Origin: an uncultured Spirochaetaceae bacterium
GTDB lineage: Bacteria > Spirochaetota > Spirochaetia > Sphaerochaetales > Sphaerochaetaceae
Direction of reading: 5' to 3'
Assembly: GCA_944389075.1 (NCBI GenBank)
Contig: CALXLA010000002.1
Location: 1 to 64,000, forward strand
DNA: 64,000 nt
Part shown: positions 1-64,000 of the stretch, one piece after another
How positions within the stretch are numbered: the first letter of the stretch is position 1
Layout of the letters: each line of letters starts with the position of its first letter
Position numbers and translations under genes: made by a program
The notes under the pieces: generated by a model
The model's input: only the letters and a program-made list of their open reading frames with translations
Databases searched by the model: none
What the model was told of the DNA's origin: nothing

Positions 1-123
1 AAGTTCTGGGGATCGGGACTCTGGTCACGCGGCTGCTACTATGGAAGCGTTGGTGCCGTTACTGAAGAGAGTGTGAAGAAGTATATTGAAAACCAGAAAT
101 CCAACATCGGAGGTACCGAATAA
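1..123 (+). CDS. tnpA: IS200/IS605-family transposase (TnpA), C-terminal fragment at window edge
   Basis: An open frame enters from the left edge and ends at a TAA at 121-123. It gives a 40-residue C-terminus with FWGSGLWSRGCYYGSVG followed by a KKYIENQ helix. This matches the end of IS200/IS605 Y1 transposases, in which a Trp-rich strand (FWARGYFVxTVG) precedes a helix ending in YIxNQ. These enzymes cut single-stranded DNA through one tyrosine (HUH nucleases). The catalytic part lies outside the window, so completeness cannot be judged. No clear right-end hairpin is visible just after the stop because the next small gene overlaps the stop codon. The family call comes from short motifs only. 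Confidence 0.72.
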   Translation, partial: KFWGSGLWSRGCYYGSVGAVTEESVKKYIENQKSNIGGTE

Positions 124-317
124 TGAAATGTCCAATATGCGGCAAGGAAATGCTCAGGGGAACAGTCATATCGTCAGGGAGCATGCCATTCAGCACGAAT
201 GTCATATTCAAGCCTGACAAGAATGATGGGTGTTCCAACCTTATTCTGGAAAAGGAAGCGGACGCTTATGTCTGTATGGATTGTGGCCAGGTATTTGCAA
301 TCTACAAAGTGAAATGA
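123..317 (+). CDS. Small zinc-ribbon protein (DUF6487/PF20097-like)
   Basis: This 64-residue protein starts at an ATG that overlaps the TAA of the transposase fragment by one base. It has CPICGKEM at residues 3-10 and CMDCGQ at about 51-56, two CxxC knuckles that would bind one zinc ion. The MKCPxCGKEM start and the spacing between the knuckles resemble the small PF20097 zinc-ribbon family, whose function is unknown. There is no signal peptide, so it is probably cytosolic. The coupling to the transposase stop is probably accidental, because IS200 elements do not normally carry this gene. Confidence 0.6.
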   Translation: MKCPICGKEMLRGTVISSGSMPFSTNVIFKPDKNDGCSNLILEKEADAYVCMDCGQVFAIYKVK

Positions 318-374
318 TTACAGCCGCATTCATCCTGCAGGACAAGCCTGTCAGGTTTTCTTGCGGCAACTTTC

Positions 375-401
375 ATAAAAACACGGCCATTTCTGGCCGT
401 G
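375..401 (-). terminator. Rho-independent terminator of hpf
   Basis: An 8-bp perfect stem (CACGGCCA at 382-389, TGGCCGTG at 394-401) with a 4-nt loop. Read leftward it is followed by GTTTTTATG, a T-run at 377-381. It sits just past the hpf stop codon on the minus strand. Read rightward there is no T-tract, so it works for the leftward transcript. Confidence 0.75.
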
Positions 402-415
402 CCCTCATTCTGGGT

Positions 416-712
416 TCAGAGACCCATTGTCTTTTCCTTTTCCTTCTTGGCCGCAGCCTGGATTTTATCTGCAAGAAGCTCAATGCCTTCGTGCAGTTCA
501 TATGCATCCTGTGATACTACTTTCTCCTTCTTCCACACGAAATGAAGAGTAGCATCCAGATGGAAACCAATGCCTTTGCTCTCTTTTTTCGCTACAACAT
601 CGAGATCATGCAGATAGTCCTCTGCGAATCCGAGTTTCTTCAGCTTCTTGTTGAGAAATTCACGGTCATCATCGTCTGGAGTGAATCCAATGCCTCTGAA
701 AGTGAGATTCAT
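416..712 (-). CDS. hpf: Ribosome hibernation promoting factor (short HPF/RaiA family)
   Basis: 98 residues, the length of short HPF/YfiA proteins. It begins MNLTFRGIGF and has the family pattern of an N-terminal beta strand, a helix with FLNKKLKKL, paired strands (GIGFHLDATLHF) and a second helix (LHEGIELLADKIQ). These proteins bind the 30S decoding region during starvation and promote inactive 100S or 70S ribosomes. The gene lies 68 bp downstream of rpoN in the same direction, which is the classical lptB-rpoN-hpf order. A strong hairpin terminator follows it. No C-terminal dimerisation domain of the long type is present. Confidence 0.85.
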   Translation of the reverse strand: MNLTFRGIGFTPDDDDREFLNKKLKKLGFAEDYLHDLDVVAKKESKGIGFHLDATLHFVWKKEKVVSQDAYELHEGIELLADKIQAAAKKEKEKTMGL

Positions 713-780
713 ACATTGCCTCCTTTGTTTTAGTTAACTTTATTGTAACCCAGGAAGGAAGTGAACTCAAAGAATTATTC

Positions 781-2145
781 TCAGCGTGTATATGAAGATT
801 CGATGTCAAGCTCTTTCCGGTATTTGCTGACAGTCCTGCGGGCTGCCTTTATGCCACGGGATGCGAGTATGTCGCTGATTTTCTGATCTGAAAGGGCTTT
901 CCCCGTCGTGTTCTCTCCGATGATCTTCTTTATCATCTCCTTGACAGCCGAACGCGAGACAGATTCTCCGTCATCTGACTTCACACCCGATGTGAAGAGA
1001 GCCTTGATAGGGTAGATTCCCCAGTCCGTATCGATGTATTTGGACGATGCGATTCTTCCGATTGTCGTCTCGTGGACACCGATTTCATCCGCGGCTTCCT
1101 TCAGTGTTATGGACTTGAGGTACAGAGGTCCTTCGAGGAAGAATGGCTGTTGCTTTGCCAGAAGGAATGCTCCCAGTTTCTCAAGAAGCGATGCCCTTGC
1201 CTCAAGTTGCGATATGAGGCTTTCGGCTGATGCTATGTTCTCCTTGAGGAATTTCCTTGCATCTTTCTCATCTTTCCCGCGGCTTCCCTTGAGCTCATCT
1301 GCCATTTCCTTATAGCTTGCGTCAATTTCTATTGAAGGGATCGCATCCTTCTCTATCTTCATTTTCAGCTTGCCGTCTTCCTTCTTTATGGAAATCTCAG
1401 GAGTGACTATCTCATCATATGCAGAACTGTATTTTCTTCCCGGGAATGGCGTGAGTGTCTTGAGGAAGGAGAACAGGGCATTGACTTCCTCCTCATCTGT
1501 CTTCATCTCTTTTGCGGCCTGCTCAGTCTTCCCAAGTCTTAGCTGGTCGAGATGATTGTCGATGAGATCCGAGAAAAGCCTGAGCTCATCCTTTTTCATT
1601 CCAAGCCCTTCGGCCTGTATCTTCAGGCTGTCTCGCCAGTTCAGGGCACCGACGCCCAGAGGCTCAAGCGTATGGATTATGGCAAGCGCATCATCTGCAT
1701 ACTGTCTGCTTTCCGGCGGCAGGAGAGTATCTGGAGGAGCAGGCAGGAAACCATTCTCATCCATTGCCGTGATGAGTACTGAAGCTGCATCACGGACTGG
1801 TTTTTCAGCATCGGTCTCCCATAGCTGTGAAAGCAGATGCTCAGAGAGACTTTCCTTTTCAGAAATCATTCCTTCTATCCAGTTTGTCTCCGGACCGTTA
1901 TCTTCGGAATATGTGCTATCTGAATAGCTTTCCCTTTTGTCGGTGATGCTTGAGTATTGAGATGCGAAGGAAGAGTAGGAGGGGCTCTTTTCCTTTATCA
2001 CAAGGACTGGATTCGTTTCGGCTTCCTTGCGGATCTTCTCGCTCAATTCCTCGGCAGACATGGCAATCGTTTCCATTGTCTGTACCATCTGCGTACTGAG
2101 CTTCAGTTCCTGCTTTAGCGATAAATCCAGCCTTAGATCCGTCAT
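781..2145 (-). CDS. rpoN: RNA polymerase sigma-54 factor
   Basis: 454 residues with the RpoN layout. Region I at the N-terminus (LDLSLKQELKLSTQMVQTM, then EEL and ETNPVL) contacts core polymerase and activators, followed by an acidic Ser/Tyr-rich linker. The core-binding domain spans about 100-300 (VGALNWRDSL). The DNA-binding domain has a helix-turn-helix (LKEAADEIGVHETTIGR) and ends with the RpoN box ARRTVSKYRKEL, which reads the -24 element. Sigma-54 needs an AAA+ enhancer-binding activator; none is in the window. The start codon overlaps the lptB stop by one base, so the two are translationally coupled. Confidence 0.97.
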   Translation of the reverse strand: MTDLRLDLSLKQELKLSTQMVQTMETIAMSAEELSEKIRKEAETNPVLVIKEKSPSYSSFASQYSSITDKRESYSDSTYSEDNGPETNWIEGMISEKESLSEHLLSQLWETDAEKPVRDAASVLITAMDENGFLPAPPDTLLPPESRQYADDALAIIHTLEPLGVGALNWRDSLKIQAEGLGMKKDELRLFSDLIDNHLDQLRLGKTEQAAKEMKTDEEEVNALFSFLKTLTPFPGRKYSSAYDEIVTPEISIKKEDGKLKMKIEKDAIPSIEIDASYKEMADELKGSRGKDEKDARKFLKENIASAESLISQLEARASLLEKLGAFLLAKQQPFFLEGPLYLKSITLKEAADEIGVHETTIGRIASSKYIDTDWGIYPIKALFTSGVKSDDGESVSRSAVKEMIKKIIGENTTGKALSDQKISDILASRGIKAARRTVSKYRKELDIESSYTR

Positions 2146-2876
2146 CAGCTCTCCTTTCCGAAATCGCGGCCGAAGTAGATTTCCCTTGCTTTCTCGTTGT
2201 TCAGCAGCTCTTCCTTTGTTCCTGATACAAGGATCTCCCCTTCCGAGATGATGTGCGCCCTTGTCGTTATCTCAAGGGTATCACGTACATTGTGGTCTGT
2301 AAGGAGTATTCCGATCCCGCTGTCAGCAAGCCGCCTTATTATCTGCTTGATCTCATGGACAGCCTTGGGATCTATTCCTGCAAACGGTTCATCAAGAAGG
2401 AGAAACTTAGGTGATGTCGCGAGAGATCTTGCGATTTCCGTTCTGCGTCTTTCGCCTCCTGAGAGCGTATAGCCGTACTGTTTCCTGACTTTCTGGATGC
2501 CGAAGTCATCTATCAGCTTCTCGAGCATCTCTTCCTTCTCTGCCTTTGAGAGATTCTTCTGTGTCTCAAGCACGAGGCGTATGTTGTTCTCCACAGACAG
2601 CTTGCGGAAGATTGATGCTTCCTGCGGAAGATAGGCAAGGCCCATCTTGGATCGTTTGTGCATAGGCATGTTGGTGATATCGTGTCCATCTACGATGACT
2701 GCCCCTCCATTTGCCTTTATGAAGCCTACGATCATATAGAAAGATGTCGTCTTTCCGGCTCCGTTCGGTCCCAGCAGTCCTGTGATATCTCCTGAATTCA
2801 TTGAAAATGTCACGTCTTTGACAACGTGTTTCTTCCCATAGAATTTTGATAGGTGTTCTGCCTTAAGCTCAGCCAT
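2145..2876 (-). CDS. lptB: LPS export ABC transporter ATP-binding protein LptB
   Basis: 243 residues, the usual LptB length. Walker A is GPNGAGKTT near residue 38, the Q-loop region is LPQEASIFRKL, the signature is LSGGERRRTEIARSL, Walker B is FLLLDEPFAGIDP and the switch histidine lies in LTDHNVR. The LSGGERRR signature and DHNVRDTL switch are typical of LptB rather than of amino-acid or sugar ABC ATPases. It powers LptFG extraction of lipopolysaccharide or related glycolipid from the inner membrane. It overlaps the lptA-like gene by 8 bp and rpoN by 1 bp. lptF and lptG are not in the window. Confidence 0.95.
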   Translation of the reverse strand: MAELKAEHLSKFYGKKHVVKDVTFSMNSGDITGLLGPNGAGKTTSFYMIVGFIKANGGAVIVDGHDITNMPMHKRSKMGLAYLPQEASIFRKLSVENNIRLVLETQKNLSKAEKEEMLEKLIDDFGIQKVRKQYGYTLSGGERRRTEIARSLATSPKFLLLDEPFAGIDPKAVHEIKQIIRRLADSGIGILLTDHNVRDTLEITTRAHIISEGEILVSGTKEELLNNEKAREIYFGRDFGKES

Positions 2877-3522
2877 TTATATTACCTGTTATTCTTCCTT
2901 CAAGACGTATTTCATCTGTATTGAGATCTACCGTGACGACCTCTGCACCATATTCATCCCCATCCCATATTACACGCGCATTACCTCTGAGCGAAAGCGT
3001 ATTCTCGCTCCTTGAGAATACAACGGACTCTGCCTGGCATCTCATTACGCCGGTATCTGTCGTCTTCAGCAGATTCACATTCTTATCAAGCTGAAGACGC
3101 TCATCACTCAACCTGTATTCAAGGGATGCTCCTGTTGCTGATACTTCGTTCACTGTATCATCGACCTCGAACCATGAGGAGATGAGTATGCGCTCATCTA
3201 TCCTGTCATACCAGATTGATGATGTCCTGATATTGATGCCTCGTTCCTCGTCCGTGACTGTGGTATTTCCCGAGCAGTCAACATAGCGCCAGTTGTCACC
3301 ATAAAGCCTGATCTCATCTGCATGGATCTGCATCGATCCAACCGCAACATCCGCACCATCTGAGAGAATCACTTCCTCGCGTCCTTCCCTGAGTACGATT
3401 GAGCTGGTGCCTCCTGCGAAGCTTATGTTCTCTTGTTGACTGGCAGCCGGCTGTTGTATGTCATCTGCGTGAATTGATGCAGCCATCAGTGCGAATATGA
3501 TGAGAAATGCCATTCTTCTCAT
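2869..3522 (-). CDS. lptA: LptA-like periplasmic OstA-domain protein
   Basis: 217 residues with an N-terminal signal peptide (MRRMAFLIIFALMAASIHA) and a repeated beta-strand pattern (for example NISFAGGTSSIVLREGREE, MQIHADEIRLYGDN, LEYRLSDERLQL, NVNLLKTTDTG). This matches OstA/LptA beta-jellyroll proteins that form the periplasmic bridge for lipopolysaccharide export. The position between lptC-like and lptB genes supports the call. It overlaps lptC by 4 bp and lptB by 8 bp. Sequence identity to proteobacterial LptA is expected to be low, so the call rests on signal peptide, strand pattern and synteny. Confidence 0.82.
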   Translation of the reverse strand: MRRMAFLIIFALMAASIHADDIQQPAASQQENISFAGGTSSIVLREGREEVILSDGADVAVGSMQIHADEIRLYGDNWRYVDCSGNTTVTDEERGINIRTSSIWYDRIDERILISSWFEVDDTVNEVSATGASLEYRLSDERLQLDKNVNLLKTTDTGVMRCQAESVVFSRSENTLSLRGNARVIWDGDEYGAEVVTVDLNTDEIRLEGRITGNING

Positions 3523-4037
3523 AAGTTGAAGACTCCTTCATCTATTGACTGGAACGAGTAGATATCCATCTTCAGGTCACCTGCGAAACCAGTACCGCTG
3601 AATATTCCGTCGCCTGTCTGGACATATACACTTCCATCGGCTGTTATCATGCTGTTGCCGCTGTCGAATACAAGGCTGTCAGCCTGGATGAACATATCAT
3701 CATCGACTTTCCTCAGCATGACGCTTCCACTCAGGTCTATGACCTTCGTGTCGGTGTTGATGTCAGAGGAATCCGCCTGTCCTTCTATGATTATATTCCC
3801 ATCATCGTCATACTGCACGAAAGATAAGGCTTCAGTCACTGCTCTGTTGTCAGATGAGTAGAACGTCATTCTGGGACTTTTGATGAATATCGGATTCTCG
3901 CCGGCCTGACCTAGCGTGTATTCTGCCCCTATCAGAACGATATCGGGACGTACTGTATCATCTGTGCTGCCTTCCTCTTCGGATACGAATGAGCATGAAG
4001 AGAGAAGGATGATCAGGAACAAGCAGAGAAGTCTCAC
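3519..4037 (-). CDS. lptC: LptC-like lipoprotein
   Basis: 172 residues starting MRLLCLFLIILLSSC, a lipoprotein signal with the lipobox LLSSC; the cysteine is residue 15. The mature part has repeated short beta strands ending in typical LptC/OstA patterns (IFIKSPRMTFYSSDN, VIDLSGSVMLRK, MFIQADSLVFDSGNSMITADG). LptC normally anchors the periplasmic LptA bridge to LptBFG through one membrane helix. Here the anchor would be a lipid instead, as in several non-proteobacterial LptC homologues. It overlaps the downstream lptA-like gene by 4 bp and the upstream rseC-like gene by 4 bp. Confidence 0.8.
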   Translation of the reverse strand: MRLLCLFLIILLSSCSFVSEEEGSTDDTVRPDIVLIGAEYTLGQAGENPIFIKSPRMTFYSSDNRAVTEALSFVQYDDDGNIIIEGQADSSDINTDTKVIDLSGSVMLRKVDDDMFIQADSLVFDSGNSMITADGSVYVQTGDGIFSGTGFAGDLKMDIYSFQSIDEGVFNL

Positions 4038-4435
4038 TCATCCTCCTTCTGTACGACAACCGGAAGATACTTTTTCCTTGTGAACCTGAAGTACAGTCCG
4101 GAGATGAGGAAACCAATGGCTACGGAAGCCATTGCTGCTATGAATCTGATTCCTTCGCCATCTGTTATGGCTGCGCCTATGAAGTACCCGGGAACGAACA
4201 TCAGAATAGGGAAGATAAGGCTCATGAATATCGAGAAGAGCGTTTTCCTGCTTTCCATCTCAACAATGGCCTTGTCTCCTTTCTTCAGATCGATATTCTC
4301 AGGGTTGAGTATCTGGAAGTCTACTTTCTTAGATGTGCAGAAGAATGATCCGCTGCAGCCCGCGCACTGCGATTTGTCACAGCCTGCTGTTATGCATCCA
4401 TCCTTATTTTCCTGTATTGTCACTATCTGCTTCAT
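4034..4435 (-). CDS. RseC/MucC-family (SoxR-reducing system) membrane protein
   Basis: 133 residues. The N-terminal part has a clustered cysteine motif (CDKSQCAGCSGSFFC at about residues 19-33), then an acidic and basic linker (NIDLKKGDKAIVEME), two transmembrane helices (about 67-84 and 90-112) and a basic tail. This is the RseC/MucC architecture, in which the cysteines may hold a cofactor or take part in redox. RseC homologues work with Rnf complexes and SoxR or SigE control in proteobacteria; the role in spirochaetes is not known. It sits between a YmdB-like gene (32 bp overlap) and lptC. Confidence 0.75.
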   Translation of the reverse strand: MKQIVTIQENKDGCITAGCDKSQCAGCSGSFFCTSKKVDFQILNPENIDLKKGDKAIVEMESRKTLFSIFMSLIFPILMFVPGYFIGAAITDGEGIRFIAAMASVAIGFLISGLYFRFTRKKYLPVVVQKEDE

Positions 4436-5246
4436 TGCTCTTCTCCGGCGGCTCTATTTCCAGATGCTCCATCACACGCTGGATGGCCGTGCTTTTTCCG
4501 GTTGTCTCATCGATATCAACGATGACACCTTCAATTATGCCATCATCCCAGCATTCCTGGCTTCTGACTGGGATCTGGCTCCGTATCTTCTGTATCTCGG
4601 TTTCCGGAAGGAATCCTCCGACAGAGAGAGCCGAACCGACCCTGCCATTATCTGTAATATAAGCAAGACCCTGATCTGTGACCATCTCATCTGCTGTGAT
4701 GACTTTCGTATGTGTGCCGATAAGGGCTGCTGCCTTGCCATCGAGGAAGAATCTCATTGTCTTCTTCTCTGCGGTGGTTGCTGCATGGAACTGTATTACC
4801 GGAATCACTTCTTCCTTTTCCTGCAGTTTCTTCAGAAGCGACTCAATTGAATTGAATGCATTCTGTATGCTCTGCCTCTGGAACATGGAATTACCCTGGA
4901 GATTTATGAATGCGAATTTCCTGTCATTGAGCGTGACTATCCTGTAGCTTCTTCCAGGACATTGTGGCGGGTAGTTGGCTGGCCTTAGCACGAAGCCTGC
5001 TTTCTGGATGAATTCAACCATATCTATTTTGAAGAAGAGCTTCTCTGCTCCTGTGATGAGATCGATCCCCATTTTTGAGAGCTGTATAGCCGTAGCCCTA
5101 CCGATGCCGAATCCGCCAGTTGCACCTTCGCCATTCGCAACTGTGTAATCTATGTTGTATTTCTTCTTGAGCTCAGGCAGTCCCTTCCTTATTGCAGTTA
5201 TCCCGGGCCTTCCTGTTATTTCCCCTAGGAAAAGTATTCTGACCAT
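4404..5246 (-). CDS. YmdB-family (TIGR00282) metallophosphoesterase homologue lacking most metal ligands
   Basis: 280 residues from the ATG at 5246, the start that aligns with Bacillus YmdB (VRILFLGEITGRPG). A 296-residue form from 5294 is possible, and neither start has a good ribosome site. The fold is clearly YmdB: NGEGATGG, RPANYPP, FINLQGNSM, FHAATTAEK, GTHTKVITAD, GVIVDID. YmdB is a di-metal cyclic-nucleotide phosphodiesterase with ligands D8, E39, N40, N67, H68, H150, H175 and H177 (Bacillus numbering). Here D8 is Glu, N40 is Gly, the GNH motif is AEK and the last His is Lys. Only E39, H150 and H175 remain, so it is probably not a normal phosphodiesterase. Confidence 0.8.
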   Translation of the reverse strand: MVRILFLGEITGRPGITAIRKGLPELKKKYNIDYTVANGEGATGGFGIGRATAIQLSKMGIDLITGAEKLFFKIDMVEFIQKAGFVLRPANYPPQCPGRSYRIVTLNDRKFAFINLQGNSMFQRQSIQNAFNSIESLLKKLQEKEEVIPVIQFHAATTAEKKTMRFFLDGKAAALIGTHTKVITADEMVTDQGLAYITDNGRVGSALSVGGFLPETEIQKIRSQIPVRSQECWDDGIIEGVIVDIDETTGKSTAIQRVMEHLEIEPPEKSNEADSDNTGK

Positions 5247-5328
5247 GTTCGATAGGATAGCGATTTGCCTGATTTTATGCAAAGGAATTGACATTGATGG
5301 GGATTAGAAAGTAAATTACAGACTACCT

Positions 5329-5412
5329 GCCCAGATGGCGGAACTGGTAGACGCGCTAGTTTCAGGTACTAGTCTCTGCAAAGAGATGGGGGTTCGAGTC
5401 CCCCTCTGGGCA
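5329..5412 (+). tRNA. tRNA-Leu (anticodon CAG)
   Basis: The sequence folds as a class II tRNA. The acceptor stem pairs GCCCAGA (5329-5335) with TCTGGGC (5405-5411), with discriminator A at 5412. The D-arm contains TGGTAGACGC. The anticodon stem CTAGT/ACTAG encloses TTCAGGT, giving CAG. A long variable arm (CTCTGC AAAGAG) and a T-arm GGGGGTTCGAGTCCCCC follow. CCA is not encoded. The anticodon CAG reads Leu CUG codons. Confidence 0.96.
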
Positions 5413-5682
5413 AAAACAGTAACATCCTATATGGCCTTTTGCACACCTTCCTTATCCCTAAATATAGCATATTTAAGGAATTATCAGGAAGGATGTTTTT
5501 TTCTAAAACCTCTGGATCCCTCCGGATTTCATGCCCAATAAAAGGGTTCATCCTGAACTACAGTATGGGCTTTGCCCTGCAGTAATTTGTATTGCCTTAT
5601 TCTTGATGTTGTTTTCCATTGCTTTGTACCGATAGAATAATTATTGATTAGAGCATTTTTGCTTGTATGGAGGTTATTTTTT

Positions 5683-7353
5683 ATGAGTGAATGGTGGAAG
5701 AATGCTGTCATATATCAGATATATCCAAGAAGCTTCATGGATTCTAATGGGGATGGAATAGGTGATATCCCGGGAATAGAGAAGAAGCTTGATTATCTTG
5801 CATCCCTGGGTATTGATGTGATATGGCTCAGTCCTGTCTATAAGTCCCCGAATGTGGATAACGGATATGATATAAGCGACTACAGAGATATACAGGATGA
5901 ATTCGGTACGCTTGCTGATATGGAGCGGCTCATTGATAAGATTCATGAGAAAGGTATGAAGATACTCATGGATCTTGTCGTCAACCACACATCGGATCAG
6001 CATCCATGGTTTATTGAGGCAAGGAGCTCAAAGGATAATCCGAAGAGAGACTACTATATCTGGGCAGATCCTAAGCCGGATGGAAGCCTTCCAAATAACT
6101 GGGAATCTCATTTCAGCGGTTCCGTATGGCAGTTTGATGAGAAGACCGGCCAGTATTATCTTCACATCTTCTCTGCAGGACAGCCAGATCTCAACTGGGA
6201 GAATCCTTCAGTAAGAAAGGAAGTCAAGGATATTGCTCTTTTCTGGCTTGATAAGGGAGTTGATGGCTTCAGAATGGATGTCATCAACTTCATATCGAAG
6301 GTTCCTGGCCTTCCTTCTGTTCCAGGAGCGACTGGTCTTGTCCGTGGGAATATGTTCTATATGAATGGTCCTAAAGTCCATGAATATCTTCATGAGCTCA
6401 ATCAGGATGTTTTCAGTAAATATGACATAATGACGGTGGGTGAGACTCCTAGTGTTACTCCGGAGATTGCGCATCAGTATGTCGATGAAGACAGAGGAGA
6501 GCTTTCTATGGTTTTCCAGTTCGAGCATATCAATACGGATATCAAGGGAACACGCTGGCAGATAAAGCCATGGTCCATAAAGGAATTCAAGGGGATTATT
6601 TCAAAATGGCAGAAGGCTATAGGCGATAAAGGCTGGAACAGCATCTATCTCTCGAATCATGATCAGCCCAGAAGTGTCTCAAGATATGGCAATGATGATA
6701 AGTACCTCCTTGAGAGCGCGAAGATGCTCTGTACGATGAATATGACTCTCAGAGGTACTCCTTATGTATACCAGGGCGAGGAACTAGGCATGACGAATGT
6801 ACGTTTTGACGATATCTCGTCCTATCAGGATGTAGAGTCTCTTGGTATGTATGAGGACTATGGAAAGAAGGGTGTTTCCGTTCATGACAGGATGGAGCTT
6901 GTGTATTATCGTGGCAGGGACAGCGCACGTACGCCTATGCAGTGGGATTCATCGGAGAATGCAGGGTTCTCTCATGCGAGGCCATGGCTTGCAGTCAATC
7001 CGAACTATACATGGCTGAATGCGGAGAATGAAATGGATAATCCAGATTCCATATTCAGTTTCTATAAGAATATGATTGCTTTCAGAAGAAAGCATCCAGT
7101 GATCATTGATGGAAGCTTTAAAGAATACTTTGAAGATCACGATAGACTTTTCGCTTATATGCGGGAGAATGATGATGAGCGCTTATTCACCATGCTTAAC
7201 TTCAGTGCAACCCAATTCACTCTGATACTGCCAGAAGATATCGATGTTTCTTCCATGAATCTTGAGGTTTCGAATATCGGAAGAAAAGATCTTGGTGGAA
7301 ATATAATAACCGTATACCCATATGAGTCATTCGTGCTTGTTGGAAAGAAGTGA
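5683..7353 (+). CDS. GH13 alpha-glucosidase (oligo-1,6-glucosidase type)
   Basis: 556 residues from the ATG at 5683, preceded by GGAGG with 9-nt spacing; an upstream in-frame TTG at 5644 lacks such a site. It shows all GH13 conserved regions: DLVVNHTS, DGFRMDVIN with the nucleophile Asp, VGETPS with the acid/base Glu and NHDQPR with the transition-state Asp. QPDLNW is the hallmark of the oligo-1,6-glucosidase subfamily, and the start WWKNAVIYQIYPRSF matches MalL-type enzymes. There is no signal peptide, so it acts on imported isomalto- or malto-oligosaccharides in the cytoplasm. It stands alone, with no transporter next to it on this strand. Confidence 0.93.
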   Translation: MSEWWKNAVIYQIYPRSFMDSNGDGIGDIPGIEKKLDYLASLGIDVIWLSPVYKSPNVDNGYDISDYRDIQDEFGTLADMERLIDKIHEKGMKILMDLVVNHTSDQHPWFIEARSSKDNPKRDYYIWADPKPDGSLPNNWESHFSGSVWQFDEKTGQYYLHIFSAGQPDLNWENPSVRKEVKDIALFWLDKGVDGFRMDVINFISKVPGLPSVPGATGLVRGNMFYMNGPKVHEYLHELNQDVFSKYDIMTVGETPSVTPEIAHQYVDEDRGELSMVFQFEHINTDIKGTRWQIKPWSIKEFKGIISKWQKAIGDKGWNSIYLSNHDQPRSVSRYGNDDKYLLESAKMLCTMNMTLRGTPYVYQGEELGMTNVRFDDISSYQDVESLGMYEDYGKKGVSVHDRMELVYYRGRDSARTPMQWDSSENAGFSHARPWLAVNPNYTWLNAENEMDNPDSIFSFYKNMIAFRRKHPVIIDGSFKEYFEDHDRLFAYMRENDDERLFTMLNFSATQFTLILPEDIDVSSMNLEVSNIGRKDLGGNIITVYPYESFVLVGKK

Positions 7354-7359
7354 TGGTGT

Positions 7360-7378
7360 GGCCGGGGATTCCCCGGCC
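7360..7378. terminator. GC-rich hairpin between convergent genes
   Basis: A perfect 8-bp stem (GGCCGGGG at 7360-7367, CCCCGGCC at 7371-7378) with a 3-nt loop lies between the convergent GH13 and aldo/keto reductase genes. Neither side has a strong T-run, so it may stop transcription from both sides only weakly or protect 3' ends. Confidence 0.5.
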
Positions 7379-7384
7379 TATGCA

Positions 7385-8377
7385 TTATCCTCTTTTGAGG
7401 ATAGCATCAATCATCTTGTTTTCATCGTCTGAGAATGGAGCAGAATCAAGAGCCTTAAGGTTGTCTTTTATCTGGCAGAGATTCCTTGCACCAAGTATGA
7501 CGCTTGCCATCTGCTTTTGAGCAAGTACCCAGGAAAGGGCCATATGTGAAAGGCTGTCCCCGCGCTGGTCTGCAATCTTCTTAAGCTTTCTTGTTGTTTC
7601 CATAATTTCAGGAGTCAGGGATGAGTTCTTAAAGAACTGACTATGTCCGTTTGCTCTTGAATCTTCCGGTATACCATCGAGGTATTTTCCAGTCAGTATT
7701 CCTTGCTTGAGAGGGGAGTATGCAATAGCGCCGACCCCTTCTTTCTCAAGTACATCAAGAACCTTGTCATTCGAGCAGTCCAGCATTGAGTAACGCATCT
7801 GATGGATAAGGCAATGGATTCCCATGTCTTTGAGCATATGGCAGGCTTTTTCCGTATCCTCGGGACCATAGTTGCTTATTCCGACATACAGGGCCTTTCC
7901 TGATTTCACGATATCAGCAAGCGTGCTCATCGTCTCTTCAAGCGGTGTTTCCGGATCCGGACGATGATGATAGAAGATATCAACATAGTCAAGATTCATC
8001 CGCTTCAGGCTCTGGTCAAGGCTTGCTATAAGATATTTTCTGCTCCCCCAGTCCCCATAAGGCCCTGGCCACATGTCATAGCCAGCTTTCGTTGAAATGA
8101 TTATCTCATCCCTGTATGGCTTCAGATCACTGCTGATGATCTTCCCGAAAGTCTCTTCTGCGCTTCCGGGAGCAGGACCGTAGTTGTTTGCAAGATCAAA
8201 GTGAGTGATTCCAAGATCAAATGCCCCTGTAAGCATTTCCCTGCAGTTTGACAATACTGCCTGATCTCCGAAATTATGCCAAAGCCCCAGACTCATCGCT
8301 GGAAGCCTGAGTCCGCTGTTGCCGCATCTCCTGTATTCCATGGAGCTGTATCTCTCTGTGTTTGCTGAATAAACCAT
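7385..8377 (-). CDS. Aldo/keto reductase, YghZ/L-glyceraldehyde-3-phosphate reductase-like
   Basis: 330 residues from the ATG at 8377, which has GAGG about 8 nt upstream and aligns with the YghZ start (MVYSANTERY). A longer form from 8395 is possible. It has the AKR barrel with the catalytic Asp in THFDLANNYG, Lys in ISTKAGY and His in DIFYHHRPD, and NADPH-binding elements ILGARN near the end. LSLGLWHNFGD and AYSPLKQGILTGKYL are typical of the YghZ/GpR branch, tetramers that reduce L-glyceraldehyde-3-phosphate and other short aldehydes such as methylglyoxal. It is transcribed divergently from the LacI-type regulator gene. The true substrate cannot be read from sequence. Confidence 0.9.
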   Translation of the reverse strand: MVYSANTERYSSMEYRRCGNSGLRLPAMSLGLWHNFGDQAVLSNCREMLTGAFDLGITHFDLANNYGPAPGSAEETFGKIISSDLKPYRDEIIISTKAGYDMWPGPYGDWGSRKYLIASLDQSLKRMNLDYVDIFYHHRPDPETPLEETMSTLADIVKSGKALYVGISNYGPEDTEKACHMLKDMGIHCLIHQMRYSMLDCSNDKVLDVLEKEGVGAIAYSPLKQGILTGKYLDGIPEDSRANGHSQFFKNSSLTPEIMETTRKLKKIADQRGDSLSHMALSWVLAQKQMASVILGARNLCQIKDNLKALDSAPFSDDENKMIDAILKRG

Positions 8378-8416
8378 AACTAACCTCAAGGACATATTAA
8401 AACGTGAAATTTTTTC

Positions 8417-8444
8417 TTGACAAGTGAAAAAAGCAAGATATCAT
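8417..8444 (+). promoter_or_regulatory. Probable sigma-70 promoter for the LacI-family gene
   Basis: TTGACA at 8417-8422 and TATCAT at 8439-8444 are separated by 16 bp, facing right. Transcription from here would give a leader of about 165 nt before the regulator start at 8618, covering both copies of the direct repeat listed next. Confidence 0.5.
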
Positions 8445-8456
8445 AAAAGCATGGTT

Positions 8457-8473
8457 GGTGTATTAGTTTACTA
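8457..8473 (+). repeat. Direct repeat copy 1, candidate operator
   Basis: GGTGTATTAGTTTACTA here and GGTGTATCAGTTTACTA at 8591-8607 match at 16 of 17 positions, 134 bp apart. The core TAGTTTACTA is an inverted repeat (TAGT-TT-ACTA) of a size bound by LacI-type dimers. Both copies lie in the leader between the divergent reductase and the regulator gene, which fits autoregulation or DNA looping. Confidence 0.5.
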
Positions 8474-8590
8474 CTGATTGCTGACTTAGTTTGGTTATGG
8501 TGTCGTATGATATGTTCTTTATATATAATACGATATATTTTCGTTGCTTGATAATCTTCTGTATTACATGGTTGCTCATGTGATATATTA

Positions 8591-8607
8591 GGTGTATCAG
8601 TTTACTA
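8591..8607 (+). repeat. Direct repeat copy 2, candidate operator
   Basis: Second copy of the 17-bp element, ending 10 bp before the TTG start of the LacI-family gene and overlapping its probable ribosome site. A protein bound here could block translation-coupled transcription of the regulator. See copy 1 at 8457-8473. Confidence 0.5.
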
Positions 8608-8617
8608 GGATCTGGAA

Positions 8618-9625
8618 TTGCAGAAGGAAGTAGTCAACATCTCGATGATCGCCGATATGGCAGGGGTGTCAAAGGCAAGTGTTTCCAACTACCTGAACAA
8701 CAGGAGCGGGAAGCTTTCCAAAGAAACTTCTGACCGCATTGCTAAGGTTATCAAAGACTGCAATTACATACCGAATTTCGGTGCGCGCCGCATAAGGAAA
8801 GCAGGACTGAGCAAAACGATAGGGATTGTCCTTAAGGATACGCTCCTGCAGTCCATGTTCACGATTCCTTTTTACAGTTTCATGATGAAAGGAATAGGGA
8901 ACGTACTTGGAAAAGCCGGATATGCGACAATTCTCATACCGGAGAAGGATCATGATTCACGTTCTTCTCTTGATTACATAAAGGAACTGAGTTCCGGATT
9001 TGTCGATGGCTTCATATTGTTCGATATCCATGTTGATGACATATATGTGAAAGAACTATCGGCGTGCGACATTCCTTTCATATCGATGGGCAATGTCTTT
9101 GATGATACTTCCCCGAATTATGTAGGTACTGATTATTATTCAGGATCAAGGGATGTCGTGAATTACCTTGTTTCCTGTGGATGTACGAATCTGGCTGTGT
9201 CTATCGGAATACCTGAGTCCATAGTCAGCAGACAGCTTTTCGATGGTTTTTCCGATGAGTTGGCAGCTAATGGCTTATCTGTGAACAGCAATTTTGTGAT
9301 ACAGGGGAAAAGCGATATGGACGAATCCATCTTTGATGAGCTCCTTACGCTTTTCCAGCAGGATAACAGGCCAGATGGGATTCTTCTTTCGGAGAGACAT
9401 TTCTATGACCTGTCGGAGGTTGCAAAAGTCCTGGGATTCAATCTTTTCGATACCGTAAGAGTAGTTCTCTATAGCTATTTTTTCAGGATGGTGGAGATGG
9501 ATTTCTCCTATCTTGATATTCCTTATGAGGAGATTGGTGCGGCTGGTGCTACGAATCTGCTGAATCTCCTGGAGGGAAAGACTATACAGCCTTTGCTTTT
9601 CAAGCCCAGGCTGGTCAGAAAATAG
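8618..9625 (+). CDS. LacI-family transcriptional regulator
   Basis: 335 residues from a TTG start at 8618, with CTAGGA upstream. The helix-turn-helix (VNISMIADMAGVSKASVSNYLN, about residues 6-27) and hinge helix region (IPNFGARRIR) are typical LacI. A type I periplasmic-binding-protein-like effector domain follows (IGIVLKD, VDGFILFDI, GTDYYSG, PDGILLSE). The C-terminal effector lobe is shorter and less regular than usual. It probably represses the downstream transporter and catabolic genes starting at 9685 in response to an imported sugar. An isolated perfect palindrome at 9631-9643 lies between this gene and the first structural gene. Confidence 0.92.
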   Translation: MQKEVVNISMIADMAGVSKASVSNYLNNRSGKLSKETSDRIAKVIKDCNYIPNFGARRIRKAGLSKTIGIVLKDTLLQSMFTIPFYSFMMKGIGNVLGKAGYATILIPEKDHDSRSSLDYIKELSSGFVDGFILFDIHVDDIYVKELSACDIPFISMGNVFDDTSPNYVGTDYYSGSRDVVNYLVSCGCTNLAVSIGIPESIVSRQLFDGFSDELAANGLSVNSNFVIQGKSDMDESIFDELLTLFQQDNRPDGILLSERHFYDLSEVAKVLGFNLFDTVRVVLYSYFFRMVEMDFSYLDIPYEEIGAAGATNLLNLLEGKTIQPLLFKPRLVRK

Positions 9626-9630
9626 GTTAG

Positions 9631-9643
9631 ATCCGTTACGGAT
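9631..9643. promoter_or_regulatory. Perfect palindrome ATCCGTTACGGAT, candidate operator
   Basis: ATCCGT-T-ACGGAT is a perfect 13-bp inverted repeat 5 bp after the regulator stop and 42 bp before the solute-binding protein start. No T-tract follows, so it is a better operator candidate than terminator. Its sequence differs from the repeats at 8457 and 8591, so a different protein may bind it. Confidence 0.4.
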
Positions 9644-9684
9644 TTGAATATGTATCATAAAGGACTTTAAAAGGAGGTATCTTT

Positions 9685-10953
9685 ATGAATAAGGCATTCA
9701 AGGTTCTGGTTTGCGCACTCATGCTTGCTCTTTGCATGGGCGGTATATTCGCATCCGGTTCTGCTGAGCAGGACAAGCTCATCATCTGGGACAAGTCTGA
9801 GTATGTAGGCGCATACAATGAACTTGCAAGAGCTCGTTTTGAAGAGTTCTGTGCTGCTAATGGCGTAGAAGGCGAATATGTAATCGTACCACCAAACGAT
9901 CTCAGACAGCGTCTTTATGCAGCTATCGAAGGCGGAAACCCACCAGATATCGTTGTAACTGACGATTTCATGGCAAAGCAGTTCGCAGGAATGGGACAGC
10001 TTGCTGATGTGAGCGATATCAAAACATCGCTTCCATTCATCCAGGCAGGACTGAACGTATCATTCTGTGAGGATGGCGAATACATTGTTCCTATTGCAAT
10101 GCTTGCACCTGGTCTCTATCTGAGAGCCGACAAGTGGGCTGAAGCTGGTCTTGACTATCCTACAACTTGGGAAGAGCTCAGAGAGGATGCAAGAATCATC
10201 AACGATCCTGAGAATGATTTCTATGCACTTGGCTATCCAATGGGAACATCCGGTGGCGGAGATGCAGAGGGTATGTGCCGTGCAGTTATCCTCGCATTCG
10301 GCGGTGTGCCTGTTGATGTAGAAGGAAATGTGACAGTCAATTCACCAGAGACACTTGCAGCTCTTGAGTTCATCGCATCTCTTTATGAGGAAGGTCTCTG
10401 CCCACCATCAGCTATTACATGGGATGATATGGGCAACAACACAGCATACCTTGCTGGTTCCGTTGGTGTCATCCAGAATTCAGGAAGCCTCTACTCACAG
10501 CTGAGAACTGATAATCCTGAGCTCTTTGAGAATACGATCATTCTTCCTTTCATGGCTGGTCCTGCTGGCTCATTTGCTCCTACAGGTTCTAACTGCTTCA
10601 TCATCTTTGAGAATGGTGGTTCTGTCGATATGGCAAAGAAGTATGTCACAGAATTCTTCGATATGGACTTCTATAAGAACCTCGTTATCCAGATGGGTGG
10701 TATGTGGCAGCCTGTCATCGAAGGTGCTGACGATGATCCGTTCTGGGAAGATCCTGAGAATTCTGGCTGGCTTGCCAACTCTCTCGGTGGTGTTCCTAAC
10801 ACATATCCAGCTCCTGTCAATGATGCTACAAACAGAGCATTTAGTGAGCAGGTATGCGTACGTGCTGTACAGAAGATCGTACTCCAGGGAATGGATCCTC
10901 AGCAGGCACTTAATGAGCTTGAAGCGGATTTCAACAGAATCCTCGGCAAGTAA
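9685..10953 (+). CDS. ABC sugar transporter, extracellular solute-binding protein (family 1)
   Basis: 422 residues with a signal peptide (MNKAFKVLVCALMLALCMGG) and the SGSAE stretch common after spirochaete export signals. It has the family 1 solute-binding pattern: KLIIWDKSEY at the mature start, ARFEEFCAANG, GNPPDIVVTDDF, YPTTWEELRED and late aromatic residues (MWQPVIEG, DPFWEDPEN). It would capture an oligosaccharide or glycoside in the periplasm and hand it to the two permeases that follow. A strong AAAGGAGG precedes the ATG. An intercistronic terminator after the gene suggests it is made in excess over the permeases. No ATPase gene is in this cluster, so a shared MsmK/UgpC-type ATPase elsewhere is likely. 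Confidence 0.93.
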   Translation: MNKAFKVLVCALMLALCMGGIFASGSAEQDKLIIWDKSEYVGAYNELARARFEEFCAANGVEGEYVIVPPNDLRQRLYAAIEGGNPPDIVVTDDFMAKQFAGMGQLADVSDIKTSLPFIQAGLNVSFCEDGEYIVPIAMLAPGLYLRADKWAEAGLDYPTTWEELREDARIINDPENDFYALGYPMGTSGGGDAEGMCRAVILAFGGVPVDVEGNVTVNSPETLAALEFIASLYEEGLCPPSAITWDDMGNNTAYLAGSVGVIQNSGSLYSQLRTDNPELFENTIILPFMAGPAGSFAPTGSNCFIIFENGGSVDMAKKYVTEFFDMDFYKNLVIQMGGMWQPVIEGADDDPFWEDPENSGWLANSLGGVPNTYPAPVNDATNRAFSEQVCVRAVQKIVLQGMDPQQALNELEADFNRILGK

Positions 10954-10968
10954 TGAATCACTGAATAA

Positions 10969-10998
10969 GGGTGTGGCATCACGCCACGCCCATTTTTT
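10969..10998 (+). terminator. Intercistronic terminator/attenuator between binding protein and permeases
   Basis: GGGTGTGGC (10969-10977) pairs with GCCACGCCC (10983-10991), including one G-U pair, around the loop ATCAC/ATCA, and is followed by ATTTTTT. It is a full Rho-independent terminator shape inside the operon, so it would reduce permease transcripts relative to the binding protein. Confidence 0.75.
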
Positions 10999-11012
10999 AC
11001 CAGGAGGTTGGT

Positions 11013-11897
11013 ATGGGACATGAAGCTTCGATTTTCAGGACAGAACGTAAGCTTGGACTGGCTTTCACTCTGCCTATTTTCATCCTGATATTCCTGCTGA
11101 TGGGCTTCCCATTCGCATATACTATATATCTCAGTCTTACAAACAAGACAGTAGGAATGCCTGCGACATTCGTAGGTCTTGCAAATTATATATCGATTTT
11201 CACCGATCCGACTTATTGGCGCATTGTCGGCAATACGGTTATCTACACAGTAATATGTATCGTTGTAAAGCTTGTACTGGGAATGCTTTTCGCGCTTCTT
11301 CTCAATGAGAAGTTCCATGGCAGGGCGATAACAAGAGTTGCGATGCTTCTGCCTTGGGCAATACCCGGCATGGTTGCAGCGAATACGTGGAAATGGATGT
11401 ATAACGATCAGTATGGAATCATAAATGAGATTCTCAGGGATCTGCATCTGATTTCAACGCCAATACCATGGCTTGGAAGCATGAATCTGGCACTCTTCTC
11501 CGTAATCATTGTGAATATCTGGAGGGGTGTTCCCTTCTTCCTTTTCAGTATTCTTGGAGCTCTTCAGTCGATTGATGATCAGCTTTATGATGCCGGAAAG
11601 ATTGATGGCGCGAATGTTTTCCAGCGTTTCTTCAATATAACTCTGCCTTCAATTATGCCTGTTGTTGCAATATCCACATTGCTTTCGACGATCTGGACAT
11701 TCAACGATTTCGATAATATCTGGCTTATTACCGGAGGCGGTCCTCTCAATGCATCTAGCGTAATCGCTACATATACCTATGAGCAGGCCTTTATGTATAA
11801 CGATATGGCTAGAGGTATGGCTGTCGCTGTATCTGTAGTACCTGTATTGCTTATTCTCATGGTTCTTGTCATGAAACATAGGTCTACAAACGAATAA
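11013..11897 (+). CDS. ABC sugar transporter permease, MalF/UgpA type
   Basis: 294 residues from the ATG at 11013, which has AGGAGG at 11003-11008; an earlier in-frame ATG at 10971 lies inside the terminator. Six membrane segments are visible, starting with LGLAFTLPIFILIFLLMGFPFAYTI. The EAA loop that docks the ATPase is in the cytoplasmic segment around LYDAGKIDGANVFQRFFNITLP (split here by family alignment), with the usual A-x3-DGA core. It pairs with the MalG-type permease directly downstream to form the channel. Confidence 0.93.
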   Translation: MGHEASIFRTERKLGLAFTLPIFILIFLLMGFPFAYTIYLSLTNKTVGMPATFVGLANYISIFTDPTYWRIVGNTVIYTVICIVVKLVLGMLFALLLNEKFHGRAITRVAMLLPWAIPGMVAANTWKWMYNDQYGIINEILRDLHLISTPIPWLGSMNLALFSVIIVNIWRGVPFFLFSILGALQSIDDQLYDAGKIDGANVFQRFFNITLPSIMPVVAISTLLSTIWTFNDFDNIWLITGGGPLNASSVIATYTYEQAFMYNDMARGMAVAVSVVPVLLILMVLVMKHRSTNE

Positions 11898-11910
11898 AGG
11901 AGGGAAACAT

Positions 11911-12753
11911 ATGAAATCACTTAAGCATTCATATATCGCAAAGCGCGTAATGATTTATGTTGCAGCTATCGTCGGCATAGTATGGTCATGTTTCCCTGTC
12001 TACTGGATGATCAAGTCATCGCTTACACCTAACGATGAGATGTATGAGCTTCATCCAAGCCTTATCCCATCGAGACTTACGCTAGATCATTACAAGCAGC
12101 TTTTCACTCAGTCTGAGTTCATGACTTTCTTCTGGAACAGTCTTTATGTTGCTGTAATAACTACAGCTATCGCAATTATCCTTTCGATTCTTGCATCGTA
12201 TGCAATGACGAGGCTGCGCTTCAGGGGAAGATCATTCATCAGGAAGGCTATTTTCTATGCATATCTTCTTCCTACAGCGGTTCTCTTCATACCGATGTAT
12301 ATGATGATAAGCAAGATTGGAATGATCAATGACAGGAATAGCCTTATCATCGTATATCAGACAATCGTAATACCATATGCCTGCTATATGCTTATAAGCT
12401 ATTTCGCAGCAATTCCAAAGTCATTGGAGGAGGCAGCTTTTGTTGATGGATGTACTCATATAGGGGCTCTTATCAAAGTTGTCCTTCCAATCGCAGCACC
12501 AGGTATTGCAGTTGTCGCAACATTCTCCTTCACGATGTCATGGAATGAATATCTGTATGCTATGGTTCTTACGACAAGTCCTAGCCAGCAGACAGTTCCT
12601 GTAGGCATATCATCATTCAGATACTCAGACAATATGATCTGGGGCCTGATTATGAGTTCATCGGTAATCGCATCTCTTCCTGCAGTAATTCTATACATGC
12701 TTGCACAGCGCTTCATGGTGACAGGTCTTGCCGCAGGTGGTGTTAAACAGTAA
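11911..12753 (+). CDS. ABC sugar transporter permease, MalG/UgpE type
   Basis: 280 residues, six membrane helices, start AAAGGAGG-spaced ATG at 11911, 13 bp after the first permease. The EAA motif is EEAAFVDGCTHIGALIKVVLP around residues 170-190, with the canonical E-A-A-x3-G pattern, and the last loop (VTGLAAGGVKQ) is the standard end of MalG-type permeases. Together with the upstream permease it forms the membrane channel of the importer. No nucleotide-binding subunit is encoded nearby. Confidence 0.94.
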   Translation: MKSLKHSYIAKRVMIYVAAIVGIVWSCFPVYWMIKSSLTPNDEMYELHPSLIPSRLTLDHYKQLFTQSEFMTFFWNSLYVAVITTAIAIILSILASYAMTRLRFRGRSFIRKAIFYAYLLPTAVLFIPMYMMISKIGMINDRNSLIIVYQTIVIPYACYMLISYFAAIPKSLEEAAFVDGCTHIGALIKVVLPIAAPGIAVVATFSFTMSWNEYLYAMVLTTSPSQQTVPVGISSFRYSDNMIWGLIMSSSVIASLPAVILYMLAQRFMVTGLAAGGVKQ

Positions 12754-12778
12754 TTGAAGTATTCACATAGGAGGAATT

Positions 12779-14140
12779 ATGGATACTTTTGAAAAAGGTC
12801 TGGGCAATTTCAACAGATGCTCGTCTCCATCAGATCTCAGGATAACGGATATCAGAGTCGCAAAGATCCAGGGTGCACCAATGGATTGCATTATGGTCAA
12901 GATTCTGACAAACAGCGAATTGGTCGGTTATGGCGAAATCAGAGACTGGAGCTCTGAAACATACGGCCTTATGCTCAAGAGCAGGCTTATCGGTGAGAAT
13001 CCCTGCAACATCGATAAGATATTCAGGAGAATCAAGCAGTTTGGCGGACACTCAAGACAGGGCGGTGGTGTATCAGGTATTGAGCTCGCTCTCTGGGATC
13101 TTGCTGGAAAAGCTTATGGTGTTCCTGTCTATCAGATGCTTGGTGGCAAATTCCGTGATAAGGTCCGTGTTTATGCTGATACGGACTGTGAAGGAAAGCC
13201 AGATGGCAAGAAGATGGGCGAGGCTCTCAAGAAGAGAATGGACCTTGGCTTCACATTCCTGAAGATGGACTGGGGTGCTCCTGAACTTCTTGAAATGGAG
13301 ATCCCTGGAACTCTCTGTGCACCTCTCGGTTTTGTTGATGAGCTCAGAGAGCTTGAGCCGTATACGAATGATTCAAGAGAAGAGAACAGGCATCTCTACA
13401 AGAAAGCCTGGGATATCGTGAATACGGCTCATCCTTTCACAGGTCTTCAGATCACAGAGAAAGGCCTCGATGTTCTTGAACAATATATCGCAGATGTTCG
13501 TTCCGTTATCGGATATGAAATACCGCTTGCAATAGATCATGTCGGACATATCGGGGTTACGGAATGCATCAAGCTTGCAAAGAGAGCAGAGAAGTATAAT
13601 ATCGCATGGATTGAGGACATGCTTCCTTGGCAGATGACAGAAGGCTATAAGAGGCTTGCTGCAAATACAACCATTCCACTCTGTACTGGTGAGGATATCT
13701 ATCTCAAAGAGAACTTCAGACCTCTTCTTGAGTCTGGTGCTCTTGGCGTTATCCATCCTGATATTCTTTCCACTGGCGGTATTCTTGAGACAAAGAAGAT
13801 CGGAGATATGGCTCAGGACAATGGAGTTGCAATGGCTATCCATATGGCTGAGACACCGATTGCAATGATGGCTGCTGCACATACGGCAACGGCAACTGAA
13901 AACTTCCTTGCCCTCGAATTCCATTCGGTGGATATCCCATGGTGGCAGGAGCTTGTTGAGATGGATAACAAGCCTATCATCAAGAATGGATTCATCGAAG
14001 TATCAGATGCACCAGGACTTGGTATCAAGGGACTTAATGATGAAGTCATCAGAGAACATATGCACAGTTCGGAGAAGGATATCTGGCTTCCAACTGATGC
14101 ATGGGACAAAGAATGGTCACACGATAGGCTCTGGAGCTAA
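12779..14140 (+). CDS. Enolase-superfamily dehydratase/racemase (mandelate racemase/MLE family)
   Basis: 453 residues, longer than most family members because of a long insert around 180-225 (EPYTNDSREENRHLYKKAW). The N-terminal capping domain ends near GGVSGIELALWDLAGKA. In the barrel the three metal ligands appear to be Asp in AIDHVGH, Glu in WIEDMLPW and Glu in CTGEDIY. A Lys in FLKMDW and a His in IHMAETP are candidate general bases. Most such proteins dehydrate sugar acids to 2-keto-3-deoxy acids. Its place after a sugar importer and before an RraA-fold protein suggests breakdown of an acidic sugar, but the substrate cannot be assigned. Confidence 0.87.
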   Translation: MDTFEKGLGNFNRCSSPSDLRITDIRVAKIQGAPMDCIMVKILTNSELVGYGEIRDWSSETYGLMLKSRLIGENPCNIDKIFRRIKQFGGHSRQGGGVSGIELALWDLAGKAYGVPVYQMLGGKFRDKVRVYADTDCEGKPDGKKMGEALKKRMDLGFTFLKMDWGAPELLEMEIPGTLCAPLGFVDELRELEPYTNDSREENRHLYKKAWDIVNTAHPFTGLQITEKGLDVLEQYIADVRSVIGYEIPLAIDHVGHIGVTECIKLAKRAEKYNIAWIEDMLPWQMTEGYKRLAANTTIPLCTGEDIYLKENFRPLLESGALGVIHPDILSTGGILETKKIGDMAQDNGVAMAIHMAETPIAMMAAAHTATATENFLALEFHSVDIPWWQELVEMDNKPIIKNGFIEVSDAPGLGIKGLNDEVIREHMHSSEKDIWLPTDAWDKEWSHDRLWS

Positions 14141-14157
14141 TAGGGAGGTTTGTAGCT

Positions 14158-14862
14158 ATGAGCGAGATTGACAACATTGTAGAACTTCAGAAGCGCTGGA
14201 TTAAGATCCGCAGTGCTAACATCTATGACACACTGGATAAGATGGGATATCCGAATCAGTGCATAAGCCTTGCTATCAAGCCGATAGTTCCTGGAACACG
14301 CATTGCTGGATGTGCTGTCACGATGCGCGGTATCAGAGCCCCTTACTCGGAAGAGGAAATCGAAGCCAATAAGGCAGAACTGGATCCTCCTTTCGAGCAG
14401 ATCCAGAGCTATGCATATCCTGGATGTGTAATCGTAATCGATGGTGGTGGCGAGCCTATGACTGGAAAGTGCGGCGAGATGACAAGCTGGGCTTTCAAGC
14501 AGAAAGGTGCTACAGGTATTGTAGTCGATGGCTATATCAGAGACTATGAAGGGCTTCTTGATATTCCTGATTACACTGTATGTTCAAAGGGCACTGCTCC
14601 TATCGAATCGAAGCAGCGCTGGATGCTCAGGGAATTCAATACAGTAATCGGTATGCCGGGTACTCTTACTACAACTGTAAGGGTAAAGCCAGGTGACTGG
14701 ATTGTAGGTGATACTGATGGAGTTATGGTAATTCCTAAGGAAATCGCGGCAGAGGCACTTGTAAATGCAGAGGAAATCGAAGCACGCGAGGAAGGCATGA
14801 GAAATGATATGAAGAAGGGAATGTCATTCCAGGATGCTTTCGAAAAGTGGGGAAGAGCCTGA
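14158..14862 (+). CDS. RraA-fold protein (HMG/CHA aldolase / demethylmenaquinone methyltransferase-like family)
   Basis: 234 residues. The RraA-family signature is GKCGEMTSWAFKQKGATG followed by VVDGYIRDYEG, in which the Arg-Asp pair and the preceding Gly-Glu bind the divalent metal and pyruvate enolate in class II aldolases of this fold. The N-terminal helix ANIYDTLDKMG is also typical. Proteins of this fold either cleave 4-carboxy-4-hydroxy-2-oxoacids to pyruvate or decarboxylate oxaloacetate; some bind RNase E. Beside a sugar-acid dehydratase an aldolase or decarboxylase role is more likely than RNase control. It starts 17 bp after the dehydratase with GGGAGG. Confidence 0.85.
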   Translation: MSEIDNIVELQKRWIKIRSANIYDTLDKMGYPNQCISLAIKPIVPGTRIAGCAVTMRGIRAPYSEEEIEANKAELDPPFEQIQSYAYPGCVIVIDGGGEPMTGKCGEMTSWAFKQKGATGIVVDGYIRDYEGLLDIPDYTVCSKGTAPIESKQRWMLREFNTVIGMPGTLTTTVRVKPGDWIVGDTDGVMVIPKEIAAEALVNAEEIEAREEGMRNDMKKGMSFQDAFEKWGRA

Positions 14863-14883
14863 TAATTCCAATTTCCTGATGAT

Positions 14884-14918
14884 GAGGCTGTCATGGAGTT
14901 CTGTCTTCTGGCAGCCTC
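14884..14918 (+). terminator. Stem-loop after the RraA-like gene
   Basis: GAGGCTG at 14884-14890 pairs with CAGCCTC at 14912-14918 across a 21-nt loop, followed by TTCTGCT. The T-tract is poor, so termination is uncertain; it separates the dehydratase/RraA genes from the GH1 gene. Confidence 0.35.
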
Positions 14919-14966
14919 TTCTGCTGATATATGGCAATTATGCTATCATCTTTGCAGGAGGTCATA

Positions 14967-16298
14967 ATGACAGCTTATTCTTTCCCTTCTGATTTCGAAT
15001 GGGGAACAGCAACTGCAAGTTATCAGGTAGAAGGTGCTGTGCATGAAGATAGCAGGAGCGATTGCATATGGGACGTTTTCTGCAGAGAACCCGGAAAGGT
15101 GTATATGGGAGCTGATGGCGGTGTTGCATGCGATCAGTATCATCGATATGAAGAGGATATAGCGCTTATTGCATCTCTGGGGTTCAAGGCATACCGCTTT
15201 TCGATTGCATGGCCCAGAGTCATTCCTGATGGAACAGGTACAGTAAATGAAGCAGGGCTTGATTACTATAAGAGACTATGCGACTGCATACATTCACATG
15301 GCATGAAGGCTATGGCAACAATCTATCACTGGGATCTTCCTGCTGTATTGCAGGAGAATGGCGGATGGGCCTGCCGCGGCATAGTAGATGTCTTCACGTC
15401 CTATGCTGAAGCATGCTTCCGCGGACTTGGTGATAAAGTAGACAGCTGGATAACAATCAATGAGCCATTCTGTATCGCTTATCTTGGATACTATGAAGGT
15501 GAACATGCCCCAGGACACAGGGATCTTCAGGAAGCCATAGCAGCTATACATCATCTGAATCTTGCTCATGGACGTACTGTGAAGCTTTATCGCTCGATGT
15601 CCCTGACAGCGCCTATCGGCATTACCTGGAACCTTTTTGTTCCGCGTCCTTTTGATAATACTCCTGAGTCGAAGAAGGCTGTAGAGTATGCCATAGCTGT
15701 GAAATCCAGAGTATTCACAGATCCTGTGCTCAAGGGAAGCTACCCAGAGCTTGTTAAGGAGCTTGGATTCAGATTCCCCGTTGAGAAAGGCGATATGGAG
15801 GATATAAGCCAACCTATCGATTTCATTGGGATTAATTACTATTCGGAAGATGCTGTCACTTATTCTGAAGACGAATTATTCAGATATAAGGTATGTCCAG
15901 ACTGGCATCCTGTCTCTGATATGGGATGGCCTGTTGTGCCCGATGGTCTTGCCAGGCTTCTTAGGTGGATAAGCAATGAGTCCGGAAACCTCCCTCTGTA
16001 TATCACAGAAAATGGAGCTGCTGAGCCTGATGTAGTATCTCCTGATGGCCGTGTCCATGATGCAGACAGAATTGATTATCTGAGGAAGCATTTCAAGGCC
16101 GTATCCAGGGTGATTGCGGAGGGCGTTAATCTCAAAGGCTATTATATCTGGTCATTCATAGATAATTTCGAATGGGCTAAGGGATATAGCAAGCGCTTCG
16201 GAATTGTCTATTGCGACTACGCGACTCTTGAGCGCATACCGAAAGACAGTGCCTATTTCGTGAAGGATGTCATTGGCGGGCTATGTGACTGGACGTGA
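14967..16298 (+). CDS. GH1 beta-glucosidase
   Basis: 443 residues from the ATG at 14967 with AGGAGGT just upstream; an in-frame ATG 36 bases earlier lacks a site. Typical GH1 features: FPSDFEWGTATASYQVEGA at the start, acid/base Glu in TINEPF, nucleophile Glu in YITENGAA, and WSFIDNFEWAKGY near the end. It hydrolyses beta-linked glucosides or related disaccharides in the cytoplasm, with no signal peptide. The position at the end of the ABC importer cluster suggests that the imported compound is a beta-glycoside whose aglycone or second sugar is an acid handled by the dehydratase. Phospho-beta-glucosidase activity is unlikely because no PTS genes are present. Confidence 0.94.
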   Translation: MTAYSFPSDFEWGTATASYQVEGAVHEDSRSDCIWDVFCREPGKVYMGADGGVACDQYHRYEEDIALIASLGFKAYRFSIAWPRVIPDGTGTVNEAGLDYYKRLCDCIHSHGMKAMATIYHWDLPAVLQENGGWACRGIVDVFTSYAEACFRGLGDKVDSWITINEPFCIAYLGYYEGEHAPGHRDLQEAIAAIHHLNLAHGRTVKLYRSMSLTAPIGITWNLFVPRPFDNTPESKKAVEYAIAVKSRVFTDPVLKGSYPELVKELGFRFPVEKGDMEDISQPIDFIGINYYSEDAVTYSEDELFRYKVCPDWHPVSDMGWPVVPDGLARLLRWISNESGNLPLYITENGAAEPDVVSPDGRVHDADRIDYLRKHFKAVSRVIAEGVNLKGYYIWSFIDNFEWAKGYSKRFGIVYCDYATLERIPKDSAYFVKDVIGGLCDWT

Positions 16299-16476
16299 TA
16301 TCTTAATGCTTCCCAGGCGCAAGATTTTTCTTAATGTGCTTTGCCTTTTGCTTCCGATGGTAAATGGCTGATGAATCCGGGAAGAGATCAGAATGAAGAT
16401 ATTGGATGCCTTTTGCAGTATGCTTACATGTGTCTGAGGCCGTATTTAGGTATGGTATTTATGTAGCATGATTATG

Positions 16477-16495
16477 CCACCGGCTTGGCCGGTGG
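16477..16495. repeat. Perfect hairpin between convergent genes
   Basis: CCACCGGC and GCCGGTGG form a perfect 8-bp stem with a 3-nt loop. No T-run follows on either strand. It lies in the 239-bp gap between the GH1 gene and the convergent YhcH-type gene; nothing else was recognised in that gap. Confidence 0.5.
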
Positions 16496-16537
16496 TTATG
16501 GATTTAATACCGATTTATGATGTTTTTTTGAAAATCA

Positions 16538-16987
16538 TTAGACTCTGTATGGTATCTTTGCAACAATTTTCCTGACATTTTCGCTATGAGTGAGGACTAG
16601 GCCAGGCGTATGAGGCTCATAAGGGAATACTATTATAAAGCTACCACTTTTGAGCGGGATATCTACACGGTCATCTACATCAAGGAATCCAATATCATTA
16701 TCATCGTCAAATGATTTTGGAAGTGAATCGATTTTCAGAAATGCGCCAAATTTCTCATTTCCATCCAACATCAGCTGTACATCCATGTAGCTTCCATGGA
16801 CTTCGGGTCTTTTCTCTATCGCAGTGGCATATTCCTGAACCATATATTTCACGGAGTTTTCTTTTGTATAATATGTCCCTACTGGAAGTTTTCTGAGATC
16901 TCTAGTCGTAAGTTCCTCATTCAACTCTTTCAAATATGGAATTGAATCATAATACAATCGTATGTTTTCGAATCTGTCATATATCAT
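16538..16987 (-). CDS. YhcH/YjgK/YiaL-family sugar-metabolism protein
   Basis: 149 residues, the usual length. Family landmarks are the His in RPEVHGSYMDVQ, the metal-binding His in FPYEPHTPG and the final KKIVAKIPY-like strand (RKIVAKIPY). These are cupin-like zinc proteins found in sialic acid, alginate and diketogulonate operons; some are anomerases or isomerases. In E. coli yiaKLMNOPQRS, YiaL is encoded beside the Ldh2-family YiaK. Here an Ldh2-family gene lies just across the GntR gene, giving a similar pairing. It is co-transcribed with the GntR regulator, 17 bp apart. Confidence 0.88.
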   Translation of the reverse strand: MIYDRFENIRLYYDSIPYLKELNEELTTRDLRKLPVGTYYTKENSVKYMVQEYATAIEKRPEVHGSYMDVQLMLDGNEKFGAFLKIDSLPKSFDDDNDIGFLDVDDRVDIPLKSGSFIIVFPYEPHTPGLVLTHSENVRKIVAKIPYRV

Positions 16988-17004
16988 TATTTGATCCTCC
17001 TATT

Positions 17005-17700
17005 TCACCTTTTCAGTTGCCTTATATTCTGTAGGCACATCTCCATTCCAGACTTCATTTGGCCTTTTATCTCATCGATAAGCCTCCTGTCATGGAGTAT
17101 TGCATAGTCAAGTATGGCTTTATGATTCTCATAGAACTTTGATGAGAATCTTTCTAAGTAGTCCTTATTTAGATTTATCGAAAGGAGTGTCTTGATTACA
17201 GGTGCAAGCGAGCACCATGCTCGGTATATCGGGCGATTGCCAGCGGCCTCGACAAACGCCATATGGAACTGCATATCGGCATCAATATAATAACTCACAT
17301 CTTCAGACCTTTGATGAATGTTCTCTTCATTCTGAGAATATTTTGATAATACATCGGCAAGAGGAACGTATGATAAGTCATTTCGTTCAAGTATGATTTC
17401 CGCAGCCTGAAGTTCAAGCAACTGACGGAACATATATGTATCCTGGATTATCTTCTCATCGATGCCTACGACGATGCATCCACCAGACTCAAGAAATTCA
17501 ATGAGTCCTTCAGATGAAAGCTCCTGAAGGGCAGATCTTACCGTTCCTCTGCTTACATCATATGAGTCAGCTATGTCCTTTTCCCTGAGCCTTGTACCAG
17601 TACTGTATTTCCCGACAATGATATCGCTTCTCATTTTGTTGACGATATCTTTTGACAGGCTTGCTTTCGAGAGCATTGCTTTCGATATATTTGTCCTCAA
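17005..17700 (-). CDS. GntR-family regulator with FCD domain
   Basis: 231 residues. The N-terminal winged helix (DIVNKMRSDIIVGKYSTGTRLREKDIADSYDVS and RGTVRSALQELSSEGLIEF) is the GntR type, and the C-terminal all-helical FCD domain holds the usual metal-binding Asp/His positions (DADMQFHMAFVEAAGN, FYENHKAILDYAI). FCD regulators usually respond to small carboxylates or sugar acids. It is divergent from the dehydrogenase-aldolase-TctBAC operon and shares a 145-bp control region with it. A perfect inverted repeat there is the probable operator, so it most likely represses both sides until its substrate is present. Confidence 0.93.
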   Translation of the reverse strand: MRTNISKAMLSKASLSKDIVNKMRSDIIVGKYSTGTRLREKDIADSYDVSRGTVRSALQELSSEGLIEFLESGGCIVVGIDEKIIQDTYMFRQLLELQAAEIILERNDLSYVPLADVLSKYSQNEENIHQRSEDVSYYIDADMQFHMAFVEAAGNRPIYRAWCSLAPVIKTLLSINLNKDYLERFSSKFYENHKAILDYAILHDRRLIDEIKGQMKSGMEMCLQNIRQLKR

Positions 17701-17774
17701 TCAGAACCTCCTTGTTAAAATCGTATGGCAATTCACAACCAATTTCAATAAAAGTTTATTCAATTGTCAATATA

Positions 17775-17800
17775 GTCAACAAAATTAAAAAATTGTTGAC
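17775..17800. promoter_or_regulatory. Inverted repeat overlapping the -35 box; probable GntR operator
   Basis: GTCAACAA (17775-17782) and TTGTTGAC (17793-17800) are perfect 8-bp inverted arms 10 bp apart. The right arm contains most of the -35 hexamer TTGACA (17796-17801), with TAATAC at 17817-17822 as a possible -10 (15-bp spacing) for the rightward operon. A second TTGACA, on the minus strand at 17765-17770, may serve the regulator gene. Location and symmetry fit binding by the adjacent FCD-type GntR protein. Confidence 0.6.
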
Positions 17801-17845
17801 AAAATTTAAAACCGGTTAATACTTGTTCATGACAGGGAGGTTGAT

Positions 17846-18877
17846 ATGGAAAGAATGATTGCCCCTCAGAAGCTGAAAGAGCTTGAGATTGGGATATTCC
17901 AGTCACTTGGTATCTTGCCAGATAATGCAAATACTCTTGCAGACTGCCTGACTCAGGCGGATTTGTGGGGAATATCAAGTCATGGAGCGATACGGGTTCC
18001 GATCTATGCAAAAAGAATAAAGGAAGGGCTTACGGATATTTCATCCGAACCTGAAGTAATTGAGGATCATCCGTCATCAGCAGTAATCAATGGAAAGAAT
18101 GCAATAGGCCCAGTAGCTGCGGAGAAGGCTATGCATATTGCAGTTGAAAAGGCTAAGAATACTGGAATAGCCTGTGTGGCGCTTGGCAATACCAATCACT
18201 TTGGCACCTGCGGACGTTATTCAGCACTTGCGCTTGAAGACAATATGATAGGTTTTGCTTCTGTGAATACAACCCCGCTGATTGCGGCGTTTGGTGGTAC
18301 AAGGAAGGCTATAGGGAATAATCCGTTCTCAATTGCGATACCTGCATCAAGGCATTTCCCGATTATCCTTGATATGGCATGCGGACCTGCACAGGGAAAG
18401 ATTGAACTTCTGCAGAAACAGGGAAAGAGAGTTCCTGATGGGTGGGCTGTCGATGCCGATGGGTATCCTACTGATGATCCTCAGAAAGCTCTTCATGGTG
18501 TGCTCCTTCCGATTGCCGGTCCAAAAGGTTCAGGACTTGCTATTTCTGTCGATATCCTCTGCGGTATTCTTTCACACGCGGGAATCGGTGCTGAGATTGG
18601 GCATCTCAATGATTCAAGGCCACAGAATCTTGGTGCATTCTTTGCTGCCATAGATATAAGTAAGTTCGTTTCAGTTGATAGATTCCTAGAACGTGTTGAT
18701 GGTTATATCGATTATGTCAAAGGAACTGGCCGTGAGGGCGAAAAAATACTGATGCCTGGTGAAATAAGCTTCATAGAAGCTGAAAAGCGTACAAAAGAAG
18801 GTATTCCTCTTCCTTCTGTTCTGATTGATGAACTCAATGAGCTTGCTGCTAAGTCTGGCATATCGACAAGGATATAG
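17846..18877 (+). CDS. Malate/L-lactate dehydrogenase family (Ldh2/ComC/YiaK-type) oxidoreductase
   Basis: 343 residues with the distinctive non-Rossmann NAD(P)-binding Ldh2 fold: SSHGAIRVPIY with a catalytic His near residue 48, GNTNHFGTCGRY with a second conserved His, IGNNPFSIAIP and PKGSGLAISVDILCG. Family members act on (S)- or (R)-sulfolactate (ComC), ureidoglycolate, 2,3-diketogulonate (YiaK) or malate. The ATG at 17846 has GGAGG at 17836-17840. It is the first gene of an operon with a second, unrelated 2-hydroxyacid dehydrogenase, so a pair of enzymes with opposite stereospecificity is plausible. The substrate is not identified. Confidence 0.92.
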   Translation: MERMIAPQKLKELEIGIFQSLGILPDNANTLADCLTQADLWGISSHGAIRVPIYAKRIKEGLTDISSEPEVIEDHPSSAVINGKNAIGPVAAEKAMHIAVEKAKNTGIACVALGNTNHFGTCGRYSALALEDNMIGFASVNTTPLIAAFGGTRKAIGNNPFSIAIPASRHFPIILDMACGPAQGKIELLQKQGKRVPDGWAVDADGYPTDDPQKALHGVLLPIAGPKGSGLAISVDILCGILSHAGIGAEIGHLNDSRPQNLGAFFAAIDISKFVSVDRFLERVDGYIDYVKGTGREGEKILMPGEISFIEAEKRTKEGIPLPSVLIDELNELAAKSGISTRI

Positions 18878-18887
18878 GAGTTAGAGT

Positions 18888-19793
18888 ATGAAGATGGTTC
18901 TTCTTAGCAGGTTATATTCTGCAGGACATATGCTTCTTGAAGGAAAGCTGGATATGAAAGAATGTTTCACCGATAATCCTTGGGAAGCAATTGATGAGAT
19001 TCGGCAAGCTGAATGCATCCTGATAGGAAATCAGCGATTCGATAGAGCATTGTTCAATGAAGCTGTATCGCTTCGTATTCTTGCAAAGCAAGGAAGTGGT
19101 ACAGATAACATAGATCTCGAAGCAGCTGCAGATAAAGGAATAACTGTCGTGACAAGCCCAGGAGCAAATGCAAAGACTGTGGCGGAACATGTCATGATGC
19201 TTATACTTGCAGCTTCCAGAAATCTGCATATGTATGACAAGAACGTTCGTCGCGGAAATTTCGGTATACGTTCCAGCTGTAATGAGTCTGGGCTTTATGG
19301 AAAGCAAATCGGTCTTATCGGTTATGGTCGCATAGGAAAGGAAGTCGCCTTGTATTCAAGGGCCTTCGGCATGAATGTCTCAGTGTATGACCCATATGTC
19401 AAGGATGCAGATGGCATATCATGTTGTAAAGACCTTGATGAGCTCTGCACAGCATCGGACATTATATCAATTCATGTTCCTCGTACTCCCGATACAGTTG
19501 GCATGATATCGGCAGAAGTAATATCAAAGATGAAGAATGGTGCTGTTCTTGTCAATTGCTCGCGCGGAGGAATAGTTGATGAGAATGCTCTTTATGATGC
19601 TTTGAGAAGCGGTAAGCTACATGCTGCTGGCATTGATGTATTTGCAAATGAGCCAGCTTCTGCCAATAATCCACTATTTTCACTTGATAATATCGTGGTT
19701 ACGCCTCATTCAGCGGCTTTGACGAAGGAAACAGCTGATGCGATGAGCATTGTGACAGCTGAAGGAATACTGAAAGCAATTCAGGAAAGATAG
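18888..19793 (+). CDS. D-isomer-specific 2-hydroxyacid dehydrogenase (SerA/phosphoglycerate dehydrogenase-like)
   Basis: 301 residues, shorter than full SerA and without an ACT domain. It has the NAD-binding motif GLIGYGRIGKEVA, the catalytic Arg in NCSRGGIVDE, Glu in GIDVFANEP and His in VTPHSAALT. The N-terminal substrate domain contains LAKQGSGTDNID. It oxidises or reduces a 2-hydroxy/2-oxo acid pair. In known sulfolactate clusters a SerA-like SlcC works with an Ldh2-type ComC to invert stereochemistry, and the same two folds sit side by side here. It follows the Ldh2-type gene by 10 bp with TAGGAGT as ribosome site. Confidence 0.92.
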   Translation: MKMVLLSRLYSAGHMLLEGKLDMKECFTDNPWEAIDEIRQAECILIGNQRFDRALFNEAVSLRILAKQGSGTDNIDLEAAADKGITVVTSPGANAKTVAEHVMMLILAASRNLHMYDKNVRRGNFGIRSSCNESGLYGKQIGLIGYGRIGKEVALYSRAFGMNVSVYDPYVKDADGISCCKDLDELCTASDIISIHVPRTPDTVGMISAEVISKMKNGAVLVNCSRGGIVDENALYDALRSGKLHAAGIDVFANEPASANNPLFSLDNIVVTPHSAALTKETADAMSIVTAEGILKAIQER

Positions 19794-19812
19794 CAAAAAG
19801 GAGGAATAATAT

Positions 19813-20613
19813 ATGGAAAAGCAATTTGAGCTTGTGGATAAGCTTTTTGAGAGACTCAGGGATGGTGAGACCCTTATAGGTACTCATGTAACATGCAATG
19901 ATCCGCTTCTTACGGAAATAATAGGGAATGCCGGTTTCGATTATCTGTGGATTGATACAGAACATACATACATAGAGAAGACTATGCTGATAAACCATCT
20001 TATCGCAGCCAGAGCCTGCCGAATTCCTGCTTTCGTTAGAATTCCATGGAATGATCAGGTTCAGGCAAAGCCTATCCTTGACATGGGGGCTGATGGAATA
20101 GTCTTTCCTATGATTAAAACCGCGGCGGATGCCGAGTACGCGATAAAGTCCTGTATGTATCCACCAGATGGATTCAGGGGATATGGTCCACGGCGATCAA
20201 CGCAGTTTGGAAAGTATTCAACCAAGGACTACATAAACGGTGTTCATAAGAAAATTGTAAAACTTATCCAGATAGAGACAAAGGAGGCCGTTGAGAATAT
20301 CGACAGTATAGTTTCTATTCCGGATCTCAGCATAATCGTCATAGGTCCGATGGATCTTTCAGGCGCGTTCGGCAAGCTTGCGCAGACAAATGATCCCGAG
20401 ATCCAGGATGTATATAGATATGTTGCAAAGAAGGGAAGGGATGCAGGTAAGCCTGTCCTTGTCTCTACCGGTAGCTATAGTGCTGAGAACATCAGGTTCT
20501 GGTCATCTATCGGAGTGAACATGATTACTATAGGCAATGAGCCAAGCTATATTAGCGAGGGGCTTTCGAGGACGCTTCAGAGTTTCAGAAGCGTAATGGC
20601 TGAAGGGAAATAG
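19813..20613 (+). CDS. HpcH/HpaI-family class II aldolase
   Basis: 266 residues. Family motifs: WIDTEHTYIE with a metal-binding or general base region, FVRIPWND, GADGIVFPMIKTAADAE, PPDGFRGYGP, QIETKEAVENID with the metal-ligand Glu and GPMDLSGAFG with the metal-ligand Asp. These enzymes split 4-hydroxy-2-oxo acids, for example 2-keto-3-deoxy sugar acids, into pyruvate and an aldehyde. With the two dehydrogenases upstream it would cleave the oxo form made by one of them. Start ATG at 19813 has AAAGGAGG. The specific substrate (ketodeoxyglucarate, ketodeoxyrhamnonate or another) cannot be told from sequence. Confidence 0.92.
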   Translation: MEKQFELVDKLFERLRDGETLIGTHVTCNDPLLTEIIGNAGFDYLWIDTEHTYIEKTMLINHLIAARACRIPAFVRIPWNDQVQAKPILDMGADGIVFPMIKTAADAEYAIKSCMYPPDGFRGYGPRRSTQFGKYSTKDYINGVHKKIVKLIQIETKEAVENIDSIVSIPDLSIIVIGPMDLSGAFGKLAQTNDPEIQDVYRYVAKKGRDAGKPVLVSTGSYSAENIRFWSSIGVNMITIGNEPSYISEGLSRTLQSFRSVMAEGK

Positions 20614-20618
20614 GTTAT

Positions 20619-21122
20619 ATGAGGAAATATAAGGATTTAATTACGGGATTGGCAGTGTTCTTCCTGTCGCTCTTCTATCTTATCAACATAAGATCCGTAA
20701 GAGTTTTCACAGGTGCTGGTGCCACTGCAATCAATGCAAGGACCATACCTCTGATAGAAGGATCGCTTCTGATGCTTCTCAGTGTGATTATGCTGATAAG
20801 ATATGGCATAAATGCAAGAAGAGGAGGCTATGTATCTGAATCTGGCAAAGAGGATTCATTGGATGGACAGCCTTTGAGGATAAGGATGGCTGTGCCTCTA
20901 ACGCTCTGTCTTCTTCTCATTTATGTACTGGCAATTGGTAGACTCGGTTTCGTGCTTACATCGATAATCTATCTTTTCTTCCAGATAATCATACTGTCGC
21001 CTAATGGAAAGATCCGTGTACCTTTTGCCGCAGTAATCGCTGTCATAGCTCCTGTGATTATCTATCTGGTTTTCGTTTATCTGCTTAATGTGCCGCTCCC
21101 ACGCGGAATCATGCCTTTCTAA
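20619..21122 (+). CDS. tctB: Tripartite tricarboxylate transporter, small membrane subunit TctB
   Basis: 167 residues with four predicted membrane helices (YKDLITGLAVFFLSLFYLI, IPLIEGSLLMLLSVIMLI, MAVPLTLCLLLIYVLAIG and a last one ending LLNVPLPRGIMPF). The ending LPRG is a recurrent feature of TctB proteins. TctB and the large TctA form the membrane part of a secondary transporter that uses the periplasmic TctC binding protein. It starts 5 bp after the aldolase stop and lies directly upstream of tctA. Confidence 0.88.
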   Translation: MRKYKDLITGLAVFFLSLFYLINIRSVRVFTGAGATAINARTIPLIEGSLLMLLSVIMLIRYGINARRGGYVSESGKEDSLDGQPLRIRMAVPLTLCLLLIYVLAIGRLGFVLTSIIYLFFQIIILSPNGKIRVPFAAVIAVIAPVIIYLVFVYLLNVPLPRGIMPF

Positions 21123-21134
21123 AGGAGGAATCAT

Positions 21135-22634
21135 ATGTTCATAGAAGGATTTTCTGCCGTATTTGGCAACCCAATGACTGTGGTCCTGATATTCTTCGGT
21201 GTTGCTGTCGGCATAGTGTTTGGTGCTATTCCAGGACTTACAGCGACAATGGCCGTGGTTATGTTCCTCCCTCTGACGTATACCATGTCACCTATTATGG
21301 GTATAGCGTTGCTTATAGCCCTTTATATAGGAGGTACATCTGGAGGATTGATATCAGCAATCCTGCTGAATATACCTGGTACACCATCATCTGTCGCGAC
21401 ATGTTTCGATGGTCGTCCTCTTGCACTTAAGGGAGAAGCGCCCAAGGCTCTTGGAATAGGTATATTCTATTCGTTTATCGGTACGATATTCGGTGTCATT
21501 GTCATGATGCTGCTTGCTCCTATCGTTGCAAATATTGCTATAATGTTCGGTCCATTTGAGTATTGTGCGCTTGCGATTTTCTCACTTTCACTCGTTATCA
21601 TGCTCACTGGCAAGGACATGATAAGAGGACTGATGGCTGCCCTTATCGGAATGATGCTTGCAACCGCAGGATTAGCTCCGATAGATTCTGCAAGAAGATT
21701 CACATTCGGAAATGCCCAGATGAATTCCGGTTTCCAGCTGCTGGCAGTGCTTATCGGTCTTTATGCAATAAGCGAAATTCTCGGCGCAGCTGAAGATGTC
21801 GGCAAGCCTCAGGCCCAGATATACAAGGGAAAGGTGAAGATAAAGGGACTTGGATTTTCGATGAATGAGTTCAGATCACAGATTTCGAATTTCCTATATA
21901 GTGCAGCAATTGGAACTGGTATCGGTATACTTCCAGGAATTGGTGGAGGAACAGCGGGAATGCTTTCCTATACATTCGTCAAGAATAAGTCAAAATATCC
22001 TGAGAAGTTTGGCACAGGAGTCATTGATGGTGTCGTTGCCTCTGAGACTTCCAATAATGCCTGTATTGGCGGTGCACTGATCCCTCTTCTTACTTTGGGA
22101 ATCCCAGGGGATGGAACTACGGCAGTGCTTCTTGGAGCTCTCATGGTCCATAATGTTGCAGCTGGTCCGCTCATTTTCCAGAAGAATGGAGCTGTTGTAT
22201 ATGCGATTTATGCTGCGATGATTATCGGAAGCATTGCCATGCTTGTCATCGAGTATGCTGGAATCAGGGGGTTCATAAAAGTTCTTGCAATTCCGAAGCA
22301 GTTCCTCCTTCCGGTAGTGATGGTTCTCTGCTTTGTCGGGGCCTTCGGTAATTCCAACAGACTTTTCGATATCTACTGCACTGTAGGCTTCGGAATCCTC
22401 GCATTCCTTATGCGCAAAGGAGGACTTCCATTCCCGCCTGTTATCCTGGGATTCATTTTAGGACCACTCTTTGAATCTAATTTCAGAAGAGCATCACAGT
22501 TTATTGCAATAGATCCCATGGCATGGACGGCTCATCCTATAGCTATTGCATTCATAGTCATAACAGTTGTGCTTCTAGCACTCAATATAAGGAAAATCAT
22601 AAAGAATTCAAAAAAGGAGGAGAAAGCAGTATGA
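21135..22634 (+). CDS. tctA: Tripartite tricarboxylate transporter, large permease TctA
   Basis: 499 residues, about 12 membrane helices. Two internal repeats each carry the family motif: GAIPGLTATMAVVMFLP near residue 28-44 and GILPGIGGGTAGMLSY near 259-274, together with the TIGIPG-like LGIPGDGTTAVLLGAL segment. This is the ion-coupled transport subunit for carboxylates delivered by TctC. An AAAGGAGG precedes the ATG. Its stop overlaps the tctC start by 4 bp. Confidence 0.95.
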   Translation: MFIEGFSAVFGNPMTVVLIFFGVAVGIVFGAIPGLTATMAVVMFLPLTYTMSPIMGIALLIALYIGGTSGGLISAILLNIPGTPSSVATCFDGRPLALKGEAPKALGIGIFYSFIGTIFGVIVMMLLAPIVANIAIMFGPFEYCALAIFSLSLVIMLTGKDMIRGLMAALIGMMLATAGLAPIDSARRFTFGNAQMNSGFQLLAVLIGLYAISEILGAAEDVGKPQAQIYKGKVKIKGLGFSMNEFRSQISNFLYSAAIGTGIGILPGIGGGTAGMLSYTFVKNKSKYPEKFGTGVIDGVVASETSNNACIGGALIPLLTLGIPGDGTTAVLLGALMVHNVAAGPLIFQKNGAVVYAIYAAMIIGSIAMLVIEYAGIRGFIKVLAIPKQFLLPVVMVLCFVGAFGNSNRLFDIYCTVGFGILAFLMRKGGLPFPPVILGFILGPLFESNFRRASQFIAIDPMAWTAHPIAIAFIVITVVLLALNIRKIIKNSKKEEKAV

Positions 22635-23608
22635 GGAAGGTATTTGTATTCACGCTTGCCATCGCAATTGCTTTGTCAGGGGTTTGGGCAGGAGGTGCCA
22701 GCGAGGCAGCCCCAGTAGATCCATCGGCGTGGCCATCAAAGCCAGTCAATATCGTTGTTACCTCGAGTGCAGGTGGTGATGGTGACTACTTCATGAGGAC
22801 TCTAAGCGTTCCGCTTGAAGAGGAACTCGGCGTTCCAGTCGTCATAACGAACCTTGCAGGTGGTAATGGTACGATTGGTATGGATGAACTTATGAACAAG
22901 GAACCTGATGGGTATACGTTCTATGTAAACAATACATGTGCTCTTGCAGCCAATCAGCTTACAGGTCTTGCAGATTATGACTGGTCCGTATCGGATCCTG
23001 TCGCTGTATTCGCCAAGCACAGCGGAGAGATGCTGTGGGTAAGAAGTGATTCTCCATATAACACTGTTGAAGAGCTTATCGAGGCGTCAAAGGCTGATCC
23101 TGGCAAGTTTACCATAGGAGTAAGTCTTGGAGGCTCTGTATATGTAGCATCGCTTATGCTTCAGAATGCAGGTGCAGAATTATCAATAGTTGATGCGAAT
23201 GATGGTGCAGAGCGTATCATCGCGCTTCTTGGCGGTCAGGTGGATTGCTGTATTGCAGGATACGGTATCGGAAAAGAATACATTGAGAGCGGAGCATTGA
23301 GACCTCTGTGTACTCTGATGGCTAATCGTTCAGCAGCTCTCCCTGATGTCCCGACCGCAGATGAGTCAGGTGCTCCTGGACTTATCATCAATAATCTGTT
23401 CGTTATCCTGGCACCGAAGGGCACGAACCCTGAGATTATTGAGAAGTTCAATGCAGCTATATGCAAAGTGGTGAATGAGAATGAATCCTATAGGGAGAGT
23501 GTCTATCAGTACAGCGGTCAGGAAGCCTATGCCCTGAGCGTGGATGACACGATTGCAGCTCTGGAGGAGACGAAGAATCAGTTCATGGCGTATAGTGATC
23601 TTGTCTGA
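22631..23608 (+). CDS. tctC: Tripartite tricarboxylate transporter, periplasmic binding protein TctC (Bug family)
   Basis: 325 residues from the ATG at 22631, which overlaps the tctA TGA as ATGA and has AAAAAGGAGG upstream. A signal peptide (VFVFTLAIAIALSGVWAGGASEA) precedes the Bug-type solute-binding fold: WPSKPVNIVVTSSAGGDGDYFMR (binding loop), NLAGGNGTIGMDEL, ANQLTGLADYDW, PGKFTIGVSLGG and DVPTADESGAPG. These proteins bind mono- to tricarboxylates. The gene order B-A-C differs from the more common C-B-A. Confidence 0.92.
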   Translation: MRKVFVFTLAIAIALSGVWAGGASEAAPVDPSAWPSKPVNIVVTSSAGGDGDYFMRTLSVPLEEELGVPVVITNLAGGNGTIGMDELMNKEPDGYTFYVNNTCALAANQLTGLADYDWSVSDPVAVFAKHSGEMLWVRSDSPYNTVEELIEASKADPGKFTIGVSLGGSVYVASLMLQNAGAELSIVDANDGAERIIALLGGQVDCCIAGYGIGKEYIESGALRPLCTLMANRSAALPDVPTADESGAPGLIINNLFVILAPKGTNPEIIEKFNAAICKVVNENESYRESVYQYSGQEAYALSVDDTIAALEETKNQFMAYSDLV

Positions 23609-23626
23609 TATTTTTTCTGAAGTTTA

Positions 23627-23650
23627 GATGCCCGTATTCATGCGGGCATC
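23627..23650. terminator. Hairpin after the tctBAC operon
   Basis: GATGCCCG (23627-23634) and CGGGCATC (23643-23650) form an 8-bp perfect stem 18 bp after the tctC stop. The following GATTCATG is not T-rich, so it is either a weak terminator or a 3'-end stabiliser. Confidence 0.5.
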
Positions 23651-23760
23651 GATTCATGTGCTTTCAATGCTTGCTCTGTTTTTCTGATTTCCCCTACCAA
23701 TTACTTCGATTAGATATTCTAGGCTTGCATTTACAGAGAATTTTGATTTTTTCTGAATAT

Positions 23761-24204
23761 TTATTTTCCCTCAAGCGCCATTATCTTATCGATTCTCCTC
23801 TGATGCCTTCCACCTTCGAATTCAGATGAGATGAATGCATCAAGAATCGATATCGGATCCTCTCCGTATTCTATTCTGCCACCGAAAGCGATGAAGTTCG
23901 CATTGTTGTGCTGTTTTGCCATGGTTGCTGCATAGCAGTTCTGGGGAAGAGCGCATCTTACTCCTTTCATCTTGTTTGCAGAGATTGATATCCCGATGCC
24001 TGTACCACAGAGAAGCACTCCGAACTCGTAGTCGCCTTTGCGGAATTCCTCAACAGCTTTCTGGGCCATATCAGGATAATCAACACTTGCTGTATCTATT
24101 GTGCCAAGGTGATTCACCTCAAATCCTTTTTCCTCAAGATGAGCCTTCATTTTCAATGCAAGATCTACAGCTCCATGGTCATTTGCCATTACGATTTTCT
24201 TCAT
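23761..24204 (-). CDS. rpiB: Ribose-5-phosphate isomerase B
   Basis: 147 residues, the standard RpiB/LacAB length. Conserved elements: ANDHGAVDLALKMK with Asp and His of the active site, DYPDMAQKAVEEF, LLCGTGIGISISANK with the catalytic Cys, and HNNANFIAFGGR with a conserved His. It interconverts ribose-5-phosphate and ribulose-5-phosphate in the pentose phosphate pathway; allose-6-phosphate or galactose-6-phosphate activity is also known in the family. It is transcribed divergently from the pyrophosphatase gene with 36 bp between them. Confidence 0.94.
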   Translation of the reverse strand: MKKIVMANDHGAVDLALKMKAHLEEKGFEVNHLGTIDTASVDYPDMAQKAVEEFRKGDYEFGVLLCGTGIGISISANKMKGVRCALPQNCYAATMAKQHNNANFIAFGGRIEYGEDPISILDAFISSEFEGGRHQRRIDKIMALEGK

Positions 24205-24240
24205 CTTTTCCTCCAGGACGATTCATTATAACATTTTCGT

Positions 24241-25866
24241 ATGGAAGTTTTCATTACCGGACACCGCAATCCTGATATGGATTCAGTCTGTTCTGCATGG
24301 GCATATGCGAAACTGAAGAATATCATCGACAAGGACAACAGTTATGTTCCTGTCATGCTTGGACCTGCGAACAGGAATACCCGCAGGGCATTCTCTGATA
24401 TGGGACTGGATCTCCCGAGATTCATACATGATGTCAGGGCAAGAGTAGGGGAAGTTGCGAGGAAGCCGACATATACAATGGAATCATCAGATCCTGTGTA
24501 TCTTCTGATGGACCTCTTCGCACGGATGAAGCCTACGGTAGTTCCCGTTCTTGACAACGGGGAGTATAAGGGCCTCCTTTCTGCTGATGATATCAATGCA
24601 TTCTTCCTCCGGGAGAGCGTGAATGGCTCAAGACAGAGCTATCTCATCTCAGAAAAGAATATCGAACGAGTGATAAAAGGAGCATTCCTGAAGCGCAATG
24701 GGCTGGATGTCAGAGCTCCATATATGGTTGGTGCTATGGAGTATCAGGTATTCCTGTCACGTCTTGGAAGATGCCGGGAGAAGCCTGTTCTCATCATCGG
24801 AGACAGACGCAAGCATCTGGAGGCTGCAATAGATGCGCAGCTTCCAGGCATTGTCCTTACGGGTATAGAGAATCTCGATGAATTTGATTTTGATTTCACA
24901 TCATTCGATGGCTTTGTATATCTTTCCGCGCTGGATACAGCTGAGACACTTCGCCTTATGAGGCTTTCGACTCCCATTTCCGACATCCTCAATCCTGATG
25001 ATGAGTTCTCTGTGGAAGCAGATGATCTTTTTGATGATGCGAAGAAGAAGCTTTCCGAGAGCGAGAGAAGGGGAATGTCAGTATATGAGAAAGGCATATG
25101 GACTGGCTTCGTTACACGACGTTGTTTTCTGGACAAGCCGCATCAGAGGCTTATTCTCGTAGATCATAATGAAGCTGCGCAGTCCGTTACAGGAGTGGAA
25201 GAAGCAGAGATTGTCGAGATAATCGACCATCATCGCCTTGCGGCTCCAAGAATGCGGAATCCGATCTACATATCATCAGAGCCTCTTGGTTCCACATGTA
25301 CGATTGTCTATGAGCAGTACAGGAAATGGGAAGTGGATATCGATGCAGTCACAGCCAGGGTTCTTCTTTCCGGCCTTCTTGCGGATACCGTGATACTCAA
25401 GAGTCCGACGACCACGGCTTTCGATATCCATGTCGCTGGGAAGCTTGCACGCATTGCCGGCCTTGATATCCAGGAATATGGCAACAGATTGTTCTCCGAT
25501 GACCTTGGGCTGGCAGCTCAGGATCCTAAGGCTGTCATAGCTTCTGATATGAAACGCTATAAGGAGAAGAACATAAGCTTCGCCATATCTCAGGTTGAAG
25601 TCACAAATCTCACGGAGATAAAGCAGATAAAGGACAAATACCTCGAGGCTCTGGAGAATGAGAGGGAAGCCCTTGAGCTTGACTGGGCGATGCTCCTGAT
25701 AACCGATGTGATATCAGAGACATCAGTTCTTCTCTCAACAGATTTCTATGAACTTTCAAGACTACCTTATGAGAGAGTATCGAAAGGTGTATACAGTCTT
25801 CCTGATGTGCTTTCAAGGAAGAAGCAGCTCCTGCCAGAGATCCTCAGCATGCTTGATGAGCTCTAG
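24241..25866 (+). CDS. ppaC: Family II Mn/Co-dependent inorganic pyrophosphatase with CBS and DRTGG inserts
   Basis: 541 residues, the length of CBS-containing family II pyrophosphatases. The DHH domain begins GHRNPDMDSVCSAWAYA. A CBS pair region surrounds YTMESSDPVYLLMDLF, then a DRTGG-like segment (GDRRKHLEAAIDAQLPGIVLTG) and a second CBS half. The DHH core resumes with LVDHNEAAQSV, EIIDHHR, LGSTCTIVYE and LLADTVILKSPTTT. The C-terminal DHHA2 domain has the RKKQLLP substrate-binding motif. The His of H-N-P-D and the DHH ligands are kept. Nucleotides binding the CBS domains regulate such enzymes. No good ribosome site is seen before the ATG. Confidence 0.94.
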   Translation: MEVFITGHRNPDMDSVCSAWAYAKLKNIIDKDNSYVPVMLGPANRNTRRAFSDMGLDLPRFIHDVRARVGEVARKPTYTMESSDPVYLLMDLFARMKPTVVPVLDNGEYKGLLSADDINAFFLRESVNGSRQSYLISEKNIERVIKGAFLKRNGLDVRAPYMVGAMEYQVFLSRLGRCREKPVLIIGDRRKHLEAAIDAQLPGIVLTGIENLDEFDFDFTSFDGFVYLSALDTAETLRLMRLSTPISDILNPDDEFSVEADDLFDDAKKKLSESERRGMSVYEKGIWTGFVTRRCFLDKPHQRLILVDHNEAAQSVTGVEEAEIVEIIDHHRLAAPRMRNPIYISSEPLGSTCTIVYEQYRKWEVDIDAVTARVLLSGLLADTVILKSPTTTAFDIHVAGKLARIAGLDIQEYGNRLFSDDLGLAAQDPKAVIASDMKRYKEKNISFAISQVEVTNLTEIKQIKDKYLEALENEREALELDWAMLLITDVISETSVLLSTDFYELSRLPYERVSKGVYSLPDVLSRKKQLLPEILSMLDEL

Positions 25867-25886
25867 TTTGGTGCTGTAGCAAAGAC

Positions 25887-26924
25887 TTATTCATTGTTTT
25901 TCTCTGTCCATCCTTCGATGAATGTCTGGACCTCTTCTTCCAGTACCTTCTTCTCAGGTAGATAGAGAACATATTTTGAAGCAAATATCCTGTTCTCGAG
26001 TCCTCCAAGGACGTATTCGATTTTCGCAGAAGGTTTATCTGTACAGAGGATAATCCCGATAGGATCATTATCATCAGGATCATTCACCTCGGCTTTGTAA
26101 TAGTTTAGGTACATATTGAGCTGACCAACAGCAGCTGGCAGCAGTTTCCTTGTTTTCAGCTCGATTATCACATAGGCTCTGAGAATCTTGTTGTAGAAGA
26201 CCATGTCTGCATAGTAATGCTCATTGTCGAATGTTATTCTCTGCTGTCTTCCGACGAACATAAATCCTTTGCCAAGTTCAAGAAGGAACTTCTCCAAATG
26301 ACTGATGAGGGCATCTTCCAGATCAGATTCCATTACAGGCTTGTTCTCAGGAAGGCCGACAAACTCAAAGACATAAGGATCTTTCAGAATATCCTCAGGC
26401 TTCTCTATTTCATGTCCCTTTTCTGCAAGCCTCCTGACTTCTTCCTTGTTCTCTTCCCCGCGCGAGAGAAGCAGACGTTCGTATAGCGATGAATCAAGTT
26501 GCCGCTTGAGTTCTCTGACAGACCACTTAGATGCAATGCATTCCTTCTCATAGAAGCTTCGTTTGCTGTCATCTGAGATTGTCAGAAGCTCGCAGTAGTG
26601 AGACCAGCTCAATTTAACAGACAGTGTCTGTTGATTTGGATAGGTGAGGAACAAGCGACGCATAAACTGGAGATTGGAAATCGAGAAACCGTTTCCAAGT
26701 TCTGCTGTAAGTCTTTTTGAGAGAGTCTTCAGTATCTGTTCACCATACTTAGCTCTTTCCTGATTTTTCTGCTCATCCTCAACAATGAGTCTTCTGATAT
26801 TCCAGTAGGTAGAAAGCATTTCTGTGTTGACGCTGTGGACAATATTATTGCGGGATGAGGAGATTATCTTCTTGATGTTTTCTATGAGATTGCTTTCATT
26901 TGCTGTGATATCGGCTCTCTCCAT
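25887..26924 (-). CDS. YhcG-family PDDEXK nuclease-domain protein (DUF1016)
   Basis: 345 residues. The N-terminal DUF1016_N helix bundle has VNTEMLSTYWNIRRLIVE, GFSISNLQFMRRLF and LSWSHYCELL. The C-terminal PDDEXK nuclease core has the strand-turn YYADMVFYNKILRAYVIIELKTRK, with the Asp and the E-L-K of the active site intact, and a GQLNMYLNYY helix. Family members are associated with restriction-modification and defence regions, and E. coli YhcG is implicated in DNA repair. Here it stands alone between the pyrophosphatase and rsh genes, with no methylase beside it. Complete length suggests it is functional. Confidence 0.92.
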   Translation of the reverse strand: MERADITANESNLIENIKKIISSSRNNIVHSVNTEMLSTYWNIRRLIVEDEQKNQERAKYGEQILKTLSKRLTAELGNGFSISNLQFMRRLFLTYPNQQTLSVKLSWSHYCELLTISDDSKRSFYEKECIASKWSVRELKRQLDSSLYERLLLSRGEENKEEVRRLAEKGHEIEKPEDILKDPYVFEFVGLPENKPVMESDLEDALISHLEKFLLELGKGFMFVGRQQRITFDNEHYYADMVFYNKILRAYVIIELKTRKLLPAAVGQLNMYLNYYKAEVNDPDDNDPIGIILCTDKPSAKIEYVLGGLENRIFASKYVLYLPEKKVLEEEVQTFIEGWTEKNNE

Positions 26925-26968
26925 TCTGATCTCCGGATTGTTTTCTTTCAGAAAGTCTCTGCTATTGC

Positions 26969-29002
26969 TTATACGCCTTGGATTCTTATGATAGATGGGA
27001 TCTGACGTATTGCTGCGATAGTCCTTTTCATATCGTTATCGCTGTCAGCGCTGACTGTGAATGTGCCGACGAGCCCTTCCGGAGCGACATCCAGAGCACC
27101 CTGGATGAGATGGCCTCCATGCTTTCTTACCGCATTGTCGATCTCTCCGAAAAGCTCTGCATTGAATTTAGCAACTACTGAGAAGCGTCTCACAAGTTCC
27201 TGGCTGTCCCATTCTACAGGAACGATTCTGTCCTTTGCCTCAGGCATGTTCCTGAGGTTAGGGCAGTCTGCCCTGTGTATCACATAGCCTCTGCCTCTTG
27301 TTATGTATGCGACGATCTCATCGCCATGGACAGGATTGCAGCACTTAGCGAAATCGAAGAGGATATTGCTGTTATTGCCGATTATGACTGCGCCTTTCCT
27401 GTTGTCCGTGTTGACGAACTTGAGTCCCTGCATGAGAGGAATGATTGATTTCGCGCTCTCTATGGGGGAGAGCTGAGGCTTCTTCTCTTCCTGAGGTGCC
27501 GCAATCGGTATATTCGTCTGGGTATTCTTGTTGAGCCATGCCCTTATCTTCTTCTTCGCGGAAGTCGTCTGGGCATACTCAAGCCACTGCTGGTTAGGAT
27601 GCGCAGAAGGACTTGTGAGAATCTCGACTATCTGCGTGTTGCCAAGCGGTTTGTTGAGCGCGATTATCGAGCCATCTGCCTTTGCACCAGAACAGTGATT
27701 CCCGATATCCGTATGGACCTTGTATGCGAAATCAAGTGCTGTGGAACCGACTGGAAGCTCTATGACATGGCCCTGTGGAGTGAAGATTACGATGGAATCC
27801 TTTAGGAGCTCATTCTTGATCTCATCCATGAAGTCTTCCGACTGCTCAATCTCCTTTGACCATGTCTTTATCTTGCGTATGATCTTCTGGTAATTGATTG
27901 AATCGACAGTCTTCCATGTACCGGATTCAGAGCCTGATGCGGCCTTGTATGCCCAGTGCGCTGCAACACCTTCCTCAGCGGTCTTGTGCATCTCCTGTGT
28001 CCTGATCTGGATTTCAAGATGCCTGTTCTGAGGTCCGAGCACAGTCGTGTGCAGGGACTGGTAGTTGTTTGCCTTAGGCATGGCGATGTAATCCTTGAAC
28101 CGCCCCTCGATAGGAATCCATGTGGAATGGATGATGCCAAGGATCGTGTAGCACTCGACTGTCGTCTGGCAGATCACACGGATGCCGAGGATATCGTAGA
28201 TCTCATCGATTTCCTTCTTTCTCTTCTTTATCTTCTGGTAAATCGAATACGCATGCTTCACGCGCCCTGTTATCTCGATATCCGTGATGCCGGCCTTCCT
28301 GCATGCTTCCTCTATTGCACGTGATACCTGCTTTATATAGGCAGTGTATTCACCTTTCTTCTCAAGAAGATAGCTGTTTATATAGTCATATGACTCAGGC
28401 TTCAGAGCTTTCAGTGAAAGATCCTCAAGTTCGCTCTTGATAGTCGACATACCTAAGCTGTCTGCAATCGGCGCGAATATCTCAAGGCAATCGTTCGCGA
28501 ACGCGCGCTTCCTTTCAGGGGAAAGCCCCTGGATCGTACGCATGTTATGAAGCTTATCCGCAAGCTTTATCAGTATCACTCGGAGATCCTTCGACATCGC
28601 GAAGAACATCTTCTTGATTGTCTCAGCTTCCTGTATGGACTTCTCGTCCGTGATCCTGCTTATTTTGGTGACAGCCTGCACCATATGGCCGACTTCCTTG
28701 CCGAAGATCTCGGAAATCTCTTCCTCGGTGGTATCTGTGTCCTCTATAGTGTCATGCAGCAGACCTGCTGAGACAGTATCAGCATCCATGCCGATCTGCA
28801 TGAGAATCTCAGCCACTGCTATCGGATGAGTTATATAGGGCTGACCTGTCTTTCTTTTCTGGTCGCCATGCTTCTGGGCTGCGAATATCGCGGCTGCCGT
28901 TATCTTGGCACGGTCCTCATCGCTGTACCGGATGATCTTTTTGACGAACTTATCCACCAGTTCCTTGTTTGGGATAACTTCATTAAGTTCTCTTTCGTCC
29001 AT
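26969..29002 (-). CDS. rsh: Bifunctional (p)ppGpp synthetase/hydrolase (RelA/SpoT homologue)
   Basis: 677 residues with full Rsh architecture. The HD hydrolase domain is intact (YITHPIAVAEIL, AGLLHDTIEDTDTT, LIKLADKLHNMRT). The synthetase domain follows (YDILGIRVICQT, AMPKANNYQSLHTTVLGP, LEIQIRTQEMHKTAEEGVAAHW), then a TGS domain (IVIFTPQGHVIELPVGSTALDFAY) and C-terminal zinc-finger/ACT regions (FAKCCNPVHGDEIVAYITRGRG). It makes and degrades (p)ppGpp during starvation. The gene starts inside the end of prmC (20 bp overlap), so it belongs to the leftward prfA-prmC-rsh operon. Confidence 0.96.
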   Translation of the reverse strand: MDERELNEVIPNKELVDKFVKKIIRYSDEDRAKITAAAIFAAQKHGDQKRKTGQPYITHPIAVAEILMQIGMDADTVSAGLLHDTIEDTDTTEEEISEIFGKEVGHMVQAVTKISRITDEKSIQEAETIKKMFFAMSKDLRVILIKLADKLHNMRTIQGLSPERKRAFANDCLEIFAPIADSLGMSTIKSELEDLSLKALKPESYDYINSYLLEKKGEYTAYIKQVSRAIEEACRKAGITDIEITGRVKHAYSIYQKIKKRKKEIDEIYDILGIRVICQTTVECYTILGIIHSTWIPIEGRFKDYIAMPKANNYQSLHTTVLGPQNRHLEIQIRTQEMHKTAEEGVAAHWAYKAASGSESGTWKTVDSINYQKIIRKIKTWSKEIEQSEDFMDEIKNELLKDSIVIFTPQGHVIELPVGSTALDFAYKVHTDIGNHCSGAKADGSIIALNKPLGNTQIVEILTSPSAHPNQQWLEYAQTTSAKKKIRAWLNKNTQTNIPIAAPQEEKKPQLSPIESAKSIIPLMQGLKFVNTDNRKGAVIIGNNSNILFDFAKCCNPVHGDEIVAYITRGRGYVIHRADCPNLRNMPEAKDRIVPVEWDSQELVRRFSVVAKFNAELFGEIDNAVRKHGGHLIQGALDVAPEGLVGTFTVSADSDNDMKRTIAAIRQIPSIIRIQGV

Positions 29003-29804
29003 AAATCACCCGCTCTTTACCAGCAAGGTCCTTTTTCACGGCAATATGCCCAAGGCCTGCTTGTTCCATTATTCTAGCACATAAAGCAATCTGCCGATAG
29101 TCGCACTCTATAAGGAGGTATCCGCCATCATTCAGATGCTCAGGAGCTTCCGCGATTATCTTCCTGATGATATCAAGGCCATCATCACCTCCGCCGATCA
29201 GTGCAAGCTTAGGCTCTGTCTTGACATCCTTGTCGACCTCTTCATACCACTTATCTGTAACATATGGCGGATTTGTAGCGATTATATCGAAACTTACACC
29301 TTCCCACGGCTCGAAAAGACTGCCAAGCCTTGCTTCGGGCTCTCTTCCTGTGATTCTGGAATAATTCTCTGTTGCAGTCCTCAATGCTTTCTCTGAGATA
29401 TCGGAAAGAGCAACAGGGACAGACAACGTATGGGCGATTGCCGTACCTACAGCGCCGCTTCCCGTGCAGAGGTCAAGTATCCTTGGATTCTCGAAAGATG
29501 AAGCGCATTCGATAGCTGCATCCACAAGGGTCTCAGTGTCAGGACGCGGAATCAGGACATCCTCATTTACAGAGAAGGGAAGGCCATAGAATTCCTTCTC
29601 CCCCGTGATATATGCCATAGGCGTGCCAGAAAGCCTCTTCCCGAGAATTCTCCTGGCCTTTGCCTCTGTATCCGCATCAATCTCATCATCTGCATGGACG
29701 ATCTGCGCAATATCATCGAAGCCTGATGCCATGCGGATGATCATGCGCACATCCACCGCATCGATTTCATTCAGGAATTCTGCCTTGAGCTCTCTAAGCT
29801 TCAT
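28983..29804 (-). CDS. prmC: Release factor glutamine methyltransferase PrmC
   Basis: 273 residues. The helical N-terminal domain ([31 protein letters not shown]) precedes the SAM-binding Rossmann fold with [14 protein letters not shown], and the catalytic NPPY motif is present ([13 protein letters not shown]). It methylates the glutamine of the GGQ loop in release factors. Its start overlaps the prfA stop by 4 bp, matching the common prfA-prmC pairing, so substrate and modifier are made together. Confidence 0.96.
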
Positions 29805-30922
29805 GCGTCAGGCTTTGAAGCTGTTGCTTCCTGCAGCGCCTTTTCGCCTGCCGCGATCTTCAGCGCATCGATAACCTCATCGAGCTCTCCTTCCATCACG
29901 AGATCAAGCTTGTAGAGGGTGAGATTGATTCTATGATCCGTCAGCCTGTTCTGAGGGAAGTTGTATGTACGGATTCTCTCGGATCTGTCTCCTGACCCTA
30001 CCTGGCTCTTCCTCTCATCAGCACGCTCCTGCTGCTTCTTGCTCTCCTCAAGCTCATAGAGCCTGGATCTTAGGACTCTCAGAGCCTTAGCCCTGTTCTT
30101 TATCTGCGACTTCTCATCCTGGCAGATTACTACAAGACCTGTCGGTATATGGGTCATCCTCACTGCGGAGTCCGTCGTATTGACGCACTGTCCGCCAGGG
30201 CCCCCGGCTCTCATGACGTCGATTCTCAGATCCTCGGGCCTTATCTCGATATCTGTCTCCTCAGCCTCTGGAAGCACTGCGACAGTTATCGCGGAGGTAT
30301 GTATGCGCCCGGATGACTCTGTCTCTGGAACTCTCTGTACACGGTGGACACCTGACTCAAAACGCAGCGAGCCATAGACATCCTTGCCGGAAATCGACAC
30401 GACAATCTCCTTAAGGCCTCCGATGCCTGTCTCGTTCTGGCTCATGATATCCATCTTCCAGTGCTTTTTCTCCGCATAGCGGGAATACATGCGGAAGATA
30501 TCAGCAGCGAACAGAGCGGCCTCATCACCACCTGTTCCTGCCCTTATTTCCATGATGATGTTCTTGCCTTCAAGCGGATCTGGCGGAATAAGGAGCATCT
30601 TGCACTCCTTCTCGGCTTTCACAAGCTTCTCCTCAAGCTCCGCAAGCTCTTCCTTTGCCATCTCCTGCATCTCAGGATCAGCTTCTGAATGAATAAGCTC
30701 TCTGGCACCCTCGATATCACTTTCCAGCCTGATCATCTCCTCAAGTTTCTCAATAACAGGGACAAGGTGAGACCTTTCCTGCATCAGGCTCTTGTATTGC
30801 TTCATATCGGAAAGGACCGCCTGAGATGAAAGCCTGTCGTCGATCTCTTCAAGCTGTCTTTTGTACTCTGGTAGCTTTTCAGTCATAGCAATGAGTATAT
30901 CAAGCGAATGATTCGATGCCAA
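29801..30922 (-). CDS. prfA: Peptide chain release factor 1
   Basis: 373 residues if read from a TTG at 30922; an ATG at 30886 would remove 12 residues. Neither has an obvious ribosome site, and homologues support either. The GGQ peptidyl-hydrolysis loop is [21 protein letters not shown], and the family signature [24 protein letters not shown] follows. It recognises UAA and UAG at the ribosomal A site. It begins 4 bp after the sbcB stop and overlaps prmC, so translation is probably coupled. Confidence 0.95.
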
Positions 30923-30925
30923 TTG

Positions 30926-32326
30926 CTATGGCGCAATCACTTTCCTGTACAGTTCCTCACCATATTCCCTGAGCTTCAGGAGTATCGTCTTGCTTCTGCC
31001 ATCAGTATCGAGCGAGTCAAGCTTCTCCTGGACCTCCCGCATGTAAAGCTCATATGTCTTCACATTGTCCAGGATAGGAGAGAGCAGGCGCTTCGCGCAG
31101 AAGTTGCGCCACATGATCTTCTCATTTTCCGGAAGCGCTTCTGGCCATGATCTGGCGACCTGACGCCAAAGAAGCTGATGATACTTGGGGTCATCGAATA
31201 CATACTCTCCCGATCTCAGCCTCTCTTCAGGTCTGAGTGTGCGGATTCTCGATAGCAGATTCTTGTCATGGATGCTCGTAAGCCTGTCATAGATCGCAAG
31301 GTCAGGATCCGTGTCAGCTGCTTTCTGCCTTTCCTCTTTCGCCTCAAGGATGTGCTGGCGTGAAAGAGATGGCGCTTTCCTTGCCTGTTCCGCTTTTGCA
31401 AGTATATCCTTTCTGGTGAATCCGAGACGCTCTTCGCTTTCGCTGTCGAGCACACTCAGCGGAGCTATGAACGGAATGCGGTTTATGGCAAGGCGGAATA
31501 TACCGGTATCAGGATAGGAGCATGCAGAGCTTTCAGGTATATCCTTTGTCAGGTCGAAGCAGTATAGCGTATTCGACTCAAGCGGATCGATTGCGATCGG
31601 AAGCACAGGATGGGTATTCCCTTTCTCTGATACGAACATCGATGATGTATAGAGCATAGGCGCGAAATGAGACGTATTCAGGAAATTCCTTATCTCGGTT
31701 TTCGACCTTATGGAGAGCGCCCATGAGAAGAGGTTGGGCTGCTTTTCCTTTATCAGCTTCGCGACAGCTATAGTTGCCCAGACGTCGACAAGTGCATCAT
31801 GTGCACCGACCTGGTCGATATTGTTCTCAGCTGTGAGATCAGTAAGCTTGAAAGATGATGCTCCTGTTTCCGGATTGATGATGGAGAAGTTCATTCCCTG
31901 TGGCCTGAGGTCCCTTGCTGCCCTGACAAGGTTTATGATGTCCCATCTGGATCTTCCAGCGCCATACTCCCTTTCATACGGATCATACAGATTCCTGTAG
32001 AAGAGATTCCTCATCACCTCATCATCGAATGATACGGAATTATAGCCTGTTACTATTGTGTCAGGCTCCATGAAGAGATCCCGTATCCTTTCCGCGGCCT
32101 CCGCTTCTGCGATTCCCTTGCTGTTCACCTCCTGAGGTGTTATTCCTGTGACAAGGCAGGAATCCGGGGAGGGGATGTAATCCGGAGACAGCTTCACATA
32201 AATCAGGACAGGCTCATCAATCACATTCATGTCCATATCAGTACGGATTGCTGCGAACTGAGCGAGCCTGTCATACTTCGGATTGAGGCCGAATGTCTCT
32301 ATGTCGTACCAGAGGAATGTCTTCAT
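30926..32326 (-). CDS. sbcB: Exodeoxyribonuclease I (SbcB)
   Basis: 466 residues, close to the E. coli enzyme. The N-terminal DEDDh exonuclease has WYDIETFGLNP, TGYNSVSFDDEVMRN and GAHDALVDVWAT, so all four acidic residues and the catalytic His are present. An SH3-like segment and the C-terminal helical ExoI domain follow (HILEAKEERQKAADTDPD, RLRSGEYVFDDPKYHQLLWR). It degrades single-stranded DNA 3' to 5' in repair and recombination. SbcB is mainly known from gamma-proteobacteria, so its presence in a spirochaete is notable. It heads into prfA with a 3-bp gap. Confidence 0.92.
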   Translation of the reverse strand: MKTFLWYDIETFGLNPKYDRLAQFAAIRTDMDMNVIDEPVLIYVKLSPDYIPSPDSCLVTGITPQEVNSKGIAEAEAAERIRDLFMEPDTIVTGYNSVSFDDEVMRNLFYRNLYDPYEREYGAGRSRWDIINLVRAARDLRPQGMNFSIINPETGASSFKLTDLTAENNIDQVGAHDALVDVWATIAVAKLIKEKQPNLFSWALSIRSKTEIRNFLNTSHFAPMLYTSSMFVSEKGNTHPVLPIAIDPLESNTLYCFDLTKDIPESSACSYPDTGIFRLAINRIPFIAPLSVLDSESEERLGFTRKDILAKAEQARKAPSLSRQHILEAKEERQKAADTDPDLAIYDRLTSIHDKNLLSRIRTLRPEERLRSGEYVFDDPKYHQLLWRQVARSWPEALPENEKIMWRNFCAKRLLSPILDNVKTYELYMREVQEKLDSLDTDGRSKTILLKLREYGEELYRKVIAP

Positions 32327-32718
32327 CAGTGGTGGCAGTGGTGTCCTTCACCATGCGAGCACTGATGCTCGCCTTCGTGATGATGGCATGTGGCGTTCAT
32401 ATCATAGGAGAGATTGCCTGCGATAAAGGCATTCACAGCCTCATCAGCGCTCCCTGTCACTCCAGGGAAAAGCTGTATGCCGCAGTTCGCAAGCGCAACC
32501 CTCGCTCCCTGTCCGATTCCTCCTGCGATCAGAACCTCGACATTGTTCCTTGCAAGGAAAGGACCGAGTGCCTCATGCCCTCCTGTGCCAGATGTGCTGA
32601 CGACTTCGCTTCTGACTACAGAGCCATTTTCGACTGTGTAGATCTTGAAATATTCTGTCCTGCCGAAATGACCGAAGACAGTTCCATCTGTATTATCATA
32701 ACAAGCTGCGATTATCAT
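32326..32718 (-). CDS. NifX/NifB-type dinitrogenase iron-molybdenum cofactor domain protein
   Basis: 130 residues. The fold is a NifX-like ribonuclease-H-type domain with VFGHFGRTEYFKIYTVENG, TGGHEALGPFLARNNVEVLIAGGIGQGARVAL split across strands, and a final Cys/His-rich tail (residues about 109-130, with CHHHEGEH and HGEGHHCHH). Relatives carry Fe-S or FeMo-cofactor precursors in nitrogenase assembly, but many stand alone in anaerobes with no known role. The His tail suggests nickel or zinc binding. No nif genes are in the window. The stop overlaps the sbcB start by one base. Confidence 0.9.
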   Translation of the reverse strand: MIIAACYDNTDGTVFGHFGRTEYFKIYTVENGSVVRSEVVSTSGTGGHEALGPFLARNNVEVLIAGGIGQGARVALANCGIQLFPGVTGSADEAVNAFIAGNLSYDMNATCHHHEGEHQCSHGEGHHCHH

Positions 32719-32827
32719 AAATATGAATATAATCCCAAAAAATCATATTGTGAATGTATTCATTGACACTTTGCTCAGAGGAAAAATACAGTTAACATCA
32801 GAGTGCTTATATTCAGAGGGGTATATT

Positions 32828-34105
32828 ATGAAGGATTCCAGAAAAGAGATAATATCATGGTCGCTGTACGACTGGGCGAACAGCTCATTTGCGACAACTG
32901 TAATGGCGGGGTTCTTCCCGATATTCTTCTCTCAATATTGGTCTTATGGCGCTGACAGCACGCAGAGCACATTCTTCCTCGGGCTTGGCAATTCGATTGC
33001 ATCGCTTGTCATCGCACTCATCGCGCCTATAATCGGAGCTATAGCCGACAGGGGAAGCTATCGGAAGAAGCTCCTGATTTTCTTTGCCTTCCTTGGCTCT
33101 GTCATGACGATAGGACTTGCTTTCATCGCCATGGGAATGTGGCCTATGGCTATATTCTTCTACATTGTCGCGACAATAGGATTCTCAGGTGCGAATACAT
33201 TGTATGACTCCCTTCTTCCTTCCGTCGCTTCGGAGAAGAAAATCGATTTCGTCTCATCTCTTGGCTATGGTCTCGGGTATATAGGAGGCGGCCTTCTCTT
33301 TCTCATCAATGTCGCCATGTATATATTCCCGACAGCTTTCGGTCTTGAAGATGGCATCGAAGGTGTCAAGGCTTCTTTCATAACGGTAGGAGTCTGGTGG
33401 ATGGTCTTCACAATACCGCTTATCCTTTTCGTGAAAGAGCCGAAAGGAGAGAAGATAAGTCTTGGTGTCGCTGTAAAGGATGGATTCGGGCAGATAGGCA
33501 GGACTCTGAAGGATCTGAGGAATCTGAAGAGCATAGCATGGTTCCTTGTCGGATACTGGTGCTATATCGATGGTGTTGATACGATCATCAGGATGGCCAC
33601 GGATTACGGTACAGCCCTTGGATTTTCTGCAACAAGCCTGATCATCGCACTGCTGATTACCCAGTTTGTGGCTTTTCCTGCTGCAATCGGCTATAACTTC
33701 CTCGGTCAGAAGATCGGAATCAGGAAGGCCCTGAATATCGCGATATTCGCATACATTGCCATTGCCACTCTCGGCTATTTCATGCAGACAGAGATTCATT
33801 TCTTCATTCTTGCGATGTGCATCGGCCTTTTCCAGGGTGGAATCCAGGCCCTCTCACGCTCATATTACGCCCGTCTTATCCCTAAGGAGCATTCATCCCA
33901 GTTCTATGGATTCTTCAATATGCTTGGCAAGTTCGCTGCCATCATAGGGCCTCTTCTCGTAGGCGTGATCTCAGTCATCACCGGAGACCAGAGGAACGGC
34001 ATATTCTCGCTTGTCATCCTCTTCATAATCGGATTCTTCCTTCTCAGAAAGGTGGATGAGGATAAAGCCGCGGAGGAAGTTGAGGCATACAGGCAGCTTC
34101 AGTGA
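32828..34105 (+). CDS. MFS transporter, UMF1/Atg22-like family
   Basis: 425 residues from the ATG at 32828 with AGAGGGG upstream; an in-frame start 105 bases earlier would add an unlikely leader. The N-terminus ISWSLYDWANSSFATTVMAGFFP is the signature of the UMF1 family. Twelve membrane helices are visible, with the MFS loop GAIADRGSYRKKLL between helices 2 and 3. Members are related to yeast vacuolar amino-acid exporter Atg22, and the bacterial substrates are largely unknown. It is monocistronic, divergent from the NifX-like gene. Confidence 0.9.
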   Translation: MKDSRKEIISWSLYDWANSSFATTVMAGFFPIFFSQYWSYGADSTQSTFFLGLGNSIASLVIALIAPIIGAIADRGSYRKKLLIFFAFLGSVMTIGLAFIAMGMWPMAIFFYIVATIGFSGANTLYDSLLPSVASEKKIDFVSSLGYGLGYIGGGLLFLINVAMYIFPTAFGLEDGIEGVKASFITVGVWWMVFTIPLILFVKEPKGEKISLGVAVKDGFGQIGRTLKDLRNLKSIAWFLVGYWCYIDGVDTIIRMATDYGTALGFSATSLIIALLITQFVAFPAAIGYNFLGQKIGIRKALNIAIFAYIAIATLGYFMQTEIHFFILAMCIGLFQGGIQALSRSYYARLIPKEHSSQFYGFFNMLGKFAAIIGPLLVGVISVITGDQRNGIFSLVILFIIGFFLLRKVDEDKAAEEVEAYRQLQ

Positions 34106-34140
34106 TTGCCCGATGAGGCAGTGGCTGTTAGAATCTCTGT

Positions 34141-34749
34141 ATGCTTAGAAGGATTTCTATTCTCATTGCCATTCTTCTATGCCTTGGCTTTCAGGCTTTC
34201 AGTGCAGCAAGTCCAGATGAGAGGACAGCCTCAGAAGCGGCTCATTTCGCATTTGCTGCTGCAATTGCTTCCTATTATTCAAATCCTCAGGTAAGCCTGC
34301 AGGGTGTCACTTTTGACACATACGATGCCGCAGTTCCCGGTCAGATATCATTCGTCCGATCTGACCTTTCTACATACCAGGATTCATTCGGTTTCTTCTC
34401 TGATGACAGACGGGCAGGCTTTGTCATGAATATAATCGCCAAGTTCATCTCAGGCGATATGGAAATGCCTTCTGCGGGGGAACTGATTGCTGATGGAACA
34501 ATCAGGGTGACTGAGAGCTCGGGACTTGGTCCCTGGCTGAAGGAGACAGATGACTGGAGCGGAACCGGATTCAGGTTTTCCGTATCCCTGATGATAGATG
34601 GTTCGCTTCTTTCCGGCGGGAATGTCGTTGAAGGAAGCTTCAAGGTGACAGGTTCAGAGAATAGGACAGTTCTGATTGAACCGGAGTACTTCAGGATAAA
34701 TGGTTCTGATTTCAGGCTTGAAGATAGTGTATACTCTTTTACTGACTAG
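34141..34749 (+). CDS. Exported protein of unknown function
   Basis: 202 residues. The N-terminal 21 residues (MLRRISILIAILLCLGFQAFS) look like a Sec signal peptide cleaved by signal peptidase I (no cysteine). The mature part is rich in Ser, Gly and Asp with alternating strands, probably a beta-rich periplasmic or outer-membrane-facing protein. No motif was recognised. It lies 9 bp upstream of the hexokinase gene in the same direction, so it may share its transcript, but a functional link is not evident. No clear ribosome site precedes the ATG. Confidence 0.7.
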   Translation: MLRRISILIAILLCLGFQAFSAASPDERTASEAAHFAFAAAIASYYSNPQVSLQGVTFDTYDAAVPGQISFVRSDLSTYQDSFGFFSDDRRAGFVMNIIAKFISGDMEMPSAGELIADGTIRVTESSGLGPWLKETDDWSGTGFRFSVSLMIDGSLLSGGNVVEGSFKVTGSENRTVLIEPEYFRINGSDFRLEDSVYSFTD

Positions 34750-34758
34750 GAGGATTCT

Positions 34759-36051
34759 ATGAATAAGGCAGAAGACTTTATTTCAAGACATATGCTTGGT
34801 GCTGAATGCGTGGATGAGGACAAGGTCCTCGCATTCTTTCTTGATGAGATGGGAAAGGGACTTGCTGAGGAAGGCGGCAGTTCCCTTGCGATGATTCCTA
34901 CATACATCGCTCCGGATGCGGATATCGTTGCGGATAAGTCCGTGATAGTCATGGATGCCGGCGGCACAAATTTCCGTACCTGTCTTGTCACATTCGACAA
35001 GGACAGGAAGCCAGTCATCTCGGATTTCCAGAAAGTCGGCATGCCTGGAGCCAAAAGCGCCGTCACTGCAGCTGAGTTTTTCTCGATTCTCGCAGACAAC
35101 GTCGAACGCCTCATAGATAAGAGCGACAGAATCGGATTCTGCTTTTCATATGCCACGAAGATCCTTGAGAACCACGATGGGATCCCGATGATCTTCTCGA
35201 AGGAGATAAAGGCAGAGGAAGTCATTGGCATGCCGCTTGGCGAGAATCTCCTTGCAGAACTTGCACGCCGAGGGCACGATGTATCGAAGCATAAGGTATC
35301 AGTAGTCAATGATACGGTCGCGACACTTCTTGCCGCAAAAGCCTGTTATCCTGATAATGCATCTTCCTATGTAGGATTCATACTCGGGACAGGTACGAAT
35401 ACAGCTTATATCGAGAAAAATGCCTCAATCGGCAAGATCGCGGGAGACAGCGGGCGCCAGATCATCAATGTGGAATCCGGATGCCTCCGCCTTGCGCTTG
35501 GAGACCTCGATAAGAAGTTCATCGATAGCACGAAGGATCCTGATTCCTACTGGTTCGAGAAGAAGATATCAGGAGCATATCTCGGAGAGTTCTCCGCATG
35601 CGTGCTGAGGGAAGCTGTCGCGGAAGGTGTGCTCTCCGAAGAGTTCGGAAAGCGCTTCAGCCAGATCCAGCCTCTCAATACGACACGCATGAGCAACTAC
35701 CTTGAGATGTGCCATAACACTGATTACGACCTTGTGCGCTGTGTTGAGGGCTCTGAAGAGGATGCATCCGCGCTCTACAAGATCCTGAAGGCTATAATCG
35801 AAAGAGCCGGAAAGCTTACGGCAATCAACCTCACAGCTGCGATTCTTGCGTCCGGCGAAGGAATGAATCCAAGAGAACCTGTTGTCATCAATGCAGATGG
35901 GACGACATTCTACAAGACAGAGTTCCTTGAATTCTATACGAGGCTGTATCTCGACAAGATCCTTGAGAAGAAGCATGGAAGGTATTATCAGATGGTACAG
36001 ATAGACTCGTCTCCAACACTTGGCGCGGCAATAGCAGGACTATCAATCTGA
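34759..36051 (+). CDS. Hexokinase of the eukaryotic-type family
   Basis: 430 residues. It has the phosphate-1 loop VMDAGGTNFRTC, the sugar region FCFSYATKI, the catalytic Asp in SVVNDTVATLLAA, the phosphate-2 loop GFILGTGTNTAYIE and a NVESGCLRLALGD glucose-binding stretch with the usual Glu. This is the eukaryotic hexokinase family (PF00349/PF03727), not the short bacterial glucokinase or ROK family. Treponemes are known to encode such a protein. It phosphorylates hexoses taken up without a PTS, in keeping with the ABC importers here. The stop overlaps the pyridoxal kinase start by one base. Confidence 0.9.
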   Translation: MNKAEDFISRHMLGAECVDEDKVLAFFLDEMGKGLAEEGGSSLAMIPTYIAPDADIVADKSVIVMDAGGTNFRTCLVTFDKDRKPVISDFQKVGMPGAKSAVTAAEFFSILADNVERLIDKSDRIGFCFSYATKILENHDGIPMIFSKEIKAEEVIGMPLGENLLAELARRGHDVSKHKVSVVNDTVATLLAAKACYPDNASSYVGFILGTGTNTAYIEKNASIGKIAGDSGRQIINVESGCLRLALGDLDKKFIDSTKDPDSYWFEKKISGAYLGEFSACVLREAVAEGVLSEEFGKRFSQIQPLNTTRMSNYLEMCHNTDYDLVRCVEGSEEDASALYKILKAIIERAGKLTAINLTAAILASGEGMNPREPVVINADGTTFYKTEFLEFYTRLYLDKILEKKHGRYYQMVQIDSSPTLGAAIAGLSI

Positions 36052-36869
36052 TGGCTGTCCTTGCAATACACGATCTTTCGTGTTTTTCCAAATCATCGCT
36101 TACAGTAGCGCTTCCTGTAATGGAGGCGCTTTCTGTAGAGACAGCAGTCCTGCCGACAGCTCTTCTTTCAACGCAGACAGATGGCTTCGATGATATCTAC
36201 ATAAGGGATCTTTCCGGAGATATGACTGCGATCGATGGCAGATTCTCATCTCTGGGACTCAGGTTCGATGGCATATACTCAGGATTCCTTGCATCTGTTG
36301 AGCAGATAGATATCGTTTCATCCATCATCGATAAGTATGCTACGCTTACCCTTGTCGATCCCGTGATGGGAGATGATGGCAAGCTTTATCAGACGATAAC
36401 GGAAGATCATGCTGCTGCCATGATCCGTCTTGCACGCAAGGCAGATATAATCACGCCGAACTTCACTGAAGCATCGATCATCGCGGACATAGGCCCTCTT
36501 CCTAAGAAGCTTGACCAGCGCGATATCAAGGACCTCGTGACTGTCCTGAGGTCTCTCGGGCCACAGAAAGGCGCCATCACATCCATACCGCTTTCCTCAG
36601 GAGGCCTTGGCAATGCAGCATGGGACGGGGATGAGATTAGACTCTTCCAGTATGAGGATATCGGGGTATCATATCCGGGTTCCGGTGATCTGTTCGCCTC
36701 AATCGTCTTTGCTCTTACCGTGAAAGGCGACAGTTTCTTCGGATCTGTACTTCATGCGACATCGATAGCTTCCATCGCGATAGCTTCCGCGAAGGCGAAG
36801 GGACGTGACAGGCGCTTAGGCATTGAGCTGTCTCCTGCCATAGCCGAGATCAGGCGCAGAGCCCTTTAG
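36051..36869 (+). CDS. Pyridoxal/pyridoxamine kinase (PdxK/PdxY-like)
   Basis: 272 residues of the ribokinase superfamily. The N-terminal MAVLAIHDLSCFSKSSLTVALPVM and PTALLSTQTDG segments are typical of PdxY/PdxK, followed by LVDPVMGDDGKLY, DIITPNFTEASI and the anion hole with the catalytic Asp (PGSGDLFASIVFA). It makes pyridoxal phosphate from salvaged vitamers. The last 54 bp overlap the 3' end of the convergent patatin gene. Confidence 0.9.
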   Translation: MAVLAIHDLSCFSKSSLTVALPVMEALSVETAVLPTALLSTQTDGFDDIYIRDLSGDMTAIDGRFSSLGLRFDGIYSGFLASVEQIDIVSSIIDKYATLTLVDPVMGDDGKLYQTITEDHAAAMIRLARKADIITPNFTEASIIADIGPLPKKLDQRDIKDLVTVLRSLGPQKGAITSIPLSSGGLGNAAWDGDEIRLFQYEDIGVSYPGSGDLFASIVFALTVKGDSFFGSVLHATSIASIAIASAKAKGRDRRLGIELSPAIAEIRRRAL

Positions 36870-37955
36870 CCTCACACTGTCATGCACATCCTCATCAACA
36901 AGCCATTCCGCATATTCCCTGAGCTTGCGCTCTGAGAGGTCTGCCATCCTGATTCCTGCATCAAGCAGTTCCTTCGTATCAGTTGGCTTTATCGAATCGA
37001 GCTTGATCTTCTTCTCCAGGACCTGCTCCCAGATCCTGGTATATGAGATATCGCGGATGCTGCCCGCGATGATATCCACATTCTCAAGCCCGGCTTCCGT
37101 GTATATCTTTATGACAGGGGATGCCCAGCTCTTGATTCCTCCTCCGATGTCCTTGTCCTCAAGGCGGAATCCCGGAGAGCCTGTGGAGAGAGACAGGATC
37201 CTGAACTCATCCGCATCTGGATAGAGTTTTCTTGCCTCTGAATAGGCGAGCAGGGCAGGATTGTTTGCGATAAGCCCTCCATCCACAAGCCTCAGCTGCC
37301 TTCTTTCCCTGCTGTCGTAAAGTTCGGAGAGGGGGAAGTACATAGGGGCCGCTGCGCTTGCACGGGCTGCTTCCCTCGCAAGGAATGGATTCCCATCCCA
37401 GCTCCTGAAAAGATAGCACTTTCCGCTTGCTATATCGAAAGAGACAGCCATTGTAGGCACAAGCATATCCTTCATCATCACATCGCGGAGCATCGTCTTC
37501 AGGAAGTCCTCGAAAGGCGCTGCTGTATACTTGTCCTGCAGTATCGGGTAGAGGATTGTCTTCGAACTCAATGTGGATGGGAATATCCTCGGGCCATTGT
37601 CTATGTATATATCCTTGAAAAGAGTCGGATCCGCCCCCGGCGCGATATATCCCTTTACGTAGTTCTCCTTTCTGATGAATCCTGTCTTTCTTACGCTCTC
37701 CACGGCGAACGGCTGCAGATTCTCAGCAGTCAGTGCCGTCTTCTCTGCAGGAGATGCAAGGCCCAGCGCAAGAAGCGCTCCTGTACTGGTTCCCGCAATC
37801 ATGTCGAAATGAGAATAGAGAGGACGCCTGTCACCCATCGACCGGAGTATGCTGTTCAGGCGCGCGAGCACGACTGAAGGGATTATGCCCCTCATGCCTC
37901 CGCCATCTATCGAAAGGATGTATCTTATCTCTCTTTTCCTGCTGAAGAACCACAT
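36816..37955 (-). CDS. Patatin-like phospholipase
   Basis: 379 residues from the ATG at 37955; a longer frame to 38201 would overlap the divergent radical SAM gene. The patatin core is complete: oxyanion hole DGGGMRGI, nucleophile elbow GTSTG with catalytic Ser, and the Asp of the dyad in VDGGLIANNPALLAY. ASAAAPMYFP is also typical. These enzymes remove fatty acids from phospholipids or glycolipids. There is no signal peptide; the short basic N-terminus (MWFFSRKREIRY) points to the cytoplasm or inner membrane surface. Confidence 0.93.
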   Translation of the reverse strand: MWFFSRKREIRYILSIDGGGMRGIIPSVVLARLNSILRSMGDRRPLYSHFDMIAGTSTGALLALGLASPAEKTALTAENLQPFAVESVRKTGFIRKENYVKGYIAPGADPTLFKDIYIDNGPRIFPSTLSSKTILYPILQDKYTAAPFEDFLKTMLRDVMMKDMLVPTMAVSFDIASGKCYLFRSWDGNPFLAREAARASAAAPMYFPLSELYDSRERRQLRLVDGGLIANNPALLAYSEARKLYPDADEFRILSLSTGSPGFRLEDKDIGGGIKSWASPVIKIYTEAGLENVDIIAGSIRDISYTRIWEQVLEKKIKLDSIKPTDTKELLDAGIRMADLSERKLREYAEWLVDEDVHDSVRLKGSAPDLGYGRRQLNA

Positions 37956-38022
37956 GTGAATAAGATAGCCTCTTTTGGTGTAAATTGACAGTGGAGAAAT
38001 AGGGAAGTAACATGCACTCGCT

Positions 38023-38961
38023 ATGGAAAAGAATGAATACAGCGACTGCATCCTCTGTCCGAATATGTGCCATGTGAATCGTATGGAAACAACAGGCATC
38101 TGCCGCCAGAAAGATACTGTCAGGATTGCATGGGCAGGACTGCATAGAGGCGAAGAGCCTCCTATAACAGGAGAACATGGCTCCGGCATGATTTTCTTCA
38201 CAGGCTGTCCCCTTCATTGCCAGTACTGCCAGAACAGGCAGATCTCCGGAAGCGATGGCGATAATTACGGAATAGATGTATCAGAGGATGAGCTTTCATC
38301 CATCATGCTTTCGCTTCAGGAAGATGGGGCGGCGACGCTCAATCTTGTAACTGGAACGCATTTCATTCCTTCCATAACAGCTGCTCTTGATAAAGCCAGA
38401 GCAGAAGGTTTCTCGATTCCTGTCGTATGGAACAGCTCAGGTTACGAATCAATCCATGGCCTTGAATTGATCGATCCATATGTCGATCTCTACCTTCTGG
38501 ACTGCAAGACTCTTTCATGCCAGACAGCTTCCAGATTCTGCAGAAAAGAGAAATATGCAGATTATATCATTCCGGTAATGGACTGGATTAAAGAACATCA
38601 TCCAACTACAGATCTGGAAAGTCTCAGGGGTACTGTCCTCCGGCATCTTGTATTTCCAGGAGAGCTTGAGAGCAGCATCAGTTTCCTCCGCTATTTCGCG
38701 GAGCACTATAAGGATAATTTCATATTGTCATTCATGACGCAGTTCGTACCGCCAAAGGAGAAGATATATTTCCCATCTATCTCTGAAGATGAGATAGACA
38801 GGATTCTTTCGCTGATGGATTCACTCGGAATAGAGGATGGATTCATGCAGGATCCTGATGAGGATGACATCCTGTGGATTCCTGATTTCACGAAGGATGT
38901 ACCTTTCCCTGAGTCATTTGCTGACCCGGATCCTTATTTCCTTTCCATCAAGCACCGATAA
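38023..38961 (+). CDS. Radical SAM protein, PflX/activating-enzyme-like
   Basis: 312 residues. The radical SAM cluster motif is CPLHCQYCQN (CxxxCxxC) at about residues 66-75. A preceding Cys pattern (CILCPNMCHVNR ... GICRQ) resembles PflX/YfkA-type proteins annotated as pyruvate formate-lyase activating enzyme homologues, which lack a dedicated glycyl radical partner. The SAM-binding region continues with NLVTGTHFIPS and VVWNSSGYES. The target is unknown; no glycyl radical enzyme is nearby. The 3' end overlaps the convergent UMP kinase gene by 14 bp. Confidence 0.9.
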   Translation: MEKNEYSDCILCPNMCHVNRMETTGICRQKDTVRIAWAGLHRGEEPPITGEHGSGMIFFTGCPLHCQYCQNRQISGSDGDNYGIDVSEDELSSIMLSLQEDGAATLNLVTGTHFIPSITAALDKARAEGFSIPVVWNSSGYESIHGLELIDPYVDLYLLDCKTLSCQTASRFCRKEKYADYIIPVMDWIKEHHPTTDLESLRGTVLRHLVFPGELESSISFLRYFAEHYKDNFILSFMTQFVPPKEKIYFPSISEDEIDRILSLMDSLGIEDGFMQDPDEDDILWIPDFTKDVPFPESFADPDPYFLSIKHR

Positions 38962-39640
38962 TCGTTCCGACAGCTTCTCTTCCTTCGAGGATTGCTATCG
39001 TATTTTCGATGTTCCTTCCGTCTGCGCAGATTACGGTTATCCCGCTTTCCTCAGCCATACGGGAGGCAACAGGGTCGAATGGGGTGTTCTTTCCCGGAGA
39101 CCATTCATCGCCGACCATTTTCCTGAAGTCCTGCCAGCTTATTGTGTCGATTGGCGTTGCGTCCGGGTTTGTCCTCGGATCGTCTGTATAGACTTTCTTT
39201 ATGTTCGAGAGATTAATCACCCTCTTCGCGCCGTAGCGTTTCGCAAGGTATACAGCGTCCGTGTCTGTGGAGAAGCCCGGCTTCCAGCCACCTGCCACGA
39301 GTATCCTTCCTGAGAAGCTTATATCCTCAGCTGTGGGATCTGTCACGATCCCGGGTGATGAAAGGGGGGCGAAGGCAGCCTGAACGAGCATAGCGTTCAG
39401 ATGTGTTGCCCTGATTCCTATCCAGTCGAGTGCAGCTGCCGATGCCTCTGGCGATACGGCCTTGAGTGCCTGCTGGTAAATCCTTGCAGGAGCTCCGCCG
39501 CCGATGACGAATATAAGCTTGTCGTCCTTGTTCGCTGCAAGATATTCTCCGATGCTTTCCCTGAATGATCTGAGAAATTCAGGATCCGGCCTGTCTGGTG
39601 CGATTATCGAACCGCCCACTGATAATACTGTAATGCTCAC
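38948..39640 (-). CDS. pyrH: UMP kinase, archaeal/spirochaete-type
   Basis: 230 residues of the amino-acid kinase fold: TVLSVGGSIIAP at the start, FVIGGGAPARIYQQ, GIRATHLNAML, AGGWKPGFSTDTDAVYLAK and VINLSNIKKVYTDDPRT. This is the shorter archaeal-type PyrH, which is also found in spirochaetes, rather than the GTP-regulated hexameric bacterial form. It makes UDP from UMP. It faces the ssb gene divergently, separated by 66 bp. Confidence 0.92.
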   Translation of the reverse strand: MSITVLSVGGSIIAPDRPDPEFLRSFRESIGEYLAANKDDKLIFVIGGGAPARIYQQALKAVSPEASAAALDWIGIRATHLNAMLVQAAFAPLSSPGIVTDPTAEDISFSGRILVAGGWKPGFSTDTDAVYLAKRYGAKRVINLSNIKKVYTDDPRTNPDATPIDTISWQDFRKMVGDEWSPGKNTPFDPVASRMAEESGITVICADGRNIENTIAILEGREAVGTIIGA

Positions 39641-39706
39641 ACTGAGAATATATCACGGACTGGCAGAAATCGCCACTGAGCGTGTATTAATTACAGGAGG
39701 TGAGGA

Positions 39707-40135
39707 ATGAATCACTTGAACAGCATACTTCTTGAGGGAGTAATCGTGGATGACCCCAAGAAAATCGATCTTTCGGAAAAGGATCCGATGACCACATCAC
39801 GTCTTGCGAAATTCGATATTGCAAGCGACCGCTATTACGTTGACAAGAATGGTGCGAAGAATGTCGAGACAGTCTTTATCGGCATACAGTGCTGGAACAT
39901 GATGGCGGACAGGTGTATCGAGAAGCTTGAGAAAGGAATGACTGTAAGGGTTGTCGGAAGACTGAGGCAGAACAGATGGATCACGACCGAAGGAGCCGCC
40001 AGACGTTCGATAGAGATTGTCGCGGATCATGTCGAATACAGATCCCTCAGATCAAAGAACAAGGCTGAGATCCTCGAGAGCGATGAGTCTGAGCGGGAGA
40101 AGATGGGTGAGCCTGAAGTCCTTTACAAGTTCTGA
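39707..40135 (+). CDS. ssb: Single-stranded DNA-binding protein (OB fold)
   Basis: 142 residues. The OB fold starts MNHLNSILLEGVIVDDPK, with IGIQCWNMMADRCIEKLEKGMTVRVVGRLRQNRW the core strand and helix arrangement of SSB. The tail is short and acidic but ends in LYKF rather than the usual DDIPF interaction peptide, so contacts with SSB-partner proteins may differ, or this is a second, non-replicative SSB. ACAGGAGG precedes the ATG. Confidence 0.85.
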   Translation: MNHLNSILLEGVIVDDPKKIDLSEKDPMTTSRLAKFDIASDRYYVDKNGAKNVETVFIGIQCWNMMADRCIEKLEKGMTVRVVGRLRQNRWITTEGAARRSIEIVADHVEYRSLRSKNKAEILESDESEREKMGEPEVLYKF

Positions 40136-40152
40136 GATGCCGCTGTCTCCGG

Positions 40153-40350
40153 CTACCAGTGGTAATGTGGCGGTGGAGGTGGCGGCGGTGGCGGGTAGTG
40201 CACATGCGGCACATACCACGGCCCAAGCGCGATATCAATCATATCCGATGCGATATCAAGCGTCCTTGATGCATAGAACAGCTCTGATGTCGTGCATGAT
40301 GTGATTGTGAACACAAGCAGGAATATGGCCATGAGTTTCTTCATAGCCAT
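40153..40350 (-). CDS. Small lipoprotein with a poly-proline/histidine tail
   Basis: 65 residues, or 63 from the second ATG at 40344. The lipobox TITSC makes Cys19 the acylated residue. The short mature protein ends HVHYPPPPPPPPPHYHW, a run of nine prolines flanked by histidines. Such tails are stiff and may bind metal or cell-wall partners. The tail is encoded by a GGN-rich tract on the plus strand (about 40153-40195) that could slip in replication. It is not part of the fatty-acid operon, since it is 22 bp beyond the synthetase stop. No homologue was recognised. Confidence 0.65.
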   Translation of the reverse strand: MAMKKLMAIFLLVFTITSCTTSELFYASRTLDIASDMIDIALGPWYVPHVHYPPPPPPPPPHYHW

Positions 40351-40372
40351 ATTCTACTTCAGCATGCTGAAA

Positions 40373-41995
40373 TCAAAAACCATTATTTCTCAGTTCCGAA
40401 CGCCTGATCTTGCCGCTTATTGTCTTCGGAAGCTCTTCTGAGAATTCGATGTGCCGTATCCATTTGTATTCAGCAAGACGGGTATTGCAGAATTCCCTGA
40501 TCTCATTCCTGAGCTTATCCGAAGCCTCGGCTTTGTCCGAAAGAACCACAAAGGCCTTTATCGCCTGACCGCGGAGTCTGTCTGGTATTCCGATAACGGA
40601 ACACTCAATAACAGCCGGATGCTCAAGAAGTATGTTCTCAATCTCTCCGGGGCCTATCCTGAATCCTCCGCTTTTTATCACGTCATCAGCTCTTCCGTGG
40701 AACCAGAACAGTCCTTTCTCATCCTTCCAGCCAGTGTCCCCTGTGTGGTATACGCTGCCTCTCCATACATTGCTGTACAGCTCTGGATTATCGAGATAGG
40801 AAGTGAAGATGCCAAGGCTGTGGTCTTCTTTCGGCCTGACCACGATTTCACCGATTTCCCCTGTAGCGGCTTCCGTACCATCCTCCCTCTGTATGAAAAC
40901 AGAGAAGAGAGGGGAGGGACGCCCCATGGAACCTGGTTCCGCATCTCCGCTGAAATCAGCAGTAAGCAGCACAGTCTCGCTCTGGCCATAGCCTTCGCGG
41001 AGCTTCAGGCCTGTCTTCTCATAGAAAAGCCTGAAGACCTCAGGCGAAAGGTATTCCCCTGCTGTCGAAGCGCTTTCAAGCGATGGAAGCTCCGGAATCC
41101 CTTTCTTCGCGAGATATCTGTAGACAGTCGGTGGTGCGCAGAACGATGTGACTGAGAATCTGTTTATGACAGATGCAAGCTTCAGGGGATCGAATGTATC
41201 GAAATCATAAGCCATTACTGCTGATTCCGTGAGCCACTGCCCATAGATCTTTCCCCAGCTTGCCTTTGCCCATCCTGTCTCCGCGACAGTGAAATGGAGT
41301 CCGCCATCACGGGTTTTCTGCCAGTCCCTTGCCGTGATTATATGGGCAAGAGGGTATGTGAAATCATGGATTACAGCCTTGGGATATCCAGTGGTGCCTG
41401 ATGTGAAGTAGATGACCATGTCATCATGAGCGGATGTCTCAGGTCTCTGAAGGTATTCAGGCTCATCCGCAGCCTCCTTCATGATGTTTCTCAGCCCGAA
41501 GCCATCTTCCACTGTCCAGAGAATGATATCATTTCCGGTTTTCACTGCACCTTCCCTTATATGGCTGATGAGACTTGCCTCCGGTGCTGCGATCACCGCA
41601 TCTGCATCTGATGCCGAGAACCTGTATGCGAAATCATCAGGGGTGAGCATGTTCGTCATCGGAATCATCACTGCGCCGATTTTGTGGAGCGCCACGGATA
41701 TCAGCCAGTAGCTCCAATGCCTTTTGAGGGTAAGAGCGACTCTTTTACCTCTGCCTATTCCTGAGGCGATGAGTGCATTCGCAAGCTTTGAGCTTTCCCT
41801 GTCGATGTCGCCGAATGTGAAGGTCCTCTCATCGCCTTCATCATTGCACCAGACAAGAGCTCTCTTCTCTGGAGTCCTGGAAGCTATCCGCGAGACCACA
41901 TCCCAGCCGAAATTGAAGTTCCCAGGATATGTTATCTCTTCTTCCGTGCTTCCATCGCTCAGCGTCCTGATCCTGAGATATTCCTCAAGAATCAT
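40373..41995 (-). CDS. Acyl-CoA synthetase, AMP-forming (medium-chain type)
   Basis: 540 residues. The ANL-family core motifs are present: the P-loop YFTSGTTGYPKAVIHD, the adenine region EGYGQSETVL, the hinge TGDTGWKDEKGLFWFHGRADD and the catalytic Lys in KTISGKIRRSELR near the end. EHPAVIECSVIGIPDRLRGQ is typical of acetyl/acyl-CoA synthetases. It activates a fatty or aromatic acid to its CoA ester. It overlaps accA by 4 bp and ends the fatty-acid operon, so it may recycle or import free fatty acids into that pathway. Confidence 0.92.
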   Translation of the reverse strand: MILEEYLRIRTLSDGSTEEEITYPGNFNFGWDVVSRIASRTPEKRALVWCNDEGDERTFTFGDIDRESSKLANALIASGIGRGKRVALTLKRHWSYWLISVALHKIGAVMIPMTNMLTPDDFAYRFSASDADAVIAAPEASLISHIREGAVKTGNDIILWTVEDGFGLRNIMKEAADEPEYLQRPETSAHDDMVIYFTSGTTGYPKAVIHDFTYPLAHIITARDWQKTRDGGLHFTVAETGWAKASWGKIYGQWLTESAVMAYDFDTFDPLKLASVINRFSVTSFCAPPTVYRYLAKKGIPELPSLESASTAGEYLSPEVFRLFYEKTGLKLREGYGQSETVLLTADFSGDAEPGSMGRPSPLFSVFIQREDGTEAATGEIGEIVVRPKEDHSLGIFTSYLDNPELYSNVWRGSVYHTGDTGWKDEKGLFWFHGRADDVIKSGGFRIGPGEIENILLEHPAVIECSVIGIPDRLRGQAIKAFVVLSDKAEASDKLRNEIREFCNTRLAEYKWIRHIEFSEELPKTISGKIRRSELRNNGF

Positions 41996-42771
41996 ATCGC
42001 CACCCCGGATCCGAATGCGCGGAAGCGCTGATAGCGGTCTTCCTTTATGTCCTCAATCTGAAGAAGCTTCTGCATTTCGCTGTAGAGCTCTGAGCTGAGT
42101 TTCTTATAGAAAGATGGACTGCCGATGTCATCCTCAGGGATTATCCTCTCACAGATTCCGAATGAATATGCATCCTGTGCTGTAAGCCGCAGATTCTCCG
42201 CAGCAGCATCCGCAAGAGATGCATCCTTGTAGAGTATTGATGCACAGCCTTCCGGGGATATCACGGAATAAACTGAGTTCTCAAGCATCCACACCCTGTT
42301 GGCTGTCGCAAGAGCCAGAGCTCCTCCTGAGCCTCCTTCACCGATAAGCACGGCAATAACAGGTACAGGAAGATCCATCATCTCCATAAGGTTCTCCGCA
42401 ATGGCAGAACCCTGTCCGCGCTCCTCGGCACCGATTCCGCAGTAAGCTCCCGAGGTGTCTACGAATGTTATTATGGGCCTTTGGAACTTGGCTGCTTCCT
42501 TCATGAGACGGAGCGCCTTCCTGTAGCCTTCAGGCTCAGGTGCGCCGAAAGAGTGCTCGACTCTCTCTGCAGCTGTATGGCCTTTCTCTATTCCTATGAC
42601 GGTGACAGGCATATCCTCAAGCATTGCGATGCCTCCGATTATGGCTCTGTCATCCCTGTATCTCCTGTCTCCATGGAGCTCGAAGAAGGAAGAGAAGCAT
42701 GATCCTATATAATCGGCTGCTGTGGGCCTGTCTGTCTTCCTGGCAATCCTGACGCGCTCATATGCATCCAT
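41992..42771 (-). CDS. accA: Acetyl-CoA carboxylase carboxyltransferase subunit alpha
   Basis: 259 residues, a little shorter than the E. coli subunit because the N-terminal extension is missing. Conserved stretches include RPTAADYIGSCFSSFFELHGDR, GIEKGH, FVDTSGAYCGIGAEERGQGSAIAENLMEM, IGEGGSGGALAL and VYSVISPEGCASIL. With AccD it transfers CO2 from carboxybiotin to acetyl-CoA. It overlaps accD by one base (TGATG) and the synthetase gene by 4 bp. Confidence 0.96.
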   Translation of the reverse strand: MDAYERVRIARKTDRPTAADYIGSCFSSFFELHGDRRYRDDRAIIGGIAMLEDMPVTVIGIEKGHTAAERVEHSFGAPEPEGYRKALRLMKEAAKFQRPIITFVDTSGAYCGIGAEERGQGSAIAENLMEMMDLPVPVIAVLIGEGGSGGALALATANRVWMLENSVYSVISPEGCASILYKDASLADAAAENLRLTAQDAYSFGICERIIPEDDIGSPSFYKKLSSELYSEMQKLLQIEDIKEDRYQRFRAFGSGVAI

Positions 42772-43619
42772 CAGATAGCCCTCCTGTGCATTCTGAGAAG
42801 CGAGGATATCGCAGCTTTCATTTCGCTTCTTGGTACGATTGCATCGACAAATCCATGTGAAAGAAGGGACTCAGATGTCTGGAATCCTTTCGGCAGGGGC
42901 TGTCTTGTCGTCTGCTCGATGACTCTTGCGCCTGCAAAGCCTATCGTTGCACCCGGTTCTGCCAGGATTATATCGCCTTCCATCGCGAAGCTTGCAGTCA
43001 CTCCGCCTGTCGTCGGATCCGTGAGGACAGTTATGTACAGAAGCCCCTTGCTGCTGTGTCTTTTCACGGCACCGCTTGTCTTTGCCATCTGCATGAGGGA
43101 AAGAAGCCCTTCCTGCATCCTTGCTCCTCCTGATACCGTGAATCCCACTACAGGCAGGCAGTGCTCGCTTGCATATTCAAACAGTCTTGAGATCTTCTCG
43201 CCGCATGCAGCTCCCATCGAGCCCATCATGAAGTTCGGATCCATTGCGAATATCGCGGCATCAAAGCCTCCGATAGTGCAGAGACCTGTGATTGCTGATT
43301 CCTTTTCACCGCTGATGGCCTGAGCCTTTCTCAGCTTCTCCTCATAGGAAGGGAAGGAGAGCGGATCAGTGCTTACGATATCCTGGAAAAGCTCCTGGAA
43401 GCTCTTCCTGTCAGCAATCATCGTGATGCGCTCTCTCGCGCCAAGGCGGAAATGATAGCCGCATCTGCAAGTCCAGTTGCTGTTCCTGAAAGCGCTTTCC
43501 TTCATAGTCACATGGCAGTTCGGACAAGTTCTCTCTGCCTCACCATGAAGAGGTTCCGCAGATCTTCCTGCCTTCTCAAGCGCATTATCCGGGTGATATA
43601 TGAATCTGATTTCCTTCAT
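42771..43619 (-). CDS. accD: Acetyl-CoA carboxylase carboxyltransferase subunit beta
   Basis: 282 residues from the ATG at 43619, which has GAGAGG with a 10-nt spacer; a longer frame reaching 43661 would run into accC. The N-terminal C4 zinc ribbon is CPNCHV at about 30-35 with CRCGYHF at about 49-55. The crotonase-like core has FAMDPNFMMGSMGAACGEK, SGGARMQEGLLSLMQMAK, TDPTTGGVTASFAMEGD and IGFAGARVIEQTTRQ. It pairs with AccA as the carboxyltransferase. It starts 7 bp after the accC stop. Confidence 0.96.
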   Translation of the reverse strand: MKEIRFIYHPDNALEKAGRSAEPLHGEAERTCPNCHVTMKESAFRNSNWTCRCGYHFRLGARERITMIADRKSFQELFQDIVSTDPLSFPSYEEKLRKAQAISGEKESAITGLCTIGGFDAAIFAMDPNFMMGSMGAACGEKISRLFEYASEHCLPVVGFTVSGGARMQEGLLSLMQMAKTSGAVKRHSSKGLLYITVLTDPTTGGVTASFAMEGDIILAEPGATIGFAGARVIEQTTRQPLPKGFQTSESLLSHGFVDAIVPRSEMKAAISSLLRMHRRAI

Positions 43620-43626
43620 TTTTCCA

Positions 43627-44931
43627 TTACCTCTCAAGCAGCGATGTATCGTAGCAGCCATCTTCGAAGGCCTTGCCCGATATTATCCCTATCTGCTTTC
43701 CGATGTTTGTATCGACACCGTAGATGACAAGCTCGCAGAGCGATGCCTTGAGCTTCCTTATTGATTCCTCGCGTTTCCCTGCGAAGACTATCAGCTTGCC
43801 GATAAGCGAATCATAGAACGGCGTTATGATAGTGCCCGGTTCTACGAATGTATCGAATCTGACGAAAGGCCCTCCGGGAAGGTGTATTGCCGTTATCTCA
43901 CCGGCACCTGCCGCATTGACCCTGACCTCGATAGCCGATCCCTTCAGCCTGATATCCTTTCTTGTGAATGCAAGCGGTATACCTGCCGCGATCCTGATCT
44001 GCCATTTTACAAGATCAATTCCTGTCAGGATCTCAGTGACTCCGTGCTCGACCTGCAGCCGGACATTCATCTCAAGGAACCAGAATCTTCCATTCTTATC
44101 CATGAGGAACTCAAGCGTTCCGATTCCTGTGTATCCGATTTTCCTTATCGCTTCCTCGCACTTCGAAAGGAGAGCTTCCCTGGCTGATTCTGAAACAGCA
44201 GGGGAGGGAGATTCCTCGATAAGCTTCTGATGATTCATCTGTATGGAGCAGTCCCTTTCCCCCAATGCGACTGCATGGCCTTCCTCATCAGAGATTATCT
44301 GCACCTCTATATGCCTGGCGTTCTCTATCAGCTTCTCAAGGTACAGGCCCTCATCGGAGAATGCCGCGAGGCTCTCAGCTCTTGCTATCGGCCAGATGGA
44401 CTTAAGCTCATCACTGCTGTATACGGGCCTGATCCCGCGTCCGCCGCCGCCTGAGCGTGCTTTGAGCATCACAGGGTATCCTATCTTTTCCGCTTTGCTC
44501 AGTGCAATCTCAAGGGAGTCGAGGCTTTCTGTTCCCGGAATCGCCTCAAGTCCTGCTTTCTCAGCAGCTTCCTTCATGGCAGCCTTGTCCGAGAGGCGTT
44601 CCATCTCATCTGATGCCGGACCGATGAATGCAATGCCATTATCACGGCAGAGGCGTGCGAATGATGCATTCTCAGAAAGGAAACCATAGCCAGGATGTAT
44701 TGCGGCCGCTTTCACCGCAAGGGCCGCACTGACAATCCTTTCTGCGTTGAGATAGCTGTCTTTCGCGGCCGCAGGTCCTATGCATACAGCTTCATCTGCA
44801 AGTGCGGTATGGAGTGAGTTCCTGTCTGCTTCGGAATAGATGGCCACAGTCTTTATGCCCATCTCCTTGCAGGCCCTGATGATCCTTACGGCAATCTCGC
44901 CGCGGTTCGCAATCAGGATTTTTGAGAACAT
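43627..44931 (-). CDS. accC: Biotin carboxylase
   Basis: 434 residues, about the usual length. It has SKILIANRGEIAVRIIRACKEMG at the start, IHPGYGFLSENA, the ATP-grasp region with VMLKARSGGGGRGIRPVYS (Gly-rich loop), the catalytic region LEMNVRLQVEHGVTEILTGIDLV with Glu and Arg, and the C-terminal domain. It carboxylates the biotin on AccB. In most AccC the motif reads RxQVEHPVTE; here it is QVEHGVTE, a Pro-to-Gly change. It overlaps fabZ by 19 bp. Confidence 0.96.
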   Translation of the reverse strand: MFSKILIANRGEIAVRIIRACKEMGIKTVAIYSEADRNSLHTALADEAVCIGPAAAKDSYLNAERIVSAALAVKAAAIHPGYGFLSENASFARLCRDNGIAFIGPASDEMERLSDKAAMKEAAEKAGLEAIPGTESLDSLEIALSKAEKIGYPVMLKARSGGGGRGIRPVYSSDELKSIWPIARAESLAAFSDEGLYLEKLIENARHIEVQIISDEEGHAVALGERDCSIQMNHQKLIEESPSPAVSESAREALLSKCEEAIRKIGYTGIGTLEFLMDKNGRFWFLEMNVRLQVEHGVTEILTGIDLVKWQIRIAAGIPLAFTRKDIRLKGSAIEVRVNAAGAGEITAIHLPGGPFVRFDTFVEPGTIITPFYDSLIGKLIVFAGKREESIRKLKASLCELVIYGVDTNIGKQIGIISGKAFEDGCYDTSLLER

Positions 44932-45353
44932 AGGCTGTCCTTGTCTGCAAGAGCGAAGGAGAACTCGGCTTTCACCGCAATCTCGCCATCAACATATCCT
45001 GTGCCTTCCGCAAAGTAGAAGATTCCCTTTGATTTCGTGATCCTGCATACAGTCCTCAGAGTATCTCCAGGCCTTACAGGTCGCTTGAACCTGACCTTGT
45101 CGATGCCTGCATAAAGCGGCATGCTGCCTTCCCCGAGCTGCTTGTCTATCAGCACACATGCTGACTGCGCGAGGATTTCGCAGAGTATGACGCCAGGTAC
45201 GACCTTGAAAGAAGGGAAGTGTCCGTCGAGGAAGAATTCATCTCCTCTGACTGTATAGCTTGCATGTGCTTCGTCACCGATTTTCTCAGCTTCATCGAGA
45301 AGAAGCATCGAGTTCCTGTGAGGCAGTATCGCCTTGAGTTCTTCCTTATTCAT
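44913..45353 (-). CDS. fabZ: 3-hydroxyacyl-ACP dehydratase FabZ
   Basis: 146 residues from the ATG at 45353; a longer frame from 45452 lies inside accB in another frame and is not needed. Hot-dog fold with LPHRNSMLLLDEAEK, the catalytic His in DGHFPSFKVVPGVIL and Glu in CEILAQSA. It dehydrates 3-hydroxyacyl-ACP in each elongation cycle. Its insertion between accB and accC inside the acc genes is a common Firmicute-like order. It overlaps accB by 8 bp and accC by 19 bp. Confidence 0.94.
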   Translation of the reverse strand: MNKEELKAILPHRNSMLLLDEAEKIGDEAHASYTVRGDEFFLDGHFPSFKVVPGVILCEILAQSACVLIDKQLGEGSMPLYAGIDKVRFKRPVRPGDTLRTVCRITKSKGIFYFAEGTGYVDGEIAVKAEFSFALADKDSLCSQKS

Positions 45354-45768
45354 CTTTAGCAATCCTGAAAAGCCTTGAGCCATATTCGACAAGGCTTCCG
45401 TTCTCTGCGCAGATCTCGAGGATCCTGCCATCGCATTCCGCCTTGATCTCATTCATGAGCTTCATTGATTCGATGATGCAGAGCGTATCTCCTTTCTTCA
45501 CCCTGCTTCCCGTCTCGACATACGGATCCGCATTCTCGGCGCTTGCCCTGTAGAAGATACCGATCATCGGAGATGTGATGAATGTACCTTCCGCTTCTTT
45601 CTTCTCAGCAGGTGCCGCATTCACAGCAGACTCAGCTTTAGGCAGTACTGCCGCAGCAGCCTTGTTCTTCTCCATCCTGACGCTGAGTCCCTCATCCTTG
45701 ATTTCGAGGGCAGAGAGATCCAGCTCATCCATCAGCGATGCATAGCGCCTGATATCATCATCGTTCAT
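45346..45768 (-). CDS. accB: Biotin carboxyl carrier protein AccB
   Basis: 140 residues. A short N-terminal domain, an Ala/Glu/Lys-rich linker, and a lipoyl/biotinyl C-terminal domain with FITSPMIGIFYRA, VETGSRVKKGDTLCIIE and the biotin-attachment ESMKLMNEIKAE, where the Lys in ESMKLM is the attachment site. It carries carboxybiotin between AccC and AccAD. It overlaps the fabF stop by 4 bp. Confidence 0.95.
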   Translation of the reverse strand: MNDDDIRRYASLMDELDLSALEIKDEGLSVRMEKNKAAAAVLPKAESAVNAAPAEKKEAEGTFITSPMIGIFYRASAENADPYVETGSRVKKGDTLCIIESMKLMNEIKAECDGRILEICAENGSLVEYGSRLFRIAKDE

Positions 45769-47003
45769 TCCGGCCTCCTGAATGCAAGAGTCGCGTTGTG
45801 TCCTCCGAATCCAAGCGAGTTCGATATCGCGATATCAGCCTGGAAACTGCGTGCCTTGAGCGGTGTGTAGTCGAGATCGCAATCCTCATCCCTCTCCTCA
45901 AGATGGATTGTCGGAGGGATTATGCCTGTCTCAAGAGCCTTGATCGATGCAATTGCCTCAATGGCTCCTGCCGCACCGAGCATATGTCCTGTCATGCTTT
46001 TCGTGGAACTTATGACTGCCTTATATGCATCTTCCTCTCCGAGTGCCTTCTTGATGGCCTTTGTCTCGCCGGAGTCATTGATCGGAGTTCCTGTGCCGTG
46101 TGCGTTGATGTAGATTTTCTCTCCGCTTCTGTATCCGGATTCCCTGAGGGCATCTCTCATGGCTCTCGCACCGCCTTCAGCATCCGGCGCCGGTGCTGTC
46201 ATGTGATAAGCATCGCAAGTCGAGCCATAGCCTGTGATGAGCGCATAGATATGAGCGCCTCTCTTCACTGCTTTCTCGTAATCCTCAAGAACAAGAGCCG
46301 CAGCGCCTTCCGCGATTACGAAGCCGCATCTGCGCTTGTCGAAAGGAAGGGAAGCTGCCTCTGGATCTGTGGAAGATGAGAGAGCCTGCATATTCACGAA
46401 ACCAGCGACCCCGATAGGTGTTATGGGAGCTTCCGTTCCTCCTGTTATGACTGCATCGGCATAGCCATGTCTTATGAGACGTACAGCTTCTCCGATGGCG
46501 TTCGAGCCGGATGCACATGCCGTGACCTGTGGCAGTGCAGGGCCCTTTGCCTGATAGCGGATTGCTATCATCCCGGCTGCCATATTCGCAATCATCATGG
46601 GAACGAAATATGGAGAGACTCTTCCCGGACCTCTCTTCATCATCTTGTCCATTTCAGTGCTGAATGTGCTGATTCCGCCGATTCCGGTACCGAAATAGAC
46701 TGCGAAGCGCTCAGGATCGACATTGCCTGTGATTCCGCTGTCCTTCACAGCCTCATCAGCTGCAGCAATCGCATACTGTGTGAAGAGATCTGTCCTGAGA
46801 AGCTCTGCCTTCTCGAAGTAATCGCGCGGATTGAAGTTCTTGACCTCTCCATCGACCTTTGCCTTGAAATCAGATGTATCGAATCTGGTGATCTCACCGA
46901 TTCCTGACACGCCATCTATCATGGCCTGCCATGTGGAACTGACACTGTTCCCGAGCGGGGTGATTGCTCCTATTCCTGTTACTGCTACTTTTCTGTTATC
47001 CAT
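45765..47003 (-). CDS. fabF: Beta-ketoacyl-ACP synthase II
   Basis: 412 residues, the FabF length. It starts VAVTGIGAITPLGNSV; the Cys-His-His triad lies in VTACASGSNAIGEA (nucleophile Cys), NAHGTGTPINDSGETKA and GHMLGAAGAIEA. It condenses malonyl-ACP with the growing acyl-ACP. fabH, needed for initiation, is not in the window. It follows fabG by 7 bp. Confidence 0.96.
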   Translation of the reverse strand: MDNRKVAVTGIGAITPLGNSVSSTWQAMIDGVSGIGEITRFDTSDFKAKVDGEVKNFNPRDYFEKAELLRTDLFTQYAIAAADEAVKDSGITGNVDPERFAVYFGTGIGGISTFSTEMDKMMKRGPGRVSPYFVPMMIANMAAGMIAIRYQAKGPALPQVTACASGSNAIGEAVRLIRHGYADAVITGGTEAPITPIGVAGFVNMQALSSSTDPEAASLPFDKRRCGFVIAEGAAALVLEDYEKAVKRGAHIYALITGYGSTCDAYHMTAPAPDAEGGARAMRDALRESGYRSGEKIYINAHGTGTPINDSGETKAIKKALGEEDAYKAVISSTKSMTGHMLGAAGAIEAIASIKALETGIIPPTIHLEERDEDCDLDYTPLKARSFQADIAISNSLGFGGHNATLAFRRPE

Positions 47004-47010
47004 GCTTTAC

Positions 47011-47739
47011 CTACATTGAGATGCCGCCGTCGACTCTGATCACTTCTCCTGTTATGTATGGAGACAGAGCCAGGAAGGCAGCTGCTTCTGCGATATCCTC
47101 AGGCGTGCCCATCTTCCCGAGAGGGATTGCCTTGACGATATTCTCCTCCTCGATATCCTTTGTCATATCTGTCGCGATGAATCCGGGTGCTATTGCATTG
47201 CATGTTATCCCGCGGCCTGCGAGCTCTTTCGCACATGATTTCGTGAAGCCGATGATACCTGCTTTCGATGCGCTGTAATTAGCCTGACCCGGATTGCCCA
47301 TAAGCCCTGATACGCTTGAGATGTTTATGATTCTTCCTGTCTTCCTGCGCATCATAAGCGGAGCTGTGTGGCGGATCATGCAGAATGCGCCTTTCAGGTT
47401 TGTGTCAATGACCCTGTCCCAGCTTTCCTCGCTCATCATCGCGATGAGAGTGTCATCTGTTATTCCTGCGTTATTCACAAGGATTTCCACGGATGGGAAT
47501 TCCTTTCTTATTTCCGCAACAGTCTGCTTCGTCTCCTCAAATGATGAGACATCACATCTGTATGCGCATGCCTTGACACCAAGGCTCTCGATTTCCTTGA
47601 TGCACTCAGCGGCCTTGTCGCTGCTGCCATGATATATAAGGGCAATATCAGCACCAAGGGATGCGAGCTTCAGCGCGATTGCCTTGCCGATTCCCCTGGA
47701 GCCTCCTGTAACGATAGCTGCCTTGTCTTTAAGAGTCAT
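47011..47739 (-). CDS. fabG: 3-oxoacyl-ACP reductase
   Basis: 242 residues, short-chain dehydrogenase. NADPH-binding motif AAIVTGGSRGIGKAIALKLA, NNAGITDD, catalytic Ser in NISSVSGLMGNPGQ, Tyr-x3-Lys in ANYSASKAGIIGFTKS, and the FabG ending GEVIRVDGGISM. It reduces 3-ketoacyl-ACP with NADPH. The start overlaps the fabD stop by 4 bp. Confidence 0.96.
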   Translation of the reverse strand: MTLKDKAAIVTGGSRGIGKAIALKLASLGADIALIYHGSSDKAAECIKEIESLGVKACAYRCDVSSFEETKQTVAEIRKEFPSVEILVNNAGITDDTLIAMMSEESWDRVIDTNLKGAFCMIRHTAPLMMRRKTGRIINISSVSGLMGNPGQANYSASKAGIIGFTKSCAKELAGRGITCNAIAPGFIATDMTKDIEEENIVKAIPLGKMGTPEDIAEAAAFLALSPYITGEVIRVDGGISM

Positions 47740-48602
47740 GCCTCAATGCTCCTTACGCTTACTGTCTTATCAATGCGCTTCACAAGCGAAGAGAGGACAG
47801 TGCCTGGTCCGATCTCTATGAATTCATCGATTCCATCCTCAATCATCTTCCTTATGAGGCTTGTCCATCTCACAGGCGATGAGATCTGCTGCGAGAGCGT
47901 TGTGATTATGTCATCTGGATATCTGTCCGCTGTAAGGTCCGAGTAGACGGGTATTGAGGGCTTTGAGAGCTGTATTGATGAAAGATATTCCCTGAAGCCC
48001 TCTGCTGCCTTTGCCATGAAAGGGGAGTGGAAGCCTCCTGAGACAGCAAGCCTCATGGCACGCCCTCCCTTCGCCGCGATATCCTTCTCGAATGATGCTA
48101 TGCTTTCCTCGCTTCCTGCACAGACTACCTGTCCCGGCGAATTGAAGTTGACAGGAAATACATCGCTGTATTTGCTTGCGGCTTCGGCGACGTCCTCATC
48201 CGAAAGCTTCAGCACTGCAGTCATAGCACTTTTGAGATTCTCGGTTTCCCTCTGCATGAGTTCTGATCGCTTTATCACGGCCCTGAAGCCATCTTCTGTG
48301 CTGAAGACACCTGCATAGGCAAGCGCCGAGACTTCCCCGAGAGAGAATCCTGCGACTGCTGCCGGCCTGATATCCATTGCCGCTGCCGCTGCCATCTCCA
48401 CGGCATAGAGACATGGCTGTGTGTTGATTGTCTGCTTCAGCTCTTCCTCTGAGCCGCAGAAACACATATCACTGGTTCCCGGACGGATTGAATCCAAGCT
48501 CCCGAATACAGTTTTCGCAGCTGGAGATGACTCATAAAGAGTCTTCCCCATACCGCTGTACTGAGCGCCCTGTCCTGAGAACATGAATGCTACAGCACCC
48601 AT
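47736..48602 (-). CDS. fabD: Malonyl-CoA:ACP transacylase
   Basis: 288 residues. It has VAFMFSGQGAQYSGMG at the start, the catalytic Ser in VAGFSLGEVSALA (GxSxGE), an Arg in KRSELMQRE and the His in VSGGFHSPFM. It transfers malonyl groups to the ACP encoded upstream. It overlaps fabK by 13 bp. Confidence 0.95.
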   Translation of the reverse strand: MGAVAFMFSGQGAQYSGMGKTLYESSPAAKTVFGSLDSIRPGTSDMCFCGSEEELKQTINTQPCLYAVEMAAAAAMDIRPAAVAGFSLGEVSALAYAGVFSTEDGFRAVIKRSELMQRETENLKSAMTAVLKLSDEDVAEAASKYSDVFPVNFNSPGQVVCAGSEESIASFEKDIAAKGGRAMRLAVSGGFHSPFMAKAAEGFREYLSSIQLSKPSIPVYSDLTADRYPDDIITTLSQQISSPVRWTSLIRKMIEDGIDEFIEIGPGTVLSSLVKRIDKTVSVRSIEA

Positions 48603-49534
48603 TTTCCGGCTCCTTTCAGGATAGGCTCTGCCTCTTCGACAACCGATTTCACGATAGCTGCCGCAGGCTCTACCTTGTTCACTCTTGCGACGACTTGGCC
48701 GGCGAGGAAGCAGCCTTCCTCTGCATTGCCGTCAACAACTGCCTTGCGGAGAGTACCGACTGCAAGCCTCTCAAGCTCATCATCAGGCATCGCTGAATAT
48801 TCAGCCTTCGCATATTCCTTTGCGAACTGTGTACGAAGAGAACGTACCGGATGGCCGAGTCTCTTTCCTGTTACTGCTGTCGCAAGATCTCCTGCCTTCA
48901 GGATCTTCTCCCTGTATGTATCGCTTATTGTGCATTCTTCTGCAGAGAGGAATCTCGTTCCCATCTGTACGCCTTCGGCTCCGAGCATCATGGATGCGGC
49001 AAAGGCCCTTCCATCTGCGATACCGCCAGCTGCGATGACAGGAAGATTCGTTGCATCTGCGATCAATGGCACGAGGACCATTGTCGTAAGTTCTCCGACA
49101 TGCCCGCCGCTCTCGCCGCCTTCCGCAATAAGGGCAGAAGCTCCTGCTCGTGTCATCATCTTCGCCATCGCTACAGAAGCTACGACAGGTATGACGACAG
49201 CTCCGCTTTCCTTCCACATCTTCATGTACCTGGCAGGATTGCCGGCACCTGTCGTGATTACCTTCACGCCTTCATCAGCTGCGACAGCCACAACTTCATC
49301 GGCATGGGGGCTCATGAGCATGATGTTAACACCGAATGGCTTTTCCGTGAGGCTTTTAGCAATCTGTATCTGCTTTCTGACATAATCGGCATCAGCACTG
49401 CCTGATGCGATGATGCCAAGACCACCGCCTTCAGAGACAGCCGCAGCCAGACGACCATCCGAAATCCATGCCATACCACCCTGAAAAACGGGATATTCGA
49501 TTCCCAGAAGCTCTGTGATCCTTGTCTTTATCAT
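48590..49534 (-). CDS. fabK: Enoyl-ACP reductase II (FMN-dependent)
   Basis: 314 residues of the nitronate monooxygenase/FabK fold: ITELLGIEYPVFQGGMAWISDGRLAAAVSEGG at the N-terminus, PFGVNIMLMSPHADEV, ITTGAGNPARYMK, LIAEGGESGGHVGELTTMVLVP with the FMN-binding Gly/His loop, and GGIADGRAFAASMMLGAEGVQMGTRFL. It replaces FabI for the last reduction step and is not inhibited by triclosan. No fabI was seen in the window. Two bases separate it from acpP. Confidence 0.95.
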   Translation of the reverse strand: MIKTRITELLGIEYPVFQGGMAWISDGRLAAAVSEGGGLGIIASGSADADYVRKQIQIAKSLTEKPFGVNIMLMSPHADEVVAVAADEGVKVITTGAGNPARYMKMWKESGAVVIPVVASVAMAKMMTRAGASALIAEGGESGGHVGELTTMVLVPLIADATNLPVIAAGGIADGRAFAASMMLGAEGVQMGTRFLSAEECTISDTYREKILKAGDLATAVTGKRLGHPVRSLRTQFAKEYAKAEYSAMPDDELERLAVGTLRKAVVDGNAEEGCFLAGQVVARVNKVEPAAAIVKSVVEEAEPILKGAGKWVL

Positions 49535-49536
49535 AT

Positions 49537-49767
49537 TCAGTTCTGCGATGTGATGAATGTGACAAGCTCACCGATTGTCGTGATCTTCTGATCAAGCTCA
49601 ATGGACATTCCGAGCTTGTCCTCAAGGTCCATGAGAAGGTCCACCGTATCAAGTGAATCGATACCGAGATCGCGGAAAGTGCTCTCGCTCTTGATTGTCG
49701 CGATATCGCATTCTGTCCTGTCCGAAATCGTTTCAGCTACTGCTTTGAAAGCTTCCTGTTCTGTCAT
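49537..49767 (-). CDS. acpP: Acyl carrier protein
   Basis: 76 residues. The phosphopantetheine site is the Ser of GIDSLDTVDLLMDLEDKLG. It is the first gene of the leftward fatty-acid operon, with AAGGAG before the ATG. The 111-bp upstream region has a minus-strand TTGACA at 49811-49816 but no convincing -10 at normal spacing, and no FapR or FabT box was recognised. Confidence 0.95.
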   Translation of the reverse strand: MTEQEAFKAVAETISDRTECDIATIKSESTFRDLGIDSLDTVDLLMDLEDKLGMSIELDQKITTIGELVTFITSQN

Positions 49768-49878
49768 TTTAAAACTCCTTATATTTACAGTCTGACAAAT
49801 TTTGTAAAAATGTCAATAAAAACACCGAAGATGTCCCTCCAGAATTGATTATTGCCTAAATCTTTGGTATAAAAGGAT

Positions 49879-50388
49879 ATGCAGAAAACTGGGCTTATTT
49901 TCAAAGCATTAATGATTTTTGTTTTTTCTGTGTTTCTCCTTGTTTCGTGCAATATTCCTCATATTGATGGACCACAGCCGGGATGGGGTGATATTGAGAA
50001 TCTTGTGCTTTCTATCGATGGTGATCAATATCAAGGAGCGGAAGTCCCTACAGTGCTTGCTATGTTATTCGTTCAGAAGGAGCTGAAGGCAAACGGAAAT
50101 GATGGCTCTCAGAATGCGCGAGTCCATATTCTGCAGGAAAAAGGCAGGGATATTTACGGAATTGAAGTATCTGCGGCTGGCGATGCTTCCCGCAGCAATG
50201 GTAGAGATGGTCTCACTTTTGAATTTGATGATTTCTACCTGAAATATGGAGATGATAATGCAGAGGAAGATTATGTATATGTCCTGAATGGGAAAGTGTC
50301 GGAAGACAGCGGCGAGACAATATACATCAATGGTTGGCCTTTTACTATTAGCTGGAATAATGATTTTCCTGTATCTTCTGGCGGATGA
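49879..50388 (+). CDS. Lipoprotein of unknown function
   Basis: 169 residues. The N-terminal signal ends LLVSC (lipobox), so Cys23 or 24 is the lipid anchor. The rest is polar with several Gly/Asp-rich turns (DGSQNARVHILQEKGRDIYG) and no family was recognised. The start is followed by normal codon use and the stop overlaps the phosphatase ATG by 4 bp, so the two genes are probably cotranslated. A ribosome site (AAAAGGAT) sits very close to the ATG. Confidence 0.65.
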   Translation: MQKTGLIFKALMIFVFSVFLLVSCNIPHIDGPQPGWGDIENLVLSIDGDQYQGAEVPTVLAMLFVQKELKANGNDGSQNARVHILQEKGRDIYGIEVSAAGDASRSNGRDGLTFEFDDFYLKYGDDNAEEDYVYVLNGKVSEDSGETIYINGWPFTISWNNDFPVSSGG

Positions 50389-51173
50389 GAATGAAAAGAC
50401 GTCTTATATTCGGAGATCTTCATGGTTCTCTCAGGGCTTTGATGCAGTGCCTTGAGAAAGCTGGATTCGATTCATCTGAGGATTTTCTGTATTCCGTCGG
50501 TGATATCGCTGATTGGTATCCTGATGTGTATGAGTGTCTTTCTTTCCTGAAAGGTCTTCCTTCATTTCATCCTGTCATAGGCAATCATGATGTATGGCTG
50601 CAGAACTGGCTTGTATCAGGTGATGCTCCTTATATATGGACAAGCCAGGGAGGTAGCAAGAGCATAGCATCATTCGACAAGAATAATGTATCCGAGGACG
50701 AGAAGATGGAGATTGCCAGATGGATGAGCACCTGGCCGTATGCAAGAGTGCTTGAGGATGCTGTCATCATGCATGGTGGTCCCGGGCTTTCTCTGTCAGA
50801 TGAGGATATCATTGCGATTGCTTCTGTGGAGCGCGGGCTGACGACACCTGCGCCTGATGGTTACTGGATACCCGATGGAAAGGAAGACACAATCCTCTGG
50901 GACAGGGAATATTTCCGCTCCGCTTCCTATGATGAGAAAACAGGACAGCGCAATCCTATTGGTGCATGGTCTGAGAAGAAAAGACTGTTTACAGGACATA
51001 CCGAGTATGCCTCGGCTGCTGTATTTATCAGTAAGCTGCATAATATGGTCAATCTTGATACACGCTGTGGCTCCTATGGTGTCCTTACGCTCATGGATAT
51101 GGATACACTTGAGTACTGGCAGTCTGATAAATCTTCTGAGCTGTACCCGGGATATGGTCCCGATTTCTGGTGA
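50385..51173 (+). CDS. PPP-type metallophosphatase
   Basis: 262 residues. Metal motifs are LIFGDLHGSLRAL (GDxHG), VGDIADWYPD (GDxxD, with Trp in place of the common Arg of GDxxDRG), GNHDVWLQNW (GNHD) and the late His residues (VIMHGG, GHTEY). Bacterial relatives are protein or Ap4A phosphatases. The DRG to DWY change removes the phosphate-binding Arg of the PPP signature and suggests a different substrate from classical Ser/Thr phosphatases. Two possible ATGs (50385 and 50391) exist. It is coupled with the upstream lipoprotein gene. Confidence 0.85.
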   Translation: MRMKRRLIFGDLHGSLRALMQCLEKAGFDSSEDFLYSVGDIADWYPDVYECLSFLKGLPSFHPVIGNHDVWLQNWLVSGDAPYIWTSQGGSKSIASFDKNNVSEDEKMEIARWMSTWPYARVLEDAVIMHGGPGLSLSDEDIIAIASVERGLTTPAPDGYWIPDGKEDTILWDREYFRSASYDEKTGQRNPIGAWSEKKRLFTGHTEYASAAVFISKLHNMVNLDTRCGSYGVLTLMDMDTLEYWQSDKSSELYPGYGPDFW

Positions 51174-51219
51174 TATATAGACTGAAAAAGGCATTTGATG
51201 CAGAATAAGGCGTACTGAT

Positions 51220-52929
51220 ATGGCAGAAGAATTCGAGAAGAAAGATTTTCAGAAAATACTCAAGCACAATGCACTTGAAGCGCATCGCTGGATGAAAGAG
51301 ACAGATTCAACGGCAGCAAGAGTCTATGACAGGAATCTGGGAGCTTTCCCTGTGACTGTCGATCTCTATGGAAGCTATGCGAGAATCGTTGATTACTCTG
51401 TTCCTCCGATGGAAGATGATGATGTCGTTGAGATGAAGGATATTGTCTCCAGATATCTTTATATAGAGCATGATAAGGTCATCTACCTTTCAAGGAAGAA
51501 GCGAGAGGGCAGGGAACAGCATGAGAAGACAGATGAGAGCCTTGTCCTTGATGTGATGGAAAGCGGTCTTTCATTCGAGTGCGAGCTTCTCAAGTACATC
51601 GATACAGGTCTTTTCCTCGACCAGGTGAATACAAGGCGGATGATCCAGGGAATGTCAAAGTCGATGAGAGTTCTGAATCTTTTCTCATATACTTCGGCTT
51701 TTTCCGTATATGCGGCCGCTGGCGGTGCCGAGACAGTCACCAGTGTCGATCTCTCGAATGTATATTGCCAGTGGTCCAGAAGGAATCTTGAGAAGAACGG
51801 ATTCCTTGACGAGAACAAGTATAGCGTGATAGCCTCCGATGCCAGTGCATTCCTTGATGATGCAATCTCATCGGGACGTGTCTACGATATCGTGATATTC
51901 GATCCTCCTGCTTTTTCCAATTCGCATAAGGCAGAGGATTTCGATGTGAAGAAGGATTACCTTGGTTTCCTCTACAGAATCAGCAAGGTGCTTGCGGAAG
52001 GCGGAGTATGCCTTTTCTCTGAGAATCTTGCAGGCTTTGCATTCGATGGCAAGGCACTTAAACCGTACTGGAAGGTAAGGGAGCTGAGTCAGGATCTGCT
52101 GGCTCAGGGGTTTTCCTCAAAGAGGAGTTCTTTGAGGATATGGCTGATGAAGAAGACTGCCGAGATGAAGGAAATAAGAAGTGCATATGGCAGGAAGAGA
52201 AGGGAAATGAACGACGAAGAAATCGATCGCCTCACATTAGATGAAGAGGCTGAAGAGAAAGGAACTCAGAGAGAAGACATGCCGGAAAAGAGGGAAGAGA
52301 GAAGGGAAAGAAGGGAATATCCAGAGCGCAGGAGCTATTCAGATAGAAGGGATGGCGGCAGAAGGGATGGCAGGCGTGATGATCGCCGCAGCTTCGACAG
52401 GCCGAGGTATTCCGATGATAGAAGAGGCGGATACGGCGACAGGAGAAGCAGCTACCGGGATAGGGATAACGACAGACCGAGAAGATCTTATGACGATGAC
52501 CGCTATTCTGAGAGAAGGGATTACCGCGACAGGGATTCAAGGAGATTCAGCGATTCCCGCCGCTCATCGGACAGGCCATATCGCAGCAGGGATGACTGGG
52601 ATAACGATACCGGCAGATTCTACCGAGGCGAGAGAAGGTATTCCGATGACAGAAGAGACAGCTATGGCGACAGAAGAAGCAATAGCTACAGCAGGGATAA
52701 TGACAGGCCTAGAAGATCCTTCAGTGATGACAGAAGGTCTTCACGCTATCGTGAGGATGGCTCCGACAGACGTCCTTTCGGTGGTGAGAGAGGTGGAGAG
52801 AGGCGCAAGCGCACAGCCCCTAAGCCGTATGGCTATGATTCCTTCATGGCAACGAAGAAGAGGGAGAGCGCAGATGCTTTCTGGCTAAAGAACACTGTCT
52901 ATCAGAAGTCTGAAGAGGACAACGACTGA
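51220..52929 (+). CDS. RlmI-type rRNA cytosine-C5-like methyltransferase with Arg/Asp/Ser-rich tail
   Basis: 569 residues. Residues 1-340 are a class I SAM methyltransferase of the RlmI/YccW group: a short N-terminal RNA-binding region, GLFLDQVNTRRMI, MRVLNLFSYTSAFSVYAAAGGAETVTSVDLS (SAM site) and DIVIFDPPAFSNS with the DPP motif. From about residue 345 to 530 the protein is almost only Arg, Asp, Ser, Gly, Tyr and Glu (RDRDNDRPRR, SDDRR, YGDRRS), typical of disordered RNA-binding tails. It ends with an ordered-looking 35-residue segment (PKPYGYDSFMATKKRES). The domain boundary is a real fusion in one frame, with no stop. Substrate RNA is unknown. Confidence 0.85.
   Translation: MAEEFEKKDFQKILKHNALEAHRWMKETDSTAARVYDRNLGAFPVTVDLYGSYARIVDYSVPPMEDDDVVEMKDIVSRYLYIEHDKVIYLSRKKREGREQHEKTDESLVLDVMESGLSFECELLKYIDTGLFLDQVNTRRMIQGMSKSMRVLNLFSYTSAFSVYAAAGGAETVTSVDLSNVYCQWSRRNLEKNGFLDENKYSVIASDASAFLDDAISSGRVYDIVIFDPPAFSNSHKAEDFDVKKDYLGFLYRISKVLAEGGVCLFSENLAGFAFDGKALKPYWKVRELSQDLLAQGFSSKRSSLRIWLMKKTAEMKEIRSAYGRKRREMNDEEIDRLTLDEEAEEKGTQREDMPEKREERRERREYPERRSYSDRRDGGRRDGRRDDRRSFDRPRYSDDRRGGYGDRRSSYRDRDNDRPRRSYDDDRYSERRDYRDRDSRRFSDSRRSSDRPYRSRDDWDNDTGRFYRGERRYSDDRRDSYGDRRSNSYSRDNDRPRRSFSDDRRSSRYREDGSDRRPFGGERGGERRKRTAPKPYGYDSFMATKKRESADAFWLKNTVYQKSEEDND
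52405..52500 (+). repeat. 32-codon repeat unit, copy 1, in the methyltransferase tail
   Basis: This 96-base unit and 52636-52731 encode RYSDDRR-xx-YGDRRS-...-RDNDRPRRS-...-DD with most residues the same. The two copies are equal in length and in frame, 231 bases apart by start, so the low-complexity tail grew partly by duplication. Confidence 0.75.
52636..52731 (+). repeat. 32-codon repeat unit, copy 2, in the methyltransferase tail
   Basis: Second copy of the unit at 52405-52500. Differences are mostly synonymous or Asp/Ser/Gly swaps, so the copies diverged while keeping charge pattern. Confidence 0.75.
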
Positions 52930-52946
52930 TTCAGAGGGCTATCAGG

Positions 52947-52965
52947 AAAGCCAGAAGGCTTTTTT
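52947..52965 (+). terminator. Rho-independent terminator after the methyltransferase gene
   Basis: AAAGCC (52947-52952) and GGCTTT (52957-52962) form a stem with an AGAA loop, followed by TTT. It lies 18 bp after the stop and ends the leftmost genes of this rightward block. Confidence 0.65.
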
Positions 52966-53154
52966 GAGGCCCTTGTTTTTTAGAGATTTTTTGGTCGGCA
53001 TTTCATGTATTCAGGGGCCAGCAAAGTGTATTGTGGGCAGAGCCTGAAAATACAGAACAAATAGGAAGAATGGCCGTGTGATGAATTCCTTCAGAATATA
53101 AAAGCAATCAGTTGAAATGCGTACTTTTTATTGACTTTTATTTAATTTGCAATA

Positions 53155-53169
53155 ATGTATGTAATACAT
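53155..53169 (+). promoter_or_regulatory. Inverted repeat before the antitoxin gene, candidate autoregulatory operator
   Basis: ATGTAT-GTA-ATACAT is a perfect inverted repeat immediately before the AAGGAGG ribosome site of the antitoxin gene. A -35-like TTGACT is at 53131-53136. RelB/DinJ-type antitoxins usually bind such repeats to repress their own operon. Confidence 0.5.
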
Positions 53170-53184
53170 AAGGAGGATGTCATA

Positions 53185-53469
53185 ATGTCTCAGATGTCAA
53201 CTTATAGCATAAGAATGGACAGTGGGCTCAAGAAAGCCTTCGATTCGATATGCGAAGACTTTGGGATGTCTTCAACCACCGCAATAAATATCTTCGCAAA
53301 GGCTGTCGTCCGTGAACGTCGTATACCTTTTGAAATCAAATCTGAGAATAAAGGAGTTGAAGCTCTCAATGCCTTACGGCTGTCTGCAAAGAGAAATGGA
53401 CTACAGGACATGAGTCTTGATGAGATTAATGAAGAGATAAGGCAAGCAAGAGAAGGAATCAGTGACTGA
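53185..53469 (+). CDS. RelB/DinJ-family antitoxin
   Basis: 94 residues from the ATG at 53185, which follows AAGGAGG; an upstream in-frame ATG at 53155 lies in the operator. The N-terminal ribbon-helix-helix STYSIRMDSGLKKAFDSICEDFGMSSTTAINIFAKAVV is the RelB/DinJ DNA-binding domain, and the C-terminal acidic helix (NEEIRQAREGI) would wrap the toxin. Its stop overlaps the PIN-domain ATG by one base, the usual toxin-antitoxin coupling. RelB/DinJ antitoxins usually pair with RelE/YafQ, so pairing with a PIN toxin is less common. Confidence 0.87.
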   Translation: MSQMSTYSIRMDSGLKKAFDSICEDFGMSSTTAINIFAKAVVRERRIPFEIKSENKGVEALNALRLSAKRNGLQDMSLDEINEEIRQAREGISD

Positions 53470-53896
53470 TGCGAAGAGCCGTCATTGATACTAATATCAT
53501 TGTCTCTGCTCTCCTTTCTAGCAATGATGAGGCCGCAACGGTAAAGGTACTTGAGTTATTGCTCAAAGGTCAGATCTTATCAGTTGTTACGGATAGCATC
53601 CTACAGGAATATGAAGAAGTTCTCAGACGGAAAAAATTCAGTTTTCCCGAAGAAAATGTATCCGTTCTTCTTAATGAGATAAGAAGTAAATCGGTTTTTG
53701 CTTCTCCTTGTAAAACAGATACCGAACTGCCAGATGAAAAAATGATCGGCCATTTTTCGAGGCAATGCTTTCTGATGATGATATCGTGCTAATTACAGGT
53801 AATATGAGGCATTTCCCAGATCACGAAAGAGTGATGACCGCAAGGATGTTTCTGGATTTATATGAAGAATCTGTTTTTCGCCCGGTAAGTCCTTAA
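53469..53896 (+). pseudogene. PIN-domain toxin, frameshifted near the C-terminus
   Basis: The frame starts MRRAVIDTNIIVSALLS (PIN active-site Asp in VIDTNI), with LQEYEEVLRR (second acidic residue) and ends early at 53792 as PDEKMIGHFSRQCF. In another frame the sequence continues as FFEAMLSDDDIVLITGNMRHFPDHERVMTARMFLDLYE to a TAA at 53894-53896, which is the normal PIN C-terminus with the last acidic residues and LITGN. Adding one A to the six-A run at 53737-53742 restores PDEKNDRPFFEA, the family consensus. So one base was lost; this may be a real mutation or a sequencing error. Confidence 0.8.
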
Positions 53897-53999
53897 TCAA
53901 TCATTTTACTTTGCTATGCAATGATATATTGCTTCTCTTGTGATACATTGATGTAGATACCCTGATACTTTTTCAGCGTTTGAATTGAAGGAAGATTCT

Positions 54000-54899
54000 A
54001 TGCCTCAGCACATAACAGTCCTGGATTATGACCCAAAGTGGCCATTGGAATATGAGAAGGAACGGGATTACATCGCGGAAATACTGAATGACAACTGTAT
54101 CTGTATCTACCATATCGGAAGTACTGCCGTTCCTGGATTGGCGGCAAAGCCTGTAATCGACATAATGGCTGTTGTCAGGAGCCTTGAAAAGACAGATGAC
54201 GCAGCTGGGAAATTCTCTGCTATCGGATATGAGTATCTTGGGGAATTCGGAATCGCAGGAAGACGTTATCTCCGGAAAGGCGGCGATGAGCGTACGCATC
54301 AGATCCATATTTTCCAGGCAGATGACTGGGAGAATATCAGGAGGCATCTTGCTTTAAGGGATTATATGCGCACTCATGAAAAGGAACGCAAGGAGTATGC
54401 TGAGATCAAGAAAAGCCTTGCCCTGAAGTATCCCTATGATATAGATGGCTACTGTGACGGGAAGGATGCATTCGTCCGTGAGATGGAAAGGCGTGCGCTG
54501 TCCCTGTTTGAGGAGACATGGGACAGATTGTACATTGCAGCGAGGAACGCTCAGTATGAAAGGAAGATATCTCCTTTGATTGAAGCTGGAACTGTCTCTG
54601 CCGCGATTCTGACAGACAAGGGAAATGTCTATATCGGTGTCTGCATCGATACAGCCTGTTCATTAGGCATGTGCGCGGAAAGAAGCGCGATTGCCAATAT
54701 GATAGCAAATGGCGAGAGCCGGATTCGCAGGATAGCCATCGTCATGCCAGATGGCAGGGCCGGAATGCCATGCGGTGCATGCCGTGAGCTGATGATGCAG
54801 CTTGGAGGAACGGCGGGAAAAATCGAGATTCTGTGCGACTATGAATCGAAAGAATCCGTACGTCTTGAGTCGCTGATTCCAAACTGGTGGCATAATTGA
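54000..54899 (+). CDS. Fusion of a GrpB (UPF0157) nucleotidyltransferase-like domain and a cytidine deaminase-like domain
   Basis: 299 residues from the ATG at 54000, preceded by AAGGAAG; a TTG at 53985 is less likely. Residues 1-160 match GrpB/UPF0157: VLDYDPKWPLEYEKE, HIGSTAVPGLAAKPVIDIMAVV and the HLALRDYMRTHEKERKEYAEIK helix. GST plus the D-x-D-like KPVIDIM are the nucleotidyltransferase residues. Residues about 178-299 are a cytidine deaminase with CAERSAIANMI and MPCGACRELMMQ, holding the zinc Cys residues and catalytic Glu. The joint role may be nucleotide or CoA-linked modification and pyrimidine salvage; the fused substrate is unknown. Confidence 0.9.
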   Translation: MPQHITVLDYDPKWPLEYEKERDYIAEILNDNCICIYHIGSTAVPGLAAKPVIDIMAVVRSLEKTDDAAGKFSAIGYEYLGEFGIAGRRYLRKGGDERTHQIHIFQADDWENIRRHLALRDYMRTHEKERKEYAEIKKSLALKYPYDIDGYCDGKDAFVREMERRALSLFEETWDRLYIAARNAQYERKISPLIEAGTVSAAILTDKGNVYIGVCIDTACSLGMCAERSAIANMIANGESRIRRIAIVMPDGRAGMPCGACRELMMQLGGTAGKIEILCDYESKESVRLESLIPNWWHN

Positions 54900-54913
54900 T
54901 ATGGAGGACTGGA

Positions 54914-55210
54914 GTGAGATTCGCTTTCCTGATTATGGGTGATTTCGACAGCAATATTGATAAGGCAGCAATCCATGATGGATCTGCTCAGATTATCGGC
55001 GTTTCCGATATGCAGCAGGCAATAGAGGAAGCCCGCAGGCTTGAGAAGGAAGGTATTGGCTGCATTGAGCTCTGTGGTGCGTTCGGAGAGGAGAATGCTC
55101 GCAGAATCATAGAGGCGACAGGGAACAGGATTCCTATCGGTCATATAGTCCATCTTCCTGAGCAGGATGAAATCTACAGGATGGCTTTTGCTGCGGATAA
55201 GCAGGGATGA
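54914..55210 (+). CDS. DUF6506-family protein
   Basis: 98 residues from a GTG at 54914, preceded by GGAGG; the alternative TTG at 54896 has no ribosome site. It matches the DUF6506 pattern: RFAFLIMGDFD, IHDGSAQIIGVSDMQQAIEEAR, CIELCGAFGEENARRIIEATGNRIPIGHIVHLPEQDEIY. The family has unknown function, with a TIM-barrel-like repeat of small strands and helices. It starts 15 bp after the GrpB-deaminase stop in the same direction, so it likely shares its transcript. Confidence 0.75.
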   Translation: MRFAFLIMGDFDSNIDKAAIHDGSAQIIGVSDMQQAIEEARRLEKEGIGCIELCGAFGEENARRIIEATGNRIPIGHIVHLPEQDEIYRMAFAADKQG

Positions 55211-55319
55211 TATTCAGCCAGCTGTGTTGTTTTGGTGGCCAGATCTTGTGAATCAGCTAATAAGCCCGTTGTTCAGTACTTTGTCCTGATATACAATTGG
55301 ATAAAGGAGATGAGAGAAA

Positions 55320-55580
55320 ATGACCAACGAAGAAATTTATGATTTCATTGGAGAACTTGCCATAGCTCTCTATTCGAAGAAAATCCAGATTTCACTTGGT
55401 TCACTGAGGGCCATCATGCTCGACAAAGGCAAGGACTATGTGAACAACAGAGGTATGGCATCGGCTGTTTCCGCAGCTTATCGCAGATGGAAGACAAAGG
55501 ATCCGATCATCTACTATGCGATTGCATACACCTTCACCGACAAGGAAGGCAACCTTGCCTGGGATGAAGCAAAACAGTGA
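55320..55580 (+). CDS. Small protein of unknown function
   Basis: 86 residues with a good AAAGGAG ribosome site. It is mixed helix with Tyr-rich patches (YDFIGELAIALYSKK, AYRRWKTKDPIIYYAIAYTF) and ends DEAKQ. No membrane segment or known motif is seen. Codon use is like that of neighbours, so it is probably a real gene. It is followed by a strong stem-loop. Confidence 0.65.
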   Translation: MTNEEIYDFIGELAIALYSKKIQISLGSLRAIMLDKGKDYVNNRGMASAVSAAYRRWKTKDPIIYYAIAYTFTDKEGNLAWDEAKQ

Positions 55581-55610
55581 ATTGACATAGGAAGGATTTC
55601 GGATAACTGG

Positions 55611-55646
55611 GGAAGCTCCTGTGCTGAAGTAGGCATAGGAGCTTTC
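55611..55646 (+). terminator. Stem-loop after the 86-residue gene
   Basis: GGAAGCTCCTGTGC (55611-55624) pairs with GCATAGGAGCTTTC (55633-55646), allowing G-U pairs, around an 8-nt loop. The following bases are ATCTTGC, with only a short T-tract. A second perfect stem, ACAGTCC (55666-55672) with GGACTGT (55681-55687), follows. The 303-bp gap 55581-55883 otherwise holds only a candidate -10 TATAAT at 55819-55824 without a clear -35 before the hydroxylase genes. Confidence 0.55.
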
Positions 55647-55883
55647 ATCTTGCAAAGTGAACTGTACAGTCCGGTATCGGGGACTGTGATGGGGTTATTG
55701 AATTCCGCATATGGCGTATGAAGGCCACGATATGGTCCTGATTTGAGGACACCTCTTTCCAATCCTTCTTGAGAAAGGCGACCAATTAAGATTTTCACAC
55801 ATCGGCATGTATTTGCTGTATAATCATGATGATGAGAAGCAAGTTATCATTGTGCAAGGAAAAACATAATGGAAGGAGGCCAT

Positions 55884-58025
55884 ATGTCCGCAACTAAAAT
55901 CGACGACAGAATCGTGAGAGTCGATGCTATGGAGAAGGCCCGTGGAGAGGCTCTGTATGTCTCGGATATCAAATTCCCGGGCATGATTTACGGAACACTG
56001 GTGAGATCTTCCATCGCCAGAGGAAAGATAATCTCTATCAATGTGCCGGACCTTCCTGAAGGATACAGCTTCATCACCGCTGATGATATCCCGGAAGAGG
56101 GACGCAATGAGCTCTGGATGATAGCGAAGGACTGGAGATGCTTTGCATCAGGTGATGTGAAGTATGTAGGTGAGACTATCGGCATACTCTGCGGTCCGGA
56201 CAGGAACATGCTTTCCTATCTCAAGGAGAGGATAAAGGTAGAATATGAGGAGGAGGTCCCTGCCGTCACGATCGATGATGCTCTTTCCCTGAAGGGCGGG
56301 CCGATTGCAGGCGAGGACAACATCATGTGCTCCCTCTACTGCGAGAAGGGCGAGAAGATGGATGATGTCTTCAGAAAGGCCGATTCGATATTCGAGGAGA
56401 CGCTTGAGACAGGCTTCCAGGAGCATGTGCATCTTGAGACCAACAGCGCAATCGTAAGACTTGAGGATGGCAGGTTCACATTCTACATCTCCGCGCAGTG
56501 CCCGTTCTATGTACGCAAGTCAGTCGCAGGGCTTCTAGGCCTCAGACCTGAGGATATCGTCGTGAAGCAGACAACGACAGGCGGTGCATTCGGCGGAAAG
56601 GAACACTTCCCCGATGTTCTTGCTGGTCCGCTTCTCGTTGCATGCAATAAGATAAGGAAGCCGATAAAGCTTGTGTTCGAACGTGAAGAGGATATGCTTT
56701 ATTCAGTAAAGCGCCATCCATCGAAAGTCCTGTTCAAGACAGCGCTTGATAAGGAAGGCAACATACTCGGAATCGATGGGAAGATATACTACAACTGCGG
56801 TGCATATCTCTCTGCATCATATGTTGTCCTCCAGAGAGGTGTATTCCACGCAAATGGCGTCTATGACATACCATCAACTCATCTTGTTGGCTATGGTGTT
56901 GCGACGAATACATTCCCAAGCGATGCATTCAGGGGCTTTGGTGCTCCTCAGACGCTTTTCGCAATCGAGATGCATCTGTCGCATATCGCTAGGAAGTTCG
57001 GTTTCGATCCAGCTGAATACAAGTCGAGATATTTCCTGAAAAAGGGAAGCGAGACAGTCACCAATGGACATATCGTCGAGGATGTGAAGCTTCCTGAGAT
57101 GTTCAGGCAGATTGCTGATGCTTCCGATTATGAGAGGAAGTCAAAAGAATATGAAATAGGTTCTGGAAAGGGCATAGGCATTTCCTTCTACAATCATGGT
57201 GGTGCATTCACTGGTAATGGCGAGCAGGCAATCATCAAGGCCCATGCCCGTCTTGTGAAGACCGGCGACAGGGTCAGAATCGAGGTCGGCTCCACGGAGA
57301 TGGGGCAGGGGTTCCAGACTGCATTGAGGAAAATAGCAGCCAATGCTCTGGAGATAGATATCTCAAGAGTCGATTATCCTAATCCTGATACATCCAGAGT
57401 TCCTGACTCAGGTCCTACAGCTGCTTCACGATCCACGATGGTCGTCGGAAAGATCGTAGAGGACTGCGCACTTGAGATGAAAGCCAGATGGGATGAAGGA
57501 GACTTCTCTGTCGAGAAGGAATATGTCCATCCTGACGGGCATCCATGGGATCAGGACACGTTCCGTGGAGATGCATATCTTGGCTATGGCTGGGGAGCCT
57601 GCATAGTCGAGGTCGAGGTCGATAAGCTTACGAACGAAGTGACGACGAAAGGAATATGGTCAAGCCATGATGTAGGCAAGGCCATCGATGAGCTTATTGT
57701 CCATGGCCAGGTCAATGGCGGTGTGATCCAGTCGCTTGGCTATGCTTCCATGGAGAAGATGGAGAACAGGAATGGCCATTTCAGACAGTCATCGATGTCT
57801 GATTATGTAGTACCGACATCGATGGATTTCCCGAAGCAGGAATGGTTCCTTGTGGATAATCCTTATCAGTGGGGACCTCAGGGGGCAAAAGGCATGGGTG
57901 AGCTGGTGTTCAATGGTGCTGATGCCGCTTATACCGATGCTGTGGAGCGTGCACTTGGTGCGACAATCTGTAAGATTCCGATTCCACCGGAAGATATCGA
58001 GGAGGCAATCGACAATGCGAGATAA
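55884..58025 (+). CDS. Xanthine dehydrogenase-family molybdopterin-binding large subunit
   Basis: 713 residues from the ATG at 55884 with GGAGG upstream; an ATG 15 bases earlier has no site. The a/b hammerhead domain covers about 15-120 (GEALYVSDIKFPGMIYGTLVRSS). The molybdopterin domain has GGAFGGKE near residue 225, FRGFGAPQTLFA with the substrate-orienting Arg, STEMGQGFQTA and GAKGMGELV with the catalytic Glu near the end. With the small Fe-S and FAD genes that follow it forms a three-subunit hydroxylase of the Ndh/Xdh type. Substrate (purine, nicotinate, other) is not readable. Confidence 0.93.
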   Translation: MSATKIDDRIVRVDAMEKARGEALYVSDIKFPGMIYGTLVRSSIARGKIISINVPDLPEGYSFITADDIPEEGRNELWMIAKDWRCFASGDVKYVGETIGILCGPDRNMLSYLKERIKVEYEEEVPAVTIDDALSLKGGPIAGEDNIMCSLYCEKGEKMDDVFRKADSIFEETLETGFQEHVHLETNSAIVRLEDGRFTFYISAQCPFYVRKSVAGLLGLRPEDIVVKQTTTGGAFGGKEHFPDVLAGPLLVACNKIRKPIKLVFEREEDMLYSVKRHPSKVLFKTALDKEGNILGIDGKIYYNCGAYLSASYVVLQRGVFHANGVYDIPSTHLVGYGVATNTFPSDAFRGFGAPQTLFAIEMHLSHIARKFGFDPAEYKSRYFLKKGSETVTNGHIVEDVKLPEMFRQIADASDYERKSKEYEIGSGKGIGISFYNHGGAFTGNGEQAIIKAHARLVKTGDRVRIEVGSTEMGQGFQTALRKIAANALEIDISRVDYPNPDTSRVPDSGPTAASRSTMVVGKIVEDCALEMKARWDEGDFSVEKEYVHPDGHPWDQDTFRGDAYLGYGWGACIVEVEVDKLTNEVTTKGIWSSHDVGKAIDELIVHGQVNGGVIQSLGYASMEKMENRNGHFRQSSMSDYVVPTSMDFPKQEWFLVDNPYQWGPQGAKGMGELVFNGADAAYTDAVERALGATICKIPIPPEDIEEAIDNAR

Positions 58026-58494
58026 GGTAGTTTTCCATGTGAATGGGAAGAGAGTAGAGTTTGAAGGCAATCCGATGACACGCCTTATCGATATACTCAG
58101 GGATGATCTGGGCCTTACCGGCGTCAAGGAAGGCTGTGGTGAAGGCGAGTGCGGAGCCTGCTCGATCATCAAGGATGGGAAACTTGTCACAAGCTGCATA
58201 ATCCCTGTAGGTGCTGCAGATGGTTCCGAGATTCTCACGATCGAGGGAATAAAGGATACTCCGAAAGGAATCTGCATCACTGAGGCATTCCGTGATGGTG
58301 GTGCTGTCCAGTGCGGTTTCTGCATTCCGGGAATGGTGATGGCGGCATATGCCCTTCTTGAGGAGAACCATCATCCGACAGAGGAAGATATAAGAATGGC
58401 AATCAGCGGCAATATCTGCAGATGCACAGGCTATGATCTTATCGTCAGCAGCGTACAGCTGGCAGCTGAGCGCGGAGGTGAGCTATGGCAGTAA
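58015..58494 (+). CDS. [2Fe-2S] subunit of the molybdenum hydroxylase
   Basis: 159 residues from the ATG at 58015, which overlaps the large-subunit stop by 11 bp; GGAGG lies within that gene. The ferredoxin domain keeps four Cys (EGCGEGECGACSI ... TSC) and the second, helical domain keeps the other cluster (QCGFC ... ICRCTGY). So both [2Fe-2S] clusters are intact, unlike in the XdhD-like protein at 60120-62996. It transfers electrons from the molybdenum centre to FAD. Confidence 0.95.
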   Translation: MRDKVVFHVNGKRVEFEGNPMTRLIDILRDDLGLTGVKEGCGEGECGACSIIKDGKLVTSCIIPVGAADGSEILTIEGIKDTPKGICITEAFRDGGAVQCGFCIPGMVMAAYALLEENHHPTEEDIRMAISGNICRCTGYDLIVSSVQLAAERGGELWQ

Positions 58495-59348
58495 GGAACT
58501 ATATACCTGAGACACTGGAAGAGGCACTGACGCTCAGGATGAATGAGCATGCCGTCCCTCTTGCGGGCGGTTCTGATATCATGGTCCAGCACCGTAAGGG
58601 AATGGGAATAGCCCCAGACCTGGATAAGCCTGTGATGATCATCTCGAATCTTCAGGAGCTGAAGGGGATATCGAGGCGCGATGATGGCTATATCGAGATA
58701 AGGGCGCTCGAGACTCCTGCGTCGATTGCAGCATCAGAGCTGGTTCCATGGCATGTGAGGCAGGCTGCCTCCAGAATGGGTGCCATCGCGCTCCGCAATG
58801 TCGCTACAATCGGCGGCAATATAGGTAATGCATCGCCGAAAGGAGATCTTCCTCAGCCTCTCATCCTTCTTGATGCAGAAGTTGTCCTCGTATCCCTTAC
58901 TTCCGAAAGGCGCATGCTTCTCGATCAGTTCATACTCGGTTCAAAGAAAACCGCGCTTGCAGATGATGAGATCATCAAATCGGTACTGATTCCTGAAAAG
59001 GAGTTCACCCATCTTTTCTACAGGAAGATAGGAACAAGGCGTGCAAATGCGATTTCGAAACTTTCGCTCAGTGCCGCAGCTGTTGTCCGTGATGGGATAA
59101 TCGAGGACTTCAGGGCATCATCGGGAGCCGCAGGCCCTAAGGTGATAAGGTCAAGGGAAGCTGAATCTCTTCTGACGAAGAGACAGATATCCGAGATTCC
59201 GGAGATTGCCGATGATTTCATCGCAGCCTGGGACCGCGCGATAAGCCCTCATGCGATGCCTGTCTACAGAAGGAATACGACATCAAGGATGCTGCTTCAT
59301 TTCCTTGAGGCGCTTCAGGATGAGGAGCGCAGCGGCATAATCGAATAA
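58485..59348 (+). CDS. FAD-binding subunit of the molybdenum hydroxylase
   Basis: 287 residues, full length for this family. FAD motifs are VPLAGGSDIMVQHRKG and TIGGNIGNASPKGD, followed by the CO-dehydrogenase flavoprotein C-terminal domain (KIGTRRANAISKLSLSAAAVV). It overlaps the Fe-S gene by 10 bp, so the three subunits of the first hydroxylase are translated together. It hands electrons to NAD or another acceptor. Confidence 0.93.
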   Translation: MAVRNYIPETLEEALTLRMNEHAVPLAGGSDIMVQHRKGMGIAPDLDKPVMIISNLQELKGISRRDDGYIEIRALETPASIAASELVPWHVRQAASRMGAIALRNVATIGGNIGNASPKGDLPQPLILLDAEVVLVSLTSERRMLLDQFILGSKKTALADDEIIKSVLIPEKEFTHLFYRKIGTRRANAISKLSLSAAAVVRDGIIEDFRASSGAAGPKVIRSREAESLLTKRQISEIPEIADDFIAAWDRAISPHAMPVYRRNTTSRMLLHFLEALQDEERSGIIE

Positions 59349-59363
59349 AGTCCTCTGTCATCC

Positions 59364-59395
59364 ATGGCTTAAGCGGTAGTCTGCCCTTAAGCCAT
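59364..59395. repeat. Perfect inverted repeat between the two hydroxylase gene sets
   Basis: ATGGCTTAAG and CTTAAGCCAT are perfect 10-bp arms with a 12-nt loop, in the 79-bp gap between the three-subunit hydroxylase and the YgfM/XdhD-like pair. No T-run follows. It may be a terminator remnant, an mRNA processing site or an operator separating the two transcripts. Confidence 0.55.
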
Positions 59396-59427
59396 ATCAT
59401 CCTCATAGCAGGGACAATAGTTTACAG

Positions 59428-60111
59428 ATGGAGCAATTGATGAAGATACATAATCCGAAGAGCCTGGAAGAGGCTGTTCAGTTGAAGAAGTCATATCCGG
59501 AAGCTGTCTATTTCGCAGGCGGTACATACGTCTATTCGCTTGGCCATGATTTTGCCGATGCCATAGATATTTCCAGAGTCGTCAGGAACGAGATTTACCA
59601 CACGATGAATCATGTGCATATCGGGGCCATGGCTACTCTGGAGAAGATACTGCTCTCAGAGCTTTCGCCTCTCATCCTCAGAAATGGTGCTAAGCTTTGT
59701 CCGTCTCTTCAGCAGAGGTCCGCAGCTACGATCGGCGGGAATATCGCGCAGAGAAGGGATGATGGCTATCTCACAGCGGCGGTTCTAGCATCTGAGCCGG
59801 TTATTGTCCTCATGACGGAGAATGGCAGACTGGAGGTCTCTGCTGATGACTATATGGCAGGGAAGTATGATGGGCTGATTCTTGAATTCATCTTCAGGAA
59901 GAACCTCAAGGGTGATGTGAAGAGGATTGGCAGGACAAGTCATATGCATATGGCTGTTTCCGGAGCTGAGTGCAATGGAGTATATGCGTATACAGCATCG
60001 TCATCGGGTTTTGCCAAGGGTGGCAAGGATTCATGGCAGGATATCGCCTTCGAATCAGATAGCCTCGGAAGCGCTGACTATAAGCGCTATCTTCTCTCGG
60101 TGATGTTCTAG
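59428..60111 (+). CDS. ygfM: YgfM-like FAD-binding subunit of a selenate-reductase/selenium-dependent molybdenum hydroxylase-type enzyme
   Basis: 227 residues; the ATG at 59440 may be the real start, since GGAG precedes it by 6 bases. It has FAGGTYVYSLG and TIGGNIAQRRDDGYLTAAV for FAD, a short middle and the ending SADYKRYLLSVMF, which matches the end of E. coli YgfM (TIGR03312 group) with a compressed centre. It is shorter than the FAD subunit at 58485. ygfM next to xdhD is the E. coli order. The pair is linked in other bacteria to orphan SelD and selenium-dependent molybdenum hydroxylases. Confidence 0.82.
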   Translation: MEQLMKIHNPKSLEEAVQLKKSYPEAVYFAGGTYVYSLGHDFADAIDISRVVRNEIYHTMNHVHIGAMATLEKILLSELSPLILRNGAKLCPSLQQRSAATIGGNIAQRRDDGYLTAAVLASEPVIVLMTENGRLEVSADDYMAGKYDGLILEFIFRKNLKGDVKRIGRTSHMHMAVSGAECNGVYAYTASSSGFAKGGKDSWQDIAFESDSLGSADYKRYLLSVMF

Positions 60112-60119
60112 GAGGCCGT

Positions 60120-62996
60120 ATGGAAATCAGATGTAAACTCAATGGAAGGAATGCGATACTGAAAGGCCGAGAAGATGAAAGGCTCCGCAATGTGCTCTAT
60201 CGTTATGGATGCACCTCAGTCAGGGACAGCGATGATGCCGAGGGTTTCACAGGTTCCGATACCATAATCTTCAATGGCTCATTGATGTACTCTAATCTGA
60301 TTCCGCTGTGCAGGGCGGAGAATGCCGAGATCCTTACAGCTGAAAGTCTTATGAACGGAAGGGAAATCAATGATGTCCAGGAGGCAATGATTGCCGCAGG
60401 AGTTGTCCAGAGCGCATACAACTCTCCTGCGATGGCGCTTGTCCTCACATATCTTCTCAGGATCAAGCCAGAGGCAGATAAGAATGATGTCAGGAGATTC
60501 CTTTCCGGCATGTTCATCCGTGATGCTGGCTATGAGAACTTCTATCTGGCAGTGAAGCTTGTGCAGGAGAAGAGGAAGTATGGCTCCTACAGGAGCGAGA
60601 TCGCCCCATCGTTCAGACCTGAGCTTTCCGTGATTGGAAAGCCGTCCGGGAAGATAGATGGAAAAGCGCTTGTCTCCGGTGAGAAGCTGTTTGTTGAGGA
60701 CAGGGTGACTCCGGACAGCTATGTGCTTCATGTGCTCCGTTCTCCATTTGCCCATGCATGGGTCAGATCCATCGATACATCAAAGGCGGAGGCACTTGAT
60801 GGCGTTGAGGCAGTCTATACTGCATTCAATATCCCGGATGTCTATTACATGCAGGCGGGACAGGGCAATCCTGAGCCATCTCCATATGACAGGAAGCTGA
60901 TAAACCGCAAGGTGAGGCATCAGGGGGACAGGGTCGCTGCGATTGTTGCCTGCGACGAGGAGACAGCCATGAAGGCTGCATCCCTTATTGATGTCGTATA
61001 CGAGCCACTTGAGCCAGTCCTCTCTGTGGAGGATGCGATGGCGGAGGGAGCGCCTCTTGTCCATAATGGTGTTGTCGAGTATGTCTCAGGAGCTCCTGAG
61101 AATCTGGATGAATACAACAAGAGTGCTGACAGGAATGAGGAGAAAGTGATCTATCAGTTCCCTCTCCATGGCGATATACATAAGAATATCGCAGCAGCGG
61201 CACATGGCGGTATAGGTGATGTCGAGAAGGGCTTTGCTGAAGCTGATGCCATTGTCGATGAGACATACCGCACATCACAGCCTCAGTGCACGCCTCTTGA
61301 GCCTCATGTCTGCTTCGGGCACATAGAGAATGGAAGGCTTGTGCTGAATGCATCAACACAGGTCCCTTATCATGTGAGGCGCATCGTTGCCAGAGTCTGT
61401 CAGATTCCTGAGCACAAGGTCCATGTGATAAAGGAGAAGGTCGGCGGAGGCTATGGCTCCAAACAGGATATTCTTGTTGAGGATCTTCTTGGTTTCTGTG
61501 TGTGGAAGACAGGCAAGCCTATCTATTACAGGAATACAAGAGCAGAGGAATTCTATGCCAACTCAACCCGACATCCTATGAGGATACGTGTGAAGATGGG
61601 CGGAAAGAGGGATGGCACGATCACCGCAATCTATATGGATGTAAGGGCAAATACAGGACCTTACGGCAATCACTGCCTGACAGTTCCGATGAATGCCTCT
61701 TCAAAGACGCTTCCGCTTTTCAAGGTCGATAACATGTACTACGACCTCATAACCTACTATACCAACTGTCCTCCTGCCGGTGCTTATCAGGGATATGGAG
61801 CTCCTAAGGGATATTTTGCCATAGGCTCTGCTCTGGGTGAGCTTGCCATGAAGCTCGGCATTGATCCTCTTGAGATGGCCAAGAAGAATATGGTAGAGGA
61901 AGGTTACATGCTTGAGATCCTCAGGGGGCTTGGAGAAGGAAGGGAAGGTGCTGTCGTACCTGTAGGTTCCTGCGGACTGGCCCAGGCTCTCGATAAGGGT
62001 GCTGAGATGATCGGCTGGGGACACAAGGAGGAATCTGAAGATCCTGACTGGAAGATCGGAAAGGGCTTCGCGATGATACAGCAGGGCTCAGGACTTCCGG
62101 GTCTTGATCACTCCAACTGCCAGGTGAAGCTTCTGACAGATGGCACATTCGTAGTGCTTTCAGGTGGTGCCGATCTCGGAACAGGTCTTGATACAATCTC
62201 TGCAAAATGCGTATCTGAGATTCTCAAGGTTCCTATGGAGAATGTATCTGTGGTCTCCGGTGATACGGACAGCTGTCTTTTCGATACCGGCGCATATGCA
62301 TCATCAGGCACATATTTTTCTGCGAATGCATCGCTCAATGCTGCAAAGGACCTGAAGAAGAAGATGCTTCAGGAAGCTGCTCTCCAGCTTAATGAGAATG
62401 AAGAGGATCTTGAGCTCAGGAGTCCGGGGCTTATCTATTCGACGAAGACTAAGAGGGTTCTCAGCTACTATGAGCTTTCGCATACTGCGACATCCGGTTC
62501 CGGCCGCGGTGCCCTTATCGGGACAGGTTCCTTCACTACGCCGAATTTCGCGATTCCGTATGGTGCCCATTTCGCGCAGGTTGCCGTCAATGTTAAGACA
62601 GGAGAGATAAAGGTACAGAAGTTCTATGCGCTTCAGGATGCAGGAACTCCTATCAATCCTGAGCTTGCTATGTGCCAGATGTACGGCGCTGTAATGAAGA
62701 GCATAGGCCATACGCTCTATGAGGATCTTGCTCTCGACAAGGATGGCAGATGCCTTACGACTACATTCACTGATTATGGAGTTCCGATGATACAGGAAGC
62801 CCCTGAGGACTTCAGGAGCGTTCTCATAGATATCAATGACGAGTATGGCCCATTCGGCGCGAAGTCGATTTCGGAGATTGCCTGCAATGGTGCGGCTCCT
62901 GCGATTGCAATGGCTATTGCGGATGCAACAGGCGTATGGGTCAGAAGCTGGCCGATAACAGGCGAGAAGATACTCAGAGAGCTTGGGCGCTTCTAG
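60120..62996 (+). CDS. xdhD: XdhD-like molybdenum-binding subunit with a cysteine-free [2Fe-2S]-fold N-terminus
   Basis: 958 residues, close to E. coli XdhD. Residues 1-150 align with the Fe-S subunit at 58015, but each of its eight cluster Cys is replaced: VRDSDDAEGFTGSD for the first four, VVQSAYNSP and SGMFIRDAGY for the second four. The hammerhead (VSGEKLFVEDRVTPDSYVLHVLRSPFAHA) and molybdopterin domain follow with VGGGYGSKQDI, YQGYGAPKGYFA (Gln where Arg is usual), GGADLGTGLDT and GAKSISEIACN with the catalytic Glu. This is the SDMH/selenate-reductase type (TIGR03313). It probably takes electrons by another partner. Confidence 0.87.
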   Translation: MEIRCKLNGRNAILKGREDERLRNVLYRYGCTSVRDSDDAEGFTGSDTIIFNGSLMYSNLIPLCRAENAEILTAESLMNGREINDVQEAMIAAGVVQSAYNSPAMALVLTYLLRIKPEADKNDVRRFLSGMFIRDAGYENFYLAVKLVQEKRKYGSYRSEIAPSFRPELSVIGKPSGKIDGKALVSGEKLFVEDRVTPDSYVLHVLRSPFAHAWVRSIDTSKAEALDGVEAVYTAFNIPDVYYMQAGQGNPEPSPYDRKLINRKVRHQGDRVAAIVACDEETAMKAASLIDVVYEPLEPVLSVEDAMAEGAPLVHNGVVEYVSGAPENLDEYNKSADRNEEKVIYQFPLHGDIHKNIAAAAHGGIGDVEKGFAEADAIVDETYRTSQPQCTPLEPHVCFGHIENGRLVLNASTQVPYHVRRIVARVCQIPEHKVHVIKEKVGGGYGSKQDILVEDLLGFCVWKTGKPIYYRNTRAEEFYANSTRHPMRIRVKMGGKRDGTITAIYMDVRANTGPYGNHCLTVPMNASSKTLPLFKVDNMYYDLITYYTNCPPAGAYQGYGAPKGYFAIGSALGELAMKLGIDPLEMAKKNMVEEGYMLEILRGLGEGREGAVVPVGSCGLAQALDKGAEMIGWGHKEESEDPDWKIGKGFAMIQQGSGLPGLDHSNCQVKLLTDGTFVVLSGGADLGTGLDTISAKCVSEILKVPMENVSVVSGDTDSCLFDTGAYASSGTYFSANASLNAAKDLKKKMLQEAALQLNENEEDLELRSPGLIYSTKTKRVLSYYELSHTATSGSGRGALIGTGSFTTPNFAIPYGAHFAQVAVNVKTGEIKVQKFYALQDAGTPINPELAMCQMYGAVMKSIGHTLYEDLALDKDGRCLTTTFTDYGVPMIQEAPEDFRSVLIDINDEYGPFGAKSISEIACNGAAPAIAMAIADATGVWVRSWPITGEKILRELGRF

Positions 62997-63909
62997 GCCT
63001 GACTGCCGAGAAAAGGACTTTGAGGACACCGCCACAGATCATGGCGGTGTTTCCTCCTTCTCTCAGGTCATACTCCGCAACGTACAGGGATTCACCTGAG
63101 GAAAGCATTTTCCTTGCCTTGTCTTCGGCAATCTTCTCAAGCGCACCGCCTCCGATTGTGGAGTATGTGCGCTTTTCAGTTACGAACATGGTCGCTCCCA
63201 CTTCCTGAGGACTTGAACCATCTTTTGATATGATCCTCACTTCGATTCCTTCGTTTCTGGACATGATATCGAGAAGTTCCGTATTGATCTGCACAGCTTT
63301 CCTGTCCTTGCGGATCTCTGAGATTATCTCAGCCATTATCGAGACGGCGATCTCTTCGGGAGTGACAGCATTTATGCTCAGTCCGATAGGCGCATGGACA
63401 TGCTTCAGTACTTCATCTGAAAAACCTTCCTGCCTTAGGATGCTGAACTGTGCCTCGACTTTTCTTTTAGAGCCTATCATGCCTATATACATCGCATTAT
63501 GGTCAAGCGCGTATCTCAGGCATTCAAGGTCATAGCTATGTCCATGAGTGAATATGATATAGCAGGGGAATGGATGGTATTCCTTTGAGAGAAGCTCCGG
63601 GAAGGAAGCCGTATGGCATTCAGCGCCAGGGAATCTCTCTTCCGTCGCAAGTTCTGTCCTGTCATCAAGGATGATTGTCCTGATGCCGCAGAGCGCCGCA
63701 ATGCTGTGGAGAGCCTTTCCTACGTGTCCTGCGCCGAACATGACGAAAACAGGCTCTGCCGTGATTGTCTCGGAGACATCATAGGATGAATCTTCTCCTG
63801 ATAGGAGCTTCCCTTCCTGCCATATTGATGTCATACCTGATATAGATGATGTATGGCGTTCGACAGTACCGTTTTTCAATGCATCGAGCAAAACAGAGTA
63901 ATCGATCAT
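62974..63909 (-). CDS. xdhC: XdhC-family molybdenum-cofactor maturation protein with swapped domain order
   Basis: 311 residues. Usual XdhC proteins have the XdhC/CoxI domain first and a Rossmann domain second. Here the Rossmann domain is first (FVMFGAGHVGKALHSIAAL, IIFTHGHSYDLECLRYAL, YIGMIGSKRKVEAQ), and the CoxI domain (VRIISKDGSSPQEVGATMFV, STIGGGALEKIAEDKA, AMICGG) is at residues about 215-300. XdhC sulfurates or inserts the molybdenum cofactor of xanthine dehydrogenase-type enzymes. It faces the xdhD-like gene tail to tail (23 bp overlap). Its start overlaps the stop of a NifS-like gene, a likely sulfur/selenium donor. Confidence 0.85.
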   Translation of the reverse strand: MIDYSVLLDALKNGTVERHTSSISGMTSIWQEGKLLSGEDSSYDVSETITAEPVFVMFGAGHVGKALHSIAALCGIRTIILDDRTELATEERFPGAECHTASFPELLSKEYHPFPCYIIFTHGHSYDLECLRYALDHNAMYIGMIGSKRKVEAQFSILRQEGFSDEVLKHVHAPIGLSINAVTPEEIAVSIMAEIISEIRKDRKAVQINTELLDIMSRNEGIEVRIISKDGSSPQEVGATMFVTEKRTYSTIGGGALEKIAEDKARKMLSSGESLYVAEYDLREGGNTAMICGGVLKVLFSAVRPRSAQAL

Positions 63910-64000
63910 CCGAGGATCTCCTTCAGCGCAGATAATGCGCTATCTATCTCATCATCTGTAGTGAAAGCCCCTGGGGATATCCTGAGCGTCCCTGTCGGAA
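63906..64000 (-). CDS. NifS-like class V aminotransferase, C-terminal fragment at window edge
   Basis: The last 30 codons are visible and end in a TGA overlapping the XdhC start as ATGA. They give PTGTLRISPGAFTTDDEIDSAL... KEILG, the C-terminal signature of cysteine desulfurases and selenocysteine lyases (RISPxxxNTxEEIDxxVxALxxI). The catalytic parts lie outside. As the neighbour of xdhC it may deliver sulfur or selenium for the molybdenum cofactor of the hydroxylases. Confidence 0.72.
   Translation of the reverse strand, partial: PTGTLRISPGAFTTDDEIDSALSALKEILG

Follow-up and report, generated by a model that had tools for sequence, protein, structure and literature searches.

A spirochaetal XdhD, predicted subunit of a uric acid reductase, has a ferredoxin-like domain with none of the eight [2Fe-2S] cysteines

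Two molybdenum hydroxylases are encoded at the right end of the window, the 64,000-nucleotide stretch of DNA analysed here, which comes from a spirochaete genome of 2.2 Mb in 60 contigs (Table 1). One is a separate XdhABC-like enzyme with three subunits of its own; the other pairs XdhD, in which a molybdenum domain is fused to a ferredoxin-like N-domain, with a YgfM-like FAD-binding subunit whose gene stops 8 bases before the xdhD start. The top named match to XdhD, at 89% identity, is from an uncultured Spirochaetaceae bacterium, and further close records bear the name Candidatus Ornithospirochaeta. On another contig of the same genome, a YgfK gene (G000:C16 38721-41906) lies beside an SsnA gene (G000:C16 37390-38688), both scoring above their cut-offs, and the contig past the window carries frames that, read by eye, we take to encode a YedE-like transporter, SelD, a YgeW-like carbamoyltransferase and YqeC/YqeB-like proteins. 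Together these genes form the set that encodes the reductive uric acid pathway, in which uric acid is first converted to yanthine. Across the 25 genomes or records searched, YgfK scored above its cut-off in 23, the exceptions being genome G082 and a Cetobacterium plasmid, and SsnA also in 23, with weaker matches only in genomes G120 and G066, so the pathway setting is alike for XdhD proteins with and without the cluster cysteines.

Table 1. Genes and features at the right end of the window, with the evidence for each.
Feature	Positions	Strand	Evidence and details
XdhA-like Mo subunit, separate complete enzyme	55869..58025	+	profile matches
Intact [2Fe-2S] subunit with 8 ligand Cys, XdhABC-like enzyme	58015..58494	+	profile matches, alignment
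XdhB-like FAD subunit, XdhABC-like enzyme	58485..59348	+	profile matches; canonical NASPKGD loop
YgfM-like FAD-binding subunit, XdhD partner	59428..60111	+	227 aa; TIGR03312 74.3 bits, below cut-off 241.5; FAD_binding_5; 1ffu_C fold match
YgfM flavin loop: ATIGGN kept; SPxGD replaced by R-x-D-[SG]-Y, residues 110-114	59725..59769	+	locus comparison
XdhD, Mo subunit with fused cysteine-free ferredoxin-like N-domain	60120..62996	+	958 aa; TIGR03313, MoCoBD_1, MoCoBD_2, Ald_Xan_dh_C; E606 and catalytic-type Glu E919 conserved
XdhD N-domain, Fer2 and Fer2_2 fold without cluster ligands, residues 1-150	60120..60569	+	Pfam, model, alignments, dN/dS 0.02-0.10
Ex-cluster loop 1, residues 35-47 (RDSDDAEGFTGSD); Cys replaced by D38, T44, D47	60222..60260	+	alignment; pLDDT <50 at 38-44
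N59, ex-fourth ligand of the first cluster	60294..60296	+	alignment
QSAYN, residues 97-101, ex-QCGxC motif: S98, N101	60408..60422	+	alignment
FIRDAGY, residues 132-138, ex-xCRCTGY motif: I133, D135	60513..60533	+	alignment; pLDDT <50 at 134-136
Moco-binding-type motif GGGYGSK, residues 442-448; Y445 and S447 specific to cysteine-less clade	61443..61463	+	group comparison
XdhC/CoxI-family Moco maturation factor	62974..63909	-	profile matches

XdhD scores 1179.7 bits against TIGR03313 over residues 7-956, above the curated cut-off of 1101.9, and it has the Moco domains (MoCoBD_1, 245 bits; MoCoBD_2, 233 bits) and the catalytic Glu of an XO-family enzyme, with the FAD-subunit gene expected of an xdhD locus directly upstream. 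Its N-terminal part still matches the Pfam family Fer2_2 (residues 73-146; 44.1 bits, gathering score 30.3), compared with 98 bits for the intact Fe-S subunit, and in a survey of 30 genomes the same segment scored about 42-62 bits in cysteine-less XdhD proteins and 80-92 in cysteine-bearing ones. Alignment with the Fe-S subunit encoded at 58015-58494 and with cysteine-bearing XdhD proteins set the eight [2Fe-2S] ligand positions at D38, T44, D47, N59, S98, N101, I133 and D135, and bore out the claim of an earlier note on this DNA that every one of the eight cysteines is replaced. The three pairs of motifs compared in that note are correct, except that XdhD has an additional residue in the first ligand loop; the longer loop is shared by the cysteine-bearing XdhD proteins, which align with XdhD there without a gap. 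The two [2Fe-2S] clusters that XO-family enzymes hold on eight cysteines are, judged from sequence, missing from XdhD, and we infer that its N-domain is without clusters. The idea that other parts of XdhD or YgfM supply new cluster ligands was also considered and rejected, since a comparison of alignments found no cysteine column specific to the cysteine-less group in either protein.

An AlphaFold2 model of XdhD built from 24 sequences (mean pLDDT 76, pTM 0.73) shows a ferredoxin sheet and a helical bundle in the N-domain, with the ex-cluster loops at residues 38-44 and 134-136 among its low-confidence parts. Its fold matches within the XO family reach Z scores of about 28-33, and residues 1-957 align with Desulfovibrio gigas aldehyde oxidoreductase (1sij) at Z 32.2 over 855 residues and 2.9 Å, the fused cysteine-less domain being modelled where an Fe-S subunit would sit. 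Model and fold match together back the earlier proposal that the fold has been kept without its clusters. A search of the PDB by sequence found no XdhD entry, the nearest being 1rm6. The model of YgfM matches the FAD subunit of CO dehydrogenase (1ffu_C) along its whole chain (Z 24.1, 227 residues, 2.5 Å).

To place this copy among its relatives, we assembled 102 distinct fused XdhD sequences from close relatives, a class-wide sample (in which 138 of 395 genomes scored above the family cut-off and representatives were fetched), E. coli and plasmid records; two loci, L119 and L145, were excluded from all counts for a contig edge or a broken frame. The genome searches covered Spirochaetota, plasmid records and E. 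coli, the scan of genome contigs returned spirochaetes alone, and sampling outside the spirochaetes is thin, consisting of E. coli and one Cetobacterium. One locus, L057, had looked like a further N-terminal fusion with an open frame of 1230 aa, but its extra 275 residues are a read-through frame and its FAD gene lies upstream in another frame. Cysteines at the eight positions number none in 81 of the 102 proteins, one in nine, always at position 44, and eight in twelve, with no intermediates. The twelve are the protein of Cetobacterium somerae (Fusobacteriota), whose plasmid-borne gene is clustered with ssnA and with genes for a diaminopropionate ammonia-lyase and a YgeY-family protein, and eleven from spirochaetes of three family groups. 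Among the 90 others, the replacements D38 and D47 are invariant (90/90 each) and N101 (89/90) and S98 (88/90) nearly so; Ala or Thr predominates at position 44, one of Ile, Asn and Val occupies 133, and Ala is found at 135 in 23 of the 90 and Gly at 59 in 13. E. coli K-12 XdhD lacks a cysteine at all eight positions, in line with the earlier note, and of 5426 complete E. coli genomes, 5130 matched a 474-base query across the E. coli N-domain at an identity of at least 90%, nearly always over its full length.

Chance is excluded as the source of this pattern because 90 of 102 XdhD proteins show the loss, four of the replacements are near-invariant and the domain is retained across E. coli genomes. 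The suggestion that the loss might be a trait of the whole class was right in that it is widely shared and wrong in that twelve sampled TIGR03313 relatives keep all eight cysteines, which rules out a universal trait. Since most of the sampled homologues lack the cysteines at the eight positions (90/102), the comparison argues clearly against degeneration of the window's copy alone, and the family is split: the loss is the trait of a clade, neither that of the family nor damage to one gene.

The sister clade of XdhD has separate, adjacent Fe-S and Mo genes with cysteine-bearing Fe-S subunits. In a larger tree, which used only the Mo domain and omitted the N-domain, Cetobacterium is the first to diverge, a clade (99) unites the cysteine-bearing spirochaetes, and all cysteine-less XdhD proteins, including that of E. 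coli, lie on one side of a branch with an SH-aLRT of 78, a moderate value; both the outgroup and Cetobacterium sit on long branches, and the placement of the root is uncertain. For a smaller set, the AU test did not reject the cysteine-less XdhD proteins as one clade (p 0.34). First trees, in which L057 stood beside E. coli or was unresolved, had suggested two losses; once further cysteine-bearing sequences were added, the cysteine-less proteins came together in a single group. This topology is consistent with a single loss that followed the fusion of the Fe-S and Mo genes. Most simply, fusion would have been followed by a single, concerted loss of both cluster sites and then by spread to several phyla. 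The N-domain is under purifying selection, with dN/dS values of 0.02-0.10 in nine pairs of close relatives that are about 1-2.5 times those of the rest of the protein and far below neutral, although dS is high in some pairs and single values are rough.

In 120 of 122 loci a YgfM-type gene immediately precedes xdhD, and in the other two xdhD is near a contig end. The motifs AGGT and ATIGGN, which correspond to the AGG(T/S) and TIGGN of FAD domains or subunits in the XO family, are retained in nearly all copies, so YgfM probably still binds FAD. Where ordinary FAD subunits have SPxGD as the flavin loop, YgfM mostly has R-x-D-S-Y beside cysteine-less XdhD and mostly K-S-C-A-S beside cysteine-bearing XdhD. 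The window's YgfM is 69% identical to its nearest relative, compared with 89% for the ordinary FAD subunit next door; it is thus diverging faster, which could reflect a relaxed demand on electron input. In XdhD itself, E606, the Glu that a uric acid reductase should have in the Mo pocket at E. coli position 606, and the catalytic Glu (E919) are identical in all 102 proteins of both groups. Across the whole protein, thresholds of our own mark just twelve positions at which the two groups have different fixed residues, six of them in the cluster loops and two being Y445 and S447 of the Moco motif, which correspond to Phe and mostly Ala in cysteine-bearing XdhD; E. coli XdhD also has Phe at 445.

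Li et al. 2025 (PMC12507026) report that E. coli XdhD co-purified with a 30 kDa partner taken as YgfM, and that the purified pair converted uric acid to yanthine with NADH; there XdhD-YgfM is modelled on R. capsulatus XDH, with electrons passing from NADH through YgfM, E606 is proposed to orient uric acid, and an xdhA mutant is described as accumulating yanthine. The sections covered here describe no control of XdhD without NADH and make no mention of the missing cluster ligands, and the words '2Fe-2S' and 'cysteine' are absent from the article. A commentary (PMC12990295) gives an AlphaFold3 ipTM of 0.94 for XdhD-YgfM and names the FAD subunit as the electron-transfer module; what is accessible of its text is silent on the absent ligands. 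A literature search on XdhD, Fe-S and xanthine dehydrogenase returned Li et al. alone, with subscription journals largely outside its reach, so that earlier notice is possible, and the literature searched held no relevant report of an XO-family enzyme without cluster ligands. In xanthine oxidoreductase, Moco, two clusters and FAD are aligned at separations below about 14 Å (PMC4334109), and the loss of both clusters should therefore stop transfer from a canonically docked flavin. The question of the electron path that the earlier note raised is thus a genuine one, but it was posed in the wrong direction: the note asked how electrons leave the molybdenum, whereas the reported reduction of uric acid by the E. 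coli enzyme needs them to arrive there.

We see a somewhat better than even chance that XdhD of the window is the molybdenum subunit of a predicted XdhD-YgfM uric acid reductase in which the N-domain serves as a cluster-free scaffold and electrons bypass the lost relay by another route. The history would have begun with the fusion of an Fe-S gene to a Mo gene; a single lineage would afterwards have lost its two [2Fe-2S] sites together and rebuilt the cluster loops with the fixed polar residues D38, D47, S98 and N101. The rebuilt loops would most likely pack the N-domain between the Mo domain and YgfM, making the N-terminal ferredoxin module a working, though cluster-free, scaffold. NADH would load the YgfM flavin without any Fe-S relay being crossed, and the bypass to molybdenum would most likely consist in a changed geometry or in a two-electron donor at the Mo pocket, which seems to have been altered in step with the loss (Y445, S447). 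Electron input via YgfM is favoured because the FAD motifs are kept, the gene pair is conserved and an NADH assay has been reported; the changes in the flavin loop and the Moco motif would be the places to seek the bypass. Against this reading, loss of the relay should stop canonical transfer, and yet NADH-supported product formation is reported; the sections covered of PMC12507026 describe no NADH-free control of XdhD; the faster divergence of YgfM could mean a relaxed demand on electron input; and the branch implying a single loss is only moderately supported. Put more broadly, it seems to us rather probable that XdhD is a molybdenum hydroxylase working without the whole electron relay, either by purine transhydroxylation, which would make it in effect a xanthine-to-yanthine isomerase, or with a reductant delivered directly to molybdenum, and with the cluster-free domain as scaffold.

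The loss of the relay, with the checked Mo-site residues kept, would also suit the main rival, a redox-neutral transhydroxylase that hydroxylates one purine at molybdenum while dehydroxylating uric acid to yanthine, a reaction for which no relay is needed and which, with xanthine as the donor, would amount to xanthine becoming yanthine. A complete XDH-like enzyme lies just upstream in 31 of 49 cysteine-less loci, YgfM diverges fast, and yanthine built up in the E. coli xdhA mutant, where xanthine would remain available. We nevertheless judge this unlikely: purified XdhD-YgfM given uric acid and NADH alone is reported (PMC12507026) to yield yanthine; nearly all copies of YgfM keep FAD motifs, which would be surprising for an FAD without redox function; and the cysteine-bearing relatives do not differ in these Mo-site residues.

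Another redox cofactor or metal might instead sit in the ex-cluster sites, bound by D38, D47 and N59 and by S98, N101 and D135. The near-invariance of D38, D47, S98 and N101 is what ligands would show, but the remaining ex-ligand positions (44, 133, 135 and 59) are not conserved as ligands, and we consider the idea quite improbable. The low model confidence of loops 38-44 and 134-136 speaks neither for nor against such a cofactor.

More doubtful still is the suggestion of the earlier note that XdhD might share the intact Fe-S subunit encoded nearby, which is part of the XdhABC-like enzyme. Of 49 cysteine-less loci, 31 carry an intact Fe-S gene no more than 6.5 kb upstream, against 0 of 9 cysteine-bearing loci, a difference that is no test because the loci are related, and at least one high-scoring XO-type Fe-S domain occurs in each of 25 genomes chosen for a cysteine-less XdhD. 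However, the gene at 58015 sits between the Mo (55869) and FAD (58485) subunits of its own enzyme, a trio complete by itself; 18 of the 49 cysteine-less loci, each with at least 6.5 kb of upstream sequence, lack an intact Fe-S gene within it; the N-domain, which is covalently attached, occupies the position of an Fe-S subunit in the model; and the sole partner noted with purified XdhD in PMC12507026 is of about 30 kDa. That the N-domain is a decaying, functionless remnant is scarcely credible: its evolution is somewhat faster than that of the remainder of XdhD, but the low dN/dS and the near-invariant replacements contradict a degenerating domain, its length and fold are constant across phyla, and nearly all E. 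coli genomes still have it.

Gut bacteria use the reductive uric acid pathway, which has been described only recently and is of interest for gout, and XdhD is reported to catalyse its first step. The published model sends electrons along an XDH-like path, for whose clusters most sampled XdhD proteins, that of E. coli included, have no ligands. The NCBI family name 'Mo/Fe-S-binding subunit' and the Pfam [2Fe-2S] call are likewise misleading for the cysteine-less members. If true, a relay-free molybdenum hydroxylase would be an exception to the rule by which [2Fe-2S] clusters are indispensable to XO-family enzymes.

Among known systems, redox-neutral hydroxyl transfer at molybdenum has a precedent in pyrogallol-phloroglucinol transhydroxylase, an enzyme of the DMSO reductase family whose fold is unrelated to that of XdhD and which has Fe-S clusters. 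Within the XO family, 4-hydroxybenzoyl-CoA reductase (1rm6; one of the best matches to the Mo part, Z 32.7) resembles the proposed enzyme in removing a hydroxyl with inverted electron flow, but it has two [2Fe-2S] clusters and an extra [4Fe-4S] cluster, whereas XdhD is without the Cys ligands. The aldehyde oxidoreductase of D. gigas is, like XdhD, a single chain with an Fe-S domain followed by the Mo domain, but it has both [2Fe-2S] clusters and no FAD subunit. E. coli XdhD-YgfM is far closer, sharing the family, the gene pair, E606, the catalytic Glu and the cysteine-free N-domain at about 50% identity to the window's XdhD, while the window's YgfM is shorter and falls below the TIGR03312 cut-off. 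Finally, the cysteine-bearing XdhD proteins of Cetobacterium somerae (L087:11995-14859) and of spirochaetes (L057, L108-L114 and L116-L118) have the same fusion, loop length and Mo-site residues, an FAD subunit directly upstream and, where searched (the Cetobacterium plasmid and genome G120), an SsnA family member in the same genome or record; they differ in their eight [2Fe-2S] cysteines, in a YgfM loop that is mostly K-S-C-A-S, and in having Phe and mostly Ala for Y445 and S447. These natural eight-cysteine relatives offer a ready comparison by which the electron route is directly testable.

The Moco motif of XdhD carries a tyrosine at position 445 in 89/90 and a serine at position 447 in 90/90 of the distinct cysteine-less proteins (none or one of the eight [2Fe-2S] ligand cysteines), and the cysteine-bearing proteins, which have all eight, carry a phenylalanine and mostly an alanine at the respective positions. 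Y445 and S447 together constitute a Mo-pocket change linked to relay loss in cysteine-less XdhD.

YgfM, the FAD-binding partner of XdhD, is diverging much faster than the neighbouring XdhB-like FAD subunit, with identities to two relatives of, for example, 69% and 46% for YgfM and 89% and 70% for the adjoining subunit. The FAD motifs are retained despite this fast divergence, and the TIGR03312 score of YgfM lies below the cut-off.

Second XdhD copies, likewise cysteine-less and with their own FAD subunit, were found in two compared genomes, G038 and G208 (loci L095, L136); no intact Fe-S gene lies close upstream of either copy. In E. coli OkiPb01675 (L091:5225-6645), xdhD is truncated after 87 bases, with idi directly next; the annotation nevertheless calls this stub a 2Fe-2S cluster-binding protein. 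The window's own genome encodes another fused xanthine-dehydrogenase-like protein outside the window (G000:C3:38141-40078; open frame of 885 aa).

Elsewhere in the window, a small gene pair resembles a RelB-type antitoxin gene followed or preceded by one for a PIN-like protein, the latter protein only 107 aa long and perhaps truncated. Arg, Asp, Ser and Tyr are very abundant in the C-terminal part of a methyltransferase-like ORF, a tail that is unusual for such an enzyme.

Positions of the features discussed
Feature	Residues	Positions
Methyltransferase-like ORF		51220-52929
RelB-type antitoxin-like/PIN-like gene pair		53155-53792
YgfM		59428-60111
Moco motif GGGYGSK	XdhD 442-448	61443-61463
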